From Parabacteroides johnsonii DSM 18315 (GTDB taxonomy: Bacteria; Bacteroidota; Bacteroidia; Bacteroidales; Tannerellaceae), in contig NZ_CP102285.1 in NCBI RefSeq assembly GCF_025151045.1, forward strand, positions 682,001 to 746,000: DNA of 64,000 nt, read 5' to 3'. Below are positions 1-64,000 of the stretch, piece after piece; position 1 is the stretch's first letter; each line of letters begins with the position of its first letter. The notes below the pieces were generated by a model, which had not been told where the DNA came from, searched no databases, and saw only the letters and a list, made by a program, of their open reading frames with translations. Position numbers and translations under genes: made by a program.

Positions 1-1830
1 GGTGGTGGCAGTACCAGTCGCGACCATATTCAGCATCGGGGTGAACTGTTGCGTATGTGGACCACTTACCAACATACCGAGATTCCGATGCCTTTTATGA
101 TCAGTTCCGAAAATTGGGGTATCTTCAACAACACGACACGGAAGAATTTTTTCGATATCGGCAGCTACCAGCCGGATGTTTTCTCTATTTATAATACGAC
201 GGACGAGGCGGATTTCTATTTGATGTTCGGCAGTTCGATGCCTGATGTGATCAACGATTATACGGCTATTACCGGCCGACCTTACTTATTGCCGAAATAT
301 GCATACGGGTTGTGTTTTGGTCCGAATATGCTGGAAGACCAATTCGACATTCTGAATGATGCCGTACGTTTTCGTGAGATGGGGGTCCCTTGTGACCTAT
401 TCTGGCTCGAACCTCAATGGATGGAGAAACGCTATGATTTCTCGACCAAAAAGAAATGGAACTATCAGAAGTTTTCGGCTGAAGCTTATTGGGATTCCAC
501 TCGCTATCCGAAGAAGGAAAACCACCGTCTGCTTATCGGTCGTCTACATGGGATGGGGTATCATATGGGACTTTGGCTCTGTATCGAGTATGATCTGAGC
601 GTTCCGGAGGAGGATGCGTTGGCGAAAGCGATGGGAAAGCCTCTTTCCGGCCAGGAGCATTGGATGGAGCATTTGAAAAATTTTGTGGATAATGGCGTGG
701 ACGGTTTCAAGATGGACCCGGCACGTACAATAGATGAACATCCGAATTTTAAGTATTACAACGGACATACCGATAAAGAGATGCATAACCTGAACCAGAT
801 CCTTCTGCCGAAGCAGATGTACAAGATGATGCGTGAACATACAGGACTTCGTTCCTGGCATCATTATACTGCCGGTTGGTCGGGAACGCAGCACTGGAGT
901 GCTTCCACCAGCGGTGATAACGGGGGAGGGCGTACGGCGCTGTTCGACCAGTTGAACTTGGGTATGAGTGGTTTTCTTAATACTTCTTGCGACGTGATGA
1001 ATGTCAATAAGGACGAGGAGTTGCAAAGCCTTCATTTTGGCCTTTTCCTGCCATGGGTGCAGATCAATAGTTGGTATTCGTTGCATCAGCCGTTCTATTT
1101 CCCAGAGAAAGAAAAGAAGATGTACCGGGATTATGTGAAGCTGCGTTACGCGTTGATGCCCTATATTTATTCGGCGGCGCTGGAAGGGGCGCAGACCGGT
1201 ATGCCGATCGTACGCTCCATGCCTTTGATGTTTCCAGATGACCGCAAGACGGATGATATGGTCTACCAGTATATGTTCGGCCAAAATTTTTTAGTCGGTA
1301 TCTTTAGTGATTCGATCTACCTGCCGAAAGGGAACTGGTTTGACTTTTGGACAGGAGAAAAATTGGCCGGCGGAAGGGAAATCAAGCATGTGATACCTGA
1401 TAACCGCGCAGGGTTGCTGTTCGTACGCGAAGGGGCGATTATACCGTTCCAAAAAGATATGCAATTCATAGGAGAGAAGCCGTTGGATACCTTGATGGTG
1501 AAAGTATTTCCCAAAGATATCTCTTCCTATACGATGTATGAAGATGATGGTAAAACATATGATTATGAAAATGGAGCGATTGCCGCAACCCGTTTTGAAT
1601 GTAAGCAGAGCGGACGGACAGTTGAGTTCACTGTCTTCCCGGTGGAAGGATCGTATGACGGCATGTGCAAAGCACGGACATACGAATTGGAGATCGACGT
1701 CCCGCAGCGCCCGTCGGAAGTACTGGTAAACAATATTCCGGTAACAGACTGGCAGTATGGCGACGATCATAAGGTACGCGTCAGCTTACATCAGGAAAAT
1801 AACGAACAGGTGAAAGCCATACTTCGTTAG
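1..1830 (+). CDS. Glycoside hydrolase family 31-like alpha-glycosidase, 5' end outside window
   Basis: The frame is open from base 1, so the first methionine inside the window is not the start and only the last 609 codons are present. It resembles GH31 enzymes (alpha-glucosidase/alpha-xylosidase type, retaining). The probable nucleophile is the Asp of GFKMDPA, codon 715-717. The probable acid/base is the Asp of TSGDNGG, codon 916-918. The usual DIDYM strand motif is replaced by FWLEPQWM, so this is a divergent branch and the substrate cannot be named. A beta-sandwich C-terminal region follows the barrel. Its stop overlaps by three bases the stop of the convergent gene on the other strand. Surface or periplasmic location is likely, but the signal region is not in the window. 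Confidence 0.85.
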   Translation, partial: GGGSTSRDHIQHRGELLRMWTTYQHTEIPMPFMISSENWGIFNNTTRKNFFDIGSYQPDVFSIYNTTDEADFYLMFGSSMPDVINDYTAITGRPYLLPKYAYGLCFGPNMLEDQFDILNDAVRFREMGVPCDLFWLEPQWMEKRYDFSTKKKWNYQKFSAEAYWDSTRYPKKENHRLLIGRLHGMGYHMGLWLCIEYDLSVPEEDALAKAMGKPLSGQEHWMEHLKNFVDNGVDGFKMDPARTIDEHPNFKYYNGHTDKEMHNLNQILLPKQMYKMMREHTGLRSWHHYTAGWSGTQHWSASTSGDNGGGRTALFDQLNLGMSGFLNTSCDVMNVNKDEELQSLHFGLFLPWVQINSWYSLHQPFYFPEKEKKMYRDYVKLRYALMPYIYSAALEGAQTGMPIVRSMPLMFPDDRKTDDMVYQYMFGQNFLVGIFSDSIYLPKGNWFDFWTGEKLAGGREIKHVIPDNRAGLLFVREGAIIPFQKDMQFIGEKPLDTLMVKVFPKDISSYTMYEDDGKTYDYENGAIAATRFECKQSGRTVEFTVFPVEGSYDGMCKARTYELEIDVPQRPSEVLVNNIPVTDWQYGDDHKVRVSLHQENNEQVKAILR

Positions 1831-2207
1831 TTCAGTTCGCTCCGCTTTTCATTTTGATAATATTCGATTAGGTATAAAGTTTTGGCTAAAGATGGACAGA
1901 TAGGGAGTATGACAGGACGATCCGGATCCCATTCCGGGTCGTCCGTTATCATTTCGGAAAGCGGACCGGCATGCATGAGTATGAGCCGTGTCGATGTGAT
2001 GGCTGTCGCAATAAATGATTTTTCGGCAGGCAGTAATACAAAATACCCCTCGTCCACATCGGCAACCGGCATATGGTTTCTATTATAGATCACCAGTTTT
2101 CCGGAAGAGACAAACAATAAGACATTGCCGGTATCATCCGTATTACATAAAATCTCTCCTGCTTTTCCTATTTTACACTCAAACTGGTTCAGGACGTTTC
2201 TTATCAT
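1827..2207 (-). CDS. Free-standing cupin-like sensor domain resembling an AraC N-terminus
   Basis: A 126-residue protein with a short beta-barrel pattern (GNVLLFVSSGKLVIYN, then GYFVLLPAEKSF). This resembles the ligand-binding half of a class of short AraC-type regulators common in Bacteroidales. No helix-turn-helix follows, because the frame stops at the very end of the convergent GH31 gene. It is either a genuine single-domain cupin or a regulator that lost its DNA-binding half when the junction with the GH31 gene formed. It lies 27 bases downstream of apbE on the same strand and may be co-transcribed with it. No substrate or function can be assigned. Confidence 0.6.
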   Translation of the reverse strand: MIRNVLNQFECKIGKAGEILCNTDDTGNVLLFVSSGKLVIYNRNHMPVADVDEGYFVLLPAEKSFIATAITSTRLILMHAGPLSEMITDDPEWDPDRPVILPICPSLAKTLYLIEYYQNEKRSELN

Positions 2208-2234
2208 ATTTCAATCAGGAATTATCCAAACTTA

Positions 2235-3242
2235 TCATTGTTTCCGTTTAGGCAGATACTGGAGCATCCCTTTTGAGTATTCAATCTGATGCTTCCCACT
2301 CTCGTCGGCATATATCACATAGTATTCGATCTCAGGTACGGAATCAGCCATTTGCCGGGCTTTTTCCAACCCCATTGCCATAAATGCAGTGGCGTAGGCA
2401 TCGGCTGTCATACAGTCGTTTGCAACGATTGTGGCGCTCAATACGCTCTGTTCGGCTGGATAACCAGTACGGGGGTCGATCGTATGGGCATATTTTTTAC
2501 CATCTTTGATATAAAAGTTGCGGTAGTTGCCGGAAGTGGCAATCGCACCTTTTTTACATAGCTGGACGATTTCGTCATAATTATTTTTGGTACCGTCCGG
2601 ATCGTCTTCCGGGAGGTTGATGCCGGTGCGCCAGCATACGCCATTCTGATTGACACCCTTTACCACCACTTCGCCGCCAATCAAAATCATATAGTTTTCC
2701 ACTCCCTCTTTCTCAAGCAGACGGGCGATCACATCGCAGGAATATCCTTTGGCTATGGCGGAGCAGTTCAGTAGCAGACGGGGATCATCTTTCACGATCT
2801 TCTTGCCCTCCAGATGTACTTTCCGGTAACCAACAAAAGTTTTGAGGCTGTCGATCATGGCAGGTGTCACACTGTCCTTTTTATTGAAGCCGAATCCCCA
2901 AAGATTGACCAGAGGGGCACAGGTGATATCGAAAACACCATCCGAATTGCGGGAGACTTCCATCGACTTGTTAAATACCTCCGTAAACCATTCATCCACT
3001 TCTACCGCTTCGTTATTATTCACTTTTGCGATGATTGAATTAGGGTTGAAGGGATTCAGGGACAGGTTGAACTTTTGCAATTCGGCATCGATTTTATCCG
3101 TTAAAATATGAGGTGCTTCATATTTGATCGTGTATAGGGTATGGAACACGGTACCACTTTCTTCGTAATATTGTTTTTTGCCTTTGCACGAGACGAAGAA
3201 CAGAAGCCCTACAATAACCGGTAAATAAATTTTCTTATGCAT
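2235..3242 (-). CDS. apbE: ApbE-family FAD:protein FMN transferase, lipoprotein
   Basis: ApbE enzymes attach FMN covalently to Thr/Ser of Rnf, Nqr and related flavoproteins. The start is set at 3242, giving 335 residues. It places a short signal peptide directly before the lipobox FVSC (Cys19), whereas upstream frame codons lie in the promoter. Family motifs present are NCSAIAKGYSCD, LIGGEVVVKG, the SGNYR segment and the C-terminal HTIDPRTGYP metal/FAD-binding motif. It should be tethered to the periplasmic face of the membrane. No Rnf or Nqr gene is in the window, so its target lies elsewhere. It has its own promoter, just upstream. Confidence 0.93.
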   Translation of the reverse strand: MHKKIYLPVIVGLLFFVSCKGKKQYYEESGTVFHTLYTIKYEAPHILTDKIDAELQKFNLSLNPFNPNSIIAKVNNNEAVEVDEWFTEVFNKSMEVSRNSDGVFDITCAPLVNLWGFGFNKKDSVTPAMIDSLKTFVGYRKVHLEGKKIVKDDPRLLLNCSAIAKGYSCDVIARLLEKEGVENYMILIGGEVVVKGVNQNGVCWRTGINLPEDDPDGTKNNYDEIVQLCKKGAIATSGNYRNFYIKDGKKYAHTIDPRTGYPAEQSVLSATIVANDCMTADAYATAFMAMGLEKARQMADSVPEIEYYVIYADESGKHQIEYSKGMLQYLPKRKQ

Positions 3243-3264
3243 CTTTCTATTGTTTAGTTGGCTG

Positions 3265-3294
3265 CAAAGATAGTGCAAATCTTTGGTTTGCAAA
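3265..3294 (-). promoter_or_regulatory. Bacteroidota-type promoter of apbE
   Basis: On the minus strand a TTTG box (3291-3294) is followed after 18 bases by TATCTTTG (3265-3272), matching the phylum consensus TTTG-N19-TAnnTTTG. Initiation would fall near 3258, about 15 bases before the apbE start codon chosen here. Confidence 0.7.
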
Positions 3295-3418
3295 ATGTCA
3301 CTACTACCCTACCAAAATAGGATTAGTAAGGCATATTTTGAGAATTAGTATAGCGGGTAATATTTTTTAACATACTAAAAAGTACTACTTTGTCTGTATA
3401 AAATAGCAAAATGATACT
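3291..3418. repeat. Dispersed 128-base element, copy 1
   Basis: Three blocks recur at 30927-31055 in the same order and orientation: CAAAATGTCACTACTACCC (3291-3309), GCGGGTAATATTTTTTAAC (3353-3371) and CAAAATGATACT (3407-3418). The first two block starts are 62 bases apart in both copies. Within it, TACTACCCT and AGGATTAGTA form an imperfect inverted repeat. Its left end merges with the apbE promoter. No open reading frame of note is inside. Confidence 0.75.
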
Positions 3419-3448
3419 TTCTCGAATCTCTTGTTTTTGGGTAGAGGA

Positions 3449-3610
3449 TCAGATACGGTTGTTTCTGGTTTTGTTCTTTAGTGCACATCCCGGACATCCT
3501 TGACAAGGATTGTCCGTTCCGGTGGGATGTGCAAAGAACTTATATATTTTCTTTCCGATGCAGAAAATGACGATAAGTCCGATGATGAGAACTGCTATTT
3601 CTTGCCACAT
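3449..3610 (-). CDS. FeoB-associated Cys-rich membrane protein (53 residues)
   Basis: The reading frame starts with ATG at 3610 and ends with TGA at 3449-3451. One membrane helix (roughly residues 4-19, AVLIIGLIVIFCIG) is followed by a basic stretch and the motif CQGCPGC (residues 36-42). That is the hallmark of the small Cys-rich proteins encoded after feoB in many anaerobes. It begins 12 bases after the feoAB stop and is surely in the same operon. The exact role is unknown; a metal-handling or accessory role in ferrous iron uptake is the usual inference. It is short and easily missed by gene finders. Confidence 0.85.
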   Translation of the reverse strand: MWQEIAVLIIGLIVIFCIGKKIYKFFAHPTGTDNPCQGCPGCALKNKTRNNRI

Positions 3611-3622
3611 AAAAGTGGTGTA

Positions 3623-6103
3623 TTAATTGAACAGGTTCATAAAGAAATGTCCCGTTTGGTAGACCACACATGAGACGATCCATGCAAGTACGCAGGTATA
3701 AATGATTACAAATATACCCCATTTCCAAGAGCCGGATTCGTGGACAATGGCCGATATCGTAGCGATACAAGGGAAATAGATCAGAACAAAGAGCATGAAA
3801 CTCAGTGCGATCAAAGGGGTAAAGATCGGTTCTCCCTCGGCATTTTTATCCTGTTTCAATCGTTCGGTCAGGACTTGGCTGTCGTCCGACTCTCCTGTAT
3901 ATAAGACGCTCAACGTGCTGACGACAACTTCTTTGGCAGCCATACCAGTCAACAGGCTGACGCTCATCTTCCAGTCGAAACCCAGCGGATGGAGTATCGG
4001 TTGTATGGTTTGACCGATGCGACCGATATAGGATTCCTGTTGGTGATCCATCGATTTCAAACGTTCCAGTTCGGCGATAGTTTCCGCTTTCTCCTCTGGG
4101 GGTATAGCAGACTGTTCCACTTCGGCGATCTGTTTGTCAAAAACATCTCCGTTTTCCGAATGACGAGGAAAATATCCCAAGAACCAGATGATGATAGAAG
4201 CGATCAAGATGACCCCCCCCATCTTGTGCAGATATTGCTTGGCTTTTTCCCACATATGAATCATAATTGATTTACCTGTCGGCATGCGGTAAGGAGGAAG
4301 TTCCATCACGAAAGGTATATCTTCGTCATTGAAGAGAAAACGTTTGAACAGGCGTGCCATCAGGACGGCGAGCAGAATCCCCGAAGCATAGAGGATCAGC
4401 ATGACCGTTCCGGCCGTCTGGGGGAAGAAAGCACCTGTCAGCAGGACATACACCGGAAGGCGGGCACTACAGCTCATTAACGGGTTTACCAGCATGGTGA
4501 TCATCCGGCTGTTACGGCTTTCGATCGTACGAGAGGCCATGATGGCCGGTACGTTGCAACCGAAGCCCATCACAAGCGGGATAAACGATTTGCCGTGCAG
4601 TCCCATCTTATGCATGATCTTATCCATGATGAAAGCGGCACGTGCCATATAACCGGAGTCTTCCATGAAGGAGATAAAGGCATATAGTATCAGGATGTTA
4701 GGCAGGAATACGATAACACCTCCCACGCCTCCTATAATGCCATCGACCAACAGATCCTTCAATGGACCTTCGCTCATATTACCTCGCACGAACTCTCCGA
4801 TCCAGCCCACGAATGATTCGATCCATTCCATCGGGTATTCTCCCAGACGGAAAGTTGCTTCGAACATGATCCACATGAAAAGGATAAAAATCGGGAAGCC
4901 CAGCACTTTATGAGTTACGAATAGATCAATGATCTGTGTGCTTGTCGCTTCTTTTATTTTGTTTTGCTCGTAGGTCTCACGCAGTGCACCGGAAATAAAA
5001 CCGTAGCGGGCATTGGTGAAAGCTGTCTCACAATCTTCTTTCAGAAGGGTTTCGATTTGAGCGACATTGCGGTCGCGTTCATGAAGGACTGTTTCGGCAC
5101 CAGGCATTGACTCCACGAAAGATTCCACTTCCGGATCGCCTTCAAGCAACTTGATGGCGAGGTTGCGTTTGGAAAGGCTTTTGGGTACATTCCCATTCAG
5201 TTTCAAAGCATGCCTTACCGGATAAATGGCCTTTTCCAACACGTCGCCGTAGTTGATATGGATATGACGGAGCACGGGGTCTTCTTCTTCGTAGACCTTT
5301 ATGACGCGGTTGAAAAGTTCTTCGATACCGAAACCGGTCTTACTGATGGTCGGGACAATCGGCGTACCAATCATCCTTGAGAGAGAGTTGTGATCAAACT
5401 TATTTCCGTGCCGTTCCAATTCGTCGTACATGTTGAGGGCGATGACCATACGCACATCCATGTCGATCAGTTGGCAGGTCAGATACAGATTACGTTCCAG
5501 GTTGGAAGCATCGACTACATTAATCACGATATCCGGCTGTTCTTCATTCAAGTGCTTGCGAACGTAGAGCTCTTCAGGAGTGTAAGCCGATAGGGAATAG
5601 GTTCCCGGCAGGTCTACGATCTTAAAGGTGTAGCCATTCTGATGGAATGTCCCGGCCTTGGCGTCGACAGTCACGCCGCTGTAGTTGCCGACATGCTCGT
5701 GTGCACCGGATGCGAAATTGAATAAAGATGTTTTACCGCAATTGGGATTTCCGACCAATGCGACATTGATGGTTTTGCCTTTGTGCATGGCCATGGCCTG
5801 CAGGCTCTTGCCGGAAGTTTGGATATAGGAATCCACTGGGCGGTTTTCCGGTTTTTCGGTACCGGCTTCTGTGAATTCGGCTGCACTGACGACTTCTATC
5901 ATTTGTGCGTCATTTCGTCTCAGTGAAACGTCATAACCCATTACACGATAATGTATAGGGTCTTTAAGCGGTGCGTTCTGGATGACATCAACCTCTTTTC
6001 CTCTGATAAACCCCATTTCGATAATGCGCTTGCGGAATGCTCCGCGTCCCATTACCTTTACTATAACCCCTTTTTCGCCTGTACGAAGTTCTGATAGTCT
6101 CAT
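3623..6103 (-). CDS. feoB: Fused FeoA-FeoB ferrous iron transporter
   Basis: A protein of 826 residues. Residues 1-72 are a FeoA SH3-like domain, followed by a linker and the FeoB G domain: G1 GNPNCGKTS at 118-126, then DLPGTYS and NMYDE. A multi-spanning membrane region with Gate motifs follows (GFGCNVPAIMASRTI, LTGMAAKEVVVS). The start at 6103 is chosen because MRLSELRTG is the normal FeoA beginning, while the upstream in-frame ATG lies ahead of the -7 box. It imports Fe(II) across the inner membrane, driven or gated by GTP hydrolysis. FeoA fused to FeoB is usual in Bacteroidales. The Cys-rich small protein follows it. Confidence 0.96.
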   Translation of the reverse strand: MRLSELRTGEKGVIVKVMGRGAFRKRIIEMGFIRGKEVDVIQNAPLKDPIHYRVMGYDVSLRRNDAQMIEVVSAAEFTEAGTEKPENRPVDSYIQTSGKSLQAMAMHKGKTINVALVGNPNCGKTSLFNFASGAHEHVGNYSGVTVDAKAGTFHQNGYTFKIVDLPGTYSLSAYTPEELYVRKHLNEEQPDIVINVVDASNLERNLYLTCQLIDMDVRMVIALNMYDELERHGNKFDHNSLSRMIGTPIVPTISKTGFGIEELFNRVIKVYEEEDPVLRHIHINYGDVLEKAIYPVRHALKLNGNVPKSLSKRNLAIKLLEGDPEVESFVESMPGAETVLHERDRNVAQIETLLKEDCETAFTNARYGFISGALRETYEQNKIKEATSTQIIDLFVTHKVLGFPIFILFMWIMFEATFRLGEYPMEWIESFVGWIGEFVRGNMSEGPLKDLLVDGIIGGVGGVIVFLPNILILYAFISFMEDSGYMARAAFIMDKIMHKMGLHGKSFIPLVMGFGCNVPAIMASRTIESRNSRMITMLVNPLMSCSARLPVYVLLTGAFFPQTAGTVMLILYASGILLAVLMARLFKRFLFNDEDIPFVMELPPYRMPTGKSIMIHMWEKAKQYLHKMGGVILIASIIIWFLGYFPRHSENGDVFDKQIAEVEQSAIPPEEKAETIAELERLKSMDHQQESYIGRIGQTIQPILHPLGFDWKMSVSLLTGMAAKEVVVSTLSVLYTGESDDSQVLTERLKQDKNAEGEPIFTPLIALSFMLFVLIYFPCIATISAIVHESGSWKWGIFVIIYTCVLAWIVSCVVYQTGHFFMNLFN

Positions 6104-6120
6104 CTTTTTAAAATCTTGCG

Positions 6121-6152
6121 CAAAGGTAGCATGAAATGGTAATATGGTCAAT
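6121..6152 (-). promoter_or_regulatory. Promoter of feoAB operon
   Basis: On the minus strand TACCTTTG (6121-6128) is preceded by ATTG (6149-6152) with 20 bases between. Initiation should be near 6114, only some 10 bases before the feoAB start. This argues against the upstream ATG at 6151. Confidence 0.7.
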
Positions 6153-6176
6153 ACCGTATTGTAGGTATTTTTTTGT

Positions 6177-6184
6177 TAGTTTTG
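6177..6184 (+). promoter_or_regulatory. Probable -7 box of folK
   Basis: TAGTTTTG matches TAnnTTTG and lies 21 bases before the folK start. No good TTTG is at the -33 position; an ATTG is about 15 bases upstream. With the feoAB promoter it forms a divergent pair. Confidence 0.45.
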
Positions 6185-6205
6185 TCTCCGTAAAGGCTTT
6201 AAAAT

Positions 6206-6586
6206 ATGACTATGTGGAACAATGTTATATTATGTTTGGGGTCCAATACGGATTGCGAGGCGAATCTAAAGTCGGCGGCCAGTCTGTTGCGTGCCTATTT
6301 CGGATCGATCCGGTTCTCTGAAGCGATTTATACGGAGCCGATAGGTTTACCTGATTCCGGCTTATTCCTGAACCAAGTGGCTGTTGTCGGTACGAATGCT
6401 TCGCTGGAAGAGGTGAGGCGGGCTGTGAAGGCGATGGAAAAACGATTGGGACGCATGTCGGACAGTAAGCAGAAAGGGAAGATTCCGATCGATATAGACC
6501 TGCTTTTATGGAATGGAACAATCCTGAAACCTGCCGATTGGGAAAAGGAGTATGTGCAACAACTCTTCCGGTCTGTTGCGGATTAG
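6206..6586 (+). CDS. folK: 2-amino-4-hydroxy-6-hydroxymethyldihydropteridine pyrophosphokinase
   Basis: HPPK transfers pyrophosphate from ATP to hydroxymethyldihydropterin in folate synthesis. The 126-residue protein shows the family start (VILCLGSNTDCEANL), the SEAIYTEPIG segment, FLNQVAVVGT and the metal-binding KIPIDIDLLLW, whose two Asp bind the Mg ions. It is shorter than the roughly 160 residues of the E. coli enzyme, mainly at the C-terminus, which ends soon after the DIDLLL motif; Bacteroidales enzymes are often short here. A second in-frame ATG at 6212 is an alternative start. It stands alone, convergent with the methyltransferase gene. Confidence 0.9.
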   Translation: MTMWNNVILCLGSNTDCEANLKSAASLLRAYFGSIRFSEAIYTEPIGLPDSGLFLNQVAVVGTNASLEEVRRAVKAMEKRLGRMSDSKQKGKIPIDIDLLLWNGTILKPADWEKEYVQQLFRSVAD

Positions 6587-6618
6587 GAGACGTAACCCAT
6601 AGCTTTGGCTATTGTAAC

Positions 6619-7608
6619 TCATCGTCCTTTGTTATCGCTCTGTAGGTGCAGGGTTATAAACGGGGCAAGTAGGAAACCTGCTTTTCCGCTGATCCTGATC
6701 AGACCGTTGATACCTAAGCAAATGAGTGTGGAGATCGGGTTGGAGCGATCCGTGTTGTAGAAACCTTTTCCTATCCGGACTTGATAACCGAAAGGTTTTG
6801 CCAGCGATCGATATGTTTCAATGGGTAAGATGCGTTCCGTCCAATTCCCGTTTCGTGGATCGCAGGTGTTGAAAGCATCTTTCAATAGGGGATAGGAACC
6901 GGTCTTGACAGCCTTGTGGATATGTGGGAAGGTAAGTCCGCGCGTCTTTCGTGCTGCTTCTTTCGCTTCGGCAGGAGAAAGGGCTGGAAAGTGCAGTTGG
7001 ATATAATGCAGACGTAAAGCATAATATTCCTTTTCCCAAGTGGTCATAAGCCGATGCAGCCTTCTTTTTACATACGGGTTAAAAGGTGTGGAGGCCGTTG
7101 TAAACAACATTTGCATCTTGTTGTCGATGGCAATCAAATTGGCGAAAAAAGCCGACAGGTCGTAAACGTGTTCGATCAGGTCGGTCGCGATCAGCAATTG
7201 TGGCTTGGCTTTATTTGCCGAGCACCAATCTGCTAAGGTGTCTGAGTCTCCATGAAGAATAATGTCAGGTCCTGTATTGACCAGCTCTTTCAAGATGCGG
7301 ATCGTATCGACGGAATCCGGATTGAGGTCGATGTAGATGACTCGGCCGATTCCGGCTTGTTTGGCAAGCATACTCAGGAAGCCGCTTCCGCCACCATAGT
7401 CGATAAGTGTTATCTCCTCCGGTGAGCTACCGATAGATTCCAGCCCTTTAAGGAGACAGTCCGCATAGATTTTCATGTAATAGGATAAAACCGGTTTCAG
7501 CCGGGCAATATAACGTTTGTTATATTTACTGATAGGCAATCGTTCGTAATCGATAGCCTTTAGTTGGCTAACCAACGCTTGTGCTGCTTGTCGGATATCA
7601 TACTTCAT
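6619..7608 (-). CDS. Class I SAM-dependent methyltransferase of glyco-operon
   Basis: A 329-residue protein with SAM-binding motif I at residues 68-76 (LIDYGGGSG), the acidic end of strand 2 (VIYIDLNP) and a motif IV-like LLIATDLIEHVYD. It is a Rossmann-fold methyltransferase; the substrate is unknown. It is the last gene of a six-gene minus-strand operon, and its start overlaps the end of the preceding glycosyltransferase gene by 11 bases. The context suggests methylation of a glycan, glycolipid or amino sugar made by that operon. The last part is hydrophobic and rich in aromatic residues, which may hint at membrane association. Confidence 0.8.
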   Translation of the reverse strand: MKYDIRQAAQALVSQLKAIDYERLPISKYNKRYIARLKPVLSYYMKIYADCLLKGLESIGSSPEEITLIDYGGGSGFLSMLAKQAGIGRVIYIDLNPDSVDTIRILKELVNTGPDIILHGDSDTLADWCSANKAKPQLLIATDLIEHVYDLSAFFANLIAIDNKMQMLFTTASTPFNPYVKRRLHRLMTTWEKEYYALRLHYIQLHFPALSPAEAKEAARKTRGLTFPHIHKAVKTGSYPLLKDAFNTCDPRNGNWTERILPIETYRSLAKPFGYQVRIGKGFYNTDRSNPISTLICLGINGLIRISGKAGFLLAPFITLHLQSDNKGR

Positions 7609-8734
7609 AGATCAAATGTAAGAGGTGTTCGCCTTGATATTGATTGGAATAAGTCGGATAAAGAAAGTCGCGGCGCTGCTCGATCAACTCCGGAGCCATA
7701 TTGGTATGCATCAATTTCCGACAGATGAGGATCATTTCGTCCGGAGTGTCGGCGATATGGCAGAGTGGCTCCAGTCCGCTACCTGCTATCATCAGTCGGT
7801 TGACCACTGTATGGCGTCCGGCAAACAGGCTGTTCAGTAGTTTTAGTTTCAATCCGGTTGCTTGAAAAGTGATCAAGGCATGTATTTGTGCATTGTGTAT
7901 CAAACTGTTCATCAGCTTTTCTGACGGATTGGCTTCGATATGGATATTCGGATAGGGAGCTGCCGCTTTCAACAAAGAAGCCGGCGGGTTCATACCGGCA
8001 ATGATGCAACGGCAGTCCAGTTTACTGAACACGTTCCGGATAAGAAAGAGGGCTGCTTGTGTATTCTCTATTACGGATAGTTTACCATGATAGAGGATGA
8101 AATCGGAAGAACCCGGCTTGACCGTAATTTGGTTGTTGGTGTGGAAGCAAGGCATGAACTCGACCGGCTTGTCGGGGAACTGGCGTCGGAGGTAGTCAGC
8201 ATCGGTTGTTGAAACGGCAATCATCAGATCGGCATGTTCCAGTACTTTCTGATAATGTTTGAATCGCCAAGCCTCTATCCGGAAGAAGCTTTTCCTGATC
8301 GGATGGCTCTCCGCCTGTGCCAGGTGATAATAATAGTCGTGTTCGATATTTGCTTCCCGGTAAATCTTTTTCCGGTTGTGTAGTCGCGGATCGTTTATGT
8401 AATAACAGCAATGGAGTCCTTCGAACAGGATCGGGTAATCGTTCTTCAACAGATTAGTGATCAGTTCAGGATGCTTGCGGCTGTATACGTTATAAGGCAG
8501 CAGGGTTATATTGGTACGCAGCCCTGTATGTCGCTTGTAATAAAATACCTTTTCGCAGATGGCTTCCAGTTCGGGCGAATGGGCACGTTCGTATTCGAAA
8601 CAGTGTAAGATGATCTTCACACCGCACTGGTGCAGAGTTTTCATCTTATAATATACATCGATGATTCCCCCGTAGTTGGCAGGCCAGGGAATATTGAAAG
8701 CTATAATGTTCAGATACCTTTCCATGTCTGTCAT
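7598..8734 (-). CDS. GT4-like glycosyltransferase (second in operon)
   Basis: A 378-residue protein with the GT-B outline. The N-terminal half begins NIIAFNIPWPANYGG, the acceptor-side glycine turn of GT4 enzymes. The C-terminal half has SSDFILYHGKLSVIEN and a nucleotide-sugar region with IAGMNP and a LLNSLFAGRHTVVN segment standing in for the usual GxPxxE helix. It lacks a clean E-x7-E pair, so assignment to GT4 is by overall pattern. The ATGA overlap with the upstream gene (8731-8734) supports the start. It probably adds a sugar to a lipid-linked or small-molecule acceptor at the cytoplasmic membrane. Confidence 0.75.
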   Translation of the reverse strand: MTDMERYLNIIAFNIPWPANYGGIIDVYYKMKTLHQCGVKIILHCFEYERAHSPELEAICEKVFYYKRHTGLRTNITLLPYNVYSRKHPELITNLLKNDYPILFEGLHCCYYINDPRLHNRKKIYREANIEHDYYYHLAQAESHPIRKSFFRIEAWRFKHYQKVLEHADLMIAVSTTDADYLRRQFPDKPVEFMPCFHTNNQITVKPGSSDFILYHGKLSVIENTQAALFLIRNVFSKLDCRCIIAGMNPPASLLKAAAPYPNIHIEANPSEKLMNSLIHNAQIHALITFQATGLKLKLLNSLFAGRHTVVNRLMIAGSGLEPLCHIADTPDEMILICRKLMHTNMAPELIEQRRDFLYPTYSNQYQGEHLLHLIYEV

Positions 8735-9972
8735 TTGCTGTTTAGTCGGGTAAAGATACGCATAAATTGTTCAGCTTGTTTTTTACGGGAGAAACGTTCC
8801 ACTGCTTCCTTATCCGTATTTATGTGTGTGTATCCATTATCCTGCCAGAACTGATAATGGTGCAGGATAAAACGAAAAGCTTCTTCGGCTGTCCGGGCTG
8901 CCAGTCCGGAACGGGTATTCCGGATGGTAGCTTCGAGGCAACTTTCGTCACTCTTTACACAGAGTAAAGGTTTCCCGACAGCCATCGATTCGAAAAGCTT
9001 GGTAGTCATAAATCCTTTTGGTCCGTCGGATGCAAAGGTATTGGCGAGTTGCAGCAGAATGGAACTGCGGTTTAACACGCCGGGAATCTCGGAAGCGGGA
9101 ACATAGTCGAAAAAGTCCATATACCGGGCGACTGGGTAAGCGGTTGCTGCCTGCATGATGATCGCTTTTGATCCGGCGTCGACATACCATTGGATGCGGA
9201 ACTGGTCCGGATCAATGAGCTTTTCACGATCTAACCGGCTAACGGCCTCGAAAAGCAATCGAGGGTCACGTGTCGCCAAGCTAATCAAACGTCCGGTATA
9301 GGTGATGACGAATTGAGAGGTTCGATGTTGTTCAGGATAGAAGAGCTCTGGATCGTAACCGTTGTAAACCAACTCTGTGTTAGGATTGTATGCTTGAAGT
9401 TTTTCCACATGCCAGGGGGAAATGGTCGTGACCTGATCCGCCTTTCTCAATGCATTATTTCTGTCCTTCAATAACTTATGACGGAATGTTTCCGTGATCT
9501 TTCTATCCAACCAGGAAAAGGTACGGAAGTTATGAGCGATATATTCGTTGGAAGCATATTGTTCGACTATGTCTCGAAGGTCGATTACTAACGGCAGATG
9601 ATATTTCTCTGCTATATATTGGGCGGCCGGCAAGGGGAAAGTTCGGTATGAACTACACAGGATACCGGCATATTCCCCTTCTTCCAGTAAACGGGAGGCG
9701 GCTTTTGCCATCTTCTTGTCTTTATAATGGAAAAAATAATCGAGTATGAATACGCATATCCACTCTAACTTTTGGAGGATTTTCCCTTTGGAATGAAAGA
9801 AATTTACATATGTGACAGGCGTTTCTCCTTTCAGGAAAGAGAACGTGCTGTCATCGATTTGCTCAGTGACAACGACAGGTTCCCATCCGGCCCGCCTCAT
9901 ATATTTGCATAAATAGCCCATTCGCGGTCCGAATGCAGGGGGAAACATATCACATAATATCAGTATCTTCAT
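8731..9972 (-). CDS. GT4-like glycosyltransferase (first in operon)
   Basis: A 413-residue GT-B protein. It starts MKILILCDMFPPAFGPR, typical of GT4 enzymes. The donor domain begins near residue 222 (FVITYTGRL) and carries TKLFESMAVGKPLLCV, a recognisable form of the E-x7-E donor-binding region. It sits between a deacetylase-like gene and a second glycosyltransferase with four-base ATGA overlaps on both sides, so the three are translationally coupled. Donor and acceptor are not predictable. Confidence 0.85.
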   Translation of the reverse strand: MKILILCDMFPPAFGPRMGYLCKYMRRAGWEPVVVTEQIDDSTFSFLKGETPVTYVNFFHSKGKILQKLEWICVFILDYFFHYKDKKMAKAASRLLEEGEYAGILCSSYRTFPLPAAQYIAEKYHLPLVIDLRDIVEQYASNEYIAHNFRTFSWLDRKITETFRHKLLKDRNNALRKADQVTTISPWHVEKLQAYNPNTELVYNGYDPELFYPEQHRTSQFVITYTGRLISLATRDPRLLFEAVSRLDREKLIDPDQFRIQWYVDAGSKAIIMQAATAYPVARYMDFFDYVPASEIPGVLNRSSILLQLANTFASDGPKGFMTTKLFESMAVGKPLLCVKSDESCLEATIRNTRSGLAARTAEEAFRFILHHYQFWQDNGYTHINTDKEAVERFSRKKQAEQFMRIFTRLNSK

Positions 9973-11285
9973 GATTTTATCAATTCTTCAATGATGGCGG
10001 CGAATAGTTTTCGTTGCCAGTCGACAGAGACATTCGGCTTGATCCGGGTGGTGATGGAGTCGTTATGCCAGAGCAACACCAGTTCGCCGTTGGCAGATGC
10101 CACCTGTTTGATGAGTTGTGTTGAGTAGGCAAGTGCCCCCTCATAGTCGAGATTCATATAAACAGGTTCGTTCAGGCTGCATTCCATGATTGCCAACGGG
10201 TGGAGGATAAGTGGCGAGATGCGTTTGTTCTCAGGATTAATCCAATGTACCGGACGGGAAGTACCGAGGCGAAAGCCGGCAACATCCGGGTAGCCTACCG
10301 TGAAATCGTCTGTAATTCCTGCTTTTTCCAGCCATGCCATATCTTCTGGTTCGCGTGAGGCCAAATAATGATGCCGATTGCAAGTGACGGATTTTCCGGT
10401 TTGTCTCTCCAATAAATCTTTTTCCGTTGAGATGAGTGCCGGAGTTCTACCGGCGTCGTAACTGGTATGCAGTCCAATCCGTACTCTTTCGTTTTTACAA
10501 AAGAGCAGAAGCTCTTTTAAATCCTTTGAATACAGTTTATAATGAGGCTTGTCATAAACGGATGAGCCGCCTGACTTGATAAAGAACAGGGATTCGCAGC
10601 GGTCTTTTCCGATAGCTGCCTTTAATTCGTTTCGTTGTTCTACAAACCAGGGAAATGTGTAGAACGGATCTTCCTGTAATGGGCCACGAAACATTTTCCA
10701 AGCTTGTTTCAGTCCTGTACCTTTAACGGTTTCCCGTATCAGATTGCGGAAAGTCCTACAAAAAAAGGGGGCATCCACATCGTGTGTCAGCCATACTTTT
10801 TGTATGTGCGGGGTCGGTTCGACAGCCGACTGTACACGTGCTTGGCGTAACCAGCGTCGCAATAATCTTCCGTATTCGTCAACTATCGGGCGATGAATGA
10901 ATCCTGCTTTGAAGGGTAGGGACTCTTTTCCGGGGAAGCGGCCGTGGATGTCCCGTATGTTTCGTTTCCGTATTTCTTCATATCGTGTCAGCAGGAAATA
11001 GGCACTGGCGATGATATCGGCATGTACCACCCAAGTATCCCCCTGCCATTCTGTTTTGGAAGAGCCGAAAAGCAGCGGTACGCCTTCTATCTCTTCCAGT
11101 GGCAGTTTGGGCATAGACTCGGATGTCCCGTAAACTTCATCCCGAAAAAAAGGGGAAGGGATGATGACTACGCGATAACGGGAGAATTTGTTCGGGTCCG
11201 ATGTGTAACCGACAAGGCTACTCAATGCACCGGCTTTTTCTCCTCCTATCAGGAATTTGGTGATATAAGAAATAACGGCTTTCAT
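9969..11285 (-). CDS. Polysaccharide deacetylase-family protein with N-terminal DUF7033-like region
   Basis: A 438-residue protein. The NodB-type core begins around residue 164 with WLTHDVD, where the two Asp replace the TFDDG motif. RIGLHTSYDAG (from residue 270) and NRHHYL (from about 303) supply His residues for the metal site. The first 160 residues match the extra N-terminal region seen in Bacteroidota proteins of this kind. Members deacetylate sugars, but some are inactive scaffolds. It overlaps the next gene by four bases (ATGA) and begins 14 bases after the PIG-L gene. No signal peptide is seen, so it probably acts in the cytoplasm. Confidence 0.8.
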   Translation of the reverse strand: MKAVISYITKFLIGGEKAGALSSLVGYTSDPNKFSRYRVVIIPSPFFRDEVYGTSESMPKLPLEEIEGVPLLFGSSKTEWQGDTWVVHADIIASAYFLLTRYEEIRKRNIRDIHGRFPGKESLPFKAGFIHRPIVDEYGRLLRRWLRQARVQSAVEPTPHIQKVWLTHDVDAPFFCRTFRNLIRETVKGTGLKQAWKMFRGPLQEDPFYTFPWFVEQRNELKAAIGKDRCESLFFIKSGGSSVYDKPHYKLYSKDLKELLLFCKNERVRIGLHTSYDAGRTPALISTEKDLLERQTGKSVTCNRHHYLASREPEDMAWLEKAGITDDFTVGYPDVAGFRLGTSRPVHWINPENKRISPLILHPLAIMECSLNEPVYMNLDYEGALAYSTQLIKQVASANGELVLLWHNDSITTRIKPNVSVDWQRKLFAAIIEELIKS

Positions 11286-11299
11286 ACTGTCTTTTAGCT

Positions 11300-11938
11300 T
11301 TACAGGAACAGACGGACCACCTCGAATGCTTCAGCATAAGGGCAGCCTGCTTGTACACCGCGTGTTTTTGCCAGTGAAAAGATGAACTCTTCGGATAGAT
11401 AGTCGCGTGTTCCTTGTGATTCGTATGCTTTTAATGCTTCGACTTTGGCCTGAATGTGTTCCCTGTTTAGTTCAACGAAGCATTGCGTATTAAATGTCAG
11501 ATTGTTCCAAATCAGCTCGTAGCCCAGTAGTGTCGTGTTTTTGAAAGCGCGTAGGCCTTCCTGGGCGATCGTTGTGTGATCCTGGTGAATGTCGTGCAAG
11601 CTTGGAATGAAGACCAGGTCGAAATTGTTCGCTTTTTTTAGGCGGATCAGTTCTTCCAATATCTCCTGCCGGACATATCCGAGTTTACGGACTTCGTAAT
11701 TGTAGATGATGAGGTTTTCGGGGGATATACCCAATTGGGCAGTCGCTTTCTTGACTTCCGTCTTCAAAATATCTTTCGGAAAACCTTCAGGTACGGACTG
11801 CTGGGCGGTCGAAAAAGCGACATAGGTCACTTTCTTTCCCAGTTCGATAAGTTTGCTTATGGTTCCTCCCAGTCCTAATTCCCCGTCGTCTGTATGGGGA
11901 GCTAAAACCAGTATATTATTATAACTGTTTAGTATCAT
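11300..11938 (-). CDS. PIG-L/LmbE family N-deacetylase
   Basis: A 212-residue protein. Zn-binding motif 1 is at residues 14-20 (PHTDDGE), followed by LGLGG. The second motif is HDIHQDH near residue 115. Family members remove N-acetyl groups from GlcNAc on inositol, malate or lipid carriers (PIG-L, BshB, MshB). The neighbours are a second deacetylase, two GT4-like glycosyltransferases and a FemAB-like acyltransferase. That suggests a pathway which transfers an N-acetylhexosamine, de-N-acetylates it and then acylates the free amine. This is inference from context only. Confidence 0.88.
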   Translation of the reverse strand: MILNSYNNILVLAPHTDDGELGLGGTISKLIELGKKVTYVAFSTAQQSVPEGFPKDILKTEVKKATAQLGISPENLIIYNYEVRKLGYVRQEILEELIRLKKANNFDLVFIPSLHDIHQDHTTIAQEGLRAFKNTTLLGYELIWNNLTFNTQCFVELNREHIQAKVEALKAYESQGTRDYLSEEFIFSLAKTRGVQAGCPYAEAFEVVRLFL

Positions 11939-11945
11939 AAATAAT

Positions 11946-12905
11946 CTATCTGTTTATTATCCTTCCTATTTTTAAACAGGCTCTATTTAATAAACTTAAT
12001 TTTCCTTTGGTTATTGTGAAGAAGGGGGTTTGAATTGCACCGAATTCGCGGAAAAAACGTTCGACTCCCGGAATCATAGAACCTTCGAAGTCGAATGTGT
12101 CGGTATATTGTGAAACATAACGGATTGCTTCCCACAAAATTAGACTGTGTGCTCCGGACTTCCGAAGGGCTGGGTCTCCTCCTCCTGCCAGATACCAGGC
12201 GGAACTTTCTTGCCAGACGATAAAAGCAGCAGCATGCAAACGTCCTTGTTCGTCATAACCGCCCCATATATCTCCCTGGTTCCGTTTGCGGCAGATATTG
12301 ATCAATTTGACTAGTATATCCGTATCTTCTTTGTTTAGAACCTGCTGACGCTCGAATGTTTGTTTCTGTACCTGTAAAAATTCTTCAATAGAAATGCCTT
12401 TTTTTACCGTGATACGATATTTATCTTTAGCTTTTGTTATGTTCCGGCGGATGTTGGAACTCATATTTTCCAGTATTGCTTCTGTGTTTCGAATATTTTT
12501 CAGCAGATAGGTGTAACGTGTTGTTTGCTGGTAGCCTTCCCAATAGAAAGGAAGCCAGTCAGTGATTCCATAATGGAAATTTTGCAGGAAATGCGGATAG
12601 GATTTAAGCTCGTTTAGTAGTTGTTTGCATAAAATTTGCCGGCGACTTAATGCTTTAGTATATTTGGTGTCTTCGGATTCCGGTGAGAACCAAGGACCCA
12701 TTGTTTGCGTATAGAAGGGCATCGAGATAATTCCTTGCCGAGGACAGTAAAGAGGGATCGCTGCCGTGATCCTTTCTTTTTCTTCGATCAATAAGACTTC
12801 CCATTTATCTTTGCCACAAACCGTATCGAGCCACCAATCACGGGAAAAGATGGGAATACTTGTTTCTGTGTTGCAAAGCAAATGGTATTTGTCTTTCATG
12901 TTCAT
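11946..12905 (-). CDS. FemAB/GNAT-fold acyltransferase (BioF2-like)
   Basis: A 319-residue protein of the FemAB-like GNAT type. It has an N-terminal half with FSRDWWLDTVCG and TQTMGPWF, a helical segment (NIRRNITKAKDKY), then LHAAAFIVW, AWYLAGGGDPALRKSGAHSLILWEAI and a FDFEGSMIPGVERFFREFGA ending typical of these proteins. Relatives transfer aminoacyl or acyl groups to amino sugars or peptidoglycan precursors. It is the promoter-proximal gene of the six-gene operon and starts 7 bases before... the PIG-L gene begins 7 bases after its stop. Met1 (12905) and Met3 (12899) are both possible starts. No phylum-type promoter is visible upstream, so read-through from recA is possible. Confidence 0.78.
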   Translation of the reverse strand: MNMKDKYHLLCNTETSIPIFSRDWWLDTVCGKDKWEVLLIEEKERITAAIPLYCPRQGIISMPFYTQTMGPWFSPESEDTKYTKALSRRQILCKQLLNELKSYPHFLQNFHYGITDWLPFYWEGYQQTTRYTYLLKNIRNTEAILENMSSNIRRNITKAKDKYRITVKKGISIEEFLQVQKQTFERQQVLNKEDTDILVKLINICRKRNQGDIWGGYDEQGRLHAAAFIVWQESSAWYLAGGGDPALRKSGAHSLILWEAIRYVSQYTDTFDFEGSMIPGVERFFREFGAIQTPFFTITKGKLSLLNRACLKIGRIINR

Positions 12906-12966
12906 GAATGATTTGAGTTCTGTGAGATGGTGATCTGTCGCTGACTTTTATCAGTATAATTACGGC

Positions 12967-13013
12967 ACACAGATAACATAAATGACCATAAATCTGATCT
13001 GTGTTATCTGTGT
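12967..13013. repeat. Perfect 12-base inverted repeat between recA and glyco-operon
   Basis: ACACAGATAACA (12967-12978) pairs with TGTTATCTGTGT (13002-13013) around a 23-base loop. There is no T-tract, so it is not a classic intrinsic terminator. The words resemble those of the element at 15581-15726, suggesting a repeat family. It could act as an mRNA-stabilising or processing hairpin between recA and the following operon. Confidence 0.6.
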
Positions 13014-13023
13014 ACCATTGATT

Positions 13024-14067
13024 TTATCCTTTTAACGCTTCGAAGATCAGGCCGGACAATTCGTCTGCCAGTTCTGGATTGTCGGCAACACATTGTTTGG
13101 CGGCATCACGTCCCTGTCCTAATTTAGTGTCGTTGTAACTGTACCATGAACCGCTTTTCTTGATGATATTCAGTTCTGCGCCCAAGTCGATTATTTCACC
13201 GGCTTTGGAGATGCCTTCACCGAACATGATGTCGAATTCTGCTTTCCGGAAAGGAGGAGCAACCTTGTTCTTGACTACTTTTACGCGCACTTGGTTACCT
13301 TTGATATCGTCTCCGTCTTTCAATTTACCGATGCTGCGAATATCCAGACGGACAGAGGCATAAAACTTCAACGCATTACCACCGGTAGTTGTTTCGGGAT
13401 TACCGAACATCACACCGATCTTGTCACGCAATTGGTTGATGAATATGCAAGTCGTGTTAGTCTTATTGATTGCGGCTGTCAACTTACGAAGCGCTTGAGA
13501 CATCAATCGTGCCTGTAACCCCATCTTGCTTTCACCCATATCTCCTTCGATTTCCGCTTTTGGAGTCAGAGCGGCAACCGAGTCGATTACGATAATATCC
13601 ACGGCAGATGAACGGATCAACTGTTCGGCGATTTCTAACGCCTGTTCGCCATTATCCGGTTGGGAAATCCATAGGTTTTCGACATCTACTCCCAACTTTT
13701 CTGCATAAAAACGGTCAAAAGCATGTTCCGCATCGATAAATGCTGCAATACCACCGCTTTTTTGTGCCTCGGCAATTGCGTGGATCGCCAGAGTTGTCTT
13801 ACCGGATGATTCCGGTCCGTAGATTTCGATCACGCGGCCTTTGGGATAACCTCCTACGCCTAATGCTGCGTTCAAGGCGATAGAGCCTGTCGGGATCACT
13901 TCGATATTTTCGACACTTTCGTCGCCCAATTTCATGATCGAACCTTTTCCGTAGTTTTTCTCGATCTTGTCCATTGCTGCGCGAAGCGCTTTTAATTTAT
14001 CTGCGTTTACAGCCGGTTTCTCGGCTGCAGGCTGCTTGCCTTCTTCGAATAAATCTTCTTTTGCCAT
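13024..14067 (-). CDS. recA: RecA recombinase
   Basis: A 347-residue protein with all RecA landmarks: Walker A GPESSGKT at residues 84-91, IDAEHAFD, Walker B-like [22 protein letters not shown], and the L2 region ([25 protein letters not shown]). It forms ATP-dependent filaments on single-stranded DNA for recombination and repair. The short N-terminal extension ([10 protein letters not shown]) is typical of the order. It begins 6 bases after bcp, so both are on one message. No LexA box could be recognised nearby. Confidence 0.98.
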
Positions 14068-14073
14068 TTCCTT

Positions 14074-14532
14074 TTATAGATTAAGGATTTGATTTGCATG
14101 GTCTTTAGTCTTCACCTCTTTCGGGCCGATGATGTTGGTAACGATGCCATCTTCATCTATAATAAAGGTGGTGCGGAGAGTCCCCATGTATGAACGTCCG
14201 TACAATTTCTTTTCTGCCCAAACCCCGAACTGCTGTTGAAGGGCCGTATCCGTATCAGCGATGAGGCTGAAAGGAAGTTCCTGTTTTGCGATAAATCCCT
14301 GATGAGACTTGGCACTGTCTTTGCTGACACCCACTACTTCGTAGCCGGCAGCTTGCAATTCCTTGTAGCCATCCCGCAGGCTGCATGCTTCTGCTGTACA
14401 ACCACTGGTATTGTCTTTCGGGTAGAAATAGAGCGCCAACTTCTTGCCTTTGAAATCGCTCAGCTTTATCTCTTTCCCGTTTTGGTCAAGTCCCAGAACT
14501 TCGGGAGCTTTATCCCCTATTTGTATTGCCAT
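14074..14532 (-). CDS. bcp: Thioredoxin-dependent thiol peroxidase (Bcp/PrxQ)
   Basis: A 152-residue peroxiredoxin. The peroxidatic cysteine is Cys45 in YPKDNTSGCTAEAC, and Cys50 sits five residues later as the resolving cysteine of the atypical two-Cys BCP type. The Thr and Arg of the active site (PKDNTSGCT, TLRTTFIID) are present. It reduces hydroperoxides using thioredoxin in the cytoplasm. It lies in a tight run radical SAM-bcp-recA with gaps of 9 and 6 bases, which would couple peroxide defence and DNA repair. Confidence 0.95.
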   Translation of the reverse strand: MAIQIGDKAPEVLGLDQNGKEIKLSDFKGKKLALYFYPKDNTSGCTAEACSLRDGYKELQAAGYEVVGVSKDSAKSHQGFIAKQELPFSLIADTDTALQQQFGVWAEKKLYGRSYMGTLRTTFIIDEDGIVTNIIGPKEVKTKDHANQILNL

Positions 14533-14541
14533 ATATTTATT

Positions 14542-15558
14542 TTACTTGATGTTATAGTTCATCTTGCGTGTTACATCCGCTTTCCGGCGGGCTTTCCGTC
14601 CGAAGACTTTCCAAAGCAGTTTTCTTCCCATGTGATGGGCGACGGCATATGACTCGAATGTTTCTGTCCGGTAATCGAAATCATCTTGCCAACATTCCTG
14701 GGGAGAAACATAGCAGTATGTAATCTTTTCGATACTGTTGTCATCTGCCTCGTTTTCCTCCAGCACGATGATGTTCTGCTTGTCGGGAACCAGGCAGGTG
14801 ATATGCCTGCGGTGGCACTCTTCTATTAGCGGAACCAGCACGGCATCATACCTCGCATAGATATTAGTCAGATCGAAATCCTGGTATTCGCTCTCTCCGA
14901 TCTTTTGTATCGGGCGGAGTTGCAGGATATCCAGTTCATTTCCGACGACTTCCCATATCCGGCTTAGTTCTTCGAGATTGTCGTTGTTGATTGTATAATT
15001 GATGCGTAACTTGAATTGCGGATGCTGTTTCTTTATTTCTGTGACATTGGCGAGCAACTTGCGGAACAAGTCGAATTTACCGTTTGTCATCAGAAGCTCG
15101 TATGTTTCGCGTGTAAAACCATGTGCCGAGAGCGTCAACTCGTCCAACCCATTCTCTACGGCGGCGGCTAACTGCTCTTTTGTCAGCAGGTTCCCGTTTG
15201 TCGTGAGTGAAACGTAGGGGACGTTGTATCGTTTACCCAGTGCAATGATTTTTACCAGGTCCTTGTGCAAAGTCGGTTCCGCTCCGCAGCCGATCTGAAG
15301 TTTCAAGGCACGGTGGAACAGGCTTCCGGCAATGGCTTCTATCTCTTCATATTTCAGAGTACCCCGTAGACTTTTCCTTTTTTCCTCGTCGCTGAAATAA
15401 CACATCTTACAGCGGAAGTTACAGGCAAGTACCGGATCGAGAAAAACGCCGATGTACCGTTTTCCTAATACATGAAATAACCAGAGGCCCAATAGTTTGA
15501 GCCTTCTGCTTTTGATTTGTGTACCAAGACGTAGTATGTTGTAAATATTACGAGCCAT
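14542..15558 (-). CDS. Radical SAM protein of unknown substrate
   Basis: A 338-residue protein. The iron-sulfur cluster motif CNFRCKMC (Cys46, Cys50, Cys53) binds the SAM-cleaving 4Fe-4S cluster. GAEPTLHKDL and SLTTNGNLLT are the usual later barrel strands. A Cys-containing C-terminal stretch (CYVSPQEC) follows, but not a full SPASM set. No peptide precursor gene is adjacent, so a peptide-modifying role cannot be claimed. The gene lies between the polyamine dehydrogenase and bcp, and a 146-base palindromic element lies directly upstream; it may be an insertion into an older cluster. Confidence 0.88.
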   Translation of the reverse strand: MARNIYNILRLGTQIKSRRLKLLGLWLFHVLGKRYIGVFLDPVLACNFRCKMCYFSDEEKRKSLRGTLKYEEIEAIAGSLFHRALKLQIGCGAEPTLHKDLVKIIALGKRYNVPYVSLTTNGNLLTKEQLAAAVENGLDELTLSAHGFTRETYELLMTNGKFDLFRKLLANVTEIKKQHPQFKLRINYTINNDNLEELSRIWEVVGNELDILQLRPIQKIGESEYQDFDLTNIYARYDAVLVPLIEECHRRHITCLVPDKQNIIVLEENEADDNSIEKITYCYVSPQECWQDDFDYRTETFESYAVAHHMGRKLLWKVFGRKARRKADVTRKMNYNIK

Positions 15559-15580
15559 TTAGTTAATTGATAATTGGAGG

Positions 15581-15726
15581 GTGTGTCAAATATATCGGTA
15601 TTCATGGGACGCAGATAACGTAGACGAGCGCAGATTAACGCATATATATTAATTATCAACAAAATAAATCTGCGTCCGTCTGTGTGCTCTGTGCCATCCG
15701 CGTCCGGTAATGTTAATTTGACACAC
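15581..15726. repeat. 146-base element with 11-base terminal inverted repeats
   Basis: GTGTGTCAAAT (15581-15591) and ATTTGACACAC (15716-15726) are exact inverted repeats at the ends. Inside, GACGCAGAT and ATCTGCGTC form a nested pair, along with variants of CTGTG/GCGTCC. There is no room for a transposase. The ends resemble those of the element at 23839-23995. It fills the gap between the dehydrogenase and radical SAM genes and could be a miniature mobile or REP-like element. Confidence 0.65.
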
Positions 15727-15730
15727 TTTC

Positions 15731-16924
15731 TTAGAGTTCCAGATCTATATTGAACAGTTCGTGCCAAGGCAGACCTTGTTCGTTCAGCTCCTTCATGAAC
15801 GGATCGGGATCGAACTCTTCGACGTTCCAAACTCCCGGTTTTTTCCAAACTCCCTGCATGAACAGTTTGGCTCCGATCATGGCCGGAACACCGGTTGTGT
15901 AGCTTACGCCTTGTGCTCCCGTTTCCTGGTAAGCAGCCTGGTGACTACAGTTATTATAAACATAGTAGGTCATTTCTTTGCCATCCTTGATTCCGCGGAT
16001 ACGGCAACCGATGGAAGTTTCGCCTGTATAGTTTTCACCCAGATCACCCGGATTAGGCAGCACGGCTTTCAGGAATTGGATCGGAACGATTTCCTGTCCG
16101 TTATACATAATCGGATCGATGCGAGACATACCAATGTTCTGTATCACGCGCAGGTGAGTCAGATATTCCTGTCCGAAAGTCATCCAGAAGCGGGCACGTT
16201 TGATTGTAGGGAAATTTTTGGTCAGGCTTTCCAACTCTTCGTGGTACATCAGGTAAGATTCTCTCGGACCGACATTCGGATAGTTCAACGGTTTGTGTAC
16301 AGACAGCGGATCTGTCTCTTTCCATTCTCCGTCTTCGAAATATTTACCTCGTTGGGTAATTTCGCGGATGTTGATTTCCGGGTTGAAATTAGTAGCAAAT
16401 GCTTTGTGATGGTCTCCGGCGTTGCAGTCTACAATATCCAGGTATTGTATTTCATCGAAGTGATGTTTGGCTGCATAAGCCGTATATACACCCGTTACAC
16501 CCGGATCGAATCCACAACCCAGGATAGCGGTCAGGCCGGCATCTTCGAAGCGTTTCTTGTATGCCCACTGCCAGCTGTATTGGTATTTAGCTTCGTCCAG
16601 CGGTTCGTAATTGGCCGTGTCGAGATAGCTGACACCGTATGCCAGACAGGCATCCATGATGTGGAGGTCCTGATAGGGCAAAGCCAGATTTACTACCAAG
16701 TCCGGTTTGAAGGTGTTGAACAAGCGGACGAGTTCTTCCACGTTGTCTGCATCAACCTGTGCTGTTTGTACCTTTACATTCTTAATATCGGCGGCGATCT
16801 GGTCGCACTTGCTTTTCGTGCGGCTGGCAACCATGATATCGGTAAAGACATCCGCGTTCATCGCGATCTTCTTAACAGCAACGGTACTAACGCCCCCTGC
16901 ACCAATAACTAATACTCTTCCCAT
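15731..16924 (-). CDS. Carboxy(nor)spermidine dehydrogenase, saccharopine dehydrogenase family
   Basis: A 397-residue protein. It has an N-terminal Rossmann fold (RVLVIGAGGVSTVAVKK) and a saccharopine-dehydrogenase-like body with LDTANYEP, GCGFDPGVTGVY and DCNAGDHH. In Bacteroides this family reduces the adduct of a diamine with aspartate semialdehyde to carboxyspermidine or carboxynorspermidine, which a PLP decarboxylase (not in this window) converts to the polyamine. Which diamine is used here cannot be told. It is the first gene of a probable transcript running on through radical SAM, bcp and recA, interrupted by a palindromic element. Confidence 0.88.
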   Translation of the reverse strand: MGRVLVIGAGGVSTVAVKKIAMNADVFTDIMVASRTKSKCDQIAADIKNVKVQTAQVDADNVEELVRLFNTFKPDLVVNLALPYQDLHIMDACLAYGVSYLDTANYEPLDEAKYQYSWQWAYKKRFEDAGLTAILGCGFDPGVTGVYTAYAAKHHFDEIQYLDIVDCNAGDHHKAFATNFNPEINIREITQRGKYFEDGEWKETDPLSVHKPLNYPNVGPRESYLMYHEELESLTKNFPTIKRARFWMTFGQEYLTHLRVIQNIGMSRIDPIMYNGQEIVPIQFLKAVLPNPGDLGENYTGETSIGCRIRGIKDGKEMTYYVYNNCSHQAAYQETGAQGVSYTTGVPAMIGAKLFMQGVWKKPGVWNVEEFDPDPFMKELNEQGLPWHELFNIDLEL

Positions 16925-16980
16925 TTACTAATAGAATTAATCTTGTTAATATACAGTTTACAAGGTTTTAAACCTAACGA

Positions 16981-16988
16981 CAAATATA
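16981..16988 (-). promoter_or_regulatory. -7 box of the polyamine dehydrogenase gene
   Basis: TATATTTG on the minus strand matches TAnnTTTG and lies 56 bases before the start codon. No good TTTG is at -33; a CTTG lies 23 bases upstream. The hairpin array at 17033-17117 lies just beyond. Confidence 0.5.
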
Positions 16989-17032
16989 CGATGAATCTTT
17001 GAATAATCGGGCAAGGTAGGGGGAGAAAAACA

Positions 17033-17117
17033 GTTTCATTGGCATGAAACAATAGTTCCCTCGGCGGGGAACTGGAGTTTCCTTAGAGGGAAACTTTTGT
17101 TCCATGCCTATGGAACA
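17033..17117. repeat. Array of four tandem small hairpins
   Basis: Four perfect stems follow one another: GTTTCAT/ATGAAAC (17033-17050), AGTTCCC/GGGAACT (17054-17073), AGTTTCC/GGAAACT (17076-17095) and TGTTCCAT/ATGGAACA (17098-17117), with loops of 4 to 6 bases. They begin just after the AraC stop (reading minus) and lie upstream of the dehydrogenase promoter. The same words recur in a nested form at 56122-56205. It may end AraC transcription or be a structured repeat family. Confidence 0.8.
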
Positions 17118-17125
17118 GGTTCCGG

Positions 17126-17959
17126 TTAACCGAGTTTGCGCCTGTAGTATTGCGGAGAGATACCGGTGTGCTTCTTGAAATACCGACCGAAAAACGATTG
17201 GTCCGGAAACTGGAGGCGGTTGGCTATTTCCTGTATGCTTAGGTCGGTCGATTCCAACAATACCTTTATTTCGAGTATGACATGCTTGTCGATGATGTTT
17301 TTTGCCGTCTCTCCGGCAACGGTCTGCGCAATGGCCGATAGATATCGGGGAGTGATGAACATCTTTTGGGCGTAGAATGATACTTCACGCTGGTTGAGGC
17401 AGTGTTTGTGTATTAATTGGATGAACCGTTTGAACAATTCTTCCTGCCGGCTGATTCCTTCTGGGCGGTTCTGCTCGAAGATGCGGTGTGTTTTATCATA
17501 AATGTCCAAAAGGAAACTTTGTATGTAGTTGCGAAGGATTTGCAGTCGGAAACAGTTTTCTTTATCCTTATAGAGATCTTCCAGTGCGATGATGAGTCCG
17601 TTAATGGTACGTGTACGCTCGACTGGTAGCGTGACGACCGGATTCTCTTTCAGAAAATGAAAAAAAGAAGGATCGAGCCGGACTGTCGCTTCTTGGAAAA
17701 ACGCATTGGAAAATGTTATATAAGAGATGGAGAGATCTGGACTGGCATATGAATAATTGATGATGCTGTTGGGTAGGAATATGATCTGTGTATTAGGCAT
17801 GATGTCATATTCCAACAAGTCGATTTCGATCCGGGCTTCTCCGCTATGGCAGAAAAAGATGCAGGCATCTTCCAGTTTGAAAAGATGGTGGGGCATATCG
17901 GAACAATTGATTGTCCCGACGAAAAAGGGATCTTCGGCGGTTGTGCGTAAAACTTCCAT
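17126..17959 (-). CDS. AraC-family regulator divergent to RND efflux operon
   Basis: A 277-residue protein. The first 150 residues form a cupin-type sensor (ACIFFCHSGEARIEID). The last 100 hold two helix-turn-helix motifs: YLSAIAQTVAG, then IQEIANRLQFPDQSFFGRYFKKHTGISPQYYRR, the standard AraC signature. It is transcribed away from the efflux operon, whose promoter lacks a proper -33 box; together this suggests that it activates the pump genes. Inducer unknown. A minus-strand TATATTTG at 17979-17986 may be its own -7 box. Confidence 0.9.
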   Translation of the reverse strand: MEVLRTTAEDPFFVGTINCSDMPHHLFKLEDACIFFCHSGEARIEIDLLEYDIMPNTQIIFLPNSIINYSYASPDLSISYITFSNAFFQEATVRLDPSFFHFLKENPVVTLPVERTRTINGLIIALEDLYKDKENCFRLQILRNYIQSFLLDIYDKTHRIFEQNRPEGISRQEELFKRFIQLIHKHCLNQREVSFYAQKMFITPRYLSAIAQTVAGETAKNIIDKHVILEIKVLLESTDLSIQEIANRLQFPDQSFFGRYFKKHTGISPQYYRRKLG

Positions 17960-18074
17960 TTTATTCTTGTTTTGGTTACAAATATACCGGTTTCTTCTTG
18001 AAATAAAGAAGATATGTTCCTGTTTTGAACAATATGGGCTAACTCTTGAACTCTGTCGCTTGACAAATCACCTT

Positions 18075-18082
18075 TACCTTTG
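18075..18082 (+). promoter_or_regulatory. -7 box of RND efflux operon
   Basis: TACCTTTG matches TAnnTTTG and lies 21 bases before the adaptor start codon at 18104, excluding the in-frame start at 18080. No TTTG sits 19 bases upstream. A weak -33 is what one expects of an activator-dependent promoter next to a divergent AraC gene. Confidence 0.5.
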
Positions 18083-18103
18083 CCGCGAATTAAAGATTGG
18101 AAA

Positions 18104-19219
18104 ATGATAATGATGAACAAAAGATGGATGCAACTTTTAGGTATGATCAGTTGCGTAGCGTTAGTGGTGTCTTGCAAGCAAGCACCATCGGTAGAAATGG
18201 AAGCGGAGTATGCGGTATTACAGGTACAACCTTCCGATAAAGTAATCTCCACTACTTATTCGGCGACAATCCGTGGGCGGCAGGATATCGACATCTATCC
18301 GCAAGTATCAGGGTTTATAACTAAACTATGCGTAGAGGAAGGGCAGATGGTCCGTCGTGGGCAAGTGATGTTCGTGATCGATCAGGTTCCCTATCAAGCA
18401 GCTTTGCAGACTGCGGAGGCAAATGTGGAGGCTGCTACGGCTTCACTGGCGACAGCCAAGCTGACTTACGACAGTAAAAAGGAACTTCGTGCCCGTAACG
18501 TAGTTTCTGATTTCGACTTGAAGACAGCCGAGAACAGTTGGCTAAGTGCTAAAGCACAATTGGCCCAGATAAAAGCCCAGGAGTTGAGTGCCCGTAACAA
18601 CCTCTCCTATACGGAAGTGAAAAGCCCGTGTGACGGAGTGGTCGGGACTTTACCTTATCGCGTCGGGGCGTTGGTGAGTGCCAGTTTGCCACAGCCGCTG
18701 ACTACGGTTTCGGATAACTCGGATATGTATGTGTACTTTTCGATGACAGAGAACCAATTGCTTGCTCTGACACGGCAATATGGTTCGAAAGCCGAAGTCT
18801 TGAAAGAGATGCCGGAGGTAGAGTTGATGTTGAACGACCAATCGATGTATGAAGAAAAAGGAAAGATCGAAACCATCAGCGGCGTAGTCGACCGGAATAC
18901 CGGGACAGCCAGCCTCCGAGCCGTGTTCCCGAACGAAAAAGGCTTGCTGTATAGTGGCACATCAGGGAATGTCGTCCTGCCGGTATCTAAGAAGGGAAGC
19001 CTGGTCATTCCGCAATCTACCACATTCGAAATACAGGATAAGGTGTATGTCTATAAAGTGGTGGACGGCAAGGCACAGTCCGCACCTGTCAGTGTGACTC
19101 GTGTGAACGGCGGCCAGGAGTATATTGTCGACGACGGATTACAAGCCGGTGATGTGATTGTTGCAGAAGGCGTCGGTTTGCTGCGTGAAGGAACTCCTAT
19201 TAAAATAAAACAAAACTAA
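18104..19219 (+). CDS. RND efflux periplasmic adaptor, lipoprotein
   Basis: A 371-residue membrane-fusion protein of the AcrA/MexA type. The signal peptide ends in the lipobox VVSCK. It is followed by a split biotinyl-lipoyl domain (YPQVSGFITKLCVEEGQMVRRGQ and SYTEVKSPCDGVVG), an alpha-helical hairpin with the usual heptads (AEANVEAATASLATAKLTYD) between the halves, and beta-barrel and membrane-proximal domains. It links the inner-membrane pump to the outer-membrane channel. ATG at 18104, 18110 and 18113 are possible starts; 18104 is used. Confidence 0.94.
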   Translation: MIMMNKRWMQLLGMISCVALVVSCKQAPSVEMEAEYAVLQVQPSDKVISTTYSATIRGRQDIDIYPQVSGFITKLCVEEGQMVRRGQVMFVIDQVPYQAALQTAEANVEAATASLATAKLTYDSKKELRARNVVSDFDLKTAENSWLSAKAQLAQIKAQELSARNNLSYTEVKSPCDGVVGTLPYRVGALVSASLPQPLTTVSDNSDMYVYFSMTENQLLALTRQYGSKAEVLKEMPEVELMLNDQSMYEEKGKIETISGVVDRNTGTASLRAVFPNEKGLLYSGTSGNVVLPVSKKGSLVIPQSTTFEIQDKVYVYKVVDGKAQSAPVSVTRVNGGQEYIVDDGLQAGDVIVAEGVGLLREGTPIKIKQN

Positions 19220-19228
19220 GAGAAGAAA

Positions 19229-22200
19229 ATGAATTTAAGAACCTTTATAGAACGCCCTATCCTGTCGGCTGTTATCTCTATTTCGATAGTCGTTGTGGGC
19301 ATTATCGGGCTTTTTACATTGCCCGTAGAACAATATCCCGATATTGCACCACCTACAATCCAAGTGAGTACGACTTATTTCGGGGCGAGTGCGGAAACCT
19401 TGCTGAAGAGTGTTGTCGCCCCGTTGGAAGAGGCGATAAACGGCGTCGAGGATATGACATATATGACTTCGTCGGCCTCTAATGCAGGTACGGTCAGCAT
19501 TACCGTTTACTTCAAGCAAGGGACAGATCCGGATATGGCAGCCGTCAATGTTCAGAACCGTGTATCGAAGGCAACCGGTCAGTTGCCGGCCGAGGTAACG
19601 CAGGTCGGTATTACGACTTCCAAGCGGCAAACCAGTATCTTGCAGATGTTTTCACTGTACAGTCCGAATGATTCGTATGACGAGAAGTTTCTCTCCAATT
19701 ATATCAGTATCAACCTGAAACCGTCCATTCTCCGTATACAGGGTGTCGGCGACATGATGATCATGGGAGGCGACTACAGTATGCGTATCTGGATGAAGCC
19801 GGATGTTATGGCCCAGTACAAACTGATCCCTTCGGATGTGACGCAGGTGCTTGCCGAACAGAACATCGAGTCGGCAACCGGATCGTTTGGCGAGAATTCG
19901 GATGAAACTTACCAGTATACCATGAAATATAAAGGCCGCCTGATCACCCCCGAAGAGTTCGGTGAAATCGTGATCCGTTCGACCGAGGACGGTGAAGTTT
20001 TGAAGCTGAAGACTATCGCTGACATCGAGATGGGTGAAGAAACCTACGCCTATCATGGCGGTATGGACGGCCATCCCGGTGTTTCCTGTATGATCTTCCA
20101 AACTGCCGGTTCAAATGCTACGGAAGTAAACCAGAATATCGATGCTTTTCTGGAAGAAGCGCGGAAAGATTTGCCAAAGGGTGTGGAGCTGACTCAGGTG
20201 ATGAGTTCCAACGACTTCCTGTTTGCTTCTATTCATGAGGTGGTAAAGACCTTATTCGAAGCTATCCTGTTGGTGATCTTGGTGGTGTATGTGTTTTTGC
20301 AGGATATCCGTTCGACGGTTATTCCGTTGGTGGGAATCGTGGTTTCACTGATCGGTACGTTTGCGTTTATGTCGATTGCCGGGTTCAGTATCAATCTGAT
20401 TACCTTGTTTGCATTGGTATTGGTGATCGGGACTGTGGTGGACGATGCGATTGTCGTCGTCGAAGCGGTGCAGGCGCGATTCGATGTCGGATACCGCTCT
20501 TCTTATATGGCCAGTATCGATGCGATGAAAGGGATCAGTAATGCCGTTATCACTTCTTCACTGGTGTTTATGGCAGTGTTTATTCCGGTTTCGTTCATGA
20601 GCGGGACTTCGGGAACGTTCTATACCCAGTTCGGTTTGACAATGGCAGTAGCAGTCGGAATATCGGCAGTCAATGCACTGACGTTGAGTCCGGCGCTCTG
20701 TGCCCTTTTCCTGAAACCCTATATCAACGAAGACGGTACGCAGAACAATAATTTTGCCGCCCGTTTCCGTAAAGCCTTCAATGTAGCGTTCGATTCGATG
20801 GTCGAGAAGTATAAGAAAGGAGTTCTGTTTTTTATCAAACGGAAGTGGATGGTCTGGTCGCTGCTTGCTTGCTCGATTGTGCTGTTGGCCTTTCTGATGA
20901 ACACGACGAAAACGAGTTTGGTGCCCGATGAAGATCAGGGTGTCGTATTTGTAAATGTCAGTACGGCTGCCGGTAGCTCACTAAAAACGACAGACGATGT
21001 GATGAAGCGCATCGAACAGCGTTTAGAGGGTATCCCGCAGGTATTGCATGTCCAGAAAGTTTCCGGTTATGGTCTGTTGGCCGGACAGGGGAACTCTTTC
21101 GGGATGTTGATTCTGAAACTCAAACCGTGGGACGAACGCACGGGTAAGGGGGAAGATGTGCAAGCCGTTATCGGACAAGTCTATGGCATGACGGCGGACA
21201 TAAAGGACGCCAGTGTCTTCGCCATCTCTCCGGGGATGATTCCCGGTTATGGTATGGGTAACGCGTTGGAATTGCATATGCAGGATAAGCAAGGTGGCGA
21301 TATCGGTACGTTCTTCGCGACGACACAGCAATACTTAGGGGCACTGAACCAGCGTCCTGAAATCTCGATGGCTTACTCTACTTTTGATGTCCGTTATCCG
21401 CAATGGACCGTTGAAATCGATGCCTCGAAGTGCAAGCGTGCCGGGATAACGCCGGATGCGGTACTCAGCACGCTGTCGGGTTACTATGGAGGACAATATG
21501 TCTCTAACTTCAACCGTTTTTCCAAAGTGTATAAAGTGATGATACAAGCCGATCCGAAATACCGTGTCGACGAGGCTTCCCTGGATAACATCTTCGTACG
21601 CATGTCCAATGAGGAAATGTCGCCGCTCAGTCAGTTCGTGACATTGACACGCAGTTACGGCGCGGAATCCCTGAGCCGTTTCAATATGTACAACTCCATA
21701 GCCGTGAATGCGATGCCGGCAGAAGGCTACAGTACCGGTGACGCCATCCGTGCCGTGAAGGAAACTGCCGAGCAGGCCCTTCCGAAAGGGTACGGTTATG
21801 ATTTCGGAGGAATCACCCGTGAAGAGAATACGCAGAGTAATACGACCATTATCATTTTCGGTATTTGCTTCCTCATGATCTATCTGATCCTGAGTGCGCT
21901 TTACGAAAGTTTCCTGATTCCGTTCGCGGTATTGTTGGCTGTCCCGTTCGGTCTGGCCGGATCTTTCCTATTTGCAAAAATGATGGGCTTGGAGAATAAT
22001 ATATACTTGCAGACAGGTTTGATCATGCTGATTGGTTTGATCTCCAAGACTGCCATCCTGCTGACGGAGTACGCTGCCGAGCGCCGTAAAGCCGGTATGA
22101 GCCTGACCTCTGCCGCCCTTTCTGCTGCTAAAGCCCGTTTGCGTCCGATTCTGATGACAGCCGGAACAATGATATTCGGATTGTTGCCCTTGATGGTGGC

Positions 22201-22444
22201 TACGGGAGTAGGAGCCAACGGTAATAGCTCCTTGGGTACGGGTACGGTCGGAGGTATGCTGATCGGTACGCTGGCATTGCTGTTTGTCGTACCTTCTTTG
22301 TTCATCGTGTTCCAATATTTACAAGAGAAGGTTCGTCCCATCCAGTTTCAGCCAGCTTCCGATTGGCAGATCCAGGAAGAATATGTGGAAGCAAAGAGTG
22401 AGAGAGAGCGTCACATAGAAAGTAAAAACGAAGAGAAAAAATGA
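19229..22444 (+). CDS. RND multidrug efflux permease, HAE1 type
   Basis: A protein of 1071 residues, normal for AcrB/MexB relatives. It starts with FIERPILSAVISISIVVVG (first membrane helix). The proton-relay Asp pair is at residues 405-406 (VVDDAIVVVEAV). The second half carries EENTQSNTTIIIF, RLRPILMTAGTMIFGLLPL and a final membrane helix. It uses the proton gradient to expel drugs or other lipophilic compounds from the periplasm. It begins 9 bases after the adaptor gene and overlaps the channel gene by four bases (ATGA). Confidence 0.97.
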   Translation: MNLRTFIERPILSAVISISIVVVGIIGLFTLPVEQYPDIAPPTIQVSTTYFGASAETLLKSVVAPLEEAINGVEDMTYMTSSASNAGTVSITVYFKQGTDPDMAAVNVQNRVSKATGQLPAEVTQVGITTSKRQTSILQMFSLYSPNDSYDEKFLSNYISINLKPSILRIQGVGDMMIMGGDYSMRIWMKPDVMAQYKLIPSDVTQVLAEQNIESATGSFGENSDETYQYTMKYKGRLITPEEFGEIVIRSTEDGEVLKLKTIADIEMGEETYAYHGGMDGHPGVSCMIFQTAGSNATEVNQNIDAFLEEARKDLPKGVELTQVMSSNDFLFASIHEVVKTLFEAILLVILVVYVFLQDIRSTVIPLVGIVVSLIGTFAFMSIAGFSINLITLFALVLVIGTVVDDAIVVVEAVQARFDVGYRSSYMASIDAMKGISNAVITSSLVFMAVFIPVSFMSGTSGTFYTQFGLTMAVAVGISAVNALTLSPALCALFLKPYINEDGTQNNNFAARFRKAFNVAFDSMVEKYKKGVLFFIKRKWMVWSLLACSIVLLAFLMNTTKTSLVPDEDQGVVFVNVSTAAGSSLKTTDDVMKRIEQRLEGIPQVLHVQKVSGYGLLAGQGNSFGMLILKLKPWDERTGKGEDVQAVIGQVYGMTADIKDASVFAISPGMIPGYGMGNALELHMQDKQGGDIGTFFATTQQYLGALNQRPEISMAYSTFDVRYPQWTVEIDASKCKRAGITPDAVLSTLSGYYGGQYVSNFNRFSKVYKVMIQADPKYRVDEASLDNIFVRMSNEEMSPLSQFVTLTRSYGAESLSRFNMYNSIAVNAMPAEGYSTGDAIRAVKETAEQALPKGYGYDFGGITREENTQSNTTIIIFGICFLMIYLILSALYESFLIPFAVLLAVPFGLAGSFLFAKMMGLENNIYLQTGLIMLIGLISKTAILLTEYAAERRKAGMSLTSAALSAAKARLRPILMTAGTMIFGLLPLMVATGVGANGNSSLGTGTVGGMLIGTLALLFVVPSLFIVFQYLQEKVRPIQFQPASDWQIQEEYVEAKSERERHIESKNEEKK

Positions 22445-23808
22445 GAAAAGAGATTCTAATCATAATTGTCGCAGCGTTCGCACTGAATAGCTGCGGCATC
22501 TATACGAAATACAAGCCGGTGACCGAAGTCCCGGAAGACCTTTATGGGGAAGAGGTAGCGGCAAGCGACAGCACGGACAATCTTGGTAATCTTGGCTGGC
22601 GGGAAGTCTTCACCGATCCGTATCTCCGTGAATTGATCGAGCAGGGTTTGCAGAGCAATACCGATCTCCAGTCCGCACAGTGGCGTGTTAAGGAAGCCGA
22701 GGCCACGCTAATGTCCGCCAAGCTGGCTTTTCTGCCCTCGTTTGCTCTTGCCCCACAAGGAACAGTGAGCAGTTTCGATGGAGGCAAGGCGACACAGACC
22801 TATTCCGTGCCCGTCACGGCCAGTTGGGAGTTAGATATTTTCGGGCGTATGCGTAATGCCAAGTCCCAGGCGGAGGCGTTGCTCGAACAAAGCCATGACT
22901 ACAGACAGGCGGTCCGGACGCAGCTTATAGCCAGTATTGCCAATGTCTACTACACATTGCTGATGCTGGATGAGCAACTTGCGATCTCGGAGCGTACACG
23001 GCAATCGTGGAAGGAAACCGTCGATGCTACACGCGCCTTGATGGATGCTGGTTTGGCAAACGAAGCTGCCGTATCGCAGATGGAGGCTACCTATTATAGT
23101 ATTTCCACTTCGCTACTCGACTTGAAAGAGCAGATCAACCAGACGGAAAACAGCCTGTCGCTTCTGTTGGCGGAAAGTCCACGCAGTGTCGAACGTGGCA
23201 AGTTGGAAAGACAAACATTGCCGGATCATCTTGCCGTAGGCATTCCGGTGCAAATGCTTTCAAACCGTCCAGATGTGCGTCGTGCGGAACATTCGCTCGA
23301 AAGCGCTTTCTATGCAACCAATCAGGCACGTTCCGCGTTCTATCCGTCCATTGTTTTAGGCGGTAGTGCCGGATGGACAAATTCGGCCGGAAGCATGATC
23401 ATAAATCCGGGAAAATTTCTTGCAACGGCTATCGGATCGCTTACCCAGCCTTTGTTCAATCGAGGAGCGAATATTGCTCAGTTGAAGATTGCCAAAGCAC
23501 AACAGGAGGAAGCCAAGTTAAGTTTCCAGCAGGCCCTTCTCAATGCCGGATCAGAGGTGAACGATGCGTTGGTGAAGTATCAGACTGCTCGTGATAAAGC
23601 CGGACTTTTCGAAAAACAGATTGCTTCGCTTGAAAAAGCATACGAAAGCACCTCTTTGACGATGCTGTACGGAAATACGACCTATTTAGAGGTCCTGACG
23701 GCCCAACAAAGTTTGCTGAGTGCACAATTGACACAAGTGGCAAACCGTTTTATGGAAATACAAGGTGTTATTAATCTGTATCAGGCATTGGGAGGCGGAA
23801 GAGAGTAG
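22441..23808 (+). CDS. RND efflux outer-membrane channel lipoprotein (OprM/NodT type)
   Basis: A 455-residue TolC-like protein. A signal peptide with lipobox ALNSCG gives a lipid-anchored OprM-type channel. Two homologous outer-membrane efflux repeats follow, including SWELDIFGRMRNAKSQAEALLEQS in the first and LTQPLFNRGANIAQLKIAKAQQEE in the second, plus the SNRPDVRRAEHSLESAFYATNQARSAFYPS segment. With the two preceding genes it completes a three-part pump. Coding overlap by ATGA indicates translational coupling. Confidence 0.95.
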   Translation: MRKEILIIIVAAFALNSCGIYTKYKPVTEVPEDLYGEEVAASDSTDNLGNLGWREVFTDPYLRELIEQGLQSNTDLQSAQWRVKEAEATLMSAKLAFLPSFALAPQGTVSSFDGGKATQTYSVPVTASWELDIFGRMRNAKSQAEALLEQSHDYRQAVRTQLIASIANVYYTLLMLDEQLAISERTRQSWKETVDATRALMDAGLANEAAVSQMEATYYSISTSLLDLKEQINQTENSLSLLLAESPRSVERGKLERQTLPDHLAVGIPVQMLSNRPDVRRAEHSLESAFYATNQARSAFYPSIVLGGSAGWTNSAGSMIINPGKFLATAIGSLTQPLFNRGANIAQLKIAKAQQEEAKLSFQQALLNAGSEVNDALVKYQTARDKAGLFEKQIASLEKAYESTSLTMLYGNTTYLEVLTAQQSLLSAQLTQVANRFMEIQGVINLYQALGGGRE

Positions 23809-23838
23809 TAGTCTTTTGAGGTGCTTAGTTTATTACTG

Positions 23839-23995
23839 GGGGTGTGTAAGCAGACTTGGGGGATGTCAAAACAGTCTTGTTCTTGCATCCCGCGTGGGAT
23901 CGCATAAAAGCAGGCCGTATAAACATTTGATTGATAAGGCCTGTTCTTTTGCGTCCCCGTGCGGGACACGGGGACAAGTTACATTTTGACACACC
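23839..23995. repeat. Mosaic palindromic element between efflux and trp operons
   Basis: The left end (GGGTGTGT from 23839) and TTTTGACACACC (23984-23995) echo the ends of the 15581-15726 element. Inside are GTCCCCGT/ACGGGGAC (23953-23975), an imperfect pair around AGGCC...GGCCT (about 23909-23945) and a GCATCCCGCGTGGGAT palindrome. It separates two convergent operons, so the GC-rich hairpins may also block read-through. No open frame looks real. Confidence 0.6.
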
Positions 23996-24031
23996 ACCGA
24001 TTGTTTTAAAAGATTTGTTTTTCTGTTCATT

Positions 24032-24805
24032 TCATTCCTGAAGTGCTGCCTGTAACTTATCGACCGCCCTGTCGATTGTCGGTTCACTCTTCAATAGTTG
24101 CATGAATTTGCTGCCGATAATAGCTCCAGATGAGTTAGTAGCTGCTGCATCGAAGGTTGCTTTGTTCGATATGCCGAAACCGACCAGGCGCGGATTCCGG
24201 AGTCTCATCCCGTTGATGCGGTGGAAATAAGCCTGCTTTTGCTCGTTGAAACTCTGCTGTGCTCCGGTAGTGGAGGCGCTCGACACCATGTAGATGAAAC
24301 CGCTTGTATGTTCATCGATCAGGCGGATGCGTTCTTCGGAGGTTTCAGGTGTGATGAGCATGATCATTTTGAGGTTATTCCGTTCGGCGATGGCTTTATA
24401 CTCTTTCATATAATCGGCAAAAGGCAGGTCCGGAATGATCATACCGTCCACACCTGTCAGTGCACATTTCCGGCAGAATGCTTCGAAGCCATATTGCATG
24501 ATCGGATTCAGATAGCCCATCAGGATAATCGGGATATGCACATCCTGACGGATATCTTCTAACTGTTCGAACAGAACATGCAATGACATCCCGTTTCGTA
24601 ACGCGGCAGTAGAGGCTTCCTGGATCACGGGGCCGTCAGCCATCGGGTCGGAGAAGGGAATACCGATCTCTACCATGTCTATTCCTTTGTCCTCTAACTC
24701 TTTTAATATCTTCGTCGTATCATCCAGGTTCGGATATCCGGCGGTGAAGAAGACGGATAGGATTCCATTCTTCTTTGTGTTGAATAAATTTGTGATACGG
24801 TTCAT
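24032..24805 (-). CDS. trpA: Tryptophan synthase alpha chain
   Basis: A 257-residue TIM barrel that cleaves indole-3-glycerol phosphate and passes indole to TrpB. The catalytic Glu lies in [17 protein letters not shown], and the catalytic Asp in [10 protein letters not shown]. The phosphate loop is [12 protein letters not shown], with IIGSKFM after it. It is the last gene of the trp operon (order B-E-G-D-C-F-A), 15 bases after trpF. The spacer and the end of trpF consist of AT-rich repeat words (AATCATAATTCATAAATC). It ends beside a palindromic region that faces the efflux operon. Confidence 0.97.
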
Positions 24806-24820
24806 CTTTTGATTTCAGAT

Positions 24821-25486
24821 TTATGAATTATGATTTTGAATTTCTTTTAAAAACTCCTTTAGCTTTTCTATGTCTTTCCGCCCCGGCTCGATCTCGAATC
24901 CGCTATTCAGATCGATCCCGGCAAAGCGGGGATGCCGGAAAGAGCGTATTGCCTCGACACTTTCCGGCCGGATACCTCCGCTTAACAGAAAAGGTGTCTC
25001 TCCCTGATAAGCTTCAAGTATGGACCAATCGAATTGCTTGCCGGAACCTCCATAACTGTTGCTTTTGGTATCGAAGAGGAAGTAATCGACACGCCCTTCA
25101 TAATCGGTAGTTTGTTCAAGATCGCAAGCTGTTGCAATCTGAAATGCCTTGATCAGCGAGTAACCACGCTTTTGCAAGGCATGGCAATCGTCCGGTGTCT
25201 CATTTCCGTGCAGTTGCAGGTAATCGAGTCGGAACAATGCCGCTGTTTCCACCAACTCTTCGAAGGAAGTGTTGACAAAAACACCGACCTTTTTTAATGG
25301 ACAATTGATAATTGACAATTGACAATCAGAATACCGCTTGCTGCCATTGTCAATAGTTAATTGTCCATTGTTAGTTATTCTTCGTGGACTTCTCGCGAAA
25401 AATATCAGTCCTATCCAGTCAACCCCTAAGGCTGCAACTTCCCGTATATTTTCGGGATCACGCATTCCGCATACTTTGATGATCAT
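24821..25486 (-). CDS. trpF: Phosphoribosylanthranilate isomerase with in-frame repeat insertion
   Basis: A 221-residue TIM barrel that carries out the Amadori rearrangement of PRA to CdRP. The catalytic Cys is in the start segment IKVCGMRDPENI, and the catalytic Asp in DYFLFDTKSN. LSGGIRPESV and GIDLNSGFE form the phosphate site. Residues about 40-64 (NGQLTIDNGS to NCPLK) lie in the variable first loop and are encoded by a palindromic repeat (25297-25369). The frame is intact and all core residues are present, so I expect an active enzyme. The C-terminal EIQNHNS also comes from repeat words. It overlaps trpC by four bases (ATGA). Confidence 0.95.
   Translation of the reverse strand: MIIKVCGMRDPENIREVAALGVDWIGLIFFARSPRRITNNGQLTIDNGSKRYSDCQLSIINCPLKKVGVFVNTSFEELVETAALFRLDYLQLHGNETPDDCHALQKRGYSLIKAFQIATACDLEQTTDYEGRVDYFLFDTKSNSYGGSGKQFDWSILEAYQGETPFLLSGGIRPESVEAIRSFRHPRFAGIDLNSGFEIEPGRKDIEKLKEFLKEIQNHNS
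25297..25369. repeat. Palindromic repeat inside trpF
   Basis: AATGGACAATT (25297-25307) and AATTGTCCATT (25359-25369) are exact inverted repeats. Between them are further ATTGACAATT and CCATTGTCAAT words. The same words fill the junctions trpB/trpE, trpE/trpG and trpG/trpD. Here the element lies within the trpF frame and is 73 bases long; flanking bases keep the frame open. Confidence 0.8.
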
Positions 25487-26292
25487 GATAATCCTTCTAT
25501 GAATTGTGCGAGAGTGTCGCCTGGTACATCGGTTTTCATGAATGTCTCTCCGATCAGGAATCCATGAAAACCAGCTTCTCTGAGGTTCGATACGGTGGTT
25601 GTGGTCGAAATACCGCTTTCTGATACTAACAAAGGAGAAAGATTTCTTTCACGAGCGACCGTTTGCATTGCTTTTGCCAGACGGAAGGAGTTTTCCACAT
25701 CAGTATGAAATGTTCCGAGGTTGCGGTTATTCACTCCCAGCATATCGACAAATGGATTGAGGTGGTCAAGTTCTTCTTCGGAATGGATTTCCAACAGTAC
25801 TTCCATGTTGAGGGTATGAGCTAACTTTGCAAACATAAGGCATTGTTCCGGGGTAAGGCAGGCGGCAATCAACAGGACGGCATCGGCACCCATCACGCGT
25901 GCTTGATAGAGTTGATATTCGTCAATGATGAAGTCCTTCCTCAATAAGGGCAGGCCCACCAGGCTACGTGCTTTGCAAAGGTCACCTAAGGAACCCCCGA
26001 AAAAGTTCGAATCGGTCAGGACAGAGCAGGCGGAAGCGCCTCCCTTCTCATAGGCGGGCAAGACATCGGCTATAGCTGCATCGGGATGTAACCAGCCTTT
26101 CGAAGGACTTTTTCTCTTAAACTCGGCAATGATGCCCGATGAAGATGCTGCGAGAGCCGCCCGCATGGAACGGGCAGGATGTTCGAGTCGTTCACCGCCC
26201 AGCCCCAATAAGGTCTGCAACCGGACAGCTTGTTTTTGTCGCTCCACTTCGATACGCTTATTCGCTATAATATCTTGTAATATATCTTTCAT
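25483..26292 (-). CDS. trpC: Indole-3-glycerol phosphate synthase
   Basis: A 269-residue TIM barrel that closes CdRP to indole-3-glycerol phosphate. Motifs seen are IIAEFKRKSPSKGWL (catalytic Lys and phosphate-binding), LLRKDFIIDEYQLYQA (catalytic Lys), MEVLLEIHSEEEL (catalytic Glu), LGVNNRNLGTF and SESGIS. The start at 26292 (MKDILQDII) fits the family; an upstream ATG at 26319 would overlap trpD by 17 bases and add nine unlike residues coded by repeat-type sequence. trpC and trpF are separate genes here, not fused as in enteric bacteria. Confidence 0.95.
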   Translation of the reverse strand: MKDILQDIIANKRIEVERQKQAVRLQTLLGLGGERLEHPARSMRAALAASSSGIIAEFKRKSPSKGWLHPDAAIADVLPAYEKGGASACSVLTDSNFFGGSLGDLCKARSLVGLPLLRKDFIIDEYQLYQARVMGADAVLLIAACLTPEQCLMFAKLAHTLNMEVLLEIHSEEELDHLNPFVDMLGVNNRNLGTFHTDVENSFRLAKAMQTVARERNLSPLLVSESGISTTTTVSNLREAGFHGFLIGETFMKTDVPGDTLAQFIEGLS

Positions 26293-26302
26293 ATTCGTTG
26301 TT

Positions 26303-27307
26303 TCATTGTAATTTGTCATTCAAACTGATAAACGTATTGAATGTCTGCAATGCTTTACCACTTTCCAATGCTTCTCGGGCTTCGTCCAGACATTCAGCGA
26401 TTCTCTTTTCCGGGCAGATGACTTGGATGGCGAAAGCAGAGTTGGCGATTACGCAATTCTTTTGTGCAGGAGTCGCTCGGTTATTCAGGACATCGTCAAA
26501 GATGCGGGCTGCTTCGGCGACTGTCTCACCGCCATCCAGTTCCGCTTCCGTTGTGCGGGAGAAACCTAACATTTCCGGTGTGTAGAGCTTCTCTTTTTCC
26601 GGCATTGCTACCTTAAATTCTGCAGTCAGCGAGATTTCGTCATACCCGTCGAGGCTATGTACAACGGCAAAACGCGTTCCGCTCTCCTGATAGGTATAGC
26701 TGTAAAGCCTGAGCAATGGCAGGTTGTACACACCTAACAACTGGTAGGCTGGCATTACCGGATTGACCAGCGGGCCGAGCATGTTGAAGAAGCTGCGCAC
26801 TCCTAAACTCTTCCGTATCGGAGCCACAGCCTTCAGTGCCGGATTGAATAGCGGCGCATGCAGGTAGGCAATGTGGCAGGCTTCCATCGAGCGGCGCAAC
26901 CGGTCGATATCGGTCGTAAATTTCACGCCATGCTGCTCCATTACGTTGCTGGCGCCGCTGACCGAGGTCGCCCCATAGTTTCCATGTTTCACAACGTTAT
27001 ATCCGGCACCGGCTACGACAAAGCAGGAGGCTGTGCTGATATTAAACGTATTCTTTCCATCGCCTCCCGTCCCCACAATATCGATCGGCTTAAACTCCGA
27101 CAAATCTACCGGGACACGCATTTCGAGTAGCGCTTCGCGGAAACCTGTCAACTCTTCTACGGAGATATTGCGCATCAGATATACCGTTATCAGGCTGGCA
27201 ATCTGTGAATCGTTATACTTGCCTGCCGCAATATTCTGAAGAATCGTTCGTGCCTCGTCACGTCCTAAATACTGATGTTCGAATAACCTGTATAATACAT
27301 CTTTCAT
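26303..27307 (-). CDS. trpD: Anthranilate phosphoribosyltransferase
   Basis: A 334-residue protein transferring phosphoribose to anthranilate. It shows the PRPP loop DIVGTGGDGKNTFNIST, the NYGATSVSGASNVMEQHG anthranilate segment, FNMLGPLVNP and the acidic DGYDEIS region that holds the metal. The length is usual for the family. It starts 5 bases after the trpG stop. No glutamine amidotransferase is fused to it, unlike the enteric TrpGD. Confidence 0.96.
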   Translation of the reverse strand: MKDVLYRLFEHQYLGRDEARTILQNIAAGKYNDSQIASLITVYLMRNISVEELTGFREALLEMRVPVDLSEFKPIDIVGTGGDGKNTFNISTASCFVVAGAGYNVVKHGNYGATSVSGASNVMEQHGVKFTTDIDRLRRSMEACHIAYLHAPLFNPALKAVAPIRKSLGVRSFFNMLGPLVNPVMPAYQLLGVYNLPLLRLYSYTYQESGTRFAVVHSLDGYDEISLTAEFKVAMPEKEKLYTPEMLGFSRTTEAELDGGETVAEAARIFDDVLNNRATPAQKNCVIANSAFAIQVICPEKRIAECLDEAREALESGKALQTFNTFISLNDKLQ

Positions 27308-27312
27308 CTTCC

Positions 27313-27921
27313 CTAATTTATTAATTCTTGATTGTTAATTATCAATTGCCCATTGCCATCGGCAATCCAGTTCCATATGATTGTCTTTCCTTTAGGCGTC
27401 AGTACGGATTCCGGATGGAACTGGATGCCGCGAACATCATATTCACGATGCCGGAGCGCCATAATCTGCCCTTCCTCCACATCTTCCGCCGTGATCTCCA
27501 GACAGTCGGGGAAATTCTCTTTTGAGACCACCCACGAATGGTAGCGACCGGCACGGAAACCCGGTTCCAGACCGGTGAACAATGGGTCTGGAGCTTTCAC
27601 CCGTATATCCGAACAGACTCCGTGATGCACATCCGTCAGGTTGGTAAGTGTTGCACCGAACGCTTCCCCGATGGCTTGCTCTCCGAGGCAAACACCCAAA
27701 ATACTCTTGGTCGGAGCATAGCGGCGGATTAATGGCAGCAAGATACCTGCCTCCTCTGGGATACCCGGACCTGGTGACAAAAGAATCTTGTCAAAACGTT
27801 CTACTTCGTCTAATGATATCTTGTCATTGCGATGTACTTCTACATCCACATCTAATTCCTTTAATATGTGCAACAGGTTGTAGGTAAAGGAATCATAATT
27901 ATCGAATAGTAATACTTTCAT
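27313..27921 (-). CDS. trpG: Anthranilate synthase component II (glutamine amidotransferase)
   Basis: A class I amidotransferase of about 202 residues supplying ammonia to TrpE. The catalytic triad is Cys in ILGVCLGEQAIG and His-Glu in GIQFHPESVLT; LLSPGPGIPEEAG forms the oxyanion side. The start at 27921 (MKVLLFDNYDSF) is the family norm; an upstream ATG at 27948 lies in spacer sequence. The last residues (NGQLIINNQELIN) go beyond the usual end and are encoded by repeat words at 27331-27357, so an intergenic repeat seems to have supplied a new C-terminus. Confidence 0.95.
   Translation of the reverse strand: MKVLLFDNYDSFTYNLLHILKELDVDVEVHRNDKISLDEVERFDKILLSPGPGIPEEAGILLPLIRRYAPTKSILGVCLGEQAIGEAFGATLTNLTDVHHGVCSDIRVKAPDPLFTGLEPGFRAGRYHSWVVSKENFPDCLEITAEDVEEGQIMALRHREYDVRGIQFHPESVLTPKGKTIIWNWIADGNGQLIINNQELIN
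27331..27357. repeat. AT-rich repeat word at trpG/trpD junction
   Basis: The plus strand reads ATTGTTAATTATCAATTGCC and onward, a variant of the words in the trpF insertion and the two upstream trp junctions. It lies within the last codons of trpG. Confidence 0.6.
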
Positions 27922-27940
27922 AAAAACTCTGTTTATTTTT

Positions 27941-27965
27941 ATTATCAATTATCCATTGTCAATTG
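27941..27965. repeat. AT-rich repeat word at trpE/trpG junction
   Basis: The plus strand reads ATTATCAATTATCCATTGTC then AATTG. The trpE stop codon (27959-27961) lies in it, so the last TrpE residues (about LIN) are set by the repeat. Confidence 0.6.
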
Positions 27966-29362
27966 ATTAATGTTGTTGCCAGGTCGATCGCTTTTTTCAG
28001 AGCACCTAACTTATTATTCACTTCCTGCAATTCCCGCTCATCATTGCTTTTGGCGACTATGCCGGCTCCTGCCTGATAGTACAGAACATTTCCACGACTG
28101 ACGAATGTACGGATCGTGATCGCCTGGTTCAAGTCTCCATCAAAGCCGATAAACCCGATGCAACCACCATAAGCGCCTCGGTTATGTTTTTCTATATCTG
28201 TAATCAATTGCATGGCGCGTACCTTCGGTGCTCCGCTCAATGTTCCGGCAGGAAATGTATCTATATAAGTTTTGACCGGATTACTATCGGTGTTGATCTC
28301 ACCGCTGACACGCGATACCAGATGAATGACGTGACTGTAGTATTGCACTTCCTTATAGAAATCGACCTGTACGTCATGTGCATTGCGCGAGAGGTCATTA
28401 CGGGCAAGGTCGACTAACATTACATGCTCGGCATTCTCTTTCGGATCGGCAAGCAGAGCCTCGGTGCGCTGTCTGTCTAATGCTACATTTCCCGTACGGA
28501 AAGCTGTGCCTGCAATCGGGTCGATGCTTGCATGTCTGTCGGCTACCTTACAGTGTGTTTCAGGTGAGGAACCGAAGATACGGAACCCTCCGAAGTCGAA
28601 ATAAAACAGATAGGGGGAAGGATTGATACTCCGGAGGGCCCGGTAAACCTTGAAATCGTCTCCTTTGAACGGTTGCTCGAACCGGCGGCTCAATACGATC
28701 TGGAATACGTCTCCACGGAGGCAGTGGCGGATACCTTCCCGCACCATTGCTTTATATTCTTCCCCGCTGATAGGAGATGTCTCAGGACCGATGGTCTGGA
28801 AGTTATAAGAAGCATAGTTCCGGTTTTCGATCAATGTCTCTATCTCCTGCAAATTGGAGCTTTCGCCGGGTTGCAGCAATTCTACCAGTGTCAACTCATT
28901 TTTGAAGTGATTGAACACAAGTACATACTTATATAATATGTAAAGCATATCGGGTGCATCGTTTTCTTCATGGTGAGCTTCCATCACCGGGATGTCCTCA
29001 AAGTAACGTACAGCGTCAAAAGCCGTATATCCGAACAGCCCGCAGACTTTCTTGTCAAGGCCTTCAATCAAGAAACGCTTCAAAAATGCATTTATGGCAT
29101 CCGCCACATTGAATGTTTCCGTCAATGCCGTAACCTCGCTTTCTCCATCAGGAAAAATAGCGGTGCATTCCCCATTATTGATTCCGATACTTGCCAGCGG
29201 ACAAAGTGCTATATAGGAAAGGCTGTTTTCATTTCCATGGAAATCGGAACTTTCCAATAAAGCCGATTCCGGATAAATATCTCGCACCTTCAAGTAGATG
29301 CTGACGGGTGTGTGAAGGTCACCGAGAACCTTCCTGCTTATTGTTTTAAATGTATAATCCAT
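27959..29362 (-). CDS. trpE: Anthranilate synthase component I
   Basis: A 467-residue chorismate-utilising enzyme that makes anthranilate with TrpG. The N-terminal LLESSD is the motif linked to feedback inhibition by tryptophan. The catalytic domain includes [61 protein letters not shown] and [13 protein letters not shown], all standard. Its start overlaps the end of trpB by 17 bases, which suggests coupled translation. Control probably acts both by enzyme feedback and by the leader at the head of the operon. Confidence 0.97.
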
Positions 29363-30563
29363 CTTTTTTTGAATTGTCCATTGTCAATTTGTAATTAATA
29401 TATGTTTCCAAATCCTTATCTCCCCGGCCTGATACCGTCAGGACAACGACATCTTCTGGTTTGAATTTTATCTTGGGTAATGCTCCTAATGCGTGTGCAC
29501 TTTCAAGTGCCGGAATAATTCCCTCGATGCGCGTCAGGCAAAAAGCCGCATCTAACGCTTCGTCATCATTGACGGCAAGAATCGTAGCCCGGTGAGTTTC
29601 CGACAGGTTGGCGTGGATCGGTCCGATACCCGGATAGTCCAGTCCGGCAGAGATGGAATAAGGCTCTTCGATTTGCCCGTCCTCGTTTTGCATCACTAAC
29701 GTGCGCGCTCCATGTATGATACCTTTCTTGCCTAATTGGATGGTTGCTGCGCTTTGTCCGGTCGTAATCCCCAAACCGCCCGCTTCGGCAAGAACGATTT
29801 TTACCCGTTCATCATCAATAAAATGATAGATCGTTCCGGCAGCGTTGCTTCCGCCACCTACACAGGCGATCAGATAATCCGGATAGTCACGTCCTTCCTG
29901 CTCCGACAACTGCTTTTTAATCTCTTCGCTGATAACGGATTGCAAACGTGCCACCATATCCGGATAAGGATGGGGGCCGACTGTCGACCCGATGATATAA
30001 TATGTGTCGGAAGGATGGCAGCACCAGTCGCGGATCGCTTCATTGGTCGCATCTTTCAGTGTCATATTACCAGAAGTTACGGGGATGACCGTCGCGCCCA
30101 ACATCTCCATTTTCTGCACGTTTGCATGTTGGCGTTCCACATCCGTCTTACCCATATAAACGATACATTCCATATTCATCAACGCACAGACAGTAGCGGT
30201 TGCCACGCCGTGCTGTCCGGCTCCCGTCTCGGCTATGATACGGGTTTTTCCCATCCGGCGGGCCAACAAGATCTGTCCGATCGTGTTGTTGATCTTATGA
30301 GCGCCGGTATGGTTCAGATCTTCACGCTTCAGATATATCTTGCAGCCATACATCTCACTCAGCCTTTTAGCCTGATAGAGAGGAGAAGGGCGGCCGACAT
30401 AGTCCCGAAGTAACTGGTTGAATTCTTTCTTGAAACTGTCACTTTCCAATACTTCCAGATACTTCTTCTGCAAGTTTTCCACACATTGGTGAAGTATTTC
30501 GGGCACATATGCTCCTCCAAACTCACCATAATACCCATTTTCGTCAACTTGATACGTTTTCAT
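29346..30563 (-). CDS. trpB: Tryptophan synthase beta chain
   Basis: A 405-residue PLP enzyme joining indole and serine. The PLP lysine is in [13 protein letters not shown], with [16 protein letters not shown] and the phosphate loop [10 protein letters not shown]. It is a TrpB1-type protein. The operon thus begins with the enzyme for the last step, a usual Bacteroidales order. The final residues ([15 protein letters not shown]) extend beyond the normal end and are written by a repeat word (29372-29399) plus trpE start sequence. A leader of about 210 bases with an attenuator precedes it. Confidence 0.97.
29372..29399. repeat. AT-rich repeat word at trpB/trpE junction
   Basis: The plus strand reads AATTGTCCATTGTCAATTTG then TAATTAAT, sharing the AATTGTCCATTGTCAAT core with the trpF insertion. 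It lies within the end of the trpB frame. Confidence 0.6.
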
Positions 30564-30622
30564 CGTTCTATCTGTTATTATTTATTTTTTGTCTTTTCGA
30601 ATCTTGGTAATTGCCCTAAACG

Positions 30623-30655
30623 AAAAAAGGCCTGCCGCAAGTGCGACAGACCTTT
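30623..30655 (-). terminator. trp operon attenuator (intrinsic terminator)
   Basis: On the minus strand a 13-base-pair stem AAAGGTCTGTCGC/GCGGCAGGCCTTT (30643-30655 with 30626-30638) with an ACTT loop is followed by a run of T (30623-30628). It stands between the Trp-rich leader peptide and trpB, about 40 bases after the leader stop codon. A terminator between a promoter and its first structural gene makes sense only if it is conditional. Confidence 0.9.
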
Positions 30656-30693
30656 TATTATATCACGATAGTATATACATGAGGGCTGGTTCC

Positions 30694-30756
30694 TTACGAC
30701 CTTATGAGTTGTAAAGAGCGCCACCACCAATATGTATTTACTATAATTGTTCTCAT
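30694..30756 (-). CDS. trpL: trp leader peptide with three consecutive Trp codons
   Basis: A 20-codon frame starts at ATG 30754-30756, about 17 bases after the predicted transcription start, and ends with TAA at 30694-30696. The middle reads NTYWWWRS: three TGG codons in a row at 30721-30729. It stands between a strong promoter and a strong terminator ahead of trpB, the arrangement of ribosome-mediated attenuation in enteric trp operons. When charged tRNA-Trp is scarce a ribosome would stall at TGG and let transcription pass. I did not resolve the antiterminator pairing by eye. The leader has AAGGTC at 30698-30703, copying the 5' arm of the terminator stem, which might compete for its 3' arm. 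Confidence 0.85.
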   Translation of the reverse strand: MRTIIVNTYWWWRSLQLIRS

Positions 30757-30779
30757 GACTTTTGTTATTATTACGGCAG

Positions 30780-30810
30780 CAAATATATGCATTCTCTGAC
30801 AAACTGCAAA
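30780..30810 (-). promoter_or_regulatory. Promoter of the trp operon
   Basis: A perfect phylum consensus on the minus strand: TTTG (30807-30810), 19 bases, then TATATTTG (30780-30787). Transcription should start near 30773, giving a leader of about 210 bases before trpB. Confidence 0.85.
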
Positions 30811-30926
30811 TAATTCGGCTGTTTTTTTGTTATATAATCATAGAACTTTTGTATGGCAGTCTCAGCTGTCCCTCTCCCTGCTATTTCAAATCTCTTGTTT
30901 GAGGGGATAGGCTTCTTATGATTTAT

Positions 30927-31055
30927 CAAAATGTCACTACTACCCCGTCAAAATAGGATTAGTAGGGCATGTTTTGGAAATTACACTGGCGGGTAATATT
31001 TTTTAACGTTTCTATCTGTCTTGTTTTATCCCTATGAAGATAACAAAATGATACT
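30927..31055. repeat. Dispersed 128-base element, copy 2
   Basis: Same three blocks as 3291-3418 at 30927-30945, 30989-31007 and 31044-31055, same orientation and nearly the same spacing. A further shared word AATCTCTTGTTT lies just before this copy (30889-30900) and just after copy 1 (3425-3436). The 438 bases from 30803 to 31240 hold no convincing gene; this element is their main content. It lies about 185 bases upstream of the fecR-like gene. Confidence 0.75.
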
Positions 31056-31240
31056 GGAGGAGAGGTCGCGTTTTCGTATGGTTATGTAAAAAAAGAAGGT
31101 GATACTTGATCGGGTATTAGGGGAAGCTCTGTTGGCTGACAAATAGAGGAAGTAAGATAATTAACATTATTTTAATAGAAGTGAGTAGTGAGTTTTTTAC
31201 CTAATCCTGTCTTTATCTCTAAAATGTAGAAGAGAAAAGC

Positions 31241-32122
31241 ATGGAACCTTCACACGATCATATAGAAAAGACACTGGACAAGCTTGTCGCCTCCACACGT
31301 TCACCTCGTGGGCGCTATTCCGCTTCCGAAAGTTGGAAATTGTTGGAGAGGCGGCTCGTTCCTCCCCGGACAAAGAGGCTGAGACTGTTCCGTCTGGCGG
31401 GAGCCGTTGCCGCATCCGTCCTGCTTTGCTTTGCAAGTTGGTTCATCTATGATTATTGGAAGCCGGTAGCGATGCAAACTGTTTCAGCCGGTGCAGCCAT
31501 ATCGGTAATTACTTTGCCGGACCAGACGAAGGTGACGCTGAACCGCTATTCCTCTTTGACTTACCCGGATCGTTTCAAAGAGGATAGGAGGGAAGTACAA
31601 TTACAGGGAGAAGCTTATTTCGAAGTGGAGAAAGATGCCCGGCATCCCTTTGTTGTGAAAGCGGACCCGATCGAGGTCGAAGTGCTCGGAACACATTTTA
31701 ATGTTGAAGCCTATCCCGGAGATGCAGAGGTGAAGACAACTTTGTTGGAAGGTTCTGTCGCTGTCAATGCGCCGGCTGTTTCCAGCCGGATTACGCTTTC
31801 TCCCGGAGAAAGCGCGATTTATAATCGAGCAGATAAAACACTACAGGAAGAAAAAACAAAAGAAAATAATACGGCTACCGGTTGGCGCGACGGCCATTTT
31901 CATTTTGATTATCTGCCGTTGCAGGAGATTGCACGAGAGTTGTCGAATGCATTTCATGTGAAAATCAAAATTACGGATGAAGATATAAAGGATTTTCGTA
32001 TCAGGGCGCATTTTACCGAAGGCGAGAGTTTGGATCAGATGCTCGATCTGCTCCAGCCAGCTGGTAATTTCAGTTATTCAAAGACAAATGATACGATCTT
32101 GATCCATTCTAAACTTAACTAA
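31241..32122 (+). CDS. FecR-family anti-sigma factor without adjacent sigma gene
   Basis: A 293-residue protein with a short cytoplasmic N-terminus, one membrane helix near residues 46-66 (RLAGAVAASVLLCFASWFIY) and a periplasmic FecR domain (SVITLPDQTKVTLNRYSSLTYP, EVQLQGEAYFEV, HPFVVKADPIEVEVLGTHFNV, TTLLEGSVAV). A C-terminal DUF4974-like domain ends LDQMLDLLQP. FecR proteins relay a signal from a TonB-dependent transducer to an ECF sigma factor. Here the transducer follows after 3 bases, but no ECF sigma gene precedes it, so the partner must be encoded elsewhere. The N-terminus is shorter than usual. Confidence 0.92.
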   Translation: MEPSHDHIEKTLDKLVASTRSPRGRYSASESWKLLERRLVPPRTKRLRLFRLAGAVAASVLLCFASWFIYDYWKPVAMQTVSAGAAISVITLPDQTKVTLNRYSSLTYPDRFKEDRREVQLQGEAYFEVEKDARHPFVVKADPIEVEVLGTHFNVEAYPGDAEVKTTLLEGSVAVNAPAVSSRITLSPGESAIYNRADKTLQEEKTKENNTATGWRDGHFHFDYLPLQEIARELSNAFHVKIKITDEDIKDFRIRAHFTEGESLDQMLDLLQPAGNFSYSKTNDTILIHSKLN

Positions 32123-32125
32123 GTC

Positions 32126-34816
32126 ATGAATTATTACCTATATTGTCTCCGCCGGTTCGCCCGGCTTATTCTTCTATTATGGATAGTTTTCAGAATTGCG
32201 CCGCTCGCTGCACAAGACCGGGCGGCGCGTCTGGACTTCCAGGTCCGGAAGGCCACACTGGACACTTTTGTCCGCCGGTTAGAGGACTCCACCGGCTTCT
32301 CGTTTATCTATGGTGAAAAGGTACAGCTCCGGCAGCCGGTTACCCTTGATGTCCGTCAGAAGACCATCGAGGAAATCCTGCAATATGCATTTGGTCAGGA
32401 AGCGATAACGTTTAAAATCTCCGGCACACACATCTTGTTAGGAGAGCGTCCTGTTTCCCGTAAATATACGGTCAGCGGATATATTACCGATTCCATATCG
32501 TCAGAAACGCTGATTGGTGCAAATATTTTGGAATCCAGCTGTCATGCCGGGACTTCGACGAATCCTTTCGGGTTTTACAGCCTGACCTTGCCGGAAGGAG
32601 AGATCGGACTTTTCTTTTCGTATTTAGGATATGAAACCAAACATTTCCGTTTCCTGTTAAGTCGGGATACTGTGATGAACATCTGTTTGCAGACCAATAA
32701 CCAGTTGGCGGAAATCGTCGTCCTTTCCGATAAGAAAGAAACAGGCATCCGGGCAACCGGTATGGGTACATTAGATATCCCGATGACGCAGATCAAGAAT
32801 ACTCCAGCCATCTTAGGAGAGGCCGATATCCTCAAAACGATCCAGTTGATGCCAGGTGTACAGGCTGGAACGGAGGGGTTCAGCGGGTTGTATGTACGGG
32901 GTGGCGGACCGGATCAGAACTTGATTCTTCTGGATGGTATCCCCATCTATAATGCTGACCATATGTTAGGCGTGTTCTCCATCTTCACTCCGGAAGCCAT
33001 GAAAAAGGTCACGCTTTTCAAAGGTTCGTTTCCCGCCCGCTACGGCGGCCGTTTGTCTTCTATCGTAGATATCCGGACAAACGACGGTGATATGCAGAAT
33101 TATCATGGTACGGTCAGCATCGGCCTGCTGACCAGCAAGCTGCACCTCGAAGGTCCGATCCTGAAAGATAAAACCTCCTTTTGCCTGACCGGCCGCCGCA
33201 CCTATCTCGACCTGGTGGCAAGGCCGTTTCTGCCGGAGGACAAGAAATTCAATTACTATTTTTATGATATCAATGCAAAGGTGAACCACAAGTTTTCCGA
33301 CCGCAGCCGCCTGTTCCTCAGTTTCTACAAAGGGAAAGACCATTATGACTACAAGCAGGACAAGGAATATGACGCCTATTCGAATGGGTCGCGTATGTAT
33401 TTCTACAACAGCCGGATCGATTTCAACTGGGGAAACACGATTGCCGCCGGACGGTGGAATTATGTCTTCAACAGTAAATTATTCAGCAATACGACCGTAG
33501 CCTACAACCATTACCAGATGAGTATGGCGGACGCTTACCGGAAAGATATCATCGAGACGGATAAAAACGGTGATCCGATAACCGATAGAAACGAATCGTA
33601 TGTCTATAATTCCGATTACCGTTCCGGTATACACGATTGGAGTTTTCATACGGACTTCGATTATATGCCCGTCCCTGACCATCATGTCAAGTTCGGAGTA
33701 TCTTATCTGTATCATACCTTCCGACCGGAGGTGACGACCTCGCGTGTGAAAGAAGCTGCAGACGGGCAGACAGCACAGGACACCGTCTACAACGATTCCT
33801 CGAACAGCTATTTGCACGGGCACGAGTTTTCGTTTTATGCCGAAGATAATGCCGATATCGGCGACCGTCTGAGCCTGAATGCCGGCATTCACCTCTCCTT
33901 GTTTTCCACACAAGGGAAAGGCTATCTGTCGGCACAGCCTCGTCTCTCTGCACGTTATCGTTTTCATGACGATTTTGCGGCAAAGGGCTCTTTTACCCAG
34001 ATGGAACAGTATGTACACTTGCTGTCATCCTCACCGATTTCGCTACCGACCGATTTATGGGTTCCGGTTACTAAGAACATCCGCCCGATGCGCTCCTACC
34101 AGTATGCTGTCGGCGGTTATTATACAGGTGTGAAAGGATGGGAATTCTCTCTGGAAAGCTATTATAAGGATATGCATAATGTATTGGAATACCAGGATGG
34201 TGCTACCTTTTTCGGATCATCCGGCGGATGGCAGGAGAAGGTGGAGATGGGGCGTGGCCGTTCTTTCGGTCTGGAGGTTTTAGCCCAGAAGACCATTGGG
34301 AAAACAACGGGATGGTTGGGATATACGATCGCCAAGAGCGACCGTCAGTTCAAGAACGGGACGGTCAACAACGGCGAACGTTTTCCTTATAAATACGATC
34401 GCCGCCACAACATCAACCTCTGTGTTAACCATACTTTCAGCAAGAAAACGGATATAGGGATCACTTGGATTTTCAATACGGGCGGAACGGCTACGGTTGC
34501 CGAACAGCGTACCGGGACGGCATCCGGTGACTTGATCGACTACATTTCCCATCGTAACAATTATCGCCTTCCTGTCAGCCATCGGTTGAATCTGAGCATC
34601 AATTTCCATAAGAAACTGCGTCGGGGAATGCAGACCTGGAATATTTCGGTCTATAACGCTTATAATGCTATGACTCCGAATTTGGTTTATAAAGAAGAAG
34701 AGTTTATCGGGTATCCGGTAACGGGAGGGGATATGGTCTGGGAACGTAAAACAAGGCTGATCAAACAAACGTTGTTGCCTTGTGTCCCTTCTGTGACTTA
34801 TACGTTTAAATTTTAA
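32126..34816 (+). CDS. TonB-dependent transducer with STN signalling domain
   Basis: An 896-residue outer-membrane receptor. A signal sequence ending near LAAQDR is followed by the STN domain (about residues 35-105: LDFQVRKATLDTFVRRLED to HILLGER) that contacts FecR. Then come a carboxypeptidase-regulatory-like beta-sandwich (YTVSGYITDSISSETLIGANI), the plug (MPGVQAGTEGFSGLYVRGGGPDQNLILLDG) and a 22-strand-type barrel ending VPSVTYTFKF. It imports an unknown ligand and signals its presence. There is no SusD partner; the DUF4249 lipoprotein that follows takes that place in many such loci. Confidence 0.95.
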   Translation: MNYYLYCLRRFARLILLLWIVFRIAPLAAQDRAARLDFQVRKATLDTFVRRLEDSTGFSFIYGEKVQLRQPVTLDVRQKTIEEILQYAFGQEAITFKISGTHILLGERPVSRKYTVSGYITDSISSETLIGANILESSCHAGTSTNPFGFYSLTLPEGEIGLFFSYLGYETKHFRFLLSRDTVMNICLQTNNQLAEIVVLSDKKETGIRATGMGTLDIPMTQIKNTPAILGEADILKTIQLMPGVQAGTEGFSGLYVRGGGPDQNLILLDGIPIYNADHMLGVFSIFTPEAMKKVTLFKGSFPARYGGRLSSIVDIRTNDGDMQNYHGTVSIGLLTSKLHLEGPILKDKTSFCLTGRRTYLDLVARPFLPEDKKFNYYFYDINAKVNHKFSDRSRLFLSFYKGKDHYDYKQDKEYDAYSNGSRMYFYNSRIDFNWGNTIAAGRWNYVFNSKLFSNTTVAYNHYQMSMADAYRKDIIETDKNGDPITDRNESYVYNSDYRSGIHDWSFHTDFDYMPVPDHHVKFGVSYLYHTFRPEVTTSRVKEAADGQTAQDTVYNDSSNSYLHGHEFSFYAEDNADIGDRLSLNAGIHLSLFSTQGKGYLSAQPRLSARYRFHDDFAAKGSFTQMEQYVHLLSSSPISLPTDLWVPVTKNIRPMRSYQYAVGGYYTGVKGWEFSLESYYKDMHNVLEYQDGATFFGSSGGWQEKVEMGRGRSFGLEVLAQKTIGKTTGWLGYTIAKSDRQFKNGTVNNGERFPYKYDRRHNINLCVNHTFSKKTDIGITWIFNTGGTATVAEQRTGTASGDLIDYISHRNNYRLPVSHRLNLSINFHKKLRRGMQTWNISVYNAYNAMTPNLVYKEEEFIGYPVTGGDMVWERKTRLIKQTLLPCVPSVTYTFKF

Positions 34817-34830
34817 AGGAGAAGAATGGA

Positions 34831-35814
34831 ATGAAAAAGCAATCGTTTATATATGGAATGCTGATGGCAACCTCTTTCTTGGCGTGCGAGAATGAACTTC
34901 CTTTCCGGGACAAACCGCAAGAGCCCCAATTGCTGATGAACGCTTTTCTGGAAGCAGGAAAAGAAAAGAATGAGGTATTTCTGCATATTGTTGATGGCAA
35001 TGGGACAACTTCGTTTTTGGAGGGGGCTATCATTGTCTATGTCAATGATGAAAAGACGGAAGAGACAGATGTAAAGGGAGGCTCTTATATGTCTAAGTAT
35101 ACTGTGCAAAGCCGGTTCTGTCCCGGTGATCGCATACGTTTGGAAGCGGCTCTCGAAGGAGGAAAGTATCAGGGAAGTGCCGAAGTGCGGATTCCTCAGC
35201 CGATCGAAGAGGCGATCAGGGTAGATACGCTTCGTACGCAACTGAAAGTCGGAGTTTCCATGCAGGATTGTATGCGTTACCGGATTGCCATCCATGATCG
35301 TCAGGGCGAAAAAAACTATTATCGTCTGGTGATCGAGAAAAGAATACGCCGGATTACGCCAGAAGGAGAGATGTTTACGGAAGTTCAGGGGCTGGATGTT
35401 ATCAATCAGGAAGACATCGTGCTGACAGACGGTCATCTGACTACATCCGATGATGATGAGTTCGGCGTTTTGGATATGACAGTTCGTAACGTAAGGAATG
35501 TTTTTACCGACAGCCGCTTTCCGGACGGCTCTTATACATTAAATGTCTATACCTATTATCCCGATTTTCAGGGTTGGGGCAGCGACCGTAAGAATCATAT
35601 CCAAGTCGATGTCGTAGTCCGTCTTCTCAGCATAACCGAAGCGCAGTTCCGTTATTTGCGTGCCATGAACTGTTTGGATTCGGAAGATTATAACGAAACC
35701 TTTATGGAACCGGTCATCGTTCCTCAAAACGTGTCGGGGGGCTTAGGCTTTGTCGGTGCCTCCTCCGAGCAGCGAGTAACTTTGCGGATGGTCGACCGGC
35801 CGCCATTATGGTGA
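34831..35814 (+). CDS. DUF4249 family lipoprotein
   Basis: A 327-residue protein whose signal peptide ends in the lipobox SFLAC. The region after it is beta-rich, with a carboxypeptidase-like start (QLLMNAFLEAGKEKNEVFLHI) and a repeated strand pattern. I recognise it as DUF4249 from the ENELPFRDKP start, its place after an STN-type TonB receptor and the closing GGLGFVGASSEQRVTLRM. It may be a surface lipoprotein that captures the ligand for the receptor. It begins 14 bases after the receptor stop and closes this three-gene operon. Confidence 0.85.
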   Translation: MKKQSFIYGMLMATSFLACENELPFRDKPQEPQLLMNAFLEAGKEKNEVFLHIVDGNGTTSFLEGAIIVYVNDEKTEETDVKGGSYMSKYTVQSRFCPGDRIRLEAALEGGKYQGSAEVRIPQPIEEAIRVDTLRTQLKVGVSMQDCMRYRIAIHDRQGEKNYYRLVIEKRIRRITPEGEMFTEVQGLDVINQEDIVLTDGHLTTSDDDEFGVLDMTVRNVRNVFTDSRFPDGSYTLNVYTYYPDFQGWGSDRKNHIQVDVVVRLLSITEAQFRYLRAMNCLDSEDYNETFMEPVIVPQNVSGGLGFVGASSEQRVTLRMVDRPPLW

Positions 35815-35825
35815 TGGATTATCAC

Positions 35826-36419
35826 TTATTTGATACCCTGTTCTTCGTAGTATTCTTTATTCCGTTTATGCAAGCTCTTCAGCTCGAAGGAAAGCATAAC
35901 CCGGAAGATTCCGATGATCAGCAAAGTGTACGCGATCATATAGACAAGGGATAACGCTCCGAGGCCCGGTTGCCAGATAATACCGATGCTGCAAAGGATT
36001 GCCAGTACGCCGAAAGCCATATACCAGCCCCAGTTGCGTGTTCCGTAACGTTTCAGATCCATAGCGTAGCCGGTTGAAGCGAAACCGCGGAACATCAGCC
36101 AGAAAGCAACGATGAAAGGCAGTACCGCCATACTCAGTCCGATATTGGCCATCAGATAGATACCTAAGATCAGGTCGATGATACCGCTTGCCAGGTACCA
36201 GCCCCAACTGGAAATATTCTTTTTATTGGTGACGGCAAAAAGAATTTCCAGCGTGCCGCTGACAAACATGGATACACTAAACAAAACACTCAGTGCGACA
36301 TAACTTGCCAGCGGTGTAAACATCAGGCAGATTGCAATAAGGATATAAAGCAGGCCCAGAAGCAGGGAAACCCACCAGTTTTTTACTCCGAAGTTGATTG
36401 TGTCAATAAAAGTTCTCAT
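35826..36419 (-). CDS. HdeD/DUF308 family membrane protein
   Basis: A 197-residue protein with six hydrophobic helices in three pairs, such as WVSLLLGLLYILIAICLMFTP and GWYLASGIIDLILGIYLMA. GWYMAFGVLAILCSIGIIWQP repeats the same pattern. This is the DUF308 fold of E. coli HdeD, linked there to acid resistance at high density; its mechanism is unknown. The soluble tail (LKSLHKRNKEYYEEQGIK) is charged. It stands alone, convergent with the DUF4249 gene and divergent from rfbA. Confidence 0.9.
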   Translation of the reverse strand: MRTFIDTINFGVKNWWVSLLLGLLYILIAICLMFTPLASYVALSVLFSVSMFVSGTLEILFAVTNKKNISSWGWYLASGIIDLILGIYLMANIGLSMAVLPFIVAFWLMFRGFASTGYAMDLKRYGTRNWGWYMAFGVLAILCSIGIIWQPGLGALSLVYMIAYTLLIIGIFRVMLSFELKSLHKRNKEYYEEQGIK

Positions 36420-36484
36420 AATAAATTCGTTTTTTAATTATTTTGAAATCTACTTTGTAACAAACCTTTGGAAAGAAAAGTTTC

Positions 36485-36521
36485 ACCGGGCCGGTAAAGT
36501 GAATTATTTTTAATACATTTG
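36485..36521 (+). promoter_or_regulatory. rfbA promoter with palindrome at -33
   Basis: TACATTTG (36514-36521) matches the -7 box. The place of TTTG, 19 bases upstream, is occupied by the palindrome ACCGGGCCGGT (36485-36495), itself inside a TTCAC...GTGAA pair. A GC-rich palindrome here could be a regulator site. The leader to rfbA would be about 90 bases. Confidence 0.45.
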
Positions 36522-36543
36522 CCATCCGTTATATTTATTAAGG

Positions 36544-36599
36544 ATTTATGATTTTGGATGTATGATTTATCATTGATACATGATTCCGAAATCATAAAT
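36544..36599. repeat. Nested AT-rich palindrome before rfbA
   Basis: ATTTATGATTT (36544-36554) and AAATCATAAAT (36589-36599) are exact inverted repeats, with TGTAT/ATACA nested between. Similar words (AATCATAATTCATAAATC on the minus strand) lie at the trpF/trpA junction, so it is probably a dispersed family. It would fold in the rfbA leader. Confidence 0.6.
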
Positions 36600-36617
36600 T
36601 ATAAATCATAGAAGATT

Positions 36618-37502
36618 ATGAAAGGTATTGTTTTAGCAGGAGGGTCCGGTACTCGTTTGTATCCGATAACCAAAGGGGTTTCAAAACAGTTATTGCCTAT
36701 TTATGATAAACCGATGATCTATTATCCGGTGTCTGTGTTGATGCTGGCAGGAATACGTGAAATATTGGTGATTTCCACACCGCAGGATCTTCCCGGTTTT
36801 CGTCGTCTGTTAGGGGATGGTTCTGATTATGGTGTCCGTTTCGAGTATGCCGAACAACCCTCACCGGACGGATTGGCACAAGCTTTTTTAATTGGAGAGG
36901 AGTTTATTGGAAATGATTCCGTTTGTCTGGTCTTGGGCGACAATATCTTTTACGGACAGAGTTTCACCGCAATGTTAAAAAGGGCCGTAGCCAATGCGGA
37001 AAACGAACAAAAAGCGACCGTCTTCGGTTACTACGTCAATGATCCGGAACGCTATGGTGTGGCCGAATTCGACGAGGCGGGAAACGTGTTGAGTATTGAA
37101 GAAAAACCGGCATACCCGAAGTCGAATTATGCGGTTGTCGGCCTTTATTTCTATCCGAACAAAGTGGTAGAAGTTGCCAAACGGATTGAACCTTCCGCCC
37201 GCGGAGAACTGGAGATTACGACTGTCAACCAGGAATTCCTAAAGGATGAGGAGCTGAAAGTTCAGCTTTTAGGGCGCGGTTTTGCATGGCTTGATACCGG
37301 CACGCATGATTCTCTTTCCGAAGCCTCCACTTTCGTCGAGGTGATAGAAAAACGGCAAGGTTTGAAAATAGCCTGCCTGGAAGAAGTCGCTTACCGGAAC
37401 GGTTGGATTGATGCAGAACGGTTGAGGCAGGTTGCCGCTCCGATGCTGAAGAACCAATATGGACAATATCTGCTGAATTTAATAAAAGAAGAGAATGAAT
37501 AA
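36618..37502 (+). CDS. rfbA: Glucose-1-phosphate thymidylyltransferase
   Basis: A 294-residue nucleotidyltransferase making dTDP-glucose. The start [24 protein letters not shown] is the signature loop; [30 protein letters not shown] and the [15 protein letters not shown] segment complete it. None of rfbB, rfbC or rfbD is nearby, so the rest of the rhamnose pathway is elsewhere. It is followed with an 8-base overlap by fcl, so two nucleotide-sugar routes share a message here. Confidence 0.96.
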
Positions 37503-38565
37503 GGATAGTAAAATATTTGTCGCAGGCCATCGGGGGCTGGTAGGTTCCGCCATTCTGAAGAATCTGAAGGCAAAAGGTTACACGAACTTTGTCTTGCGTA
37601 CGCATGCGGAACTGGATTTGACTGATCAGCAGGCCGTTCATGATTTCTTTGCGGCCGAGAAGCCGGAATATGTGTTTCTGTCGGCCGCCCATGTCGGAGG
37701 GATTATGGCGAACAGCCGCTATCGGGCTGACTTTATTTACGAGAATCTTATGATTCAGAACAATGTGATTCATGCTTCTTATCTGAATAAGGTAAAGAAA
37801 CTCCTGTTCTTGGGTAGTACTTGTATCTATCCGGGAAATGCTCCGCAACCGATGCCGGAGGATTGCTTGCTCACTTCGCCTCTCGAATATACGAATGAAC
37901 CCTACGCGATAGCCAAGATTGCCGGGATCAAGATGTGTGAAAGTTATAATTTGCAATACGGGACTAATTATATCGCAGTGATGCCGACTAACTTGTATGG
38001 CCCGAATGATAATTTTAATTTGGAGACTTCGCATGTGTTGCCGGCCATGATTCGTAAAGTACATTTAGGCAAATGTCTTTCAGAAGGAAATTGGGATTCT
38101 GTCCGGAAAGATCTGAGTGCACGTCCGGTTGAAAACGTATCCGGCGATGCTTCCGAGTCCGAAATATCGGATATTCTTGCCAAGTATGGTATCTATCCGG
38201 GTAAAGTGGAGTTGTGGGGGACAGGCAAGCCGCTTCGTGAGTTTCTTTGGAGCGAGGAGATGGCAGATGCTTCCGTCTATGTGATGGAGAAGGTCGATTT
38301 TGCCGATGTCCGTCCTGCTACCGGCGATATTCGGAATACACATATTAATATTGGTACCGGAAAGGAACTTTCTATTCGTGAAGTGGCTTTCCTGATCCGG
38401 GAAAAGGTCGGTTTTACAGGCGAGATCGTATTTAATTCTTCCAAGCCGGACGGAACGATGCGCAAACTGACGGATGTCACGAAGCTGCATGCCTTGGGCT
38501 GGCATCATACGATCGAAGTAGACGAAGGGATTGAACGCCTTTATTGCTGGTACTTGGAAAATTAA
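37495..38565 (+). CDS. fcl: GDP-L-fucose synthase
   Basis: A 356-residue SDR epimerase/reductase. It has the NADPH-binding [11 protein letters not shown], the substrate segment [11 protein letters not shown], and the catalytic Ser of [17 protein letters not shown] with Tyr-Lys of [10 protein letters not shown]. It converts GDP-4-keto-6-deoxymannose to GDP-fucose. It is longer than the roughly 320 residues of the E. coli enzyme because of an extra stretch around residues 195-235, common in Bacteroides. It pairs with gmd downstream, reverse to the pathway order. Confidence 0.95.
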
Positions 38566-38623
38566 AAATTGAAAATTAAAAATAAAAAATGGGGGAGGAC
38601 GTTGCGTCTTCCGTTTAATAACG

Positions 38624-39775
38624 ATGAGTAAAGTTGCTTTAATAACAGGAATAACAGGGCAGGACGGAGCTTACCTGGCCGAATATCTGATCAAGAAAGG
38701 ATATGTAGTGCATGGTATCAAACGTCGGTCGTCTATGTTTAACACGGATCGTATCGATCATCTTTATCAGGACCCTCATGTGGAAAACCGTAATCTGATC
38801 CTGCATTATGGTGACCTGACCGACAGTTTGAATCTGACTCGTATCATTGGTGAGACCCAGCCGGATGAGATTTATAATCTGGCGGCCATGAGCCATGTGA
38901 AAGTGAGTTTCGATACTCCCGAATATACGGCTAATGCCGATGGCCTGGGAGTTTTGCGCATATTGGAAGCGGTTCGTCTGTTGAACCTGATCCCCAAGAC
39001 ACGCATTTACCAGGCTTCCACATCCGAACTTTATGGTCTGGTGCAGGAAGTACCACAGAAAGAAACGACTCCTTTTTATCCGAGAAGTCCGTATGCCGTA
39101 GCCAAACTTTACGGTTACTGGATAACGGTGAACTATCGTGAAGCTTATAAAATGCATGCGTCGAACGGTATTTTGTTCAACCATGAGTCTCCTCTGAGAG
39201 GAGAAACCTTCGTGACTCGTAAGGTGACGCGGGCCGTTTCCCGTATTGCCTTAGGCATGCAGAAAAAAGTTTATATGGGGAATCTTTCCTCCAAACGTGA
39301 CTGGGGACATGCAAAAGATTATGTCCGTGCGATGTATGCTATCCTCCAGCAGGACGAACCGTCTGATTATGTCATTGCGACGGGGATCACGACAACTATC
39401 CGTGATTTCTTGAAAATGGCGTTCGCCGAGATAGGCGTGGAAATTATTTTCAAAGGAGAAAATGTTAATGAGGTGGCTGTCTTAAACTATATTGACGAAA
39501 AAGTGTTTATTGAAAGAGTCGGTGAAGCTTATCTCGATAATCTCAGGAAACGGATTGGAGATGAGGTTGTTGGTGTAGATCCTCAGTATTTCCGTCCGAC
39601 TGAAGTCGATTTGCTGATCGGCGATGCGACAAAAGCACGTACCCGTTTAGGATGGGAGCCAAAGTTCGATTTGGCCGCTTTAATAGAGGATATGATGTTG
39701 AATGATATAAAGTTAATGAAGAAAGAATCGTATCTAAGAAAAGGTGGTTATGAAATATTGAATTATTTTGAGTAG
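38624..39775 (+). CDS. gmd: GDP-mannose 4,6-dehydratase
   Basis: A 383-residue SDR enzyme giving GDP-4-keto-6-deoxymannose. It shows [20 protein letters not shown], the GIKRRSS NADP-binding turn, the [10 protein letters not shown] catalytic Thr/Glu and the [13 protein letters not shown]yr-Lys pair, plus [19 protein letters not shown]. With fcl it supplies GDP-fucose, which Bacteroidales put on capsules and glycoproteins. A 58-base gap with AT-rich sequence separates it from fcl. Confidence 0.97.
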
Positions 39776-39797
39776 AATCGAACTTTTATTGTTTTTA

Positions 39798-39828
39798 TTT
39801 GTTATAATTAGAAAAAGAGTTAATTTTG
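39798..39828 (+). promoter_or_regulatory. Promoter of the OmpA-family gene
   Basis: TTTG (39798-39801), exactly 19 bases, TAATTTTG (39821-39828): a perfect phylum consensus. A second box TATATTTG lies at about 39831-39838. The perfect match suits a highly expressed outer-membrane protein. Confidence 0.8.
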
Positions 39829-39873
39829 CGATATATTTGAGCAAGATTATAGGTAATTGATTGTTTAATTAAA

Positions 39874-41034
39874 ATGTTGATGAATATGAAGACTAAAGTA
39901 TTACTTTTAGCTTTGTTATCAGGTTTTGTTTTCTCTGTGTCTGCACAGGAATTTAAACCGCAGGTTGGATTTAGTAACGAAGCGGGTTATAAAACGAACT
40001 TCAAAAAGAACAAAGCAGGCGACAACTGGTTTATCTCTATTGCTGGTGGCGCAAGTGTTTTATTTGGTGATCAGAACAGCGAAGCCGATTTTAAGAATCG
40101 TTTGAATTTCGCTCCTCAGTTCTCTTTCGGTAAATGGTTTAATCCGTATTTAGCTTTGCGTCTCCAGTTAAATGGGGGTGTGTTACATGGTTTTGAAAAC
40201 ACAGGTGCTACATTTATGCAGCACAATAAATATGCAGCTGCTCATGCTGATTTGTTGTGGGATGTGACTAATTTCTGGGCTCCTTATAACGAGAAGAAAG
40301 TGTTCCGTTTGATTCCGTGGGTCGGTCTTGGTTACGCACAGCGTTTCAAAAACTCTGAAGAAAACAGAAGCATTGCAAGAACAGAATCTCCGACGGTTAA
40401 TTTCGGTATCCTGACAGCATTCCGTTTGAGCAAGCGTGTGGATTTAAACGTTGAAGTTCAGGGTTCATTGCTGAACGAACAGTTTAACCGTGTTTCTATG
40501 TATCACCTGACTGACGGTATCGGACAGTTGAGCGCAGGTTTGACTTTCAAACTGGGTAAGACTGATTTCGAAGTATTGGAACCGATGGATTACGCTTTGT
40601 TGAACGACCTGAATGGCCAGATCAACGCTTTGCGTGCTGAAAACGACGAATTGAGCAAACGTCCGGTTTCTTGTCCTGAATGTGAAGAAGTTGTAACTAA
40701 CGTTGTTAACAACTATGTAGACAATGTGGTATACTTCCGTATCAATAGCGCTAAGATCGATAAGAACCAGCAGGTAAGCATCTTCAATACTGCACAGTTC
40801 ATGAAAGATAACAATGTGCCTATCAAGGTTATCGGTTATGCTGATAAGAAAACAGGTACAGGTTCTTACAATATGCAACTTTCTGAAAAACGTGCAAGAG
40901 CCGTTGCTAAGGAACTGATCGATAAATACGGTATCTCTTCCAGCCAGATCACAATCGAATGGAAGGGTTCTGATGTTCAACCGTACAATGAAAACAATTG
41001 GAATCGCGTTGTTATCATGTCTGCAAATAATTAA
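39874..41034 (+). CDS. OmpA-family outer-membrane protein
   Basis: A 386-residue protein. The signal peptide ends SVSAQEF. An N-terminal eight-strand-type beta-barrel follows (to about residue 225), then a linker with two Cys (CPECEE) and a C-terminal peptidoglycan-binding OmpA domain (VVYFRINSAKIDKNQQVS, GYADKKTGTGSYNMQLSEKRARAV, WKGSDVQPYNENNWNRVV). The Asp and Arg that hold diaminopimelate are present. It anchors the outer membrane to the wall. ATG at 39874 and 39886 are possible starts. Codon use is that of a highly expressed gene, with strong promoter and terminator. Confidence 0.93.
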   Translation: MLMNMKTKVLLLALLSGFVFSVSAQEFKPQVGFSNEAGYKTNFKKNKAGDNWFISIAGGASVLFGDQNSEADFKNRLNFAPQFSFGKWFNPYLALRLQLNGGVLHGFENTGATFMQHNKYAAAHADLLWDVTNFWAPYNEKKVFRLIPWVGLGYAQRFKNSEENRSIARTESPTVNFGILTAFRLSKRVDLNVEVQGSLLNEQFNRVSMYHLTDGIGQLSAGLTFKLGKTDFEVLEPMDYALLNDLNGQINALRAENDELSKRPVSCPECEEVVTNVVNNYVDNVVYFRINSAKIDKNQQVSIFNTAQFMKDNNVPIKVIGYADKKTGTGSYNMQLSEKRARAVAKELIDKYGISSSQITIEWKGSDVQPYNENNWNRVVIMSANN

Positions 41035-41055
41035 TTAATTTTTAATTATATCCCG

Positions 41056-41090
41056 AAAGGCTGTACATAATCGTGTGCAGCCTTTTTTTT
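41056..41090 (+). terminator. Intrinsic terminator after OmpA-family gene
   Basis: AAAGGCTGTACA (41056-41067), a TAATCG loop, TGTGCAGCCTTT (41074-41085) with one G-T pair, then a run of eight T in all. Confidence 0.88.
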
Positions 41091-41134
41091 GCTCGGAAAT
41101 AATGCTTATTTTTGCATGATTTTAGCGCGTTGTT

Positions 41135-42532
41135 ATGGAGTTAAATAAAAAACATGGTTACCTTATTCAATGGTTGATAGGCGTTGGGGATTTGATCGTT
41201 TTGAATCTTCTTTTTTTTATTGTCTATTATGGGTTGAATAATTTATATACATCTGCTATCGCCGAAAGTTTGCGTGAGGTGGTGCTTTTGTTGAATTTCT
41301 GTTATTTCTTCTCCCTCTATTTTGTCCCTTTGCAATTGCATATGTCCATTGTCTTTATTGACAAGATTGTGCAGAGAGCGTTCCTTTTGGTTACGATTAT
41401 GACTTTCCTGTTTGCCACCTGCCTGATTTTCCTGAATGTCGGGGATGTGTTGGCGACTTTCCTGTTGATTTATTATGTTGTGACGATCGTTATATTTTCC
41501 TTGTGGCGTGTTATTGTACGTGTGACTTTGAAGATGTACCGACGGAAAGGATACAACTTTAAGAAGATCGTGATTGTCGGGGCCGGAAAGAATGGTATGG
41601 AACTGTATAAGGTGATGAAGGATGATCTGTCGTATGGTTTCAATATTCTGGGATTTTTTGATGATAACCTGTCCTTGAAATCTGTTCTGCCGAATTATTT
41701 AGGAATGACGAATGAGGTGGAAAGCTTTGTGCTGGCAAATGATGTGGATGAAATCTATTGTACTTTGCCGGGTACGAATGATGAAAAGATCGTACGCCTG
41801 CTGAATTTTGCAGAAAAACACATGATCCGCTTTTATATCGTGCCGGAATTCTATCGAAACTTGAAGAAGAGTCTTGTGATGGAGGTCTTGGAGTCCATTC
41901 CTTTAATGACTGTCCGCCGCGAGCCTTTGCAGGCGGCCTACAACCGGGCATTGAAACGTGCGTTTGATATTCTTTTTTCAACTGTAATTCTGGTGACTAT
42001 ATTCCCGATATTGTATATCGTGGTCGGTATCATGATCAAACTAAGTTCTCCGGGACCGATCTTGTTCAAGCAAAAGAGAACGGGATTGTATGGGCAGGAT
42101 TTCAGGTGTTATAAGTTTCGCACGATGAAGGTGAACGCGCAGGCTGATTCCCTGCAGGCTGTGAAGGACGACCCGCGTAAGACAAAGGTCGGAGATTTTC
42201 TTCGCCGAACCAATCTGGATGAATTTCCCCAGTTTATTAATGTGCTGAGGGGAGAAATGTCGGTCGTAGGGCCGCGTCCCCATATGCTGAAACATACTGA
42301 GCAATACTCTGCGCTGATCGATAAGTATATGGTTCGCCACTTGGTTAAACCGGGTGTGACAGGTTGGGCGCAGGTGACAGGCTACAGAGGAGAAACGAAA
42401 ACGTTGGAACAAATGGAAGGACGTGTGAAACGGGATGTCTGGTATATCGAGAATTGGTCTTTCTTCTTGGATCTTAAGATTATAGTCGTAACGGTTCTCA
42501 ATATGTTCAAGGGGGAAAAGAACGCATATTAA
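41135..42532 (+). CDS. Undecaprenyl-phosphate hexose-1-phosphate transferase (initiating sugar transferase)
   Basis: A 465-residue protein with four N-terminal membrane helices, a central nucleotide-binding-like domain (IVIVGAGKNGMELYKV) and a fifth membrane segment (LFSTVILVTIFPILYIVVGI). The catalytic bacterial sugar transferase domain follows: KLSSPGPILFKQKRTG, CYKFRTMKVNA, RRTNLDEFPQFINVLRGEMSVVGPRPH. It puts the first sugar phosphate on the lipid carrier for capsule or exopolysaccharide. A -7 box TATTTTTG lies at 41107-41114. No chain of glycosyltransferases follows, so the polymer genes are elsewhere. Confidence 0.93.
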   Translation: MELNKKHGYLIQWLIGVGDLIVLNLLFFIVYYGLNNLYTSAIAESLREVVLLLNFCYFFSLYFVPLQLHMSIVFIDKIVQRAFLLVTIMTFLFATCLIFLNVGDVLATFLLIYYVVTIVIFSLWRVIVRVTLKMYRRKGYNFKKIVIVGAGKNGMELYKVMKDDLSYGFNILGFFDDNLSLKSVLPNYLGMTNEVESFVLANDVDEIYCTLPGTNDEKIVRLLNFAEKHMIRFYIVPEFYRNLKKSLVMEVLESIPLMTVRREPLQAAYNRALKRAFDILFSTVILVTIFPILYIVVGIMIKLSSPGPILFKQKRTGLYGQDFRCYKFRTMKVNAQADSLQAVKDDPRKTKVGDFLRRTNLDEFPQFINVLRGEMSVVGPRPHMLKHTEQYSALIDKYMVRHLVKPGVTGWAQVTGYRGETKTLEQMEGRVKRDVWYIENWSFFLDLKIIVVTVLNMFKGEKNAY

Positions 42533-42586
42533 GTATTAAATTGCACACTTTTTGTATATATGTGTAATTGGAAACTGAATTTATGT

Positions 42587-42594
42587 TATCTTTG
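42587..42594 (+). promoter_or_regulatory. -7 box directly before ruvX
   Basis: TATCTTTG ends 6 bases before the ATG at 42601. Initiation would fall at or next to the start codon, so the message could be leaderless. The -33 box is poor (ATTG 16 bases upstream). Confidence 0.45.
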
Positions 42595-42600
42595 TGCCCG

Positions 42601-43023
42601 ATGGGAAGGATTATAGCAATTGATTATGGCCGGAAACGTACCGGTCTGGCGGTCACAGATACCTTGCAGATGATTGCAAACGGACTGACAACTGTGCCGA
42701 GCGGTGAACTGACAAAGTTTCTGGCTGATTATGTTTCACGCGAACCCGTTGAACGGTTTGTAGTCGGGCTTCCGAAGCAGATGAACAACGAACTTTCAGA
42801 AAATATGAAATACGTGGAGGCTTTTGTGGCACATCTGAAACGGACCATTCCGGATATTCCGGTAGAGTATTACGATGAACGTTTTACTTCCGTTTTGGCA
42901 CATAAGGCAATGCTGGACGGAGGATTGAAGAAAAAGAAAAGGCAAGATAAAGGATTGGTGGACGAGATTAGTGCGGTTATTATCTTGCAGTCATATTTGG
43001 AAAATAAGAAATATCAGTTATAA
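42601..43023 (+). CDS. ruvX: Holliday junction resolvase-like / pre-16S rRNA nuclease YqgF
   Basis: A 140-residue RNase H-fold protein. The start MGRIIAIDYGRKRTGLAVTD carries the first catalytic Asp; VVGLPKQMNNELS, YYDERFTSVLA (Glu) and DEISAVIILQSYLE (Asp) complete it. Members process 16S rRNA ends and are also called RuvX. The frame is open to 42568, but that region has the -7 box and only a TTG start, so 42601 is preferred. def follows after 5 bases. Confidence 0.93.
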   Translation: MGRIIAIDYGRKRTGLAVTDTLQMIANGLTTVPSGELTKFLADYVSREPVERFVVGLPKQMNNELSENMKYVEAFVAHLKRTIPDIPVEYYDERFTSVLAHKAMLDGGLKKKKRQDKGLVDEISAVIILQSYLENKKYQL

Positions 43024-43028
43024 AAGTT

Positions 43029-43586
43029 ATGATTTTACCAGTATATTTATATGGACAGCCCGTACTGAGAAAAGAGGCTGAAGAGGTTCCGATGGACTAT
43101 CCGGATCTGAAACAATTGGTAGCCAATATGTTTGAAACGATGTACAATGCCGATGGTGTGGGGCTGGCCGCTCCGCAGGTCGGTTTATCATTGCGTCTTT
43201 TGGTAATCGACGCAGACGTGATGGGGGATGATTTTCCCGAATGCAAAGGTTTCAAACGTGCGATGATCAATCCGGTTTTCCTTGAAAAAAGCGAAGAAGA
43301 GGTTTCGATGGAAGAAGGTTGCCTGAGTCTGCCGGGGGTGCACGAGAAAGTTGCCCGTTCGGTAAAAGTACGTGTGAAATATCTGGATGAAGACCTGAAA
43401 GAACATGAAGAGACGGTGGAGGGTTTTGCAGCCCGTGTCGTGCAGCATGAGTGTGAACACTTGGAAGGCCATGTATTCATAGATAATATTTCAGGAATCC
43501 GCCGCCAGTTGAATAAAAGCAAACTAAATAGTATTATTAAAGGTTCAGCCCGTTGCTCCTATAAAGCAAAAGCGGTTGGTAAGTAA
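43029..43586 (+). CDS. def: Peptide deformylase
   Basis: A 185-residue metalloenzyme removing the N-formyl group of new proteins. All three motifs are present: GVGLAAPQVG, EEGCLSLPG (Cys ligand) and QHECEHLEG (HExxH with its two His and Glu). The start MILPVYLYGQPVLRKEAEEV is typical for Bacteroidales. It is co-transcribed with ruvX and lies 24 bases before the carboxyltransferase gene. Confidence 0.97.
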   Translation: MILPVYLYGQPVLRKEAEEVPMDYPDLKQLVANMFETMYNADGVGLAAPQVGLSLRLLVIDADVMGDDFPECKGFKRAMINPVFLEKSEEEVSMEEGCLSLPGVHEKVARSVKVRVKYLDEDLKEHEETVEGFAARVVQHECEHLEGHVFIDNISGIRRQLNKSKLNSIIKGSARCSYKAKAVGK

Positions 43587-43610
43587 TAAGAACTCTATTA
43601 ACTAATCAGT

Positions 43611-45158
43611 ATGACAGATTTAAGTAAAAACATTCAGGCCCTCAGGGAAAAGAAAGCCGTCGTTGAGATGGGTGGAGGCGAAGCTGCTATCGAAAAGCAG
43701 ATCGCGATGGGTAAATTGACTGCCCGTGATCGTATTCTATCCTTGTTGGACAAGAATTCTTTCCACGAATATGACCTGTTCGTGAAGCACGATGGTCGTG
43801 ATTTCGGTATGGATAAGAAGGATTTACCAGGTGATGGTGTTGTTACAGGTACAGGTACGATCTTCGGTGCTCCGGTTTGTATCTATGCACAGGACTTTAC
43901 GGTTGCCGGTGGTTCGCTGGGTTTGCAGCATGCACGTAAGATCACGAAGATCATGGATCATGCTCTGAAAATGAAATGTCCGATTATAGGTATCAACGAC
44001 TCGGGCGGTGCACGTATCCAAGAAGGTGTAGGTGCATTGGCGGGTTATGGTGAAATATTCTATCGCAATACAATTGCTTCCGGTGTTATTCCTCAGATCT
44101 CGTTGATCTTGGGACCTTGTGCCGGTGGTGCCGTATATTCTCCGGCTCTGACAGACTTCGTATTTGTAGTAGAGAATATCTCCAAGATGTTTATTACAGG
44201 TCCGAATGTGATCAAGACCGTTTTGGGTGAAGATATTTCTATGGAAGACTTGGGTGGTGCACGCGTTCATGCGGAAACAACCGGTAACGCTCATTTCTAT
44301 GCACAGAGCGAGCAAGAATGTTTCGAACAGGTGAAACGTTTGGTTAGCTTTATCCCTTGGAATAACCAGGAACGTGCGAAAGTGGCAGAGTCGAAGGAAC
44401 CCGCTGCGGTAATGAACATCGAAGATGTGGTTCCGGCAGATCCGAAGCAGCCGTACGACGTTCGTAACGTGATCAAATGTATTGTGGACGATTCCGATTT
44501 CCTGGAAGTACAGGAGTTGTGGGCAGCCAACATCGTGATCGGTTTCGGCCGTATGGGCGGTGAAACTGTCGGTTTCGTTGCTAACCAGCCGATGGTATTG
44601 GCAGGTGTGTTGGATTGCGACAGTGCCGATAAGGCAGCACGTTTTATCCGTTTCTGCGATTCTTTCAATATTCCTATTATCACGTTGGAAGATATGCCGG
44701 GCTATTTGCCGGGCGTTGACCAGGAACATGCCGGTGTGATCCGTCACGGTGCAAAAGTATTGTATGCTTATTCCGAAGCGACAGTTCCCAAGATCACGGT
44801 TATCTTGCGTAAGGCTTATGGTGGCGGTTATATCGCCATGAACTCACGCCACTTAGGTGCGGACTTTATGTTTGCATGGCCGAGTGCGGAAATTGCGGTG
44901 ATGGGACCGGAAGGAGCTGCCAATATTATCTTCCGCAAGGAGATCATGGAAGCCGAAGACCAGAATGCAATGCGCCAGGAAAAGGTGAAGGAATATATCG
45001 AGAAGTTTGCAAATCCTTATGTAGCTGCGTCCAAAGGGTTCATCGATTCTGTTATCGAGCCGAAAGAAACACGTTCATTGTTGCTTCACGCGCTTAAACT
45101 TTCTGTATTGAAAGAAGAATACAGACCGGCTAAGAAGCACGGATTGCCTCCGTTCTAA
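43611..45158 (+). CDS. Acyl-CoA (propionyl/methylmalonyl-CoA) carboxyltransferase subunit
   Basis: A 515-residue carboxyltransferase of the PccB/MmdA type. The N-half has GKLTARDRILSLLD, DFTVAGGSLGLQHARKI and the oxyanion loop GINDSGGARIQEGVGALAGYGEIF. The C-half has LVFVVENI-like FVFVVENISKMFITGP, EDMPGYLPGVDQEHAG, KAYGGGYIAMNSR and WPSAEIAVMGPEGAANIIF. It moves CO2 between carboxybiotin and an acyl-CoA. With only a carrier gene beside it and no biotin carboxylase or membrane decarboxylase subunit, its complex (carboxylase or sodium-pumping decarboxylase in propionate metabolism) cannot be fixed. Codons suggest high expression. Confidence 0.93.
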   Translation: MTDLSKNIQALREKKAVVEMGGGEAAIEKQIAMGKLTARDRILSLLDKNSFHEYDLFVKHDGRDFGMDKKDLPGDGVVTGTGTIFGAPVCIYAQDFTVAGGSLGLQHARKITKIMDHALKMKCPIIGINDSGGARIQEGVGALAGYGEIFYRNTIASGVIPQISLILGPCAGGAVYSPALTDFVFVVENISKMFITGPNVIKTVLGEDISMEDLGGARVHAETTGNAHFYAQSEQECFEQVKRLVSFIPWNNQERAKVAESKEPAAVMNIEDVVPADPKQPYDVRNVIKCIVDDSDFLEVQELWAANIVIGFGRMGGETVGFVANQPMVLAGVLDCDSADKAARFIRFCDSFNIPIITLEDMPGYLPGVDQEHAGVIRHGAKVLYAYSEATVPKITVILRKAYGGGYIAMNSRHLGADFMFAWPSAEIAVMGPEGAANIIFRKEIMEAEDQNAMRQEKVKEYIEKFANPYVAASKGFIDSVIEPKETRSLLLHALKLSVLKEEYRPAKKHGLPPF

Positions 45159-45182
45159 TTAACGCCGTAAAAACTTTTGAAT

Positions 45183-45515
45183 ATGGAAAAGAAAGAGAAA
45201 GATAACGAATATGTGGATTTTGTAGTAACGGCCCGCAAATACAAGACGACGCTGACTGCAAAATATAAGAACCGTAAAATGTGGCATAAGCCCTTTGTCG
45301 GTGATGTGATTTCTCATCTTCCCGGAACGATCGTTAAAGTGGAGGTACAGCAAGGGCAGGAAGTCGAAGCCGGCCAGTTGCTTCTGATCCACCAGGCGAT
45401 GAAGATGTACAACCGGGTGGTAGCTCCCGTTGCCGGAACGATTGTCGAACTGGGTGTAACGGAAGGTGATAAGATCCCAAAGGACCATTTGATGGTTAAG
45501 ATTCAGCCGAAGTAA
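45183..45515 (+). CDS. Biotin carboxyl carrier protein
   Basis: A 110-residue carrier. The C-terminal biotinyl domain includes SHLPGTIVKVEVQQGQEVEAGQ and the biotin site QAMKM (Lys74), then RVVAPVAGTIVELGVTEGD. The usual Glu before AMKM is Gln, as in several Bacteroidota carriers. The N-terminal 40 residues are charged and lack the long Pro-Ala linker of AccB. The ATG at 45183 is chosen over an in-frame TTG two codons earlier. It lies 24 bases after the carboxyltransferase gene and surely serves it; a terminator follows. Confidence 0.93.
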   Translation: MEKKEKDNEYVDFVVTARKYKTTLTAKYKNRKMWHKPFVGDVISHLPGTIVKVEVQQGQEVEAGQLLLIHQAMKMYNRVVAPVAGTIVELGVTEGDKIPKDHLMVKIQPK

Positions 45516-45539
45516 ATAACTGAGGTAAGTAAATATAGA

Positions 45540-45580
45540 AAGCTTTCACACTGTTTTGCAGTCCGTGAAAGCTTTTTTTA
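45540..45580 (+). terminator. Intrinsic terminator after carrier protein gene
   Basis: AAGCTTTCAC (45540-45549) and GTGAAAGCTT (45565-45574) pair around a 15-base loop, followed by seven T. It closes the ruvX-def-carboxyltransferase-carrier transcript. Confidence 0.85.
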
Positions 45581-45612
45581 TAGATTGGTTTTAATGGCTA
45601 AGATTATTTACT

Positions 45613-45620
45613 TACTTTTG
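45613..45620 (+). promoter_or_regulatory. -7 box of the TPR gene
   Basis: TACTTTTG matches TAnnTTTG and lies 32 bases before the start codon. No clear TTTG is at -33; TTGG is about 24 bases upstream. Confidence 0.45.
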
Positions 45621-45652
45621 CGACCGATCAATGTTGAATATTTTTATAATAG

Positions 45653-47776
45653 ATGAAGAAAGCGATTCTTTTATTTATATTCCAGCTGTGTTCGTTAGCC
45701 ATGTTTGCACAAATTAATACGGATCGTGTGTTGACTATCGGGCGCAACGCCTTGTATTTTGAGGACTATGTTCTTTCGATACAATATTTCAATCAGGTCA
45801 TCAAATCGAAACCCTGGTTGGCCGAACCGTATTTCTACCGTGCTGTGGCAAAAATCAATTTGGACGATTATAAAGGAGCTGAAGAAGACTGTACACTTTG
45901 TCTTGAGCGGAATCCTTTCCTGGTACAGGCATATTACGCACGTGGTATTGCCCGTCAGAGCCAGGAGAAATTTGACGAAGCAATAGAAGACTACAGGAAA
46001 GGTTTGGAGTTTAAGGCGGAAGACCGCCAGATGTTGGTGAATATGGCAGTAGCCAATATTCAGAAAAAAGATTTTAAGGAGGCCGAAAAGGTGTTTGATG
46101 AACTGATGGTGGCCCATCCCAAATATTCTATGAACTATCTGACGCGTGGTGCGATGTACACCGAGAAAGGCGATACGGTCAAAGCACTTGCCGACTATGA
46201 TAAGGCGATCAGTATGGACCCCTACTATGCTCCCGCTTATGGCAACCGGGCGATCCTGCATTACCAGATGAACAATATGAAAGACGCGCTTGCCGATCTG
46301 AACGAGGCCATTCGTCTGAATACCCGTGAGAGCGGTTATTACATCAATAGAGGTCTGGTCCGGTATCAGTTAAAGGATTTGCGTGGTGCTATGGCTGATT
46401 ATGATCAGGTGGTCAGCATGGACAGCCACAACCTGATTGCCCGCTTCAACCGAGGATTGCTTCGGGCACAGATCGGGGATAACAACCGGGCTATCGAAGA
46501 TTTCGACGTTGTGATCGAGATTGAACCGGACAACTATATGGCTTATTATAACCGGGCGTTGTTGCGTTACGAGACGGGAGATTATCAAGGTTCCGTACAT
46601 GATTTCGATGTCGTGTTGCGTCAGTATCCGAATTTTGTGGCCGGTTATTACAGCCGTGCGGAAGTGAAGCGGAAAATGCATGATGAGGTAGGAGCCGACC
46701 GCGACTACTGGACTGCCTATAATATGGAGCAGAAAAAGAAGAACGGGAATGCTTCGGGAAATGCAGTCGCTTCCCAAAATGGCAATAATACCGGTACGCA
46801 ATCGGCCGATCCGGCATCAAAGGATGAAAATACGCGTGAACAGTCGGATAAGAATATCGATAAGTTCAACCGTCTTGTCGTGTATGATGAAGAAGAGGTA
46901 CGTAAGACGAAGTATAACAGCGAAATTCGTGGACGCGTGCAGGACCGCAATGTGCGTGTGGATCTGGAACCGATGTTTGTCCTGACGTATTACGAAAAAG
47001 TCGATCCGGTAAAGAAGCTGGTTTATTATGATAAGATGGTGGAAGCTTACAATTCCCGTCTGGTACTGGAACGTAAGCTGCGTATCACAAATGAAGAAGC
47101 CGCCCTTACGGAAGACCAGGTTGCCGTACATTTTGCATCTATCGATAATTTTTCGGCCCGTATAGTGAAGAATCCGAACGATGTGGATGCCTATTTCGGA
47201 CGGGCTTTGGATTTTATGCTTGTACAGGACTTTACCGAAGCGATTAAGGATTATACAAAGGTGATCGAATTGAATCCGGATTTTGCTATGGCTTATTTTA
47301 ACCGGGCTGTTGTCCGGTATAAGCAACTTGACTATAATATGTCGCAGGCTGCCAGCTCACAAGACGATTTTTCTGCTATGAGCATGAACCTTAAGATGGG
47401 TAAGAATCCGACGGTTGTCCGTACTCCGGCAACATCTGATCCGGCTTCCGCATCCTTGAAAGACAATAAGCGGGCTTACGAGCATGAAATGATTACGAGG
47501 GATTATGACATGGTGATCAAATTGAATCCGGGCTTCGTATATGCTTATTTCAATCGTGGAAACCTGCGTTGTGCGCAACGCGACTTCCGTGCAGCCATCC
47601 AGGATTACAGCGAAGCGATCCAGCGTGATCCGGAATTTGCCGAGGCTTATTTCAATCGTGGCTTGGCACGCCTTTCGCAGGGAGATGCCAATCGGGGAAT
47701 CGCCGATTTGAGCAAAGCCGGAGAGCTGGGTATCATCAATGCCTACAGTATTATCAAGCGTATGACAAGTAATTAA
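45653..47776 (+). CDS. Exported tetratricopeptide repeat protein
   Basis: A 707-residue protein with a signal peptide (cleavage after LAMFAQ). About eight TPR units follow in the first 330 residues, with consensus forms such as AYGNRAILHYQMNNMKDALADLNEAI. A low-complexity linker rich in Asn, Gly and Lys (about 360-400) comes next, then a middle region, and three or four more TPRs at the end (AYFNRGNLRCAQRDFRAAIQDYSEAI). TPRs bind proteins; the partner is unknown. It is probably periplasmic or surface-attached. Confidence 0.9.
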   Translation: MKKAILLFIFQLCSLAMFAQINTDRVLTIGRNALYFEDYVLSIQYFNQVIKSKPWLAEPYFYRAVAKINLDDYKGAEEDCTLCLERNPFLVQAYYARGIARQSQEKFDEAIEDYRKGLEFKAEDRQMLVNMAVANIQKKDFKEAEKVFDELMVAHPKYSMNYLTRGAMYTEKGDTVKALADYDKAISMDPYYAPAYGNRAILHYQMNNMKDALADLNEAIRLNTRESGYYINRGLVRYQLKDLRGAMADYDQVVSMDSHNLIARFNRGLLRAQIGDNNRAIEDFDVVIEIEPDNYMAYYNRALLRYETGDYQGSVHDFDVVLRQYPNFVAGYYSRAEVKRKMHDEVGADRDYWTAYNMEQKKKNGNASGNAVASQNGNNTGTQSADPASKDENTREQSDKNIDKFNRLVVYDEEEVRKTKYNSEIRGRVQDRNVRVDLEPMFVLTYYEKVDPVKKLVYYDKMVEAYNSRLVLERKLRITNEEAALTEDQVAVHFASIDNFSARIVKNPNDVDAYFGRALDFMLVQDFTEAIKDYTKVIELNPDFAMAYFNRAVVRYKQLDYNMSQAASSQDDFSAMSMNLKMGKNPTVVRTPATSDPASASLKDNKRAYEHEMITRDYDMVIKLNPGFVYAYFNRGNLRCAQRDFRAAIQDYSEAIQRDPEFAEAYFNRGLARLSQGDANRGIADLSKAGELGIINAYSIIKRMTSN

Positions 47777-47825
47777 AGGAATAGTTCTCCTGGTTAGGGC
47801 TATTTTTATATGAAAAAGGATATTG

Positions 47826-47877
47826 CAGAACTTTTTACCTAAAAGTTCTGTTTAACAAAAAAAGAATGCTAAATTTG
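47826..47877 (+). promoter_or_regulatory. Hairpin and promoter region of thrS
   Basis: CAGAACTTTT (47826-47835) and AAAAGTTCTG (47841-47850) form a perfect ten-base stem with a TACCT loop. TAAATTTG (47870-47877) is a good -7 box, and TCTG (47847-47850), 19 bases upstream, is the right arm of the hairpin. The hairpin may be an operator over the -33 site or a weak terminator for the TPR gene. Confidence 0.5.
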
Positions 47878-47916
47878 CATCCTAATTAATTTTTAGGAAT
47901 TTATAGTGAACAGATT

Positions 47917-49872
47917 ATGATAAAGATTACATTTCCGGATAATTCCGTAAAAGAATATGCCGAAGGAACGACCGCTATGCAGATTGCGGAAAGCATCAGT
48001 TCCCGTCTGGCACAGGAAGTTCTGGCTGCGAGCGTGAATGGTGAGATTTGGGACTTGACCCGTCCGATCAACCAGGATGCCGCCATCAAACTTTTCAAGT
48101 GGGAAGACGAGGAAGGTAAACATGCATTCTGGCACTCCAGTGCTCACTTGATGGCTGAAGCTTTGCAGGAATTATATCCCGGCATTAAGTTCGGTATCGG
48201 ACCGGCTATTGAAAACGGATTCTACTATGATGTGGATCCGGGTGACGCAGTTATCAAAGAAGGTGATTTTCCTGCTATCGAAGCAAAAATGCTCGAACTG
48301 GTAGCGAAGAAAGAGGAAATCAAACGCCAGGATATTTCGAAGGCTGATGCTATGAAAATGTTCGGTGACAGAGGCGAAGTGTATAAAACAGAACTTATCA
48401 GCGAATTGGAAGATGGTAAGATTACAACCTATACGCAGGGTTCGTTTACCGACCTGTGTCGTGGTCCGCACTTGCCGAATACTTCTTATTTGAAGGCTGT
48501 TAAAATAATGAGTGTTGCCGGTGCTTACTGGCGTGGTGACGAAAAGCGTAAACAGTTGGTTCGTCTGTATGGTATTACTTTCCCGAAGAAAAAGATGCTG
48601 GACGAATATCTGGCATTGATGGAAGAAGCCAAGAAACGCGACCATCGTAAGATAGGTAAAGAGCTGGAACTGTTTACATTCTCGACAGCAGTGGGAGCAG
48701 GGCTTCCGTTGTGGTTGCCGCGTGGCACGCAGTTGCGTCTGAAACTGGAAGATTTCTTGAAACGTATCCAGAAGAAATACGGCTACCAGCAAGTGATGAC
48801 TCCGCATATCGGTGGCAAGCAGTTGTATGTGACTTCCGGCCACTACGCTAAATACGGTAAGGACTCATTCCAGCCGATCCATACTCCACAGGAGGGCGAA
48901 GAGTTCTTATTGAAGCCGATGAACTGTCCTCACCACTGTGAAATATTCAAATCGTTCCCGCGTTCATACAAGGACCTGCCTCTGCGTTTCGCGGAGTTCG
49001 GAACCGTGTATCGTTATGAACAAAGCGGCGAGTTGCACGGTTTGACAAGGGTACGTGGCTTTACGCAGGATGATGCTCACCTGTTCTGTCGCCCCGATCA
49101 ACTGAAAGACGAGTTTTTGAAGGTGATGGATATTATCTTTATTATCTTTAAGGCTTTGGATTTTGAAAACTTTGAAGCACAGATTTCTCTGCGTGACAAG
49201 GTGAACCGGGATAAATACATCGGTTCGGAAGAAAACTGGGAGAAAGCCGAAAGTGCTATTATCGAAGCTTGCCAGGAAAAAGGCCTGAAAGCCAAGATCG
49301 AATATGGCGAAGCTGCTTTCTATGGTCCTAAATTGGACTTTATGGTGAAGGATGCCATCGGTCGCCGTTGGCAGTTAGGTACGATCCAGGTTGACTACAA
49401 CCTTCCGGAACGTTTCGAGCTGGAATATACGGGCGAAGACAATAAGAAACATCGTCCTGTTATGATCCACCGTGCACCGTTCGGTTCTATGGAACGTTTC
49501 GTTGCCGTGCTGATCGAACATACGGGTGGTAAGTTCCCGCTGTGGCTGACTCCGGATCAAGTATCGATCCTGCCGATCAGCGAGAAGTTCAACGATTATG
49601 CTTATGAGGTAAAACGTCAGCTCGAAGCTGAAGATCTGAGTGTTCTGGTTGATGACCGTAATGAGAAAATCGGACGTAAGATTCGCGATACAGAATTGAA
49701 ACGTATCCCTTATATGCTCATTGTTGGAGAGAAGGAAGCAGAAAATAATGAAGTTTCTGTAAGAAAACAGGGCGAAGGTGATAAAGGTTCGATGAAAATT
49801 GCTACCTTTGCAGCGCTTTTGAAAGGTGAGATAGAGGAACAGATGAATCACTGGAAGAAAGATAATAATTAA
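47917..49872 (+). CDS. thrS: Threonyl-tRNA synthetase
   Basis: A 651-residue class II synthetase: N-terminal TGS domain ([21 protein letters not shown]), editing domain with [12 protein letters not shown] and YDVD, catalytic core with SRTRG-like [18 protein letters not shown] and motif 3 [18 protein letters not shown], then the anticodon-binding domain ([13 protein letters not shown]). The zinc-binding Cys lies in [10 protein letters not shown]. It heads thrS-infC-rpmI-rplT, a conserved translation cluster. No leader peptide or T-box is seen in the 39-base leader. Confidence 0.98.
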
Positions 49873-49905
49873 TTAACTAATAACGAGGAGAATAAATCTT
49901 TTTGA

Positions 49906-50520
49906 ATGAAGAATGACAGTCTGAAAGAACAGTATAGAATCAACGAACGTATTCGTGTTCGTGAAGTTCGTTTAGTAGGTGATAACGTAGAACAGGGAGT
50001 TTATCCTACTTCTCAGGCATTAAAGATGGCTGAAGATCAGGGGCTCGATCTGGTTGAAATTTCACCGAATGCTGCGCCCCCCGTTTGTAGAATTACTGAT
50101 TATCAGAAATTCCTTTATCAACAGAAGAAGCGCCAGAAGGAACAGAAGGCGAAATCAGTGAAAGTGATCGTGAAGGAGATCCGTTTCGGACCTCAGACAG
50201 ATGATCATGATTATAACTTTAAGTTGAAACATGCCAAGGGATTTTTGGAAGAAGGAGCAAAAGTAAAAGCATATGTGTTCTTTAAAGGACGTTCCATTCT
50301 TTTCAAAGAGCAAGGAGAGGTATTGTTGCTTCGTTTTGCCAATGACTTGGAGGAATACGGAAAGGTAGAACAGTTGCCGGTACTGGAGGGTAAACGTATG
50401 ATTATCATGCTGACACCGAAGAAAGCCGGAGCTGCCGCCACCCCTAAACCTGCCGTTTCAAAACCGGTAGTGAAAAAGGTGGTCGTGACTCCCAAGCCTA
50501 AGACTGAAGAGTCTGAATAA
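49906..50520 (+). CDS. infC: Translation initiation factor IF-3
   Basis: A 204-residue protein: N-domain ([45 protein letters not shown]), a lysine-rich linker ([13 protein letters not shown]) and C-domain ([39 protein letters not shown]). It keeps ribosomal subunits apart and checks initiator tRNA. The last 30 residues ([16 protein letters not shown] and on) form an Ala-Pro-Lys-rich tail longer than in E. coli. It starts with ATG, not the rare AUU start seen in enterics. Confidence 0.98.
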
Positions 50521-50579
50521 TAAAGAAAGAAACCACCCGATAGAGGGTGTAAAGTTTAATAATTAAAATATATTGGAAA

Positions 50580-50777
50580 ATGCCTAAGATGAAGACTAAT
50601 TCCGGTGCCAAAAAAAGATTCGCTCTTACCGGAACAGGTAAAATCAAAAGAAAACACGCTTTTAAAAGTCACATTCTGACAAAGAAGACTACAAAGCAGA
50701 AGAGAAATCTTACTCACACAGGCCTGGTTGCCAGTGTAGACGTGAGCAACGTTAAGCAGTTGCTTGGTTTGAAGTAA
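50580..50777 (+). CDS. rpmI: Ribosomal protein L35
   Basis: A 65-residue basic protein with the family start [31 protein letters not shown]. It lies 59 bases after infC. That spacer has a small CACCC/GGGTG hairpin (about 50535-50549) that might take part in feedback by ribosomal protein, though I cannot match it to a known leader. Confidence 0.97.
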
Positions 50778-50884
50778 TCTTTTTTAATTAAGCGAGTTTT
50801 ACAAGATTTTTATTAACCGAATGTATTTAGCAAAATAAGATCATCCGAGAGTGATGACGCTAACATTCAAAACAGATTAGTATT

Positions 50885-51229
50885 ATGCCTAGATCAGTAA
50901 ATCATGTTGCTTCAAGAGCAAAAAGAAAACGGATTTTAAAACTTACCCGTGGTTACTATGGTGCACGTAAGAACGTGTGGACCGTTGCTAAGAATACGTG
51001 GGAAAAAGGTTTGACTTATGCATTCCGTGACCGTCGTAACAAGAAACGTAACTTCCGTGCATTGTGGATTCAGCGTATCAATGCTGCCGCACGTCTGGAA
51101 GGTATGTCTTACTCTCGTCTGATGGGAGCTTTGCATGCAGCAGGTATCGAAATCAACCGTAAAGTTCTTGCCGACCTGGCTATGAACCATCCGGAAGCTT
51201 TCAAAGCAATCGTTGCTAAAGTTAAGTAA
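50885..51229 (+). CDS. rplT: Ribosomal protein L20
   Basis: A 114-residue protein starting [26 protein letters not shown], with [22 protein letters not shown] and [14 protein letters not shown] [16 protein letters not shown]. It binds 23S rRNA early in 50S assembly and in other phyla represses its own operon. The 107-base spacer after rpmI is longer than usual and could hold a regulatory structure. A terminator and an independent RNA gene follow. Confidence 0.98.
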
Positions 51230-51250
51230 TTGACATTATATAGCAATTGG

Positions 51251-51281
51251 AAAAAGAGCTCCTAAATGGAGCTCTTTTTTT
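51251..51281 (+). terminator. Intrinsic terminator after rplT
   Basis: AAAAAGAGCTCC (51251-51262), loop TAAAT, GGAGCTCTTTTT (51268-51279) and two more T. It ends the thrS-infC-rpmI-rplT transcript. Confidence 0.92.
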
Positions 51282-51291
51282 ATGTCAAAAG

Positions 51292-51323
51292 TTTGGTGGT
51301 TTCATTCCTATTACATATCTTTG
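51292..51323 (+). promoter_or_regulatory. Promoter of the rplT-linked non-coding RNA
   Basis: TTTG (51292-51295), 20 bases, TATCTTTG (51316-51323). It begins just after the rplT terminator and predicts a start near 51329. Confidence 0.75.
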
Positions 51324-51328
51324 TGATA

Positions 51329-51558
51329 AGAAAAATGAGTTAGCCGCACATGTTCGATTGGGAAACTCATCAGTTTATTTTAATTCCGAGACACAGCTCT
51401 TGTCGTCAATGGCGGGCCGCACCCTTCGGGGCATGCTTAGCACGGCGGATTACAAAGATGGCAAAGCACTCAAATCCTGTCATACGGAGTTTGTTCATAT
51501 CTACGGTGCGGCTTTCTTTACATAGGAGGATATGTCAGAACAGGCATATCCTCTTTTT
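51329..51558 (+). ncRNA. Bacteroidales-1-like non-coding RNA downstream of rplT
   Basis: The region of about 230 bases has its own promoter and ends in a strong terminator (51526-51534 pairs with 51545-51553, then five T). GCCGCAC near the 5' end (51343-51349) pairs with GTGCGGC near the 3' end (51506-51512), and ATGAGTT pairs with AACTCAT within the first 45 bases. The GC-rich centre contains GCCGCACCCTTCGGGGC. The published Bacteroidales-1 RNA motif is described as lying downstream of the L20 gene, bounded by a phylum-type promoter and a terminator; this fits exactly. I recall that it may be a 6S-like RNA but cannot confirm that. An open frame across it begins inside the rplT terminator and is not credible. 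Confidence 0.75.
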
Positions 51559-51658
51559 GTGCCTAATAAAGCATAGCTTTTTGTTTGAAATAGGAGCTTG
51601 TCTGTTTTTTCTTCGTATATTTACCCTCCAAGAATTAAACACACTAAACTAAATATTT

Positions 51659-53833
51659 ATGTTATTGCCAAAACAATCTCACAATTGTGTAACCGGGCTG
51701 GCTGTCGCCTGCTCGTTGCTATTGGTTGCCTGCTCTCCGAAGGAAGCCCAGCAGGTCAATCTTATTCCCAAACCGGAACGGATGACAATGACCGGAGGAA
51801 CCTTCAGGGTCGATAGTCTTGCTTTATTTGGCGGACGGTCTTCCCAAAGTGTCAAAACTGTGATCGATGATGCTTGGTCCGGTAGCCCGGAAGGCTATCA
51901 GTTGGATGTGACGCCGAAAGGAATTGACCTCCGTGCCGGTTCGTCGGACGGTCTGTTTTATGGAATGCAGACGTTACGCCAACTCTATTCCGGAGGAGAG
52001 GTGCCATGTGTTTCGATCCAGGATAATCCTCGTTTTGGGTATCGAGGGTTGCATCTGGATGTTTCCCGTCATTTTTTCTCCAAAGAGGAAGTGATGAAAT
52101 TGTTGGATGTGATGTCTTTTTACAAGCTGAATACCCTACATATGCATCTGACAGATGCCGGAGGATGGCGTATTGAGATAGACAAATATCCGAAACTTAC
52201 TTCCGAAACGGCATTTCGTACCGAATCCGATTGGCGGAAGTGGTGGGACGGCCGTGACCGTAAGTATCTGCCGGAAGGAACGCCGGGCGCTTATGGGGGT
52301 TACTATACGAAGGAGGATATCCGGGAGATTGTGAAACATGCAGCTTCCAAACATATAAACATAATACCGGAGATCGAATTTCCCGGGCATTCCGAAGAGG
52401 TCCTGATGGCTTATCCCGAACTGAGTTGTTCCGGTAAGCCTTACCTGAACGGCGATTTTTGTATCGGCAACGAGCAGTCGTTTGCATTCATGGAAGACGT
52501 ACTGGCAGAGGTGATCGATCTTTTCCCGTCCGAATATATACATATCGGCGGTGATGAAGCCGGGAAGTCTGCCTGGAAAACGTGTCCGAAGTGTCAGGGG
52601 TTGATGAAGAAGAATGGAATGAAGAGCGTGGACGAACTTCAAAGTTACATGATTCACAGGGCTGAAGAGTTTCTGATTTCGAAGGATCGCAAGTTGATCG
52701 GCTGGGATGAGATTCTGGAAGGTGGTTTGGCTCCCGAAGCGACCGTTATGTCATGGCGGGGAGAAGACGGTGGAATCAAATCGGCGCGGATGGGGCATGA
52801 TGTGGTGATGACGCCGGGTAATTATATGTATTTGGATTTCTATCAGGCCGATCCGAAGACACAACCATATGCCATCGGTGGCTATACGCCGATAAAGAAG
52901 GTGTATAGCTATGATCCTATCCCAGCAGATTCGTTGACGGCGGAGGAGTGCCGGCATATTTTGGGGGTGCAGGCTAATACCTGGACCGAGTATATTCAGA
53001 CTCCCGAACATCTGGAGTATATGATGTTCCCGCGTGCCCTTGCTGTAGCTGAGATTGGATGGACGCCGCAAGAGTTACGGACATGGGAAGATTTCAAACC
53101 TCGTATGAATGCTCATATCTCTCGATTACAGGGAATGGGGGTTCGCACTTTTACCCTTTCGGACGAATTGGAAGTGACCATGCAGGTCGATACGGCAGGC
53201 AGAAAGATAGAAGTTATACTGGATGCTGAGAAATATCCGGCGGAAATTCGCTACACGACGGACGGTTCTGTTCCGGTAGCATCTTCTGTCCTTTACACCG
53301 GACCGATAGTCGTACAAGATTCCGCCCATATCAAAGCCGCTATTTTCCGGGCCGGAGTGCTTCAGGGAACACCGACGGAAAAGAAGGTGGATTATCATCG
53401 GGCCATCAATAAGCCTATACATTATAATAGTAAGCTCTACGAAGGCTATATGGCCGGAGGGATGAACGCCCTGTTGGATGGTTATCGCGGTGGCTTGACT
53501 TATCTGGACGGACGTTGGCAAGGTTATTTGGATAATTTGGATTGTGTGATTGATATGGAAGGGGAGACGGATATCCATAAAGTATCTATCCGTTTCATGC
53601 AACTGATCGGTCCGGGTGTGTTCCAGCCAGGACAAGTGGAATTGTTGACTTCGGAAGATGGTGAAAACTTTATTTCCTGCGGAATTGTTCCGACAACGAT
53701 TCCGTCTGATGATCCGAATCTCCTGTTTCAGGAATATACATTCAATGGAAACTGGAAAGCCCGTTATGTTCGTTTGAAAGCGCCGAGGGCGAATCCCGGT
53801 TTTATTTTTGCGGATGAGATTGTCGTATGGTAA
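51659..53833 (+). CDS. GH20 beta-N-acetylhexosaminidase, lipoprotein
   Basis: A 724-residue enzyme whose signal peptide ends in LLLVACS. A GH20b alpha/beta domain precedes the barrel (FRYRG-like RFGYRGLHLDVSRHFF). The catalytic pair Asp299-Glu300 lies in HIGGDEAGKSAW, and WDEILEGG and WRGED are further site motifs. A chitobiase-type beta domain with YTTDGSVP follows, and a discoidin-like domain ends the protein. It removes terminal GlcNAc or GalNAc by substrate-assisted catalysis. With the GH92 gene 24 bases downstream it suggests breakdown of N-glycans. Confidence 0.95.
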   Translation: MLLPKQSHNCVTGLAVACSLLLVACSPKEAQQVNLIPKPERMTMTGGTFRVDSLALFGGRSSQSVKTVIDDAWSGSPEGYQLDVTPKGIDLRAGSSDGLFYGMQTLRQLYSGGEVPCVSIQDNPRFGYRGLHLDVSRHFFSKEEVMKLLDVMSFYKLNTLHMHLTDAGGWRIEIDKYPKLTSETAFRTESDWRKWWDGRDRKYLPEGTPGAYGGYYTKEDIREIVKHAASKHINIIPEIEFPGHSEEVLMAYPELSCSGKPYLNGDFCIGNEQSFAFMEDVLAEVIDLFPSEYIHIGGDEAGKSAWKTCPKCQGLMKKNGMKSVDELQSYMIHRAEEFLISKDRKLIGWDEILEGGLAPEATVMSWRGEDGGIKSARMGHDVVMTPGNYMYLDFYQADPKTQPYAIGGYTPIKKVYSYDPIPADSLTAEECRHILGVQANTWTEYIQTPEHLEYMMFPRALAVAEIGWTPQELRTWEDFKPRMNAHISRLQGMGVRTFTLSDELEVTMQVDTAGRKIEVILDAEKYPAEIRYTTDGSVPVASSVLYTGPIVVQDSAHIKAAIFRAGVLQGTPTEKKVDYHRAINKPIHYNSKLYEGYMAGGMNALLDGYRGGLTYLDGRWQGYLDNLDCVIDMEGETDIHKVSIRFMQLIGPGVFQPGQVELLTSEDGENFISCGIVPTTIPSDDPNLLFQEYTFNGNWKARYVRLKAPRANPGFIFADEIVVW

Positions 53834-53857
53834 ATTGAAAAATAAAAAATAAGAAAT

Positions 53858-56101
53858 ATGAAAGTATTGTTGTTCTCTTTTCTATTGAGTTGCTGTTCTG
53901 CGCTGGTTTTCGCACAACAGCCGGTAGATTATGTGAATCCGTTTATCGGGACAAGCAACTACGGGACGACTAATCCCGGTGCGATTTGCCCCCAGGGAAT
54001 GATGAGTGTTACCCCCTTCAATGTGATGGGGTCGAAAAGTAATAAATTTGACAAGGATAGCCAGTGGTGGTCCACTCCTTATTCGGCGGATAATAATTTT
54101 TTCACAGGCTATGCGCATGTCAACCTAAGTGGTGTCGGCTGTCCGGAGATGGGAAGCTTGTTGCTGATGCCTACTTCCGGAGAACTGAATGTGGATTATC
54201 ATGAATACGGTAGTGAATATAAGAACGAGGTCGCTCACCCCGGCTATTACAGCAATAGCCTGACGAAATATAATATCAAGACGGAAGCCACTGCCTCCAT
54301 GCGCACCGGCCTGACACGTTTCACTTTCCCGAAAGGGCAGGGGAATATCCTCTTGAATTTGGGTGAAGGGCTGACGAATGAAACCGGTGCGACCGTCCGT
54401 ATGGTAAGCGATACGGAAATAGAGGGAAGTAAGTTGCTTGGTACATTTTGTTATAACCCGCAAGCCGTTTTCCCGATCTATTTCGTGATGAAGCTCAGCA
54501 AAGCCCCCAAGCAGGCCGGTTATTGGAAGAAGCAACGCGAGATGAAGGGAGTGGAGGCGGAATGGGATGCCTATTCCGGCAAATATAAATTGTATACGAA
54601 GTACGACCGTGAGATGAGCGGTGACGACATCGGCGTCTGGTTCAAGTATGATACCGAAGAAAACGAGGTGATCGAAGTAAAAATGGGCGTCTCGTTTGTC
54701 AGCATCGAGAATGCCCGCCTGAATATGAACACCGAACAGCCGGATTTCAATTTCGATAAGGTGCGTGCGGCTGCCGGCAGGATGTGGAATGACGATCTGT
54801 CGCGTGTGATGGTGGAAGGCGGGACGAACGATGATAAAACGATTTTCTATACTGCCATGTATCACCTGCTGATCCATCCGAATATCATCCAGGACGTGAA
54901 TGGTGAGTATCCGATGATGGAAAGCTTGAAAGTCGGCCATACGGACGGAAACCGCTATACGGTCTTTTCACTCTGGGATACCTATCGCAATGTGAGTACG
55001 CTGATGACGTTGCTTTATCCGGAAAAGCAACTCGACATCATCCGTACCATGATCGACATGTATAAGGAAAGCGGATGGCTCCCGAAGTGGGAACTGTTCG
55101 GACGCGAGACGCTGACGATGGAAGGTGATCCGTCTATTCCTTATATAGTAGATGCTTATATGCGTGGTTTGCGAGATTACGATATTGAGACTGCTTACGA
55201 AGGCATGCGCAAGGGCGCTACTACCCCCGGCGAGTTCAACCTGCTCCGCCCGGACAATAACGATTATATGAGCAAAGGCTACGTTCCCTTGCGCGAACAG
55301 TATGATAATTCGGTTTCGCATGCTTTGGAATATTATATCGCCGACTGGAATTTATCGTTGTTGGCGGATGCTTTGGGAAAGAAGGAAGACGCCAAGCTGT
55401 TCCGGGAACGAGCTATGGGATATAAGCATTACTATTGCAAGGAGTTCGGTACGCTTCGTCCCATCTTGCCCGACGGCACGTTCTATTCTCCTTTCGATCC
55501 GAAGCAGGGGGAGAACTTTGAACCGAGTCCCGGTTTCCATGAAGGAAATGCCTGGAATTACACGTTCTATGTCCCTCACGATATCAAAGGCCTTGCCAAA
55601 CTGATGGGCGGACAGAAAAAGTTTGTCGATAAATTGCAGATGGTCTTCGACAAAGGATACTACGATATGGCAAACGAGCCGGATATCGCCTATCCGTACC
55701 TCTTCAGCTATTTCAAGGGGGAAGCTTGGCGTACGCAGAAATTGGTTCGTGAATTGTTGGGTAAATATTATCATAATGCTCCGAACGGACTTCCTGGTAA
55801 CGACGATACGGGTACGATGTCTACCTGGGCAATCTTCTCAATGATGGGATTCTATCCGGCCTGTCCCGGTGATCTGGATTATGTTCTGACTTCCCCTACT
55901 TTCAACAAGGTGACGATCCGGCTGGATGAGAAGTTCTATCCGAAAGGCAGTCTGGTGATCGAATCCGGACACCGGACACCGGATGATATTTATATTAAGG
56001 AGGTGACGGTCGATGGCAAGAAGCTGAAAGGCTATACGGTCTCGCAACAGGAACTGGTGAACGCCGGGACGTTGCGGTTCACATTGGATAGTAAACATTA
56101 A
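53858..56101 (+). CDS. GH92 alpha-mannosidase, secreted
   Basis: A 747-residue enzyme with a signal peptide (cut after LVFAQ) and the GH92 start VDYVNPFIGTSNYGTTNPGA, PQGMMSVTPFN. The helical barrel shows ALYHLL-like AMYHLLIHPN, YTVFSLWDTYRN, EGNAWNYTFYVPHD and LPGNDDTGTMSTWAIFSMMGFYPACPG. Family members are calcium-dependent inverting exo-mannosidases acting on N-glycans. The linkage specificity cannot be read from sequence. It shares an operon with the GH20 gene; no susC/susD pair is present. Confidence 0.96.
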   Translation: MKVLLFSFLLSCCSALVFAQQPVDYVNPFIGTSNYGTTNPGAICPQGMMSVTPFNVMGSKSNKFDKDSQWWSTPYSADNNFFTGYAHVNLSGVGCPEMGSLLLMPTSGELNVDYHEYGSEYKNEVAHPGYYSNSLTKYNIKTEATASMRTGLTRFTFPKGQGNILLNLGEGLTNETGATVRMVSDTEIEGSKLLGTFCYNPQAVFPIYFVMKLSKAPKQAGYWKKQREMKGVEAEWDAYSGKYKLYTKYDREMSGDDIGVWFKYDTEENEVIEVKMGVSFVSIENARLNMNTEQPDFNFDKVRAAAGRMWNDDLSRVMVEGGTNDDKTIFYTAMYHLLIHPNIIQDVNGEYPMMESLKVGHTDGNRYTVFSLWDTYRNVSTLMTLLYPEKQLDIIRTMIDMYKESGWLPKWELFGRETLTMEGDPSIPYIVDAYMRGLRDYDIETAYEGMRKGATTPGEFNLLRPDNNDYMSKGYVPLREQYDNSVSHALEYYIADWNLSLLADALGKKEDAKLFRERAMGYKHYYCKEFGTLRPILPDGTFYSPFDPKQGENFEPSPGFHEGNAWNYTFYVPHDIKGLAKLMGGQKKFVDKLQMVFDKGYYDMANEPDIAYPYLFSYFKGEAWRTQKLVRELLGKYYHNAPNGLPGNDDTGTMSTWAIFSMMGFYPACPGDLDYVLTSPTFNKVTIRLDEKFYPKGSLVIESGHRTPDDIYIKEVTVDGKKLKGYTVSQQELVNAGTLRFTLDSKH

Positions 56102-56121
56102 TAGGATACCAGATAAGAAGT

Positions 56122-56205
56122 GTTCCCTGCCGATGAAATTTTAGTTTCATAGGCAGGGAACTTTTGTTTCATGCAAGGAAAACTTTTGTTCCATACTAAT
56201 GAAAC
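56122..56205. repeat. Two nested hairpins of the GTTTCAT/GTTCC family
   Basis: The first hairpin pairs GTTCCCTGCC (56122-56131) with GGCAGGGAAC (56152-56161) and inside it ATGAAA with TTTCAT. The second pairs GTTTCAT (56166-56172) with ATGAAAC (56199-56205) and inside it GGAA with TTCC. The words are those of the array at 17033-17117 in a different arrangement. It lies after GH92 and before the aspS promoter, and may work as a terminator. Confidence 0.75.
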
Positions 56206-56281
56206 TCTTTTTCCCTTAAAATATTTCGGTACGGCAATCCGGTTTTTCGGTGGATTTGGTAATAACGTCCTTATATATTAT

Positions 56282-56289
56282 TATCTTTG
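56282..56289 (+). promoter_or_regulatory. -7 box of aspS
   Basis: TATCTTTG matches the consensus; TTTG at 56255-56258 is 23 bases upstream, further than usual. The start codon is 38 bases downstream. Confidence 0.55.
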
Positions 56290-56327
56290 CAGCCATAGTT
56301 TGAAAATAATAGTTTAATCCATATTAT

Positions 56328-58085
56328 ATGTATAGAACAAGAACATGTGGCGACCTGCGTCTCGCTGACGAAGGCTTGGTGATTACGCTGGCCGGCTGGG
56401 TACAGAAAACCCGTAAGATGGGTGGTATGACGTTTGTGGATATCCGCGACCGTTACGGTATTACGCAATTGGTGTTTAACCAGGAAGTTGATGCTGCTCT
56501 TTGTGAGAAAGCAAATAAACTGGGACGCGAATATGTTATTCAGGTAACGGGAACCGTTCGCGAACGTTCCAGCAAAAATCCGAATATTCCTACCGGCGAG
56601 ATCGAAATCATCGTTTCAAACCTGAATATCCTGAATGCTGCTGTGACTCCTCCTTTCACGATTGAAGACGATACGGACGGCGGTGACGACCTGCGTATGA
56701 AATACCGTTATCTGGATCTGCGTCGCAACGCCGTCCGCAAGAACTTGGAACTGCGTCATCGTATGGCTTTCGAGGTTCGTAACTATCTGGATAAGCAGGG
56801 GTTCCTGGAAGTGGAAACTCCAGTGCTGGTAAACTCTACGCCTGAAGGGGCACGTGACTTTGTCGTACCTTCCCGCATGAATCCTGGACAGTTCTACGCA
56901 TTGCCGCAGTCACCGCAGACGTTGAAGCAGTTGCTGATGGTTTCCGGCTTCGACCGTTATTTCCAGATCGTAAAGTGCTTCCGGGACGAAGACTTGCGTG
57001 CAGACCGTCAGCCTGAATTTACACAGATCGACTGTGAAATGAGTTTTGTGGAACAGGAAGATGTGTTGAATATTTTCGAAGGAATGGCCAAGCATCTGTT
57101 CAAGGTGATTCGTGGCGTTGATATAAAAGAGGCGTTTCCGCGTATCAGTTGGCATGACGCCATGAAATATTACGGAAGCGACAAGCCGGATCTGCGTTTC
57201 GATATGAAGTTCGTCGAACTGATGGATATCATGAAGGGACATGGTTTCTCCGTATTCGATAACGCTGCTTATGTCGGCGGTATCTGTGCGGAAGGGGCGG
57301 CTTCTTATACGCGTAAGCAACTGGATGCGCTGACCGAATTTGTAAAGCGTCCGCAGATCGGTGCAAAGGGCATGGTGTATGCCCGTGTGGAAGCCGACGG
57401 CAATGTGAAGTCGAGCGTAGACAAATTCTATACACAGGAAGTTTTGCAGCAGATGAAAGAAGCCTTCGGTGCAAAACCGGGTGACCTGATCCTGATCCTT
57501 TCCGGTGACGACGCAATGAAGACTCGTAAACAACTTTGCGAATTACGTCTGGAAGTGGCCGGTCAGTTAGGCTTGCGTGACAAGAATAAGTTTGCTTGTC
57601 TGTGGGTGATCGATTTCCCGCTGTTCGAGTGGAGCGAAGAAGATCAGCGTTTCTATGCAATGCACCATCCGTTTACTTCTCCTAAGCCTGAAGATATTCC
57701 GTTGCTGGATAGCGATACGGGAGCCGTTCGTGCGAATGCATACGATATGGTGATCAATGGTGTCGAAGTGGGTGGAGGTTCCATCCGTATCCATGACAGC
57801 AAGTTACAGGATAAGATGTTCCAGTTGTTGGGCTTTACCGAAGAAAAGGCGCAGGAGCGTTTCGGCTTCTTGATGAATGCCTTCAAATATGGTGCACCTC
57901 CTCACGGTGGTCTGGCTTATGGTTTGGACCGTTGGGTATCTTTGTTTGCCGGCTTGGATTCTATCCGTGACTGTATCGCGTTTCCGAAAAACAACTCCGG
58001 TCGCGATGTCATGTTGGATGCACCCGGGCAACTGGATGATTCGCAGTTGGAAGAATTATGCCTGAAAGTAGATATTAAGGAATAA
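56328..58085 (+). CDS. aspS: Aspartyl-tRNA synthetase
   Basis: A 585-residue class II synthetase of bacterial type: OB-fold anticodon domain ([30 protein letters not shown]), motif 1, motif 2 ([24 protein letters not shown]), the inserted GAD domain and motif 3 ([19 protein letters not shown]). It charges tRNA-Asp; whether it also acts on tRNA-Asn depends on other genes not in the window. A hairpin follows its stop. Confidence 0.98.
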
Positions 58086-58097
58086 TATATCAATAGA

Positions 58098-58147
58098 TCA
58101 ATTTGCCGGTATGCTAATGAATTATTCATTGGCCTTTGGCAAATTGA
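58098..58147. repeat. Hairpin between aspS and nif3-like gene
   Basis: TCAATTTGCC (58098-58107) pairs with GGCAAATTGA (58138-58147), with an inner AATGAA/TTCATT pair. There is no proper T-tract after it, so termination is uncertain. Confidence 0.5.
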
Positions 58148-58167
58148 TTTAGTTATAAATATTGATT

Positions 58168-59265
58168 ATGTTAAGGGTTAAGGATATATTGAAAGAGATT
58201 GAACAATACGCTCCGTTGCCATTGCAGGAGAGCTTTGACAATGCAGGTGTGCAGGTCGGTGATGTGAATCAGCTTGCTACCGGTGTGCTTCTTTGTCTCG
58301 ACGTCACCGAAGATGTAGTGGACGAGGCGATAGAGATGGGGTGTAACCTGATTATTTCTCATCATCCTTTGGCCTTTAAAGCATTCAAATCCCTGACCGG
58401 TTCGACCTATATCGAGCGGTGTATGGTGAAAGCCTGTAAGTATGATTTGGTGATCTATGCTGCCCATACCAATCTTGATAATGCAGCAGGAGGTGTGAAT
58501 TTCCGTTTGGCAGAACTGATCGGACTGGAAAATGTCCGTGTCCTGAGCCCACAGAAAGGTGCTTTGTTGAAGCTGGTTACTTTTGTACCGGAAGCTTATG
58601 CTGATTTGGTGAGGACAACTTTGTTCAATGCGGGAGCCGGAACGATAGGCGACTATGATTCCTGTAGCTTTAATCAGCCAGGGAGTGGAACTTTTCGTGC
58701 CGGTGAAGGGACGAATCCGTTCTGTGGTGAAATAGGTGAGTTGCATATGGAGCCGGAAATCCGTATCGAAACGATATTGCCTGCTTTCCGTAAATCGACG
58801 GTGACTCGTGCATTGCTTTCCGTCCATCCTTATGAAGAACCGGTGTTCGATTTCTATCCTTTGGATAATGCCTGGAACCAGGTCGGTTCAGGGGTGGTGG
58901 GAGAGTTGCCCGAAGAAGAGGGGGAACTGGTTTTCCTGCAACGGATCAAAGAGTTGTTTCAAGTGGGATGCGTGAAGCATTCTGCCTTGACAGGCAAGCC
59001 GATACGGGAAGTTGCCTTATGCGGGGGGAGTGGTGCTTTCCTGATCAAAGACGCAATCAATTACGGTGCGGACGTTTTCATTACGGGAGAGGCTAAATAT
59101 AATGACTTTTACGATGTGGAAGACCGGATTCTGCTGGCGGTTATTGGTCATTATGAAAGTGAAGTCTGTACAAAAGACATCTTTTATAACATAATATCGA
59201 AAAAATTCCCTACCTTTGCGGTACATTTTTCGAATGTTAATTCAAACCCGGTAAAATATTTATAG
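58168..59265 (+). CDS. Nif3/YbgI-like dinuclear metal-centre protein
   Basis: A 365-residue NIF3-family protein. It starts MLRVKDILKEIEQYAPLPLQESFDNAGVQVGD. The metal-binding SHHPLAFKAFKSL and YAAHTNLDNAAGGVN, with the closing GEAKYNDF and VIGHYESE, supply the His, Asp and Glu ligands. A PII/CutA-like insert of about 110 residues splits the two halves (about 128-235), as in YqfO-type members. Proposed roles include GTP cyclohydrolase-like activity, but the real one is unclear. The ATG at 58168 is used; a TTG two codons before is less likely. Confidence 0.92.
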   Translation: MLRVKDILKEIEQYAPLPLQESFDNAGVQVGDVNQLATGVLLCLDVTEDVVDEAIEMGCNLIISHHPLAFKAFKSLTGSTYIERCMVKACKYDLVIYAAHTNLDNAAGGVNFRLAELIGLENVRVLSPQKGALLKLVTFVPEAYADLVRTTLFNAGAGTIGDYDSCSFNQPGSGTFRAGEGTNPFCGEIGELHMEPEIRIETILPAFRKSTVTRALLSVHPYEEPVFDFYPLDNAWNQVGSGVVGELPEEEGELVFLQRIKELFQVGCVKHSALTGKPIREVALCGGSGAFLIKDAINYGADVFITGEAKYNDFYDVEDRILLAVIGHYESEVCTKDIFYNIISKKFPTFAVHFSNVNSNPVKYL

Positions 59266-59266
59266 A

Positions 59267-60031
59267 ATGGCTACAGATAAACAATCAGCTGAAAAAGAGA
59301 TTACAGTTGAAGAAAAGCTTTCTACGCTGTATCAGCTTCAGACGATGATGACTGAAATTGATAAGATCAAAACACTTCGCGGAGAACTTCCTTTGGAAGT
59401 ACAGGACTTGGAAGATGAGATCGCAGGTCTGGAAACACGTCTTCAGAACTATCAGTCAGAAATTAAAGACTTTGAGAATGCTGTTGTAGAACAGAAACAT
59501 AAGATTACGGAGTCAACCGGTCTGATTGAAAAATATAAAACGCAGTTGGATAACGTGCGTAACAACCGTGAGTTCGACAACTTGTCAAAAGAAATAGAGT
59601 TTCAGGGACTTGAAATCGAGTTCTCTGAAAAGAAGATTCGTGAATTTGGTGAAGCGATCAACCGTAAGAAGGAAGAGATAGCTGAACTGTCCGAAAGACT
59701 GGAAGGCCGTAAAGCTGATTTGGTTCAAAAACAGAGTGAGCTGGAACAGATCATTTCCGAAACCAAGCAGGACGAAGAGAGACTGCGCGAAAAAGCAAAG
59801 AAGCTGGAAGCGAATATTGAACCACGTCTATTAACTGCTTTTAAACGTATCCGCAAGGGAGCACGTAACGGTTTGGCTGTCGTATATGTGCAGCGTGGTG
59901 CCTGCGGTGGTTGTTTCAACAAGATTCCACCTCAGAAACAGTTGGATATCAAGTTGCGTAAAAAAGTGATCGTTTGCGAATACTGTGGTCGTATCATGAT
60001 CGATCCTGAATTGGCAGGTGTAGAAGAATAA
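59267..60031 (+). CDS. Coiled-coil protein with C4 zinc ribbon
   Basis: A 254-residue protein. Residues about 20-190 are a long antiparallel coiled coil (QDLEDEIAGLETRLQNYQSEI and similar). The end is a zinc ribbon with the Cys pairs CGGC and CEYC around QLDIKLRKKVIV. Proteins of this build are widely found next to nif3-like genes; the function is not settled, though a nucleic-acid or tethering role is often suggested. It begins two bases after the nif3 stop. Confidence 0.9.
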   Translation: MATDKQSAEKEITVEEKLSTLYQLQTMMTEIDKIKTLRGELPLEVQDLEDEIAGLETRLQNYQSEIKDFENAVVEQKHKITESTGLIEKYKTQLDNVRNNREFDNLSKEIEFQGLEIEFSEKKIREFGEAINRKKEEIAELSERLEGRKADLVQKQSELEQIISETKQDEERLREKAKKLEANIEPRLLTAFKRIRKGARNGLAVVYVQRGACGGCFNKIPPQKQLDIKLRKKVIVCEYCGRIMIDPELAGVEE

Positions 60032-60035
60032 TCGG

Positions 60036-61370
60036 ATGCGCGATGTTGTCCGTGCATATATAGAGAAATATCGGCTGCTTACGGAAAACCGTCCGGTTTT
60101 GGTCGGTGTAAGTGGCGGAGCAGATTCAATAGCCCTACTCACCATTTTGGTGGAGTCGGGCTATTCCTGTACTGTGGCGCATTGTAATTTTCATTTGCGG
60201 GGAGACGAATCCCTGCGTGACGAACAGTTTGTAAGAGAGTATGCCCGAAAACTGGATGTCCCTTTCTTGATGACGGACTTCGATACCCGGAAATATGCGG
60301 CCAGCCGTCGTCTTTCCATTGAAATGGCTGCCCGCGAGTTGCGCTATGACTGGTTTGAAGAACAACGGGTCGCGACTGGAGCGCAGGCTATTGCGGTAGC
60401 TCATCATCGTGACGACAGTGTGGAAACGCTTTTGATGAATCTGGTACGCGGAACCGGTATCCGAGGTCTGAGTGGGATTCGTCCTAAAAATGGTTTTGTG
60501 GTGCGTCCCTTGCTTGCCGTGAGCCGTGAGGATATTTTGGAATGGCTTGCCAGACGCGGTTTGAGGTATGTGACTGATAGCACTAATCTTTCCGATGCCT
60601 ATACGCGGAATTTTATCCGCTTGCGTGTCCTTCCGCTTCTGAAGGAAATCAATCCTTCTGTGAAAAATTCGATAGCCCGTACATCTGAACATCTGTCGGC
60701 TGTTGAAGCCATTTATCTGCATGTGGTGGAAGAGGCGAGGAATACCGTGGTCAAGCAAGGAGACCGCCTTTCTATTGCCACCCTAATGCATTACCCGTCA
60801 CCTGATGCGATTTTATATGAGTTGCTCAAGACCTATGACTTTACTCGTCAGGTGGCAGAGGATGTTTATTTGTCCCTGACGAAAGAATCGGGTAAAACTT
60901 TTTTCTCTTCTACACACCGGTTGATAAAAGATCGGGACTATTTATTGTTGTCTCCCCTTGTAAAGGAAGAGGTTTGTGAATATACACTGACCGGTGGTGA
61001 GAAAGTTTGGTCCGGTCCTGTTGAACTTTCTTTTGAGAAGATTGTTATTAAGAAAGATTTCCATATCCGGAAAGACAAAAATATCGCCTATTTTGATTAC
61101 GACAAACTGTCCTTTCCACTTACCCTGCGTACATGGAAAGAGGGAGATTGGTTTATCCCTTTTGGCATGAAAGGGCGGAAGAAATTAAGCGATTATTTTT
61201 CGGATCATAAGTTCAGCCGTTTCGATAAAGAACGAACTTGGCTTTTATGCAGCGGAGACGCTGTTATCTGGATTGTAGGGGAACGCTCCGATGATCGTTT
61301 TTGCTTGGACAAAACAACTAAAAGTGTGTTAGTTGTGAATTTTTTTTCGACAAAAAGCGAGAGTAAGTAA
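60036..61370 (+). CDS. tilS: tRNA(Ile)-lysidine synthase
   Basis: A 444-residue N-type ATP pyrophosphatase that turns C34 of the CAU-anticodon tRNA-Ile into lysidine. The PP-loop is GVSGGADSIALL; AHCNFHLRGDESLRDE, AVAHHRDDSVETLLMNLVRGTGI and VTDSTNLSDAYTRNFIRLRVLPLL are standard. The C-terminal TilS domain has RTWKEGDWFIPFGMKGRKKLSDYFSDHK. It follows the zinc-ribbon gene by 4 bases and ends the operon before rho. Confidence 0.96.
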   Translation: MRDVVRAYIEKYRLLTENRPVLVGVSGGADSIALLTILVESGYSCTVAHCNFHLRGDESLRDEQFVREYARKLDVPFLMTDFDTRKYAASRRLSIEMAARELRYDWFEEQRVATGAQAIAVAHHRDDSVETLLMNLVRGTGIRGLSGIRPKNGFVVRPLLAVSREDILEWLARRGLRYVTDSTNLSDAYTRNFIRLRVLPLLKEINPSVKNSIARTSEHLSAVEAIYLHVVEEARNTVVKQGDRLSIATLMHYPSPDAILYELLKTYDFTRQVAEDVYLSLTKESGKTFFSSTHRLIKDRDYLLLSPLVKEEVCEYTLTGGEKVWSGPVELSFEKIVIKKDFHIRKDKNIAYFDYDKLSFPLTLRTWKEGDWFIPFGMKGRKKLSDYFSDHKFSRFDKERTWLLCSGDAVIWIVGERSDDRFCLDKTTKSVLVVNFFSTKSESK

Positions 61371-61379
61371 AAATATTAT

Positions 61380-61387
61380 TACATTTG
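61380..61387 (+). promoter_or_regulatory. -7 box of rho
   Basis: TACATTTG matches the -7 consensus, with no clear TTTG at -33. It would give a leader of about 160 bases before the rho start at 61553, long for this region and able to hold control structures. A 26-codon frame (61486-61566) in the leader overlaps the rho start. Confidence 0.45.
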
Positions 61388-61552
61388 CAAAGATTTACTC
61401 CGCAGATGTGTTACTAATGATTCAAATTAGCTCAACAATCCGGTTTTCACATGAAATTATTAATTATCAAATTATAAAAGATACAATGATTGCGTTGTAC
61501 ACGTGCCGTGCCAGGTCGTGTAGTACGTCGTTTTTATTATTCACTTCGCATT

Positions 61553-63601
61553 ATGCAAAAATATAACATTCTAGAACTAAATGAAAAACTCCTTCCTGAG
61601 TTGCAAAGTATAGCGGAAGAGTTAGGTATTAAAAAAGTAAGTTCTCTTAAGAAAGAGGAACTTGTATACAGGATTCTTGACGAACAGGCCATTTCATACG
61701 CTGGCATCCAGGCTGAAAAGGAGAAAGAAAAGGAAGCAAAGAAAGCAGAAAGGCAGACTAAGGCTAAGAAAACAAAAGCCGCGGCTCCAAAAGGCGCAAA
61801 AGCTGATGCCAAAACAAAAGCTGTTGCTCCCGCCACACCTGTTGAAGTTTCGACAGAAGAGGTCGCCTCAGAGGCTCCGGAACAGCCCGAACGTAAAAGA
61901 CGGACACGTATTGACAAGAAAGAAAAAGTGGCTGCGGCTGCTGTTCCTGTCCAGAAAAACGAAGAAGCAGTCGTTTCTAAAAGCACGGTTTCAGTCAATG
62001 CTCCTGTATCCGAAGCTCTAGTTCAAGTAAATGACACAACTGCCGATGTTCCTACTGAAACGGTAAAACCAGCAGCAAAGAAAATGGTTAAGAAGACTGA
62101 CAAGCCTGTAGAGAAACCGTTGCTTCCTCCCGTTGTGGTGGAATCGGACAACGGAGAGCTTCCGGCGGAAATTGCTCCCGAGGTAACGGAAGAGCCGGCT
62201 GTAGTGGAAACTGATGCGCCGGCTTCGACTCCGGTTGATGAACCTAAACGTGTGGTATTCCGTCATCCGGACACCAAATCGGTTCTCGATCAGCTTTTCC
62301 CATTCTCTTCTACACCTGTAAAACCGGAACCGAAGGCACAGGCAGAACAACCTGCAGCCGCTCAGCAGAACAATGCTCGTCAGAATAACAATAGACAGAA
62401 CAATCAGAATAATCATAACAACCAGCGCAACAATAATAACAACAATGCTGTGCAGGAAAAACAGTATGAGTTTGACGGTATACTGACAGGGGTAGGTGTG
62501 TTGGAAATGATGCCTGACGGATATGGTTTCCTGCGTTCTTCTGATTATAACTACCTGACTTCCCCGGATGATATTTATGTATCACAATCGCAGATCAAGT
62601 TGTTTGGCTTGAAGACTGGTGACGTGGTGGAGGGTGCTATCCGTCCTCCGAAGGAAGGTGAAAAATATTTCCCGCTTGTTAAAGTAGACAAGATCAATGG
62701 CCGTACGCCGGAAGAGGTTCGCGACCGCGTTCCTTTCGATCATCTGACCCCTCTTTTCCCGGACGAAAAATTCATGTTGACGGCCCGTAAGTCTCCGAAA
62801 GTGTACGACAATATCGCCGTACGTGTAGTTGACTTGTTTTCACCGATCGGTAAAGGACAACGTGGTCTGATTGTAGCCCAGCCGAAGACCGGTAAGACAA
62901 TGCTGTTGAAAGATATTGCCAATGCGATTGCTTCCAACCACCCTGAAGTGTATATGATTATCCTGTTGATCGACGAACGTCCTGAGGAGGTAACCGATAT
63001 GGCTCGTAGTGTAGATGCCGAAGTGATCGCATCTACTTTCGACGAACCGGCTGAACGCCATGTGAAGATCGCAGAGATCGTTCTGAACAAGGCTAAACGT
63101 ATGGTGGAATGTGGCCATGATGTCGTGATCCTGTTAGACTCTATCACGCGTTTGGCTCGTGCTTACAATACGGTTCAACCGGCTTCTGGAAAGGTTCTCT
63201 CCGGTGGTGTGGATGCGAATGCTTTGCAGAAACCAAAACGTTTCTTCGGGGCTGCCCGTAACATCGAAAACGGTGGTAGTTTGACAATCCTGGCAACGGC
63301 ATTGACAGAAACCGGTTCGAAGATGGACGATGTGATCTTTGAAGAATTCAAAGGAACGGGGAATATGGAATTGCAGTTGGATCGCAAACTGGCGAACAAA
63401 CGTGTTTATCCGGCTGTCGATATCACGGCGTCCAGCACGCGTCGCGACGATCTGTTGCAGGATGAAAGTACGGTAAACCGTATGTGGATTTTGCGTAAGT
63501 ACTTAGCCGATATGAACTCTATGGAGGCTATGGAATTTGTCAAGAAACGCATGGAGCAGACATTTGATAATATGGAGTTCCTGGCTTCGATGAACGGATA
63601 A
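61553..63601 (+). CDS. rho: Transcription termination factor Rho with long disordered insert
   Basis: A 682-residue protein. N-terminal Rho helical domain (residues 1-46, [20 protein letters not shown]). A long disordered insert (about 50-300) rich in Lys, Ala, Glu and Pro ends in an Asn/Gln/Arg tract at about 271-298. The cold-shock RNA-binding domain begins near 300 ([11 protein letters not shown]). The hexameric ATPase has Walker [12 protein letters not shown] near 441-451 and Walker [18 protein letters not shown]. coli Rho has 419 residues, so the insert accounts for the excess. In B. thetaiotaomicron such an insert is reported to drive Rho condensates. The frame is open upstream to a TTG at 61490; the ATG at 61553 fits the family. 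Confidence 0.96.
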
Positions 63602-63626
63602 ATAGGAGATTCCCGATATTTATAGA

Positions 63627-63661
63627 GGGGGGACAAGCACATTTTGCTCTCCCCCCTTTTT
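63627..63661 (+). terminator. Intrinsic terminator after rho
   Basis: GGGGGGA (63627-63633) pairs with TCCCCCC (63650-63656), with AGC/GCT inside, and six T follow. It separates rho from the convergent regulator gene. Confidence 0.88.
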
Positions 63662-63664
63662 TAT

Positions 63665-64000
63665 TTATTCTTTCTCAAATGTGTTCCTGTATTCTGAGGG
63701 GGTCATACCATACTTTTCACGAAAGATACGGTAGAAGCTGCGGACGTTGCTGAAGCCGGAATCGGTAGCTACGGCCTCTATCGTGTATCTTTTGTAGTCT
63801 TTGAGTAGGTGGATGGAATAGTCCAAGCGCTTGTTATTGATATATCCGCTAAAGTTTGTTCCGCTATATGCTTGGATCAATTGGGCGAACGTGTTTTTGG
63901 AAATATGGAGTTGGTTCAGTAGCAGTTCCCTGGATATGTTCGGGTCCAAGAACAGTTTATCCTCTTCGACCAGGCGGTCCAGTTCTTCAAATAGCTTTTT
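63665..64000 (-). CDS. AraC-type DNA-binding domain, 5' end outside window
   Basis: The frame is open from the stop at 63665 to the last base, 112 codons; no true start lies in the window (the first internal candidate is a TTG). It encodes the AraC helix-turn-helix pair: ISRELLLNQLHISKNTFAQLIQAYSGTNFSGYINNKRLDYS, then TIEAVATDSGFSNVRSFYRIFREKYGMTPSEYR. The preceding KLFEELDRLVEEDKLF is the usual linker in Bacteroidales regulators with an N-terminal membrane and TPR part. It could be such a TPR-AraC protein, or the end of a hybrid two-component system. Confidence 0.9.
   Translation of the reverse strand, partial: KKLFEELDRLVEEDKLFLDPNISRELLLNQLHISKNTFAQLIQAYSGTNFSGYINNKRLDYSIHLLKDYKRYTIEAVATDSGFSNVRSFYRIFREKYGMTPSEYRNTFEKE

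Follow-up and report, generated by a model that had tools for sequence, protein, structure and literature searches.

The trp operon of Parabacteroides johnsonii DSM 18315 is preceded by a leader which is probably a tryptophan-responsive, ribosome-mediated attenuator, in which a strand lying over the leader stop codon (segment 2) would act as antiterminator by pairing with the loop and the 3' arm of the terminator. The parts of this leader are present upstream of trpB, the pairs between segment 2 and the terminator are conserved among related leaders, and these pairs undergo two-sided changes. The element itself is known, which makes the finding as first given an ordinary one; the possible novelty is in the antiterminator pairing.

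The whole stretch of DNA that was analysed, 64,000 nucleotides in length, is called the window below. The features of the leader and of the operon within it are the following:

30780 to 30810, minus strand: promoter, with TTTG at 30810-30807, a spacer of 19 nt and TATATTTG at 30787-30780
30645 to 30776, minus strand: match of the Rfam covariance model RF01692 (Bacteroid-trp)
30694 to 30756, minus strand: leader peptide MRTIIVNTYWWWRSLQLIRS and its stop codon (ATG at 30756, 20 sense codons, TAA ending at 30694)
30711 to 30716, minus strand: segment 1, CUUUAC, which pairs with GUAAGG (30697-30692) to form the protection helix
30693 to 30700, minus strand: segment 2, GUCGUAAG, over the leader stop codon, the proposed antiterminator strand
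30643 to 30656, minus strand: segment 3, the 5' arm of the terminator, AAAAGGUCUGUCGC, from folding and from the parse of the leader
30634 to 30641, minus strand: partner of segment 2, CUUGCGGC, made of the terminator loop (CUU) and the top of the 3' arm
30625 to 30638, minus strand: segment 4, the 3' arm of the terminator, GCGGCAGGCCUUUU, with the T-tract at 30628-30623
29346 to 30563, minus strand: trpB, first gene of the operon (ATG at 30563; TIGR00263, 584.8 bits for a cut-off of 392.45)
24032 to 29362, minus strand: trpE, trpG, trpD, trpC, trpF and trpA, from NCBIfam matches (the names trpE and trpF are those of the best match, which is below the curated cut-off in both cases)

The original prediction had described a promoter, a 20-codon leader with three TGG codons and a terminator followed by a T-tract ahead of trpB, and a re-reading of the minus strand agrees with this description; the terminator is there with its T-tract, but the stem, which had been counted at 13 pairs, folds as 14 pairs with the loop ACTT. 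Transcription is predicted to start at about 30775, from the position of the promoter box. As in a ribosome-mediated trp attenuator, a short open reading frame with successive Trp codons (TGG three times, 30729-30721, minus strand) precedes the trp operon, and an intrinsic terminator sits between this frame and trpB. The 161-nt leader folds with an energy of -51.3 kcal/mol (z = -5.67), and none of 200 shuffled sequences is equally stable.

A known leader element and its distribution

The window matches RF01692 over the full length of the model (positions 1-131 of 131) with a score of 95.9 bits, for a cut-off of 49 and an E value of 2e-11 over the whole window, and the genome contains a single copy of it. 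The model includes the region of the leader ORF and a protection stem, and it stops within the 5' arm of the terminator; it contains no pairs for the terminator, nor any between segment 2 and the loop. In the scan of the window, no T-box model of Rfam reached its cut-off, and RF01692 and RF01693 were the only models which did. The RF01693 match (Bacteroidales-1, suggested to be the 6S RNA of Bacteroidales) lies at 51342-51519 on the plus strand of the window and scores 191.2 bits, for a cut-off of 60.

Vitreschak et al. are said to have predicted amino-acid attenuators in Bacteroidetes. Bacteroid-trp is an entry of Table 1 of Weinberg et al. 2010 (PMC2864571), whose main text contains neither the words "leader peptide" nor the word "tryptophan" and whose references include a paper by Vitreschak et al. 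The available passages on Flavobacterium psychrophilum place a Bacteroid-Trp element upstream of the trp operon and compare it to the E. coli leader (PMC6414381), mention strong clues of attenuation by leader peptides ahead of amino-acid operons, and report that five Rfam cis-regulatory predictions are expressed (PMC9723704). The element is the same as that of the window, and the antiterminator pairing is absent from these passages. According to the accessible part of a study of 2010, leader peptide systems were then known solely in Proteobacteria and Actinobacteria, besides the Firmicutes case of that study (PMC2965389).

The trp leader of Bacteroidota is therefore an element already known and not a new one, since it was published as RF01692 and has been compared, in F. 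psychrophilum, to the E. coli leader. The original prediction was unsure whether it had been described for the genus; what the available parts of the literature describe is the element, as RF01692 (PMC2864571) and in F. psychrophilum (PMC6414381). No description of the pairing of segment 2 with the loop and the 3' arm was found in the literature that could be searched, most subscription journals and supplements being beyond reach.

With stricter filters, at which weak matches are lost, RF01692 is found in 64 of the 123 genomes of the window's family and in 42 of the 395 genomes of a sample of the phylum. Within the genus, 30 of the 38 genomes have a match. Among the eight others, two carry a longer leader that retains TGGTGG (L130 and L134), four have a distant TrpB-like protein alone, and in two TrpB is present only from residue 126 or residue 150 onwards. 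All 32 genus genomes in which the N-terminal end of TrpB can be inspected have, ahead of TrpB, a leader carrying two or more TGG codons in a row (30 by RF01692 and two by eye, the second TrpB copy of G056, which is 54% identical, being left out). This supports the ribosome-stalling layout of a trp attenuator that had been proposed for the window, and none of these 32 genomes keeps the terminator while having lost the TGG run.

All 104 RF01692 loci have successive Trp codons in the leader (three in 82 loci, two in 22), a figure which is partly obtained by construction, as the model itself holds UGG letters. The first gene of the tryptophan pathway downstream encodes TrpB in 66 of these loci, TrpE in 36 and TrpD in 2. 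The families are designated by the codes f1 to f6, as assigned by the tool, and we infer that f6 is the Flavobacteriaceae.

R1, a model of our own trained on such leaders, matches the plus strand upstream of trpB in 79 of 80 named loci, the exception (L181) having 8 nt of upstream DNA. TGGTGG, searched in any frame, is present in 77 of these 79 loci, which are mostly of the order; in the two others (L204 and L208), the R1 match upstream of trpB lacks a pair of successive TGG codons. R1 also gives matches on the minus strand of up to 42.5 bits, which we take to reflect chance and the near-palindromic terminator; L204, with 36.6 bits, is below this value, and L213, with 43.0 bits, is barely above it. 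Among the 80 loci listed, which may omit records from this genome or from one very close to it, the closest named TrpB is that of Parabacteroides massiliensis (98%).

Proposed pairing of segment 2 with the terminator loop and 3' arm

The original prediction had noticed that the word AAGGTC, over the leader stop, copies the 5' arm of the terminator. The word is present and the core of the idea was right, but the conserved word at this place is GTCGTAAG, and the comparison of related leaders suggests that its partner is the loop together with the top of the 3' arm, and not the 5' half as in E. coli.

In an alignment of 102 leaders (the 104 loci minus two duplicate leaders), 94.9% of the 782 cells of this helix pair, against 30-37% in slid controls. 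Five of the eight pairs show two-sided change, which is equalled in 2 of 500 shuffles, and 54 cells are changed on both sides, which is equalled in none. Column 165, a loop position with no partner in the terminator, goes from AU (54) to GC (44) together with segment 2.

The pairing was picked after inspection of the sequences, and a second alignment was built from a later set, with overlapping lineages, in which the window's leader is joined by the 43 further leaders left after 38 of 81 R1 matches contained in the earlier loci had been removed. Here 92.3% of the cells are paired (21-67% in the slid versions) and 19 cells are two-sided, a number reached by none of 500 shuffles. Four pairs have two-sided change and 11 further pair types occur, numbers which 130 and 302 of the 500 shuffles, respectively, also reach, so that neither exceeds the shuffles.

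The duplex energy with the terminator of the same locus is -10.9, versus -8.8 with the terminators of other loci (88 distinct loci, 16 duplicates having been dropped from the 104), and none of 20000 permutations, which are uncorrected for relatedness, is as good. Relatedness is accounted for in simulations on a rapidly built TrpB tree of 81 loci, and the support obtained in this way is mixed, as the two-sided changes exceed the null and total pairing does not. Twenty-four two-sided paired cells are counted, where 300 simulations with independent columns give 2.2 on average and 8 at most, and total pairing is 612 of 646 versus a simulated 605 ± 13, with 110 of the 300 runs as high. A phylogenetic test on independent pairs had too few of them (for pair 1, 1.4 same-way changes versus 1.0 other-way).

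Matched changes on the two strands are seen in several leaders. The window has GUCGUAAG facing CUUGCGGC, most f6 leaders have GUCGUGA facing UCACGAC, and the corresponding sequences are AUUGUGAG and CUCACGAU in L076 and AUCGUAAG and UUUACGAU in L205. In L018 and L022, GUCGUAG faces CUGCGGC, each side being one base shorter. A further match, ACGUUGUG with CACAACGU in L213 and L214, was made by eye, and the alignments put these sequences elsewhere.

The position of the helix is also conserved. The best helix that the region following the Trp codons can form with the loop and 3' arm of the terminator begins 17-22 nt past the last Trp codon in 95 of the 104 loci and outside this range in 9; it has at least 7 pairs in 93, and both properties are found together in 89. 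The helices of L095, L099, L101 and L104 are short or misplaced. In seven loci (L012, L020, L026, L062, L067, L081 and L090), the leader frame extends past segment 2, with a stop whose end is 51-60 nt past the Trp codons, and segment 2 is still at 19-21 nt. Segment 2 is thus conserved at the level of the RNA, not for the stop codon, because its position stays the same in loci where the stop comes later.

The protection helix between segments 1 and 2 is paired in 83.8% of cells (29-51% in the slid versions) and in 88.6% in the further alignment (27-51%). Its two-sided cells are equalled in none of 500 shuffles in either alignment, and the number of its pairs with two-sided change is not above that of the shuffles (152 and 123 of 500 as high).

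The contact between segment 2 and the loop might instead be a pseudoknot or kissing contact of the terminated leader, which would serve its stability or the efficiency of termination. Such a contact would account for the part of the pairing carried by loop bases and for its retention in the seven loci whose frame passes segment 2. It is nevertheless unlikely: the helix also uses bases of the 3' arm, which are then unavailable to the 5' arm, and a helix that starts at the distance given above would clear a stalled ribosome.

Topology of the trp leaders and of the his, phe and ilv leaders

The antiterminator pairing of segment 2 with the loop and the 3' arm (2:4) can be compared with the classic pairing of segment 2 with the 5' arm (2:3). 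Over the 104 trp loci, the mean helix score is 10.8 for 2:3 versus 17.0 for 2:4, and 2:4 is the higher in 100 loci; the window's own leader scores higher for 2:4. The same measure gives 15 for 2:3 versus 9.5 for 2:4 in E. coli trpL. The two leaders are alike in having a run of Trp codons and a terminator ahead of the operon, and E. coli trpL likewise has a 1:2 protection helix and a stop adjoining segment 2. They differ in that segment 2 of E. coli trpL pairs best with the 5' arm (CGGGC:GCCCG), whereas that of the window's leader pairs best with the loop and the 3' arm.

In the same family, and in the window's genome, the leaders of his, phe and ilv have a codon-run peptide and a terminator, as in trp, but they score best for 2:3. 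The sets are the best 30 loci of the 54 (his), 55 (phe) and 59 (ilv) family genomes with a match. Upstream of hisG, the means are 16.9 for 2:3 versus 12.3 for 2:4 (23 loci, 21 favouring 2:3 and 2 ties); upstream of pheA, 18.9 versus 10.3 (29 of 29 favouring 2:3); upstream of ilvD, 20.0 versus 10.3 (22 of 22). The other loci could not be parsed: seven of 30 for his (six with no terminator, one with no leader), one of 30 for phe (no terminator) and eight of 30 for ilv (three with no ORF, three with no terminator, two with no leader); a leader is discernible by eye in one of the his rows and one of the ilv rows (L226 and L300). Trp is therefore the odd one out, because the same measure yields an ordinary 2:3 for his, phe, ilv and E. 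coli trpL.

The genome of the window contains one such leader of each kind. Upstream of hisG, outside the window (L215), a leader peptide MKSTVLHLHHHHYNGQ is followed by a terminator, and CGGUGGGCU can pair with its 5' arm. Upstream of pheA (L216), the leader peptide MNRFSFTYYFYYFYFSRVKAGVCM is rich in Phe and Tyr, and GGCAGGA is complementary to UCCUGCC in the 5' arm. Upstream of ilvD (L217), the leader peptide MMNNVLHIILVVVLLVISR is rich in Ile, Leu and Val, and GAGAAAGG is complementary to the 5' arm CCUUUCUC.

We lean slightly towards a reversed topology for trp, in which segment 2 would gain a foothold on the loop and take the 3' half of the hairpin. The decision would then come later than in 2:3 and be purely kinetic, the his, phe and ilv leaders would be ordinary 2:3 devices, and the topology of the trp leader would have changed between families. 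Should the reversed pairing prove right, two antiterminator designs would serve one control logic within a single cell, a switch would be able to change its topology and retain its sensor, and the timing of ribosome and polymerase would become testable in a phylum which rarely uses Shine-Dalgarno sites.

It is quite improbable that the trp leaders use the classic E. coli-type 2:3 antiterminator and that the complementarity of the loop is accidental. The control logic would be the same, the family's his, phe and ilv leaders pair in this manner, and four trp loci score higher for 2:3 (L098, L102, L103 and L017). Paired with the upper 5' arm, however, segment 2 has an energy of -5.2, near the -4.9 of the shuffles (88 distinct loci), so that this candidate was rejected; the predominance of 2:4 scores and the covariation of loop bases with segment 2 also stand against it.

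Three of the four exceptions (L098, L102 and L103) are from other families (f5 and f3) and form 2:3 helices of 10, 8 and 8 pairs; the fourth, L017, is in the window's family. The three are RF01692 members which pair best with the 5' arm, as if the topology had changed within the leader family.

The alternative fold of the original prediction, AAGGUC with GGCCUU, is hardly credible: it can form in the window and is 69.3% paired versus 20-59% for slid versions, but it was rejected for lack of any excess over shuffles, 170 of 500 being as high in pairing and 190 of 500 in covariation, and AAGGTC occurs in 11 of the 102 aligned leaders.

The lower stem of RF01692 (UACAUAU with AUGUAUA) was also set aside. 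It is paired in 72.8% of cells, and it was not leaned on because versions slid by -2 and +2 pair almost as well (71.4 and 68.9%) and 33 of 500 shuffles are as high.

Computed folding during transcription and proposed translation of the leader

The antiterminator formed by segment 2 with the loop and the 3' arm was followed with partition functions in the 93 of 104 loci whose helix has at least 7 pairs (in four of them it lies outside the 17-22 nt range), for an assumed ribosome footprint reaching 11 nt beyond the A-site codon. Once 6 nt of the 3' arm have emerged, its mean computed probability is 0.89 if the ribosome is stalled on the first Trp codon and 0.91 if it is stalled on the last; without a ribosome it is 0.13. 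When the ribosome has reached the stop, the top of the terminator forms (0.98), and the absence of the antiterminator helix in this state is by construction, segment 2 being cut from the folded RNA. In two f6 loci (L031 and L038), the antiterminator forms early without a ribosome too, with peaks of 0.85 and 0.97. In the full-length RNA the terminator wins in every state, with means of 0.95 and 0.93 in the stalled states versus 0.04 and 0.06 for the antiterminator. The switch would therefore have to be kinetic, since the terminator wins at full length even when the ribosome is stalled.

The helix which wins at each RNA length is a computed result; leader translation, stalling, the time course and the response to tryptophan are inferred in the following scheme. 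A ribosome would trail the polymerase through the 20-codon leader. With ample charged tRNA-Trp, it would reach the stop inside segment 2 and mask this segment, and the terminator would form; with no translation, segment 1 would hold segment 2 and termination would follow as well. When Trp-tRNA is scarce, the ribosome would stall at the TGG codons and cover or open segment 1, leaving segment 2 free. The free GUCGUAAG would then seize CUUGCGGC, made up of the loop and the beginning of the 3' arm, as it emerges and ahead of the 5' arm; the hairpin would be delayed beyond the T-tract and the polymerase would enter trpB.

Shine-Dalgarno sites are rarely used in Bacteroidota, and words resembling them were found upstream of 3 of 64 leaders of f1 and of none of 34 leaders of f6. 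According to the accessible text of PMC9723704, the TAnnTTTG box of F. psychrophilum covers -12 to -5, and this placement predicts a 5' UTR of 19 nt for the leader of the window. Such a length is ordinary, because most mRNAs of B. thetaiotaomicron have a 5' UTR of 23 nt, as stated in the available part of PMC7366714. Eleven of the 34 f6 loci have a predicted 5' UTR of 0-3 nt and would be near leaderless, with the -7 box close to the leader ATG; the predicted length is 12-16 nt in the 23 others and 15-24 nt in 52 of the 54 f1 loci outside g13 and g15. Leaderless translation was considered as a way around the missing ribosome-binding site, but it is not general, given the longer UTRs of most f6 and f1 loci. 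The region upstream of the leaders is rich in A, with fractions of 0.62 in f1 and 0.52 in f6.
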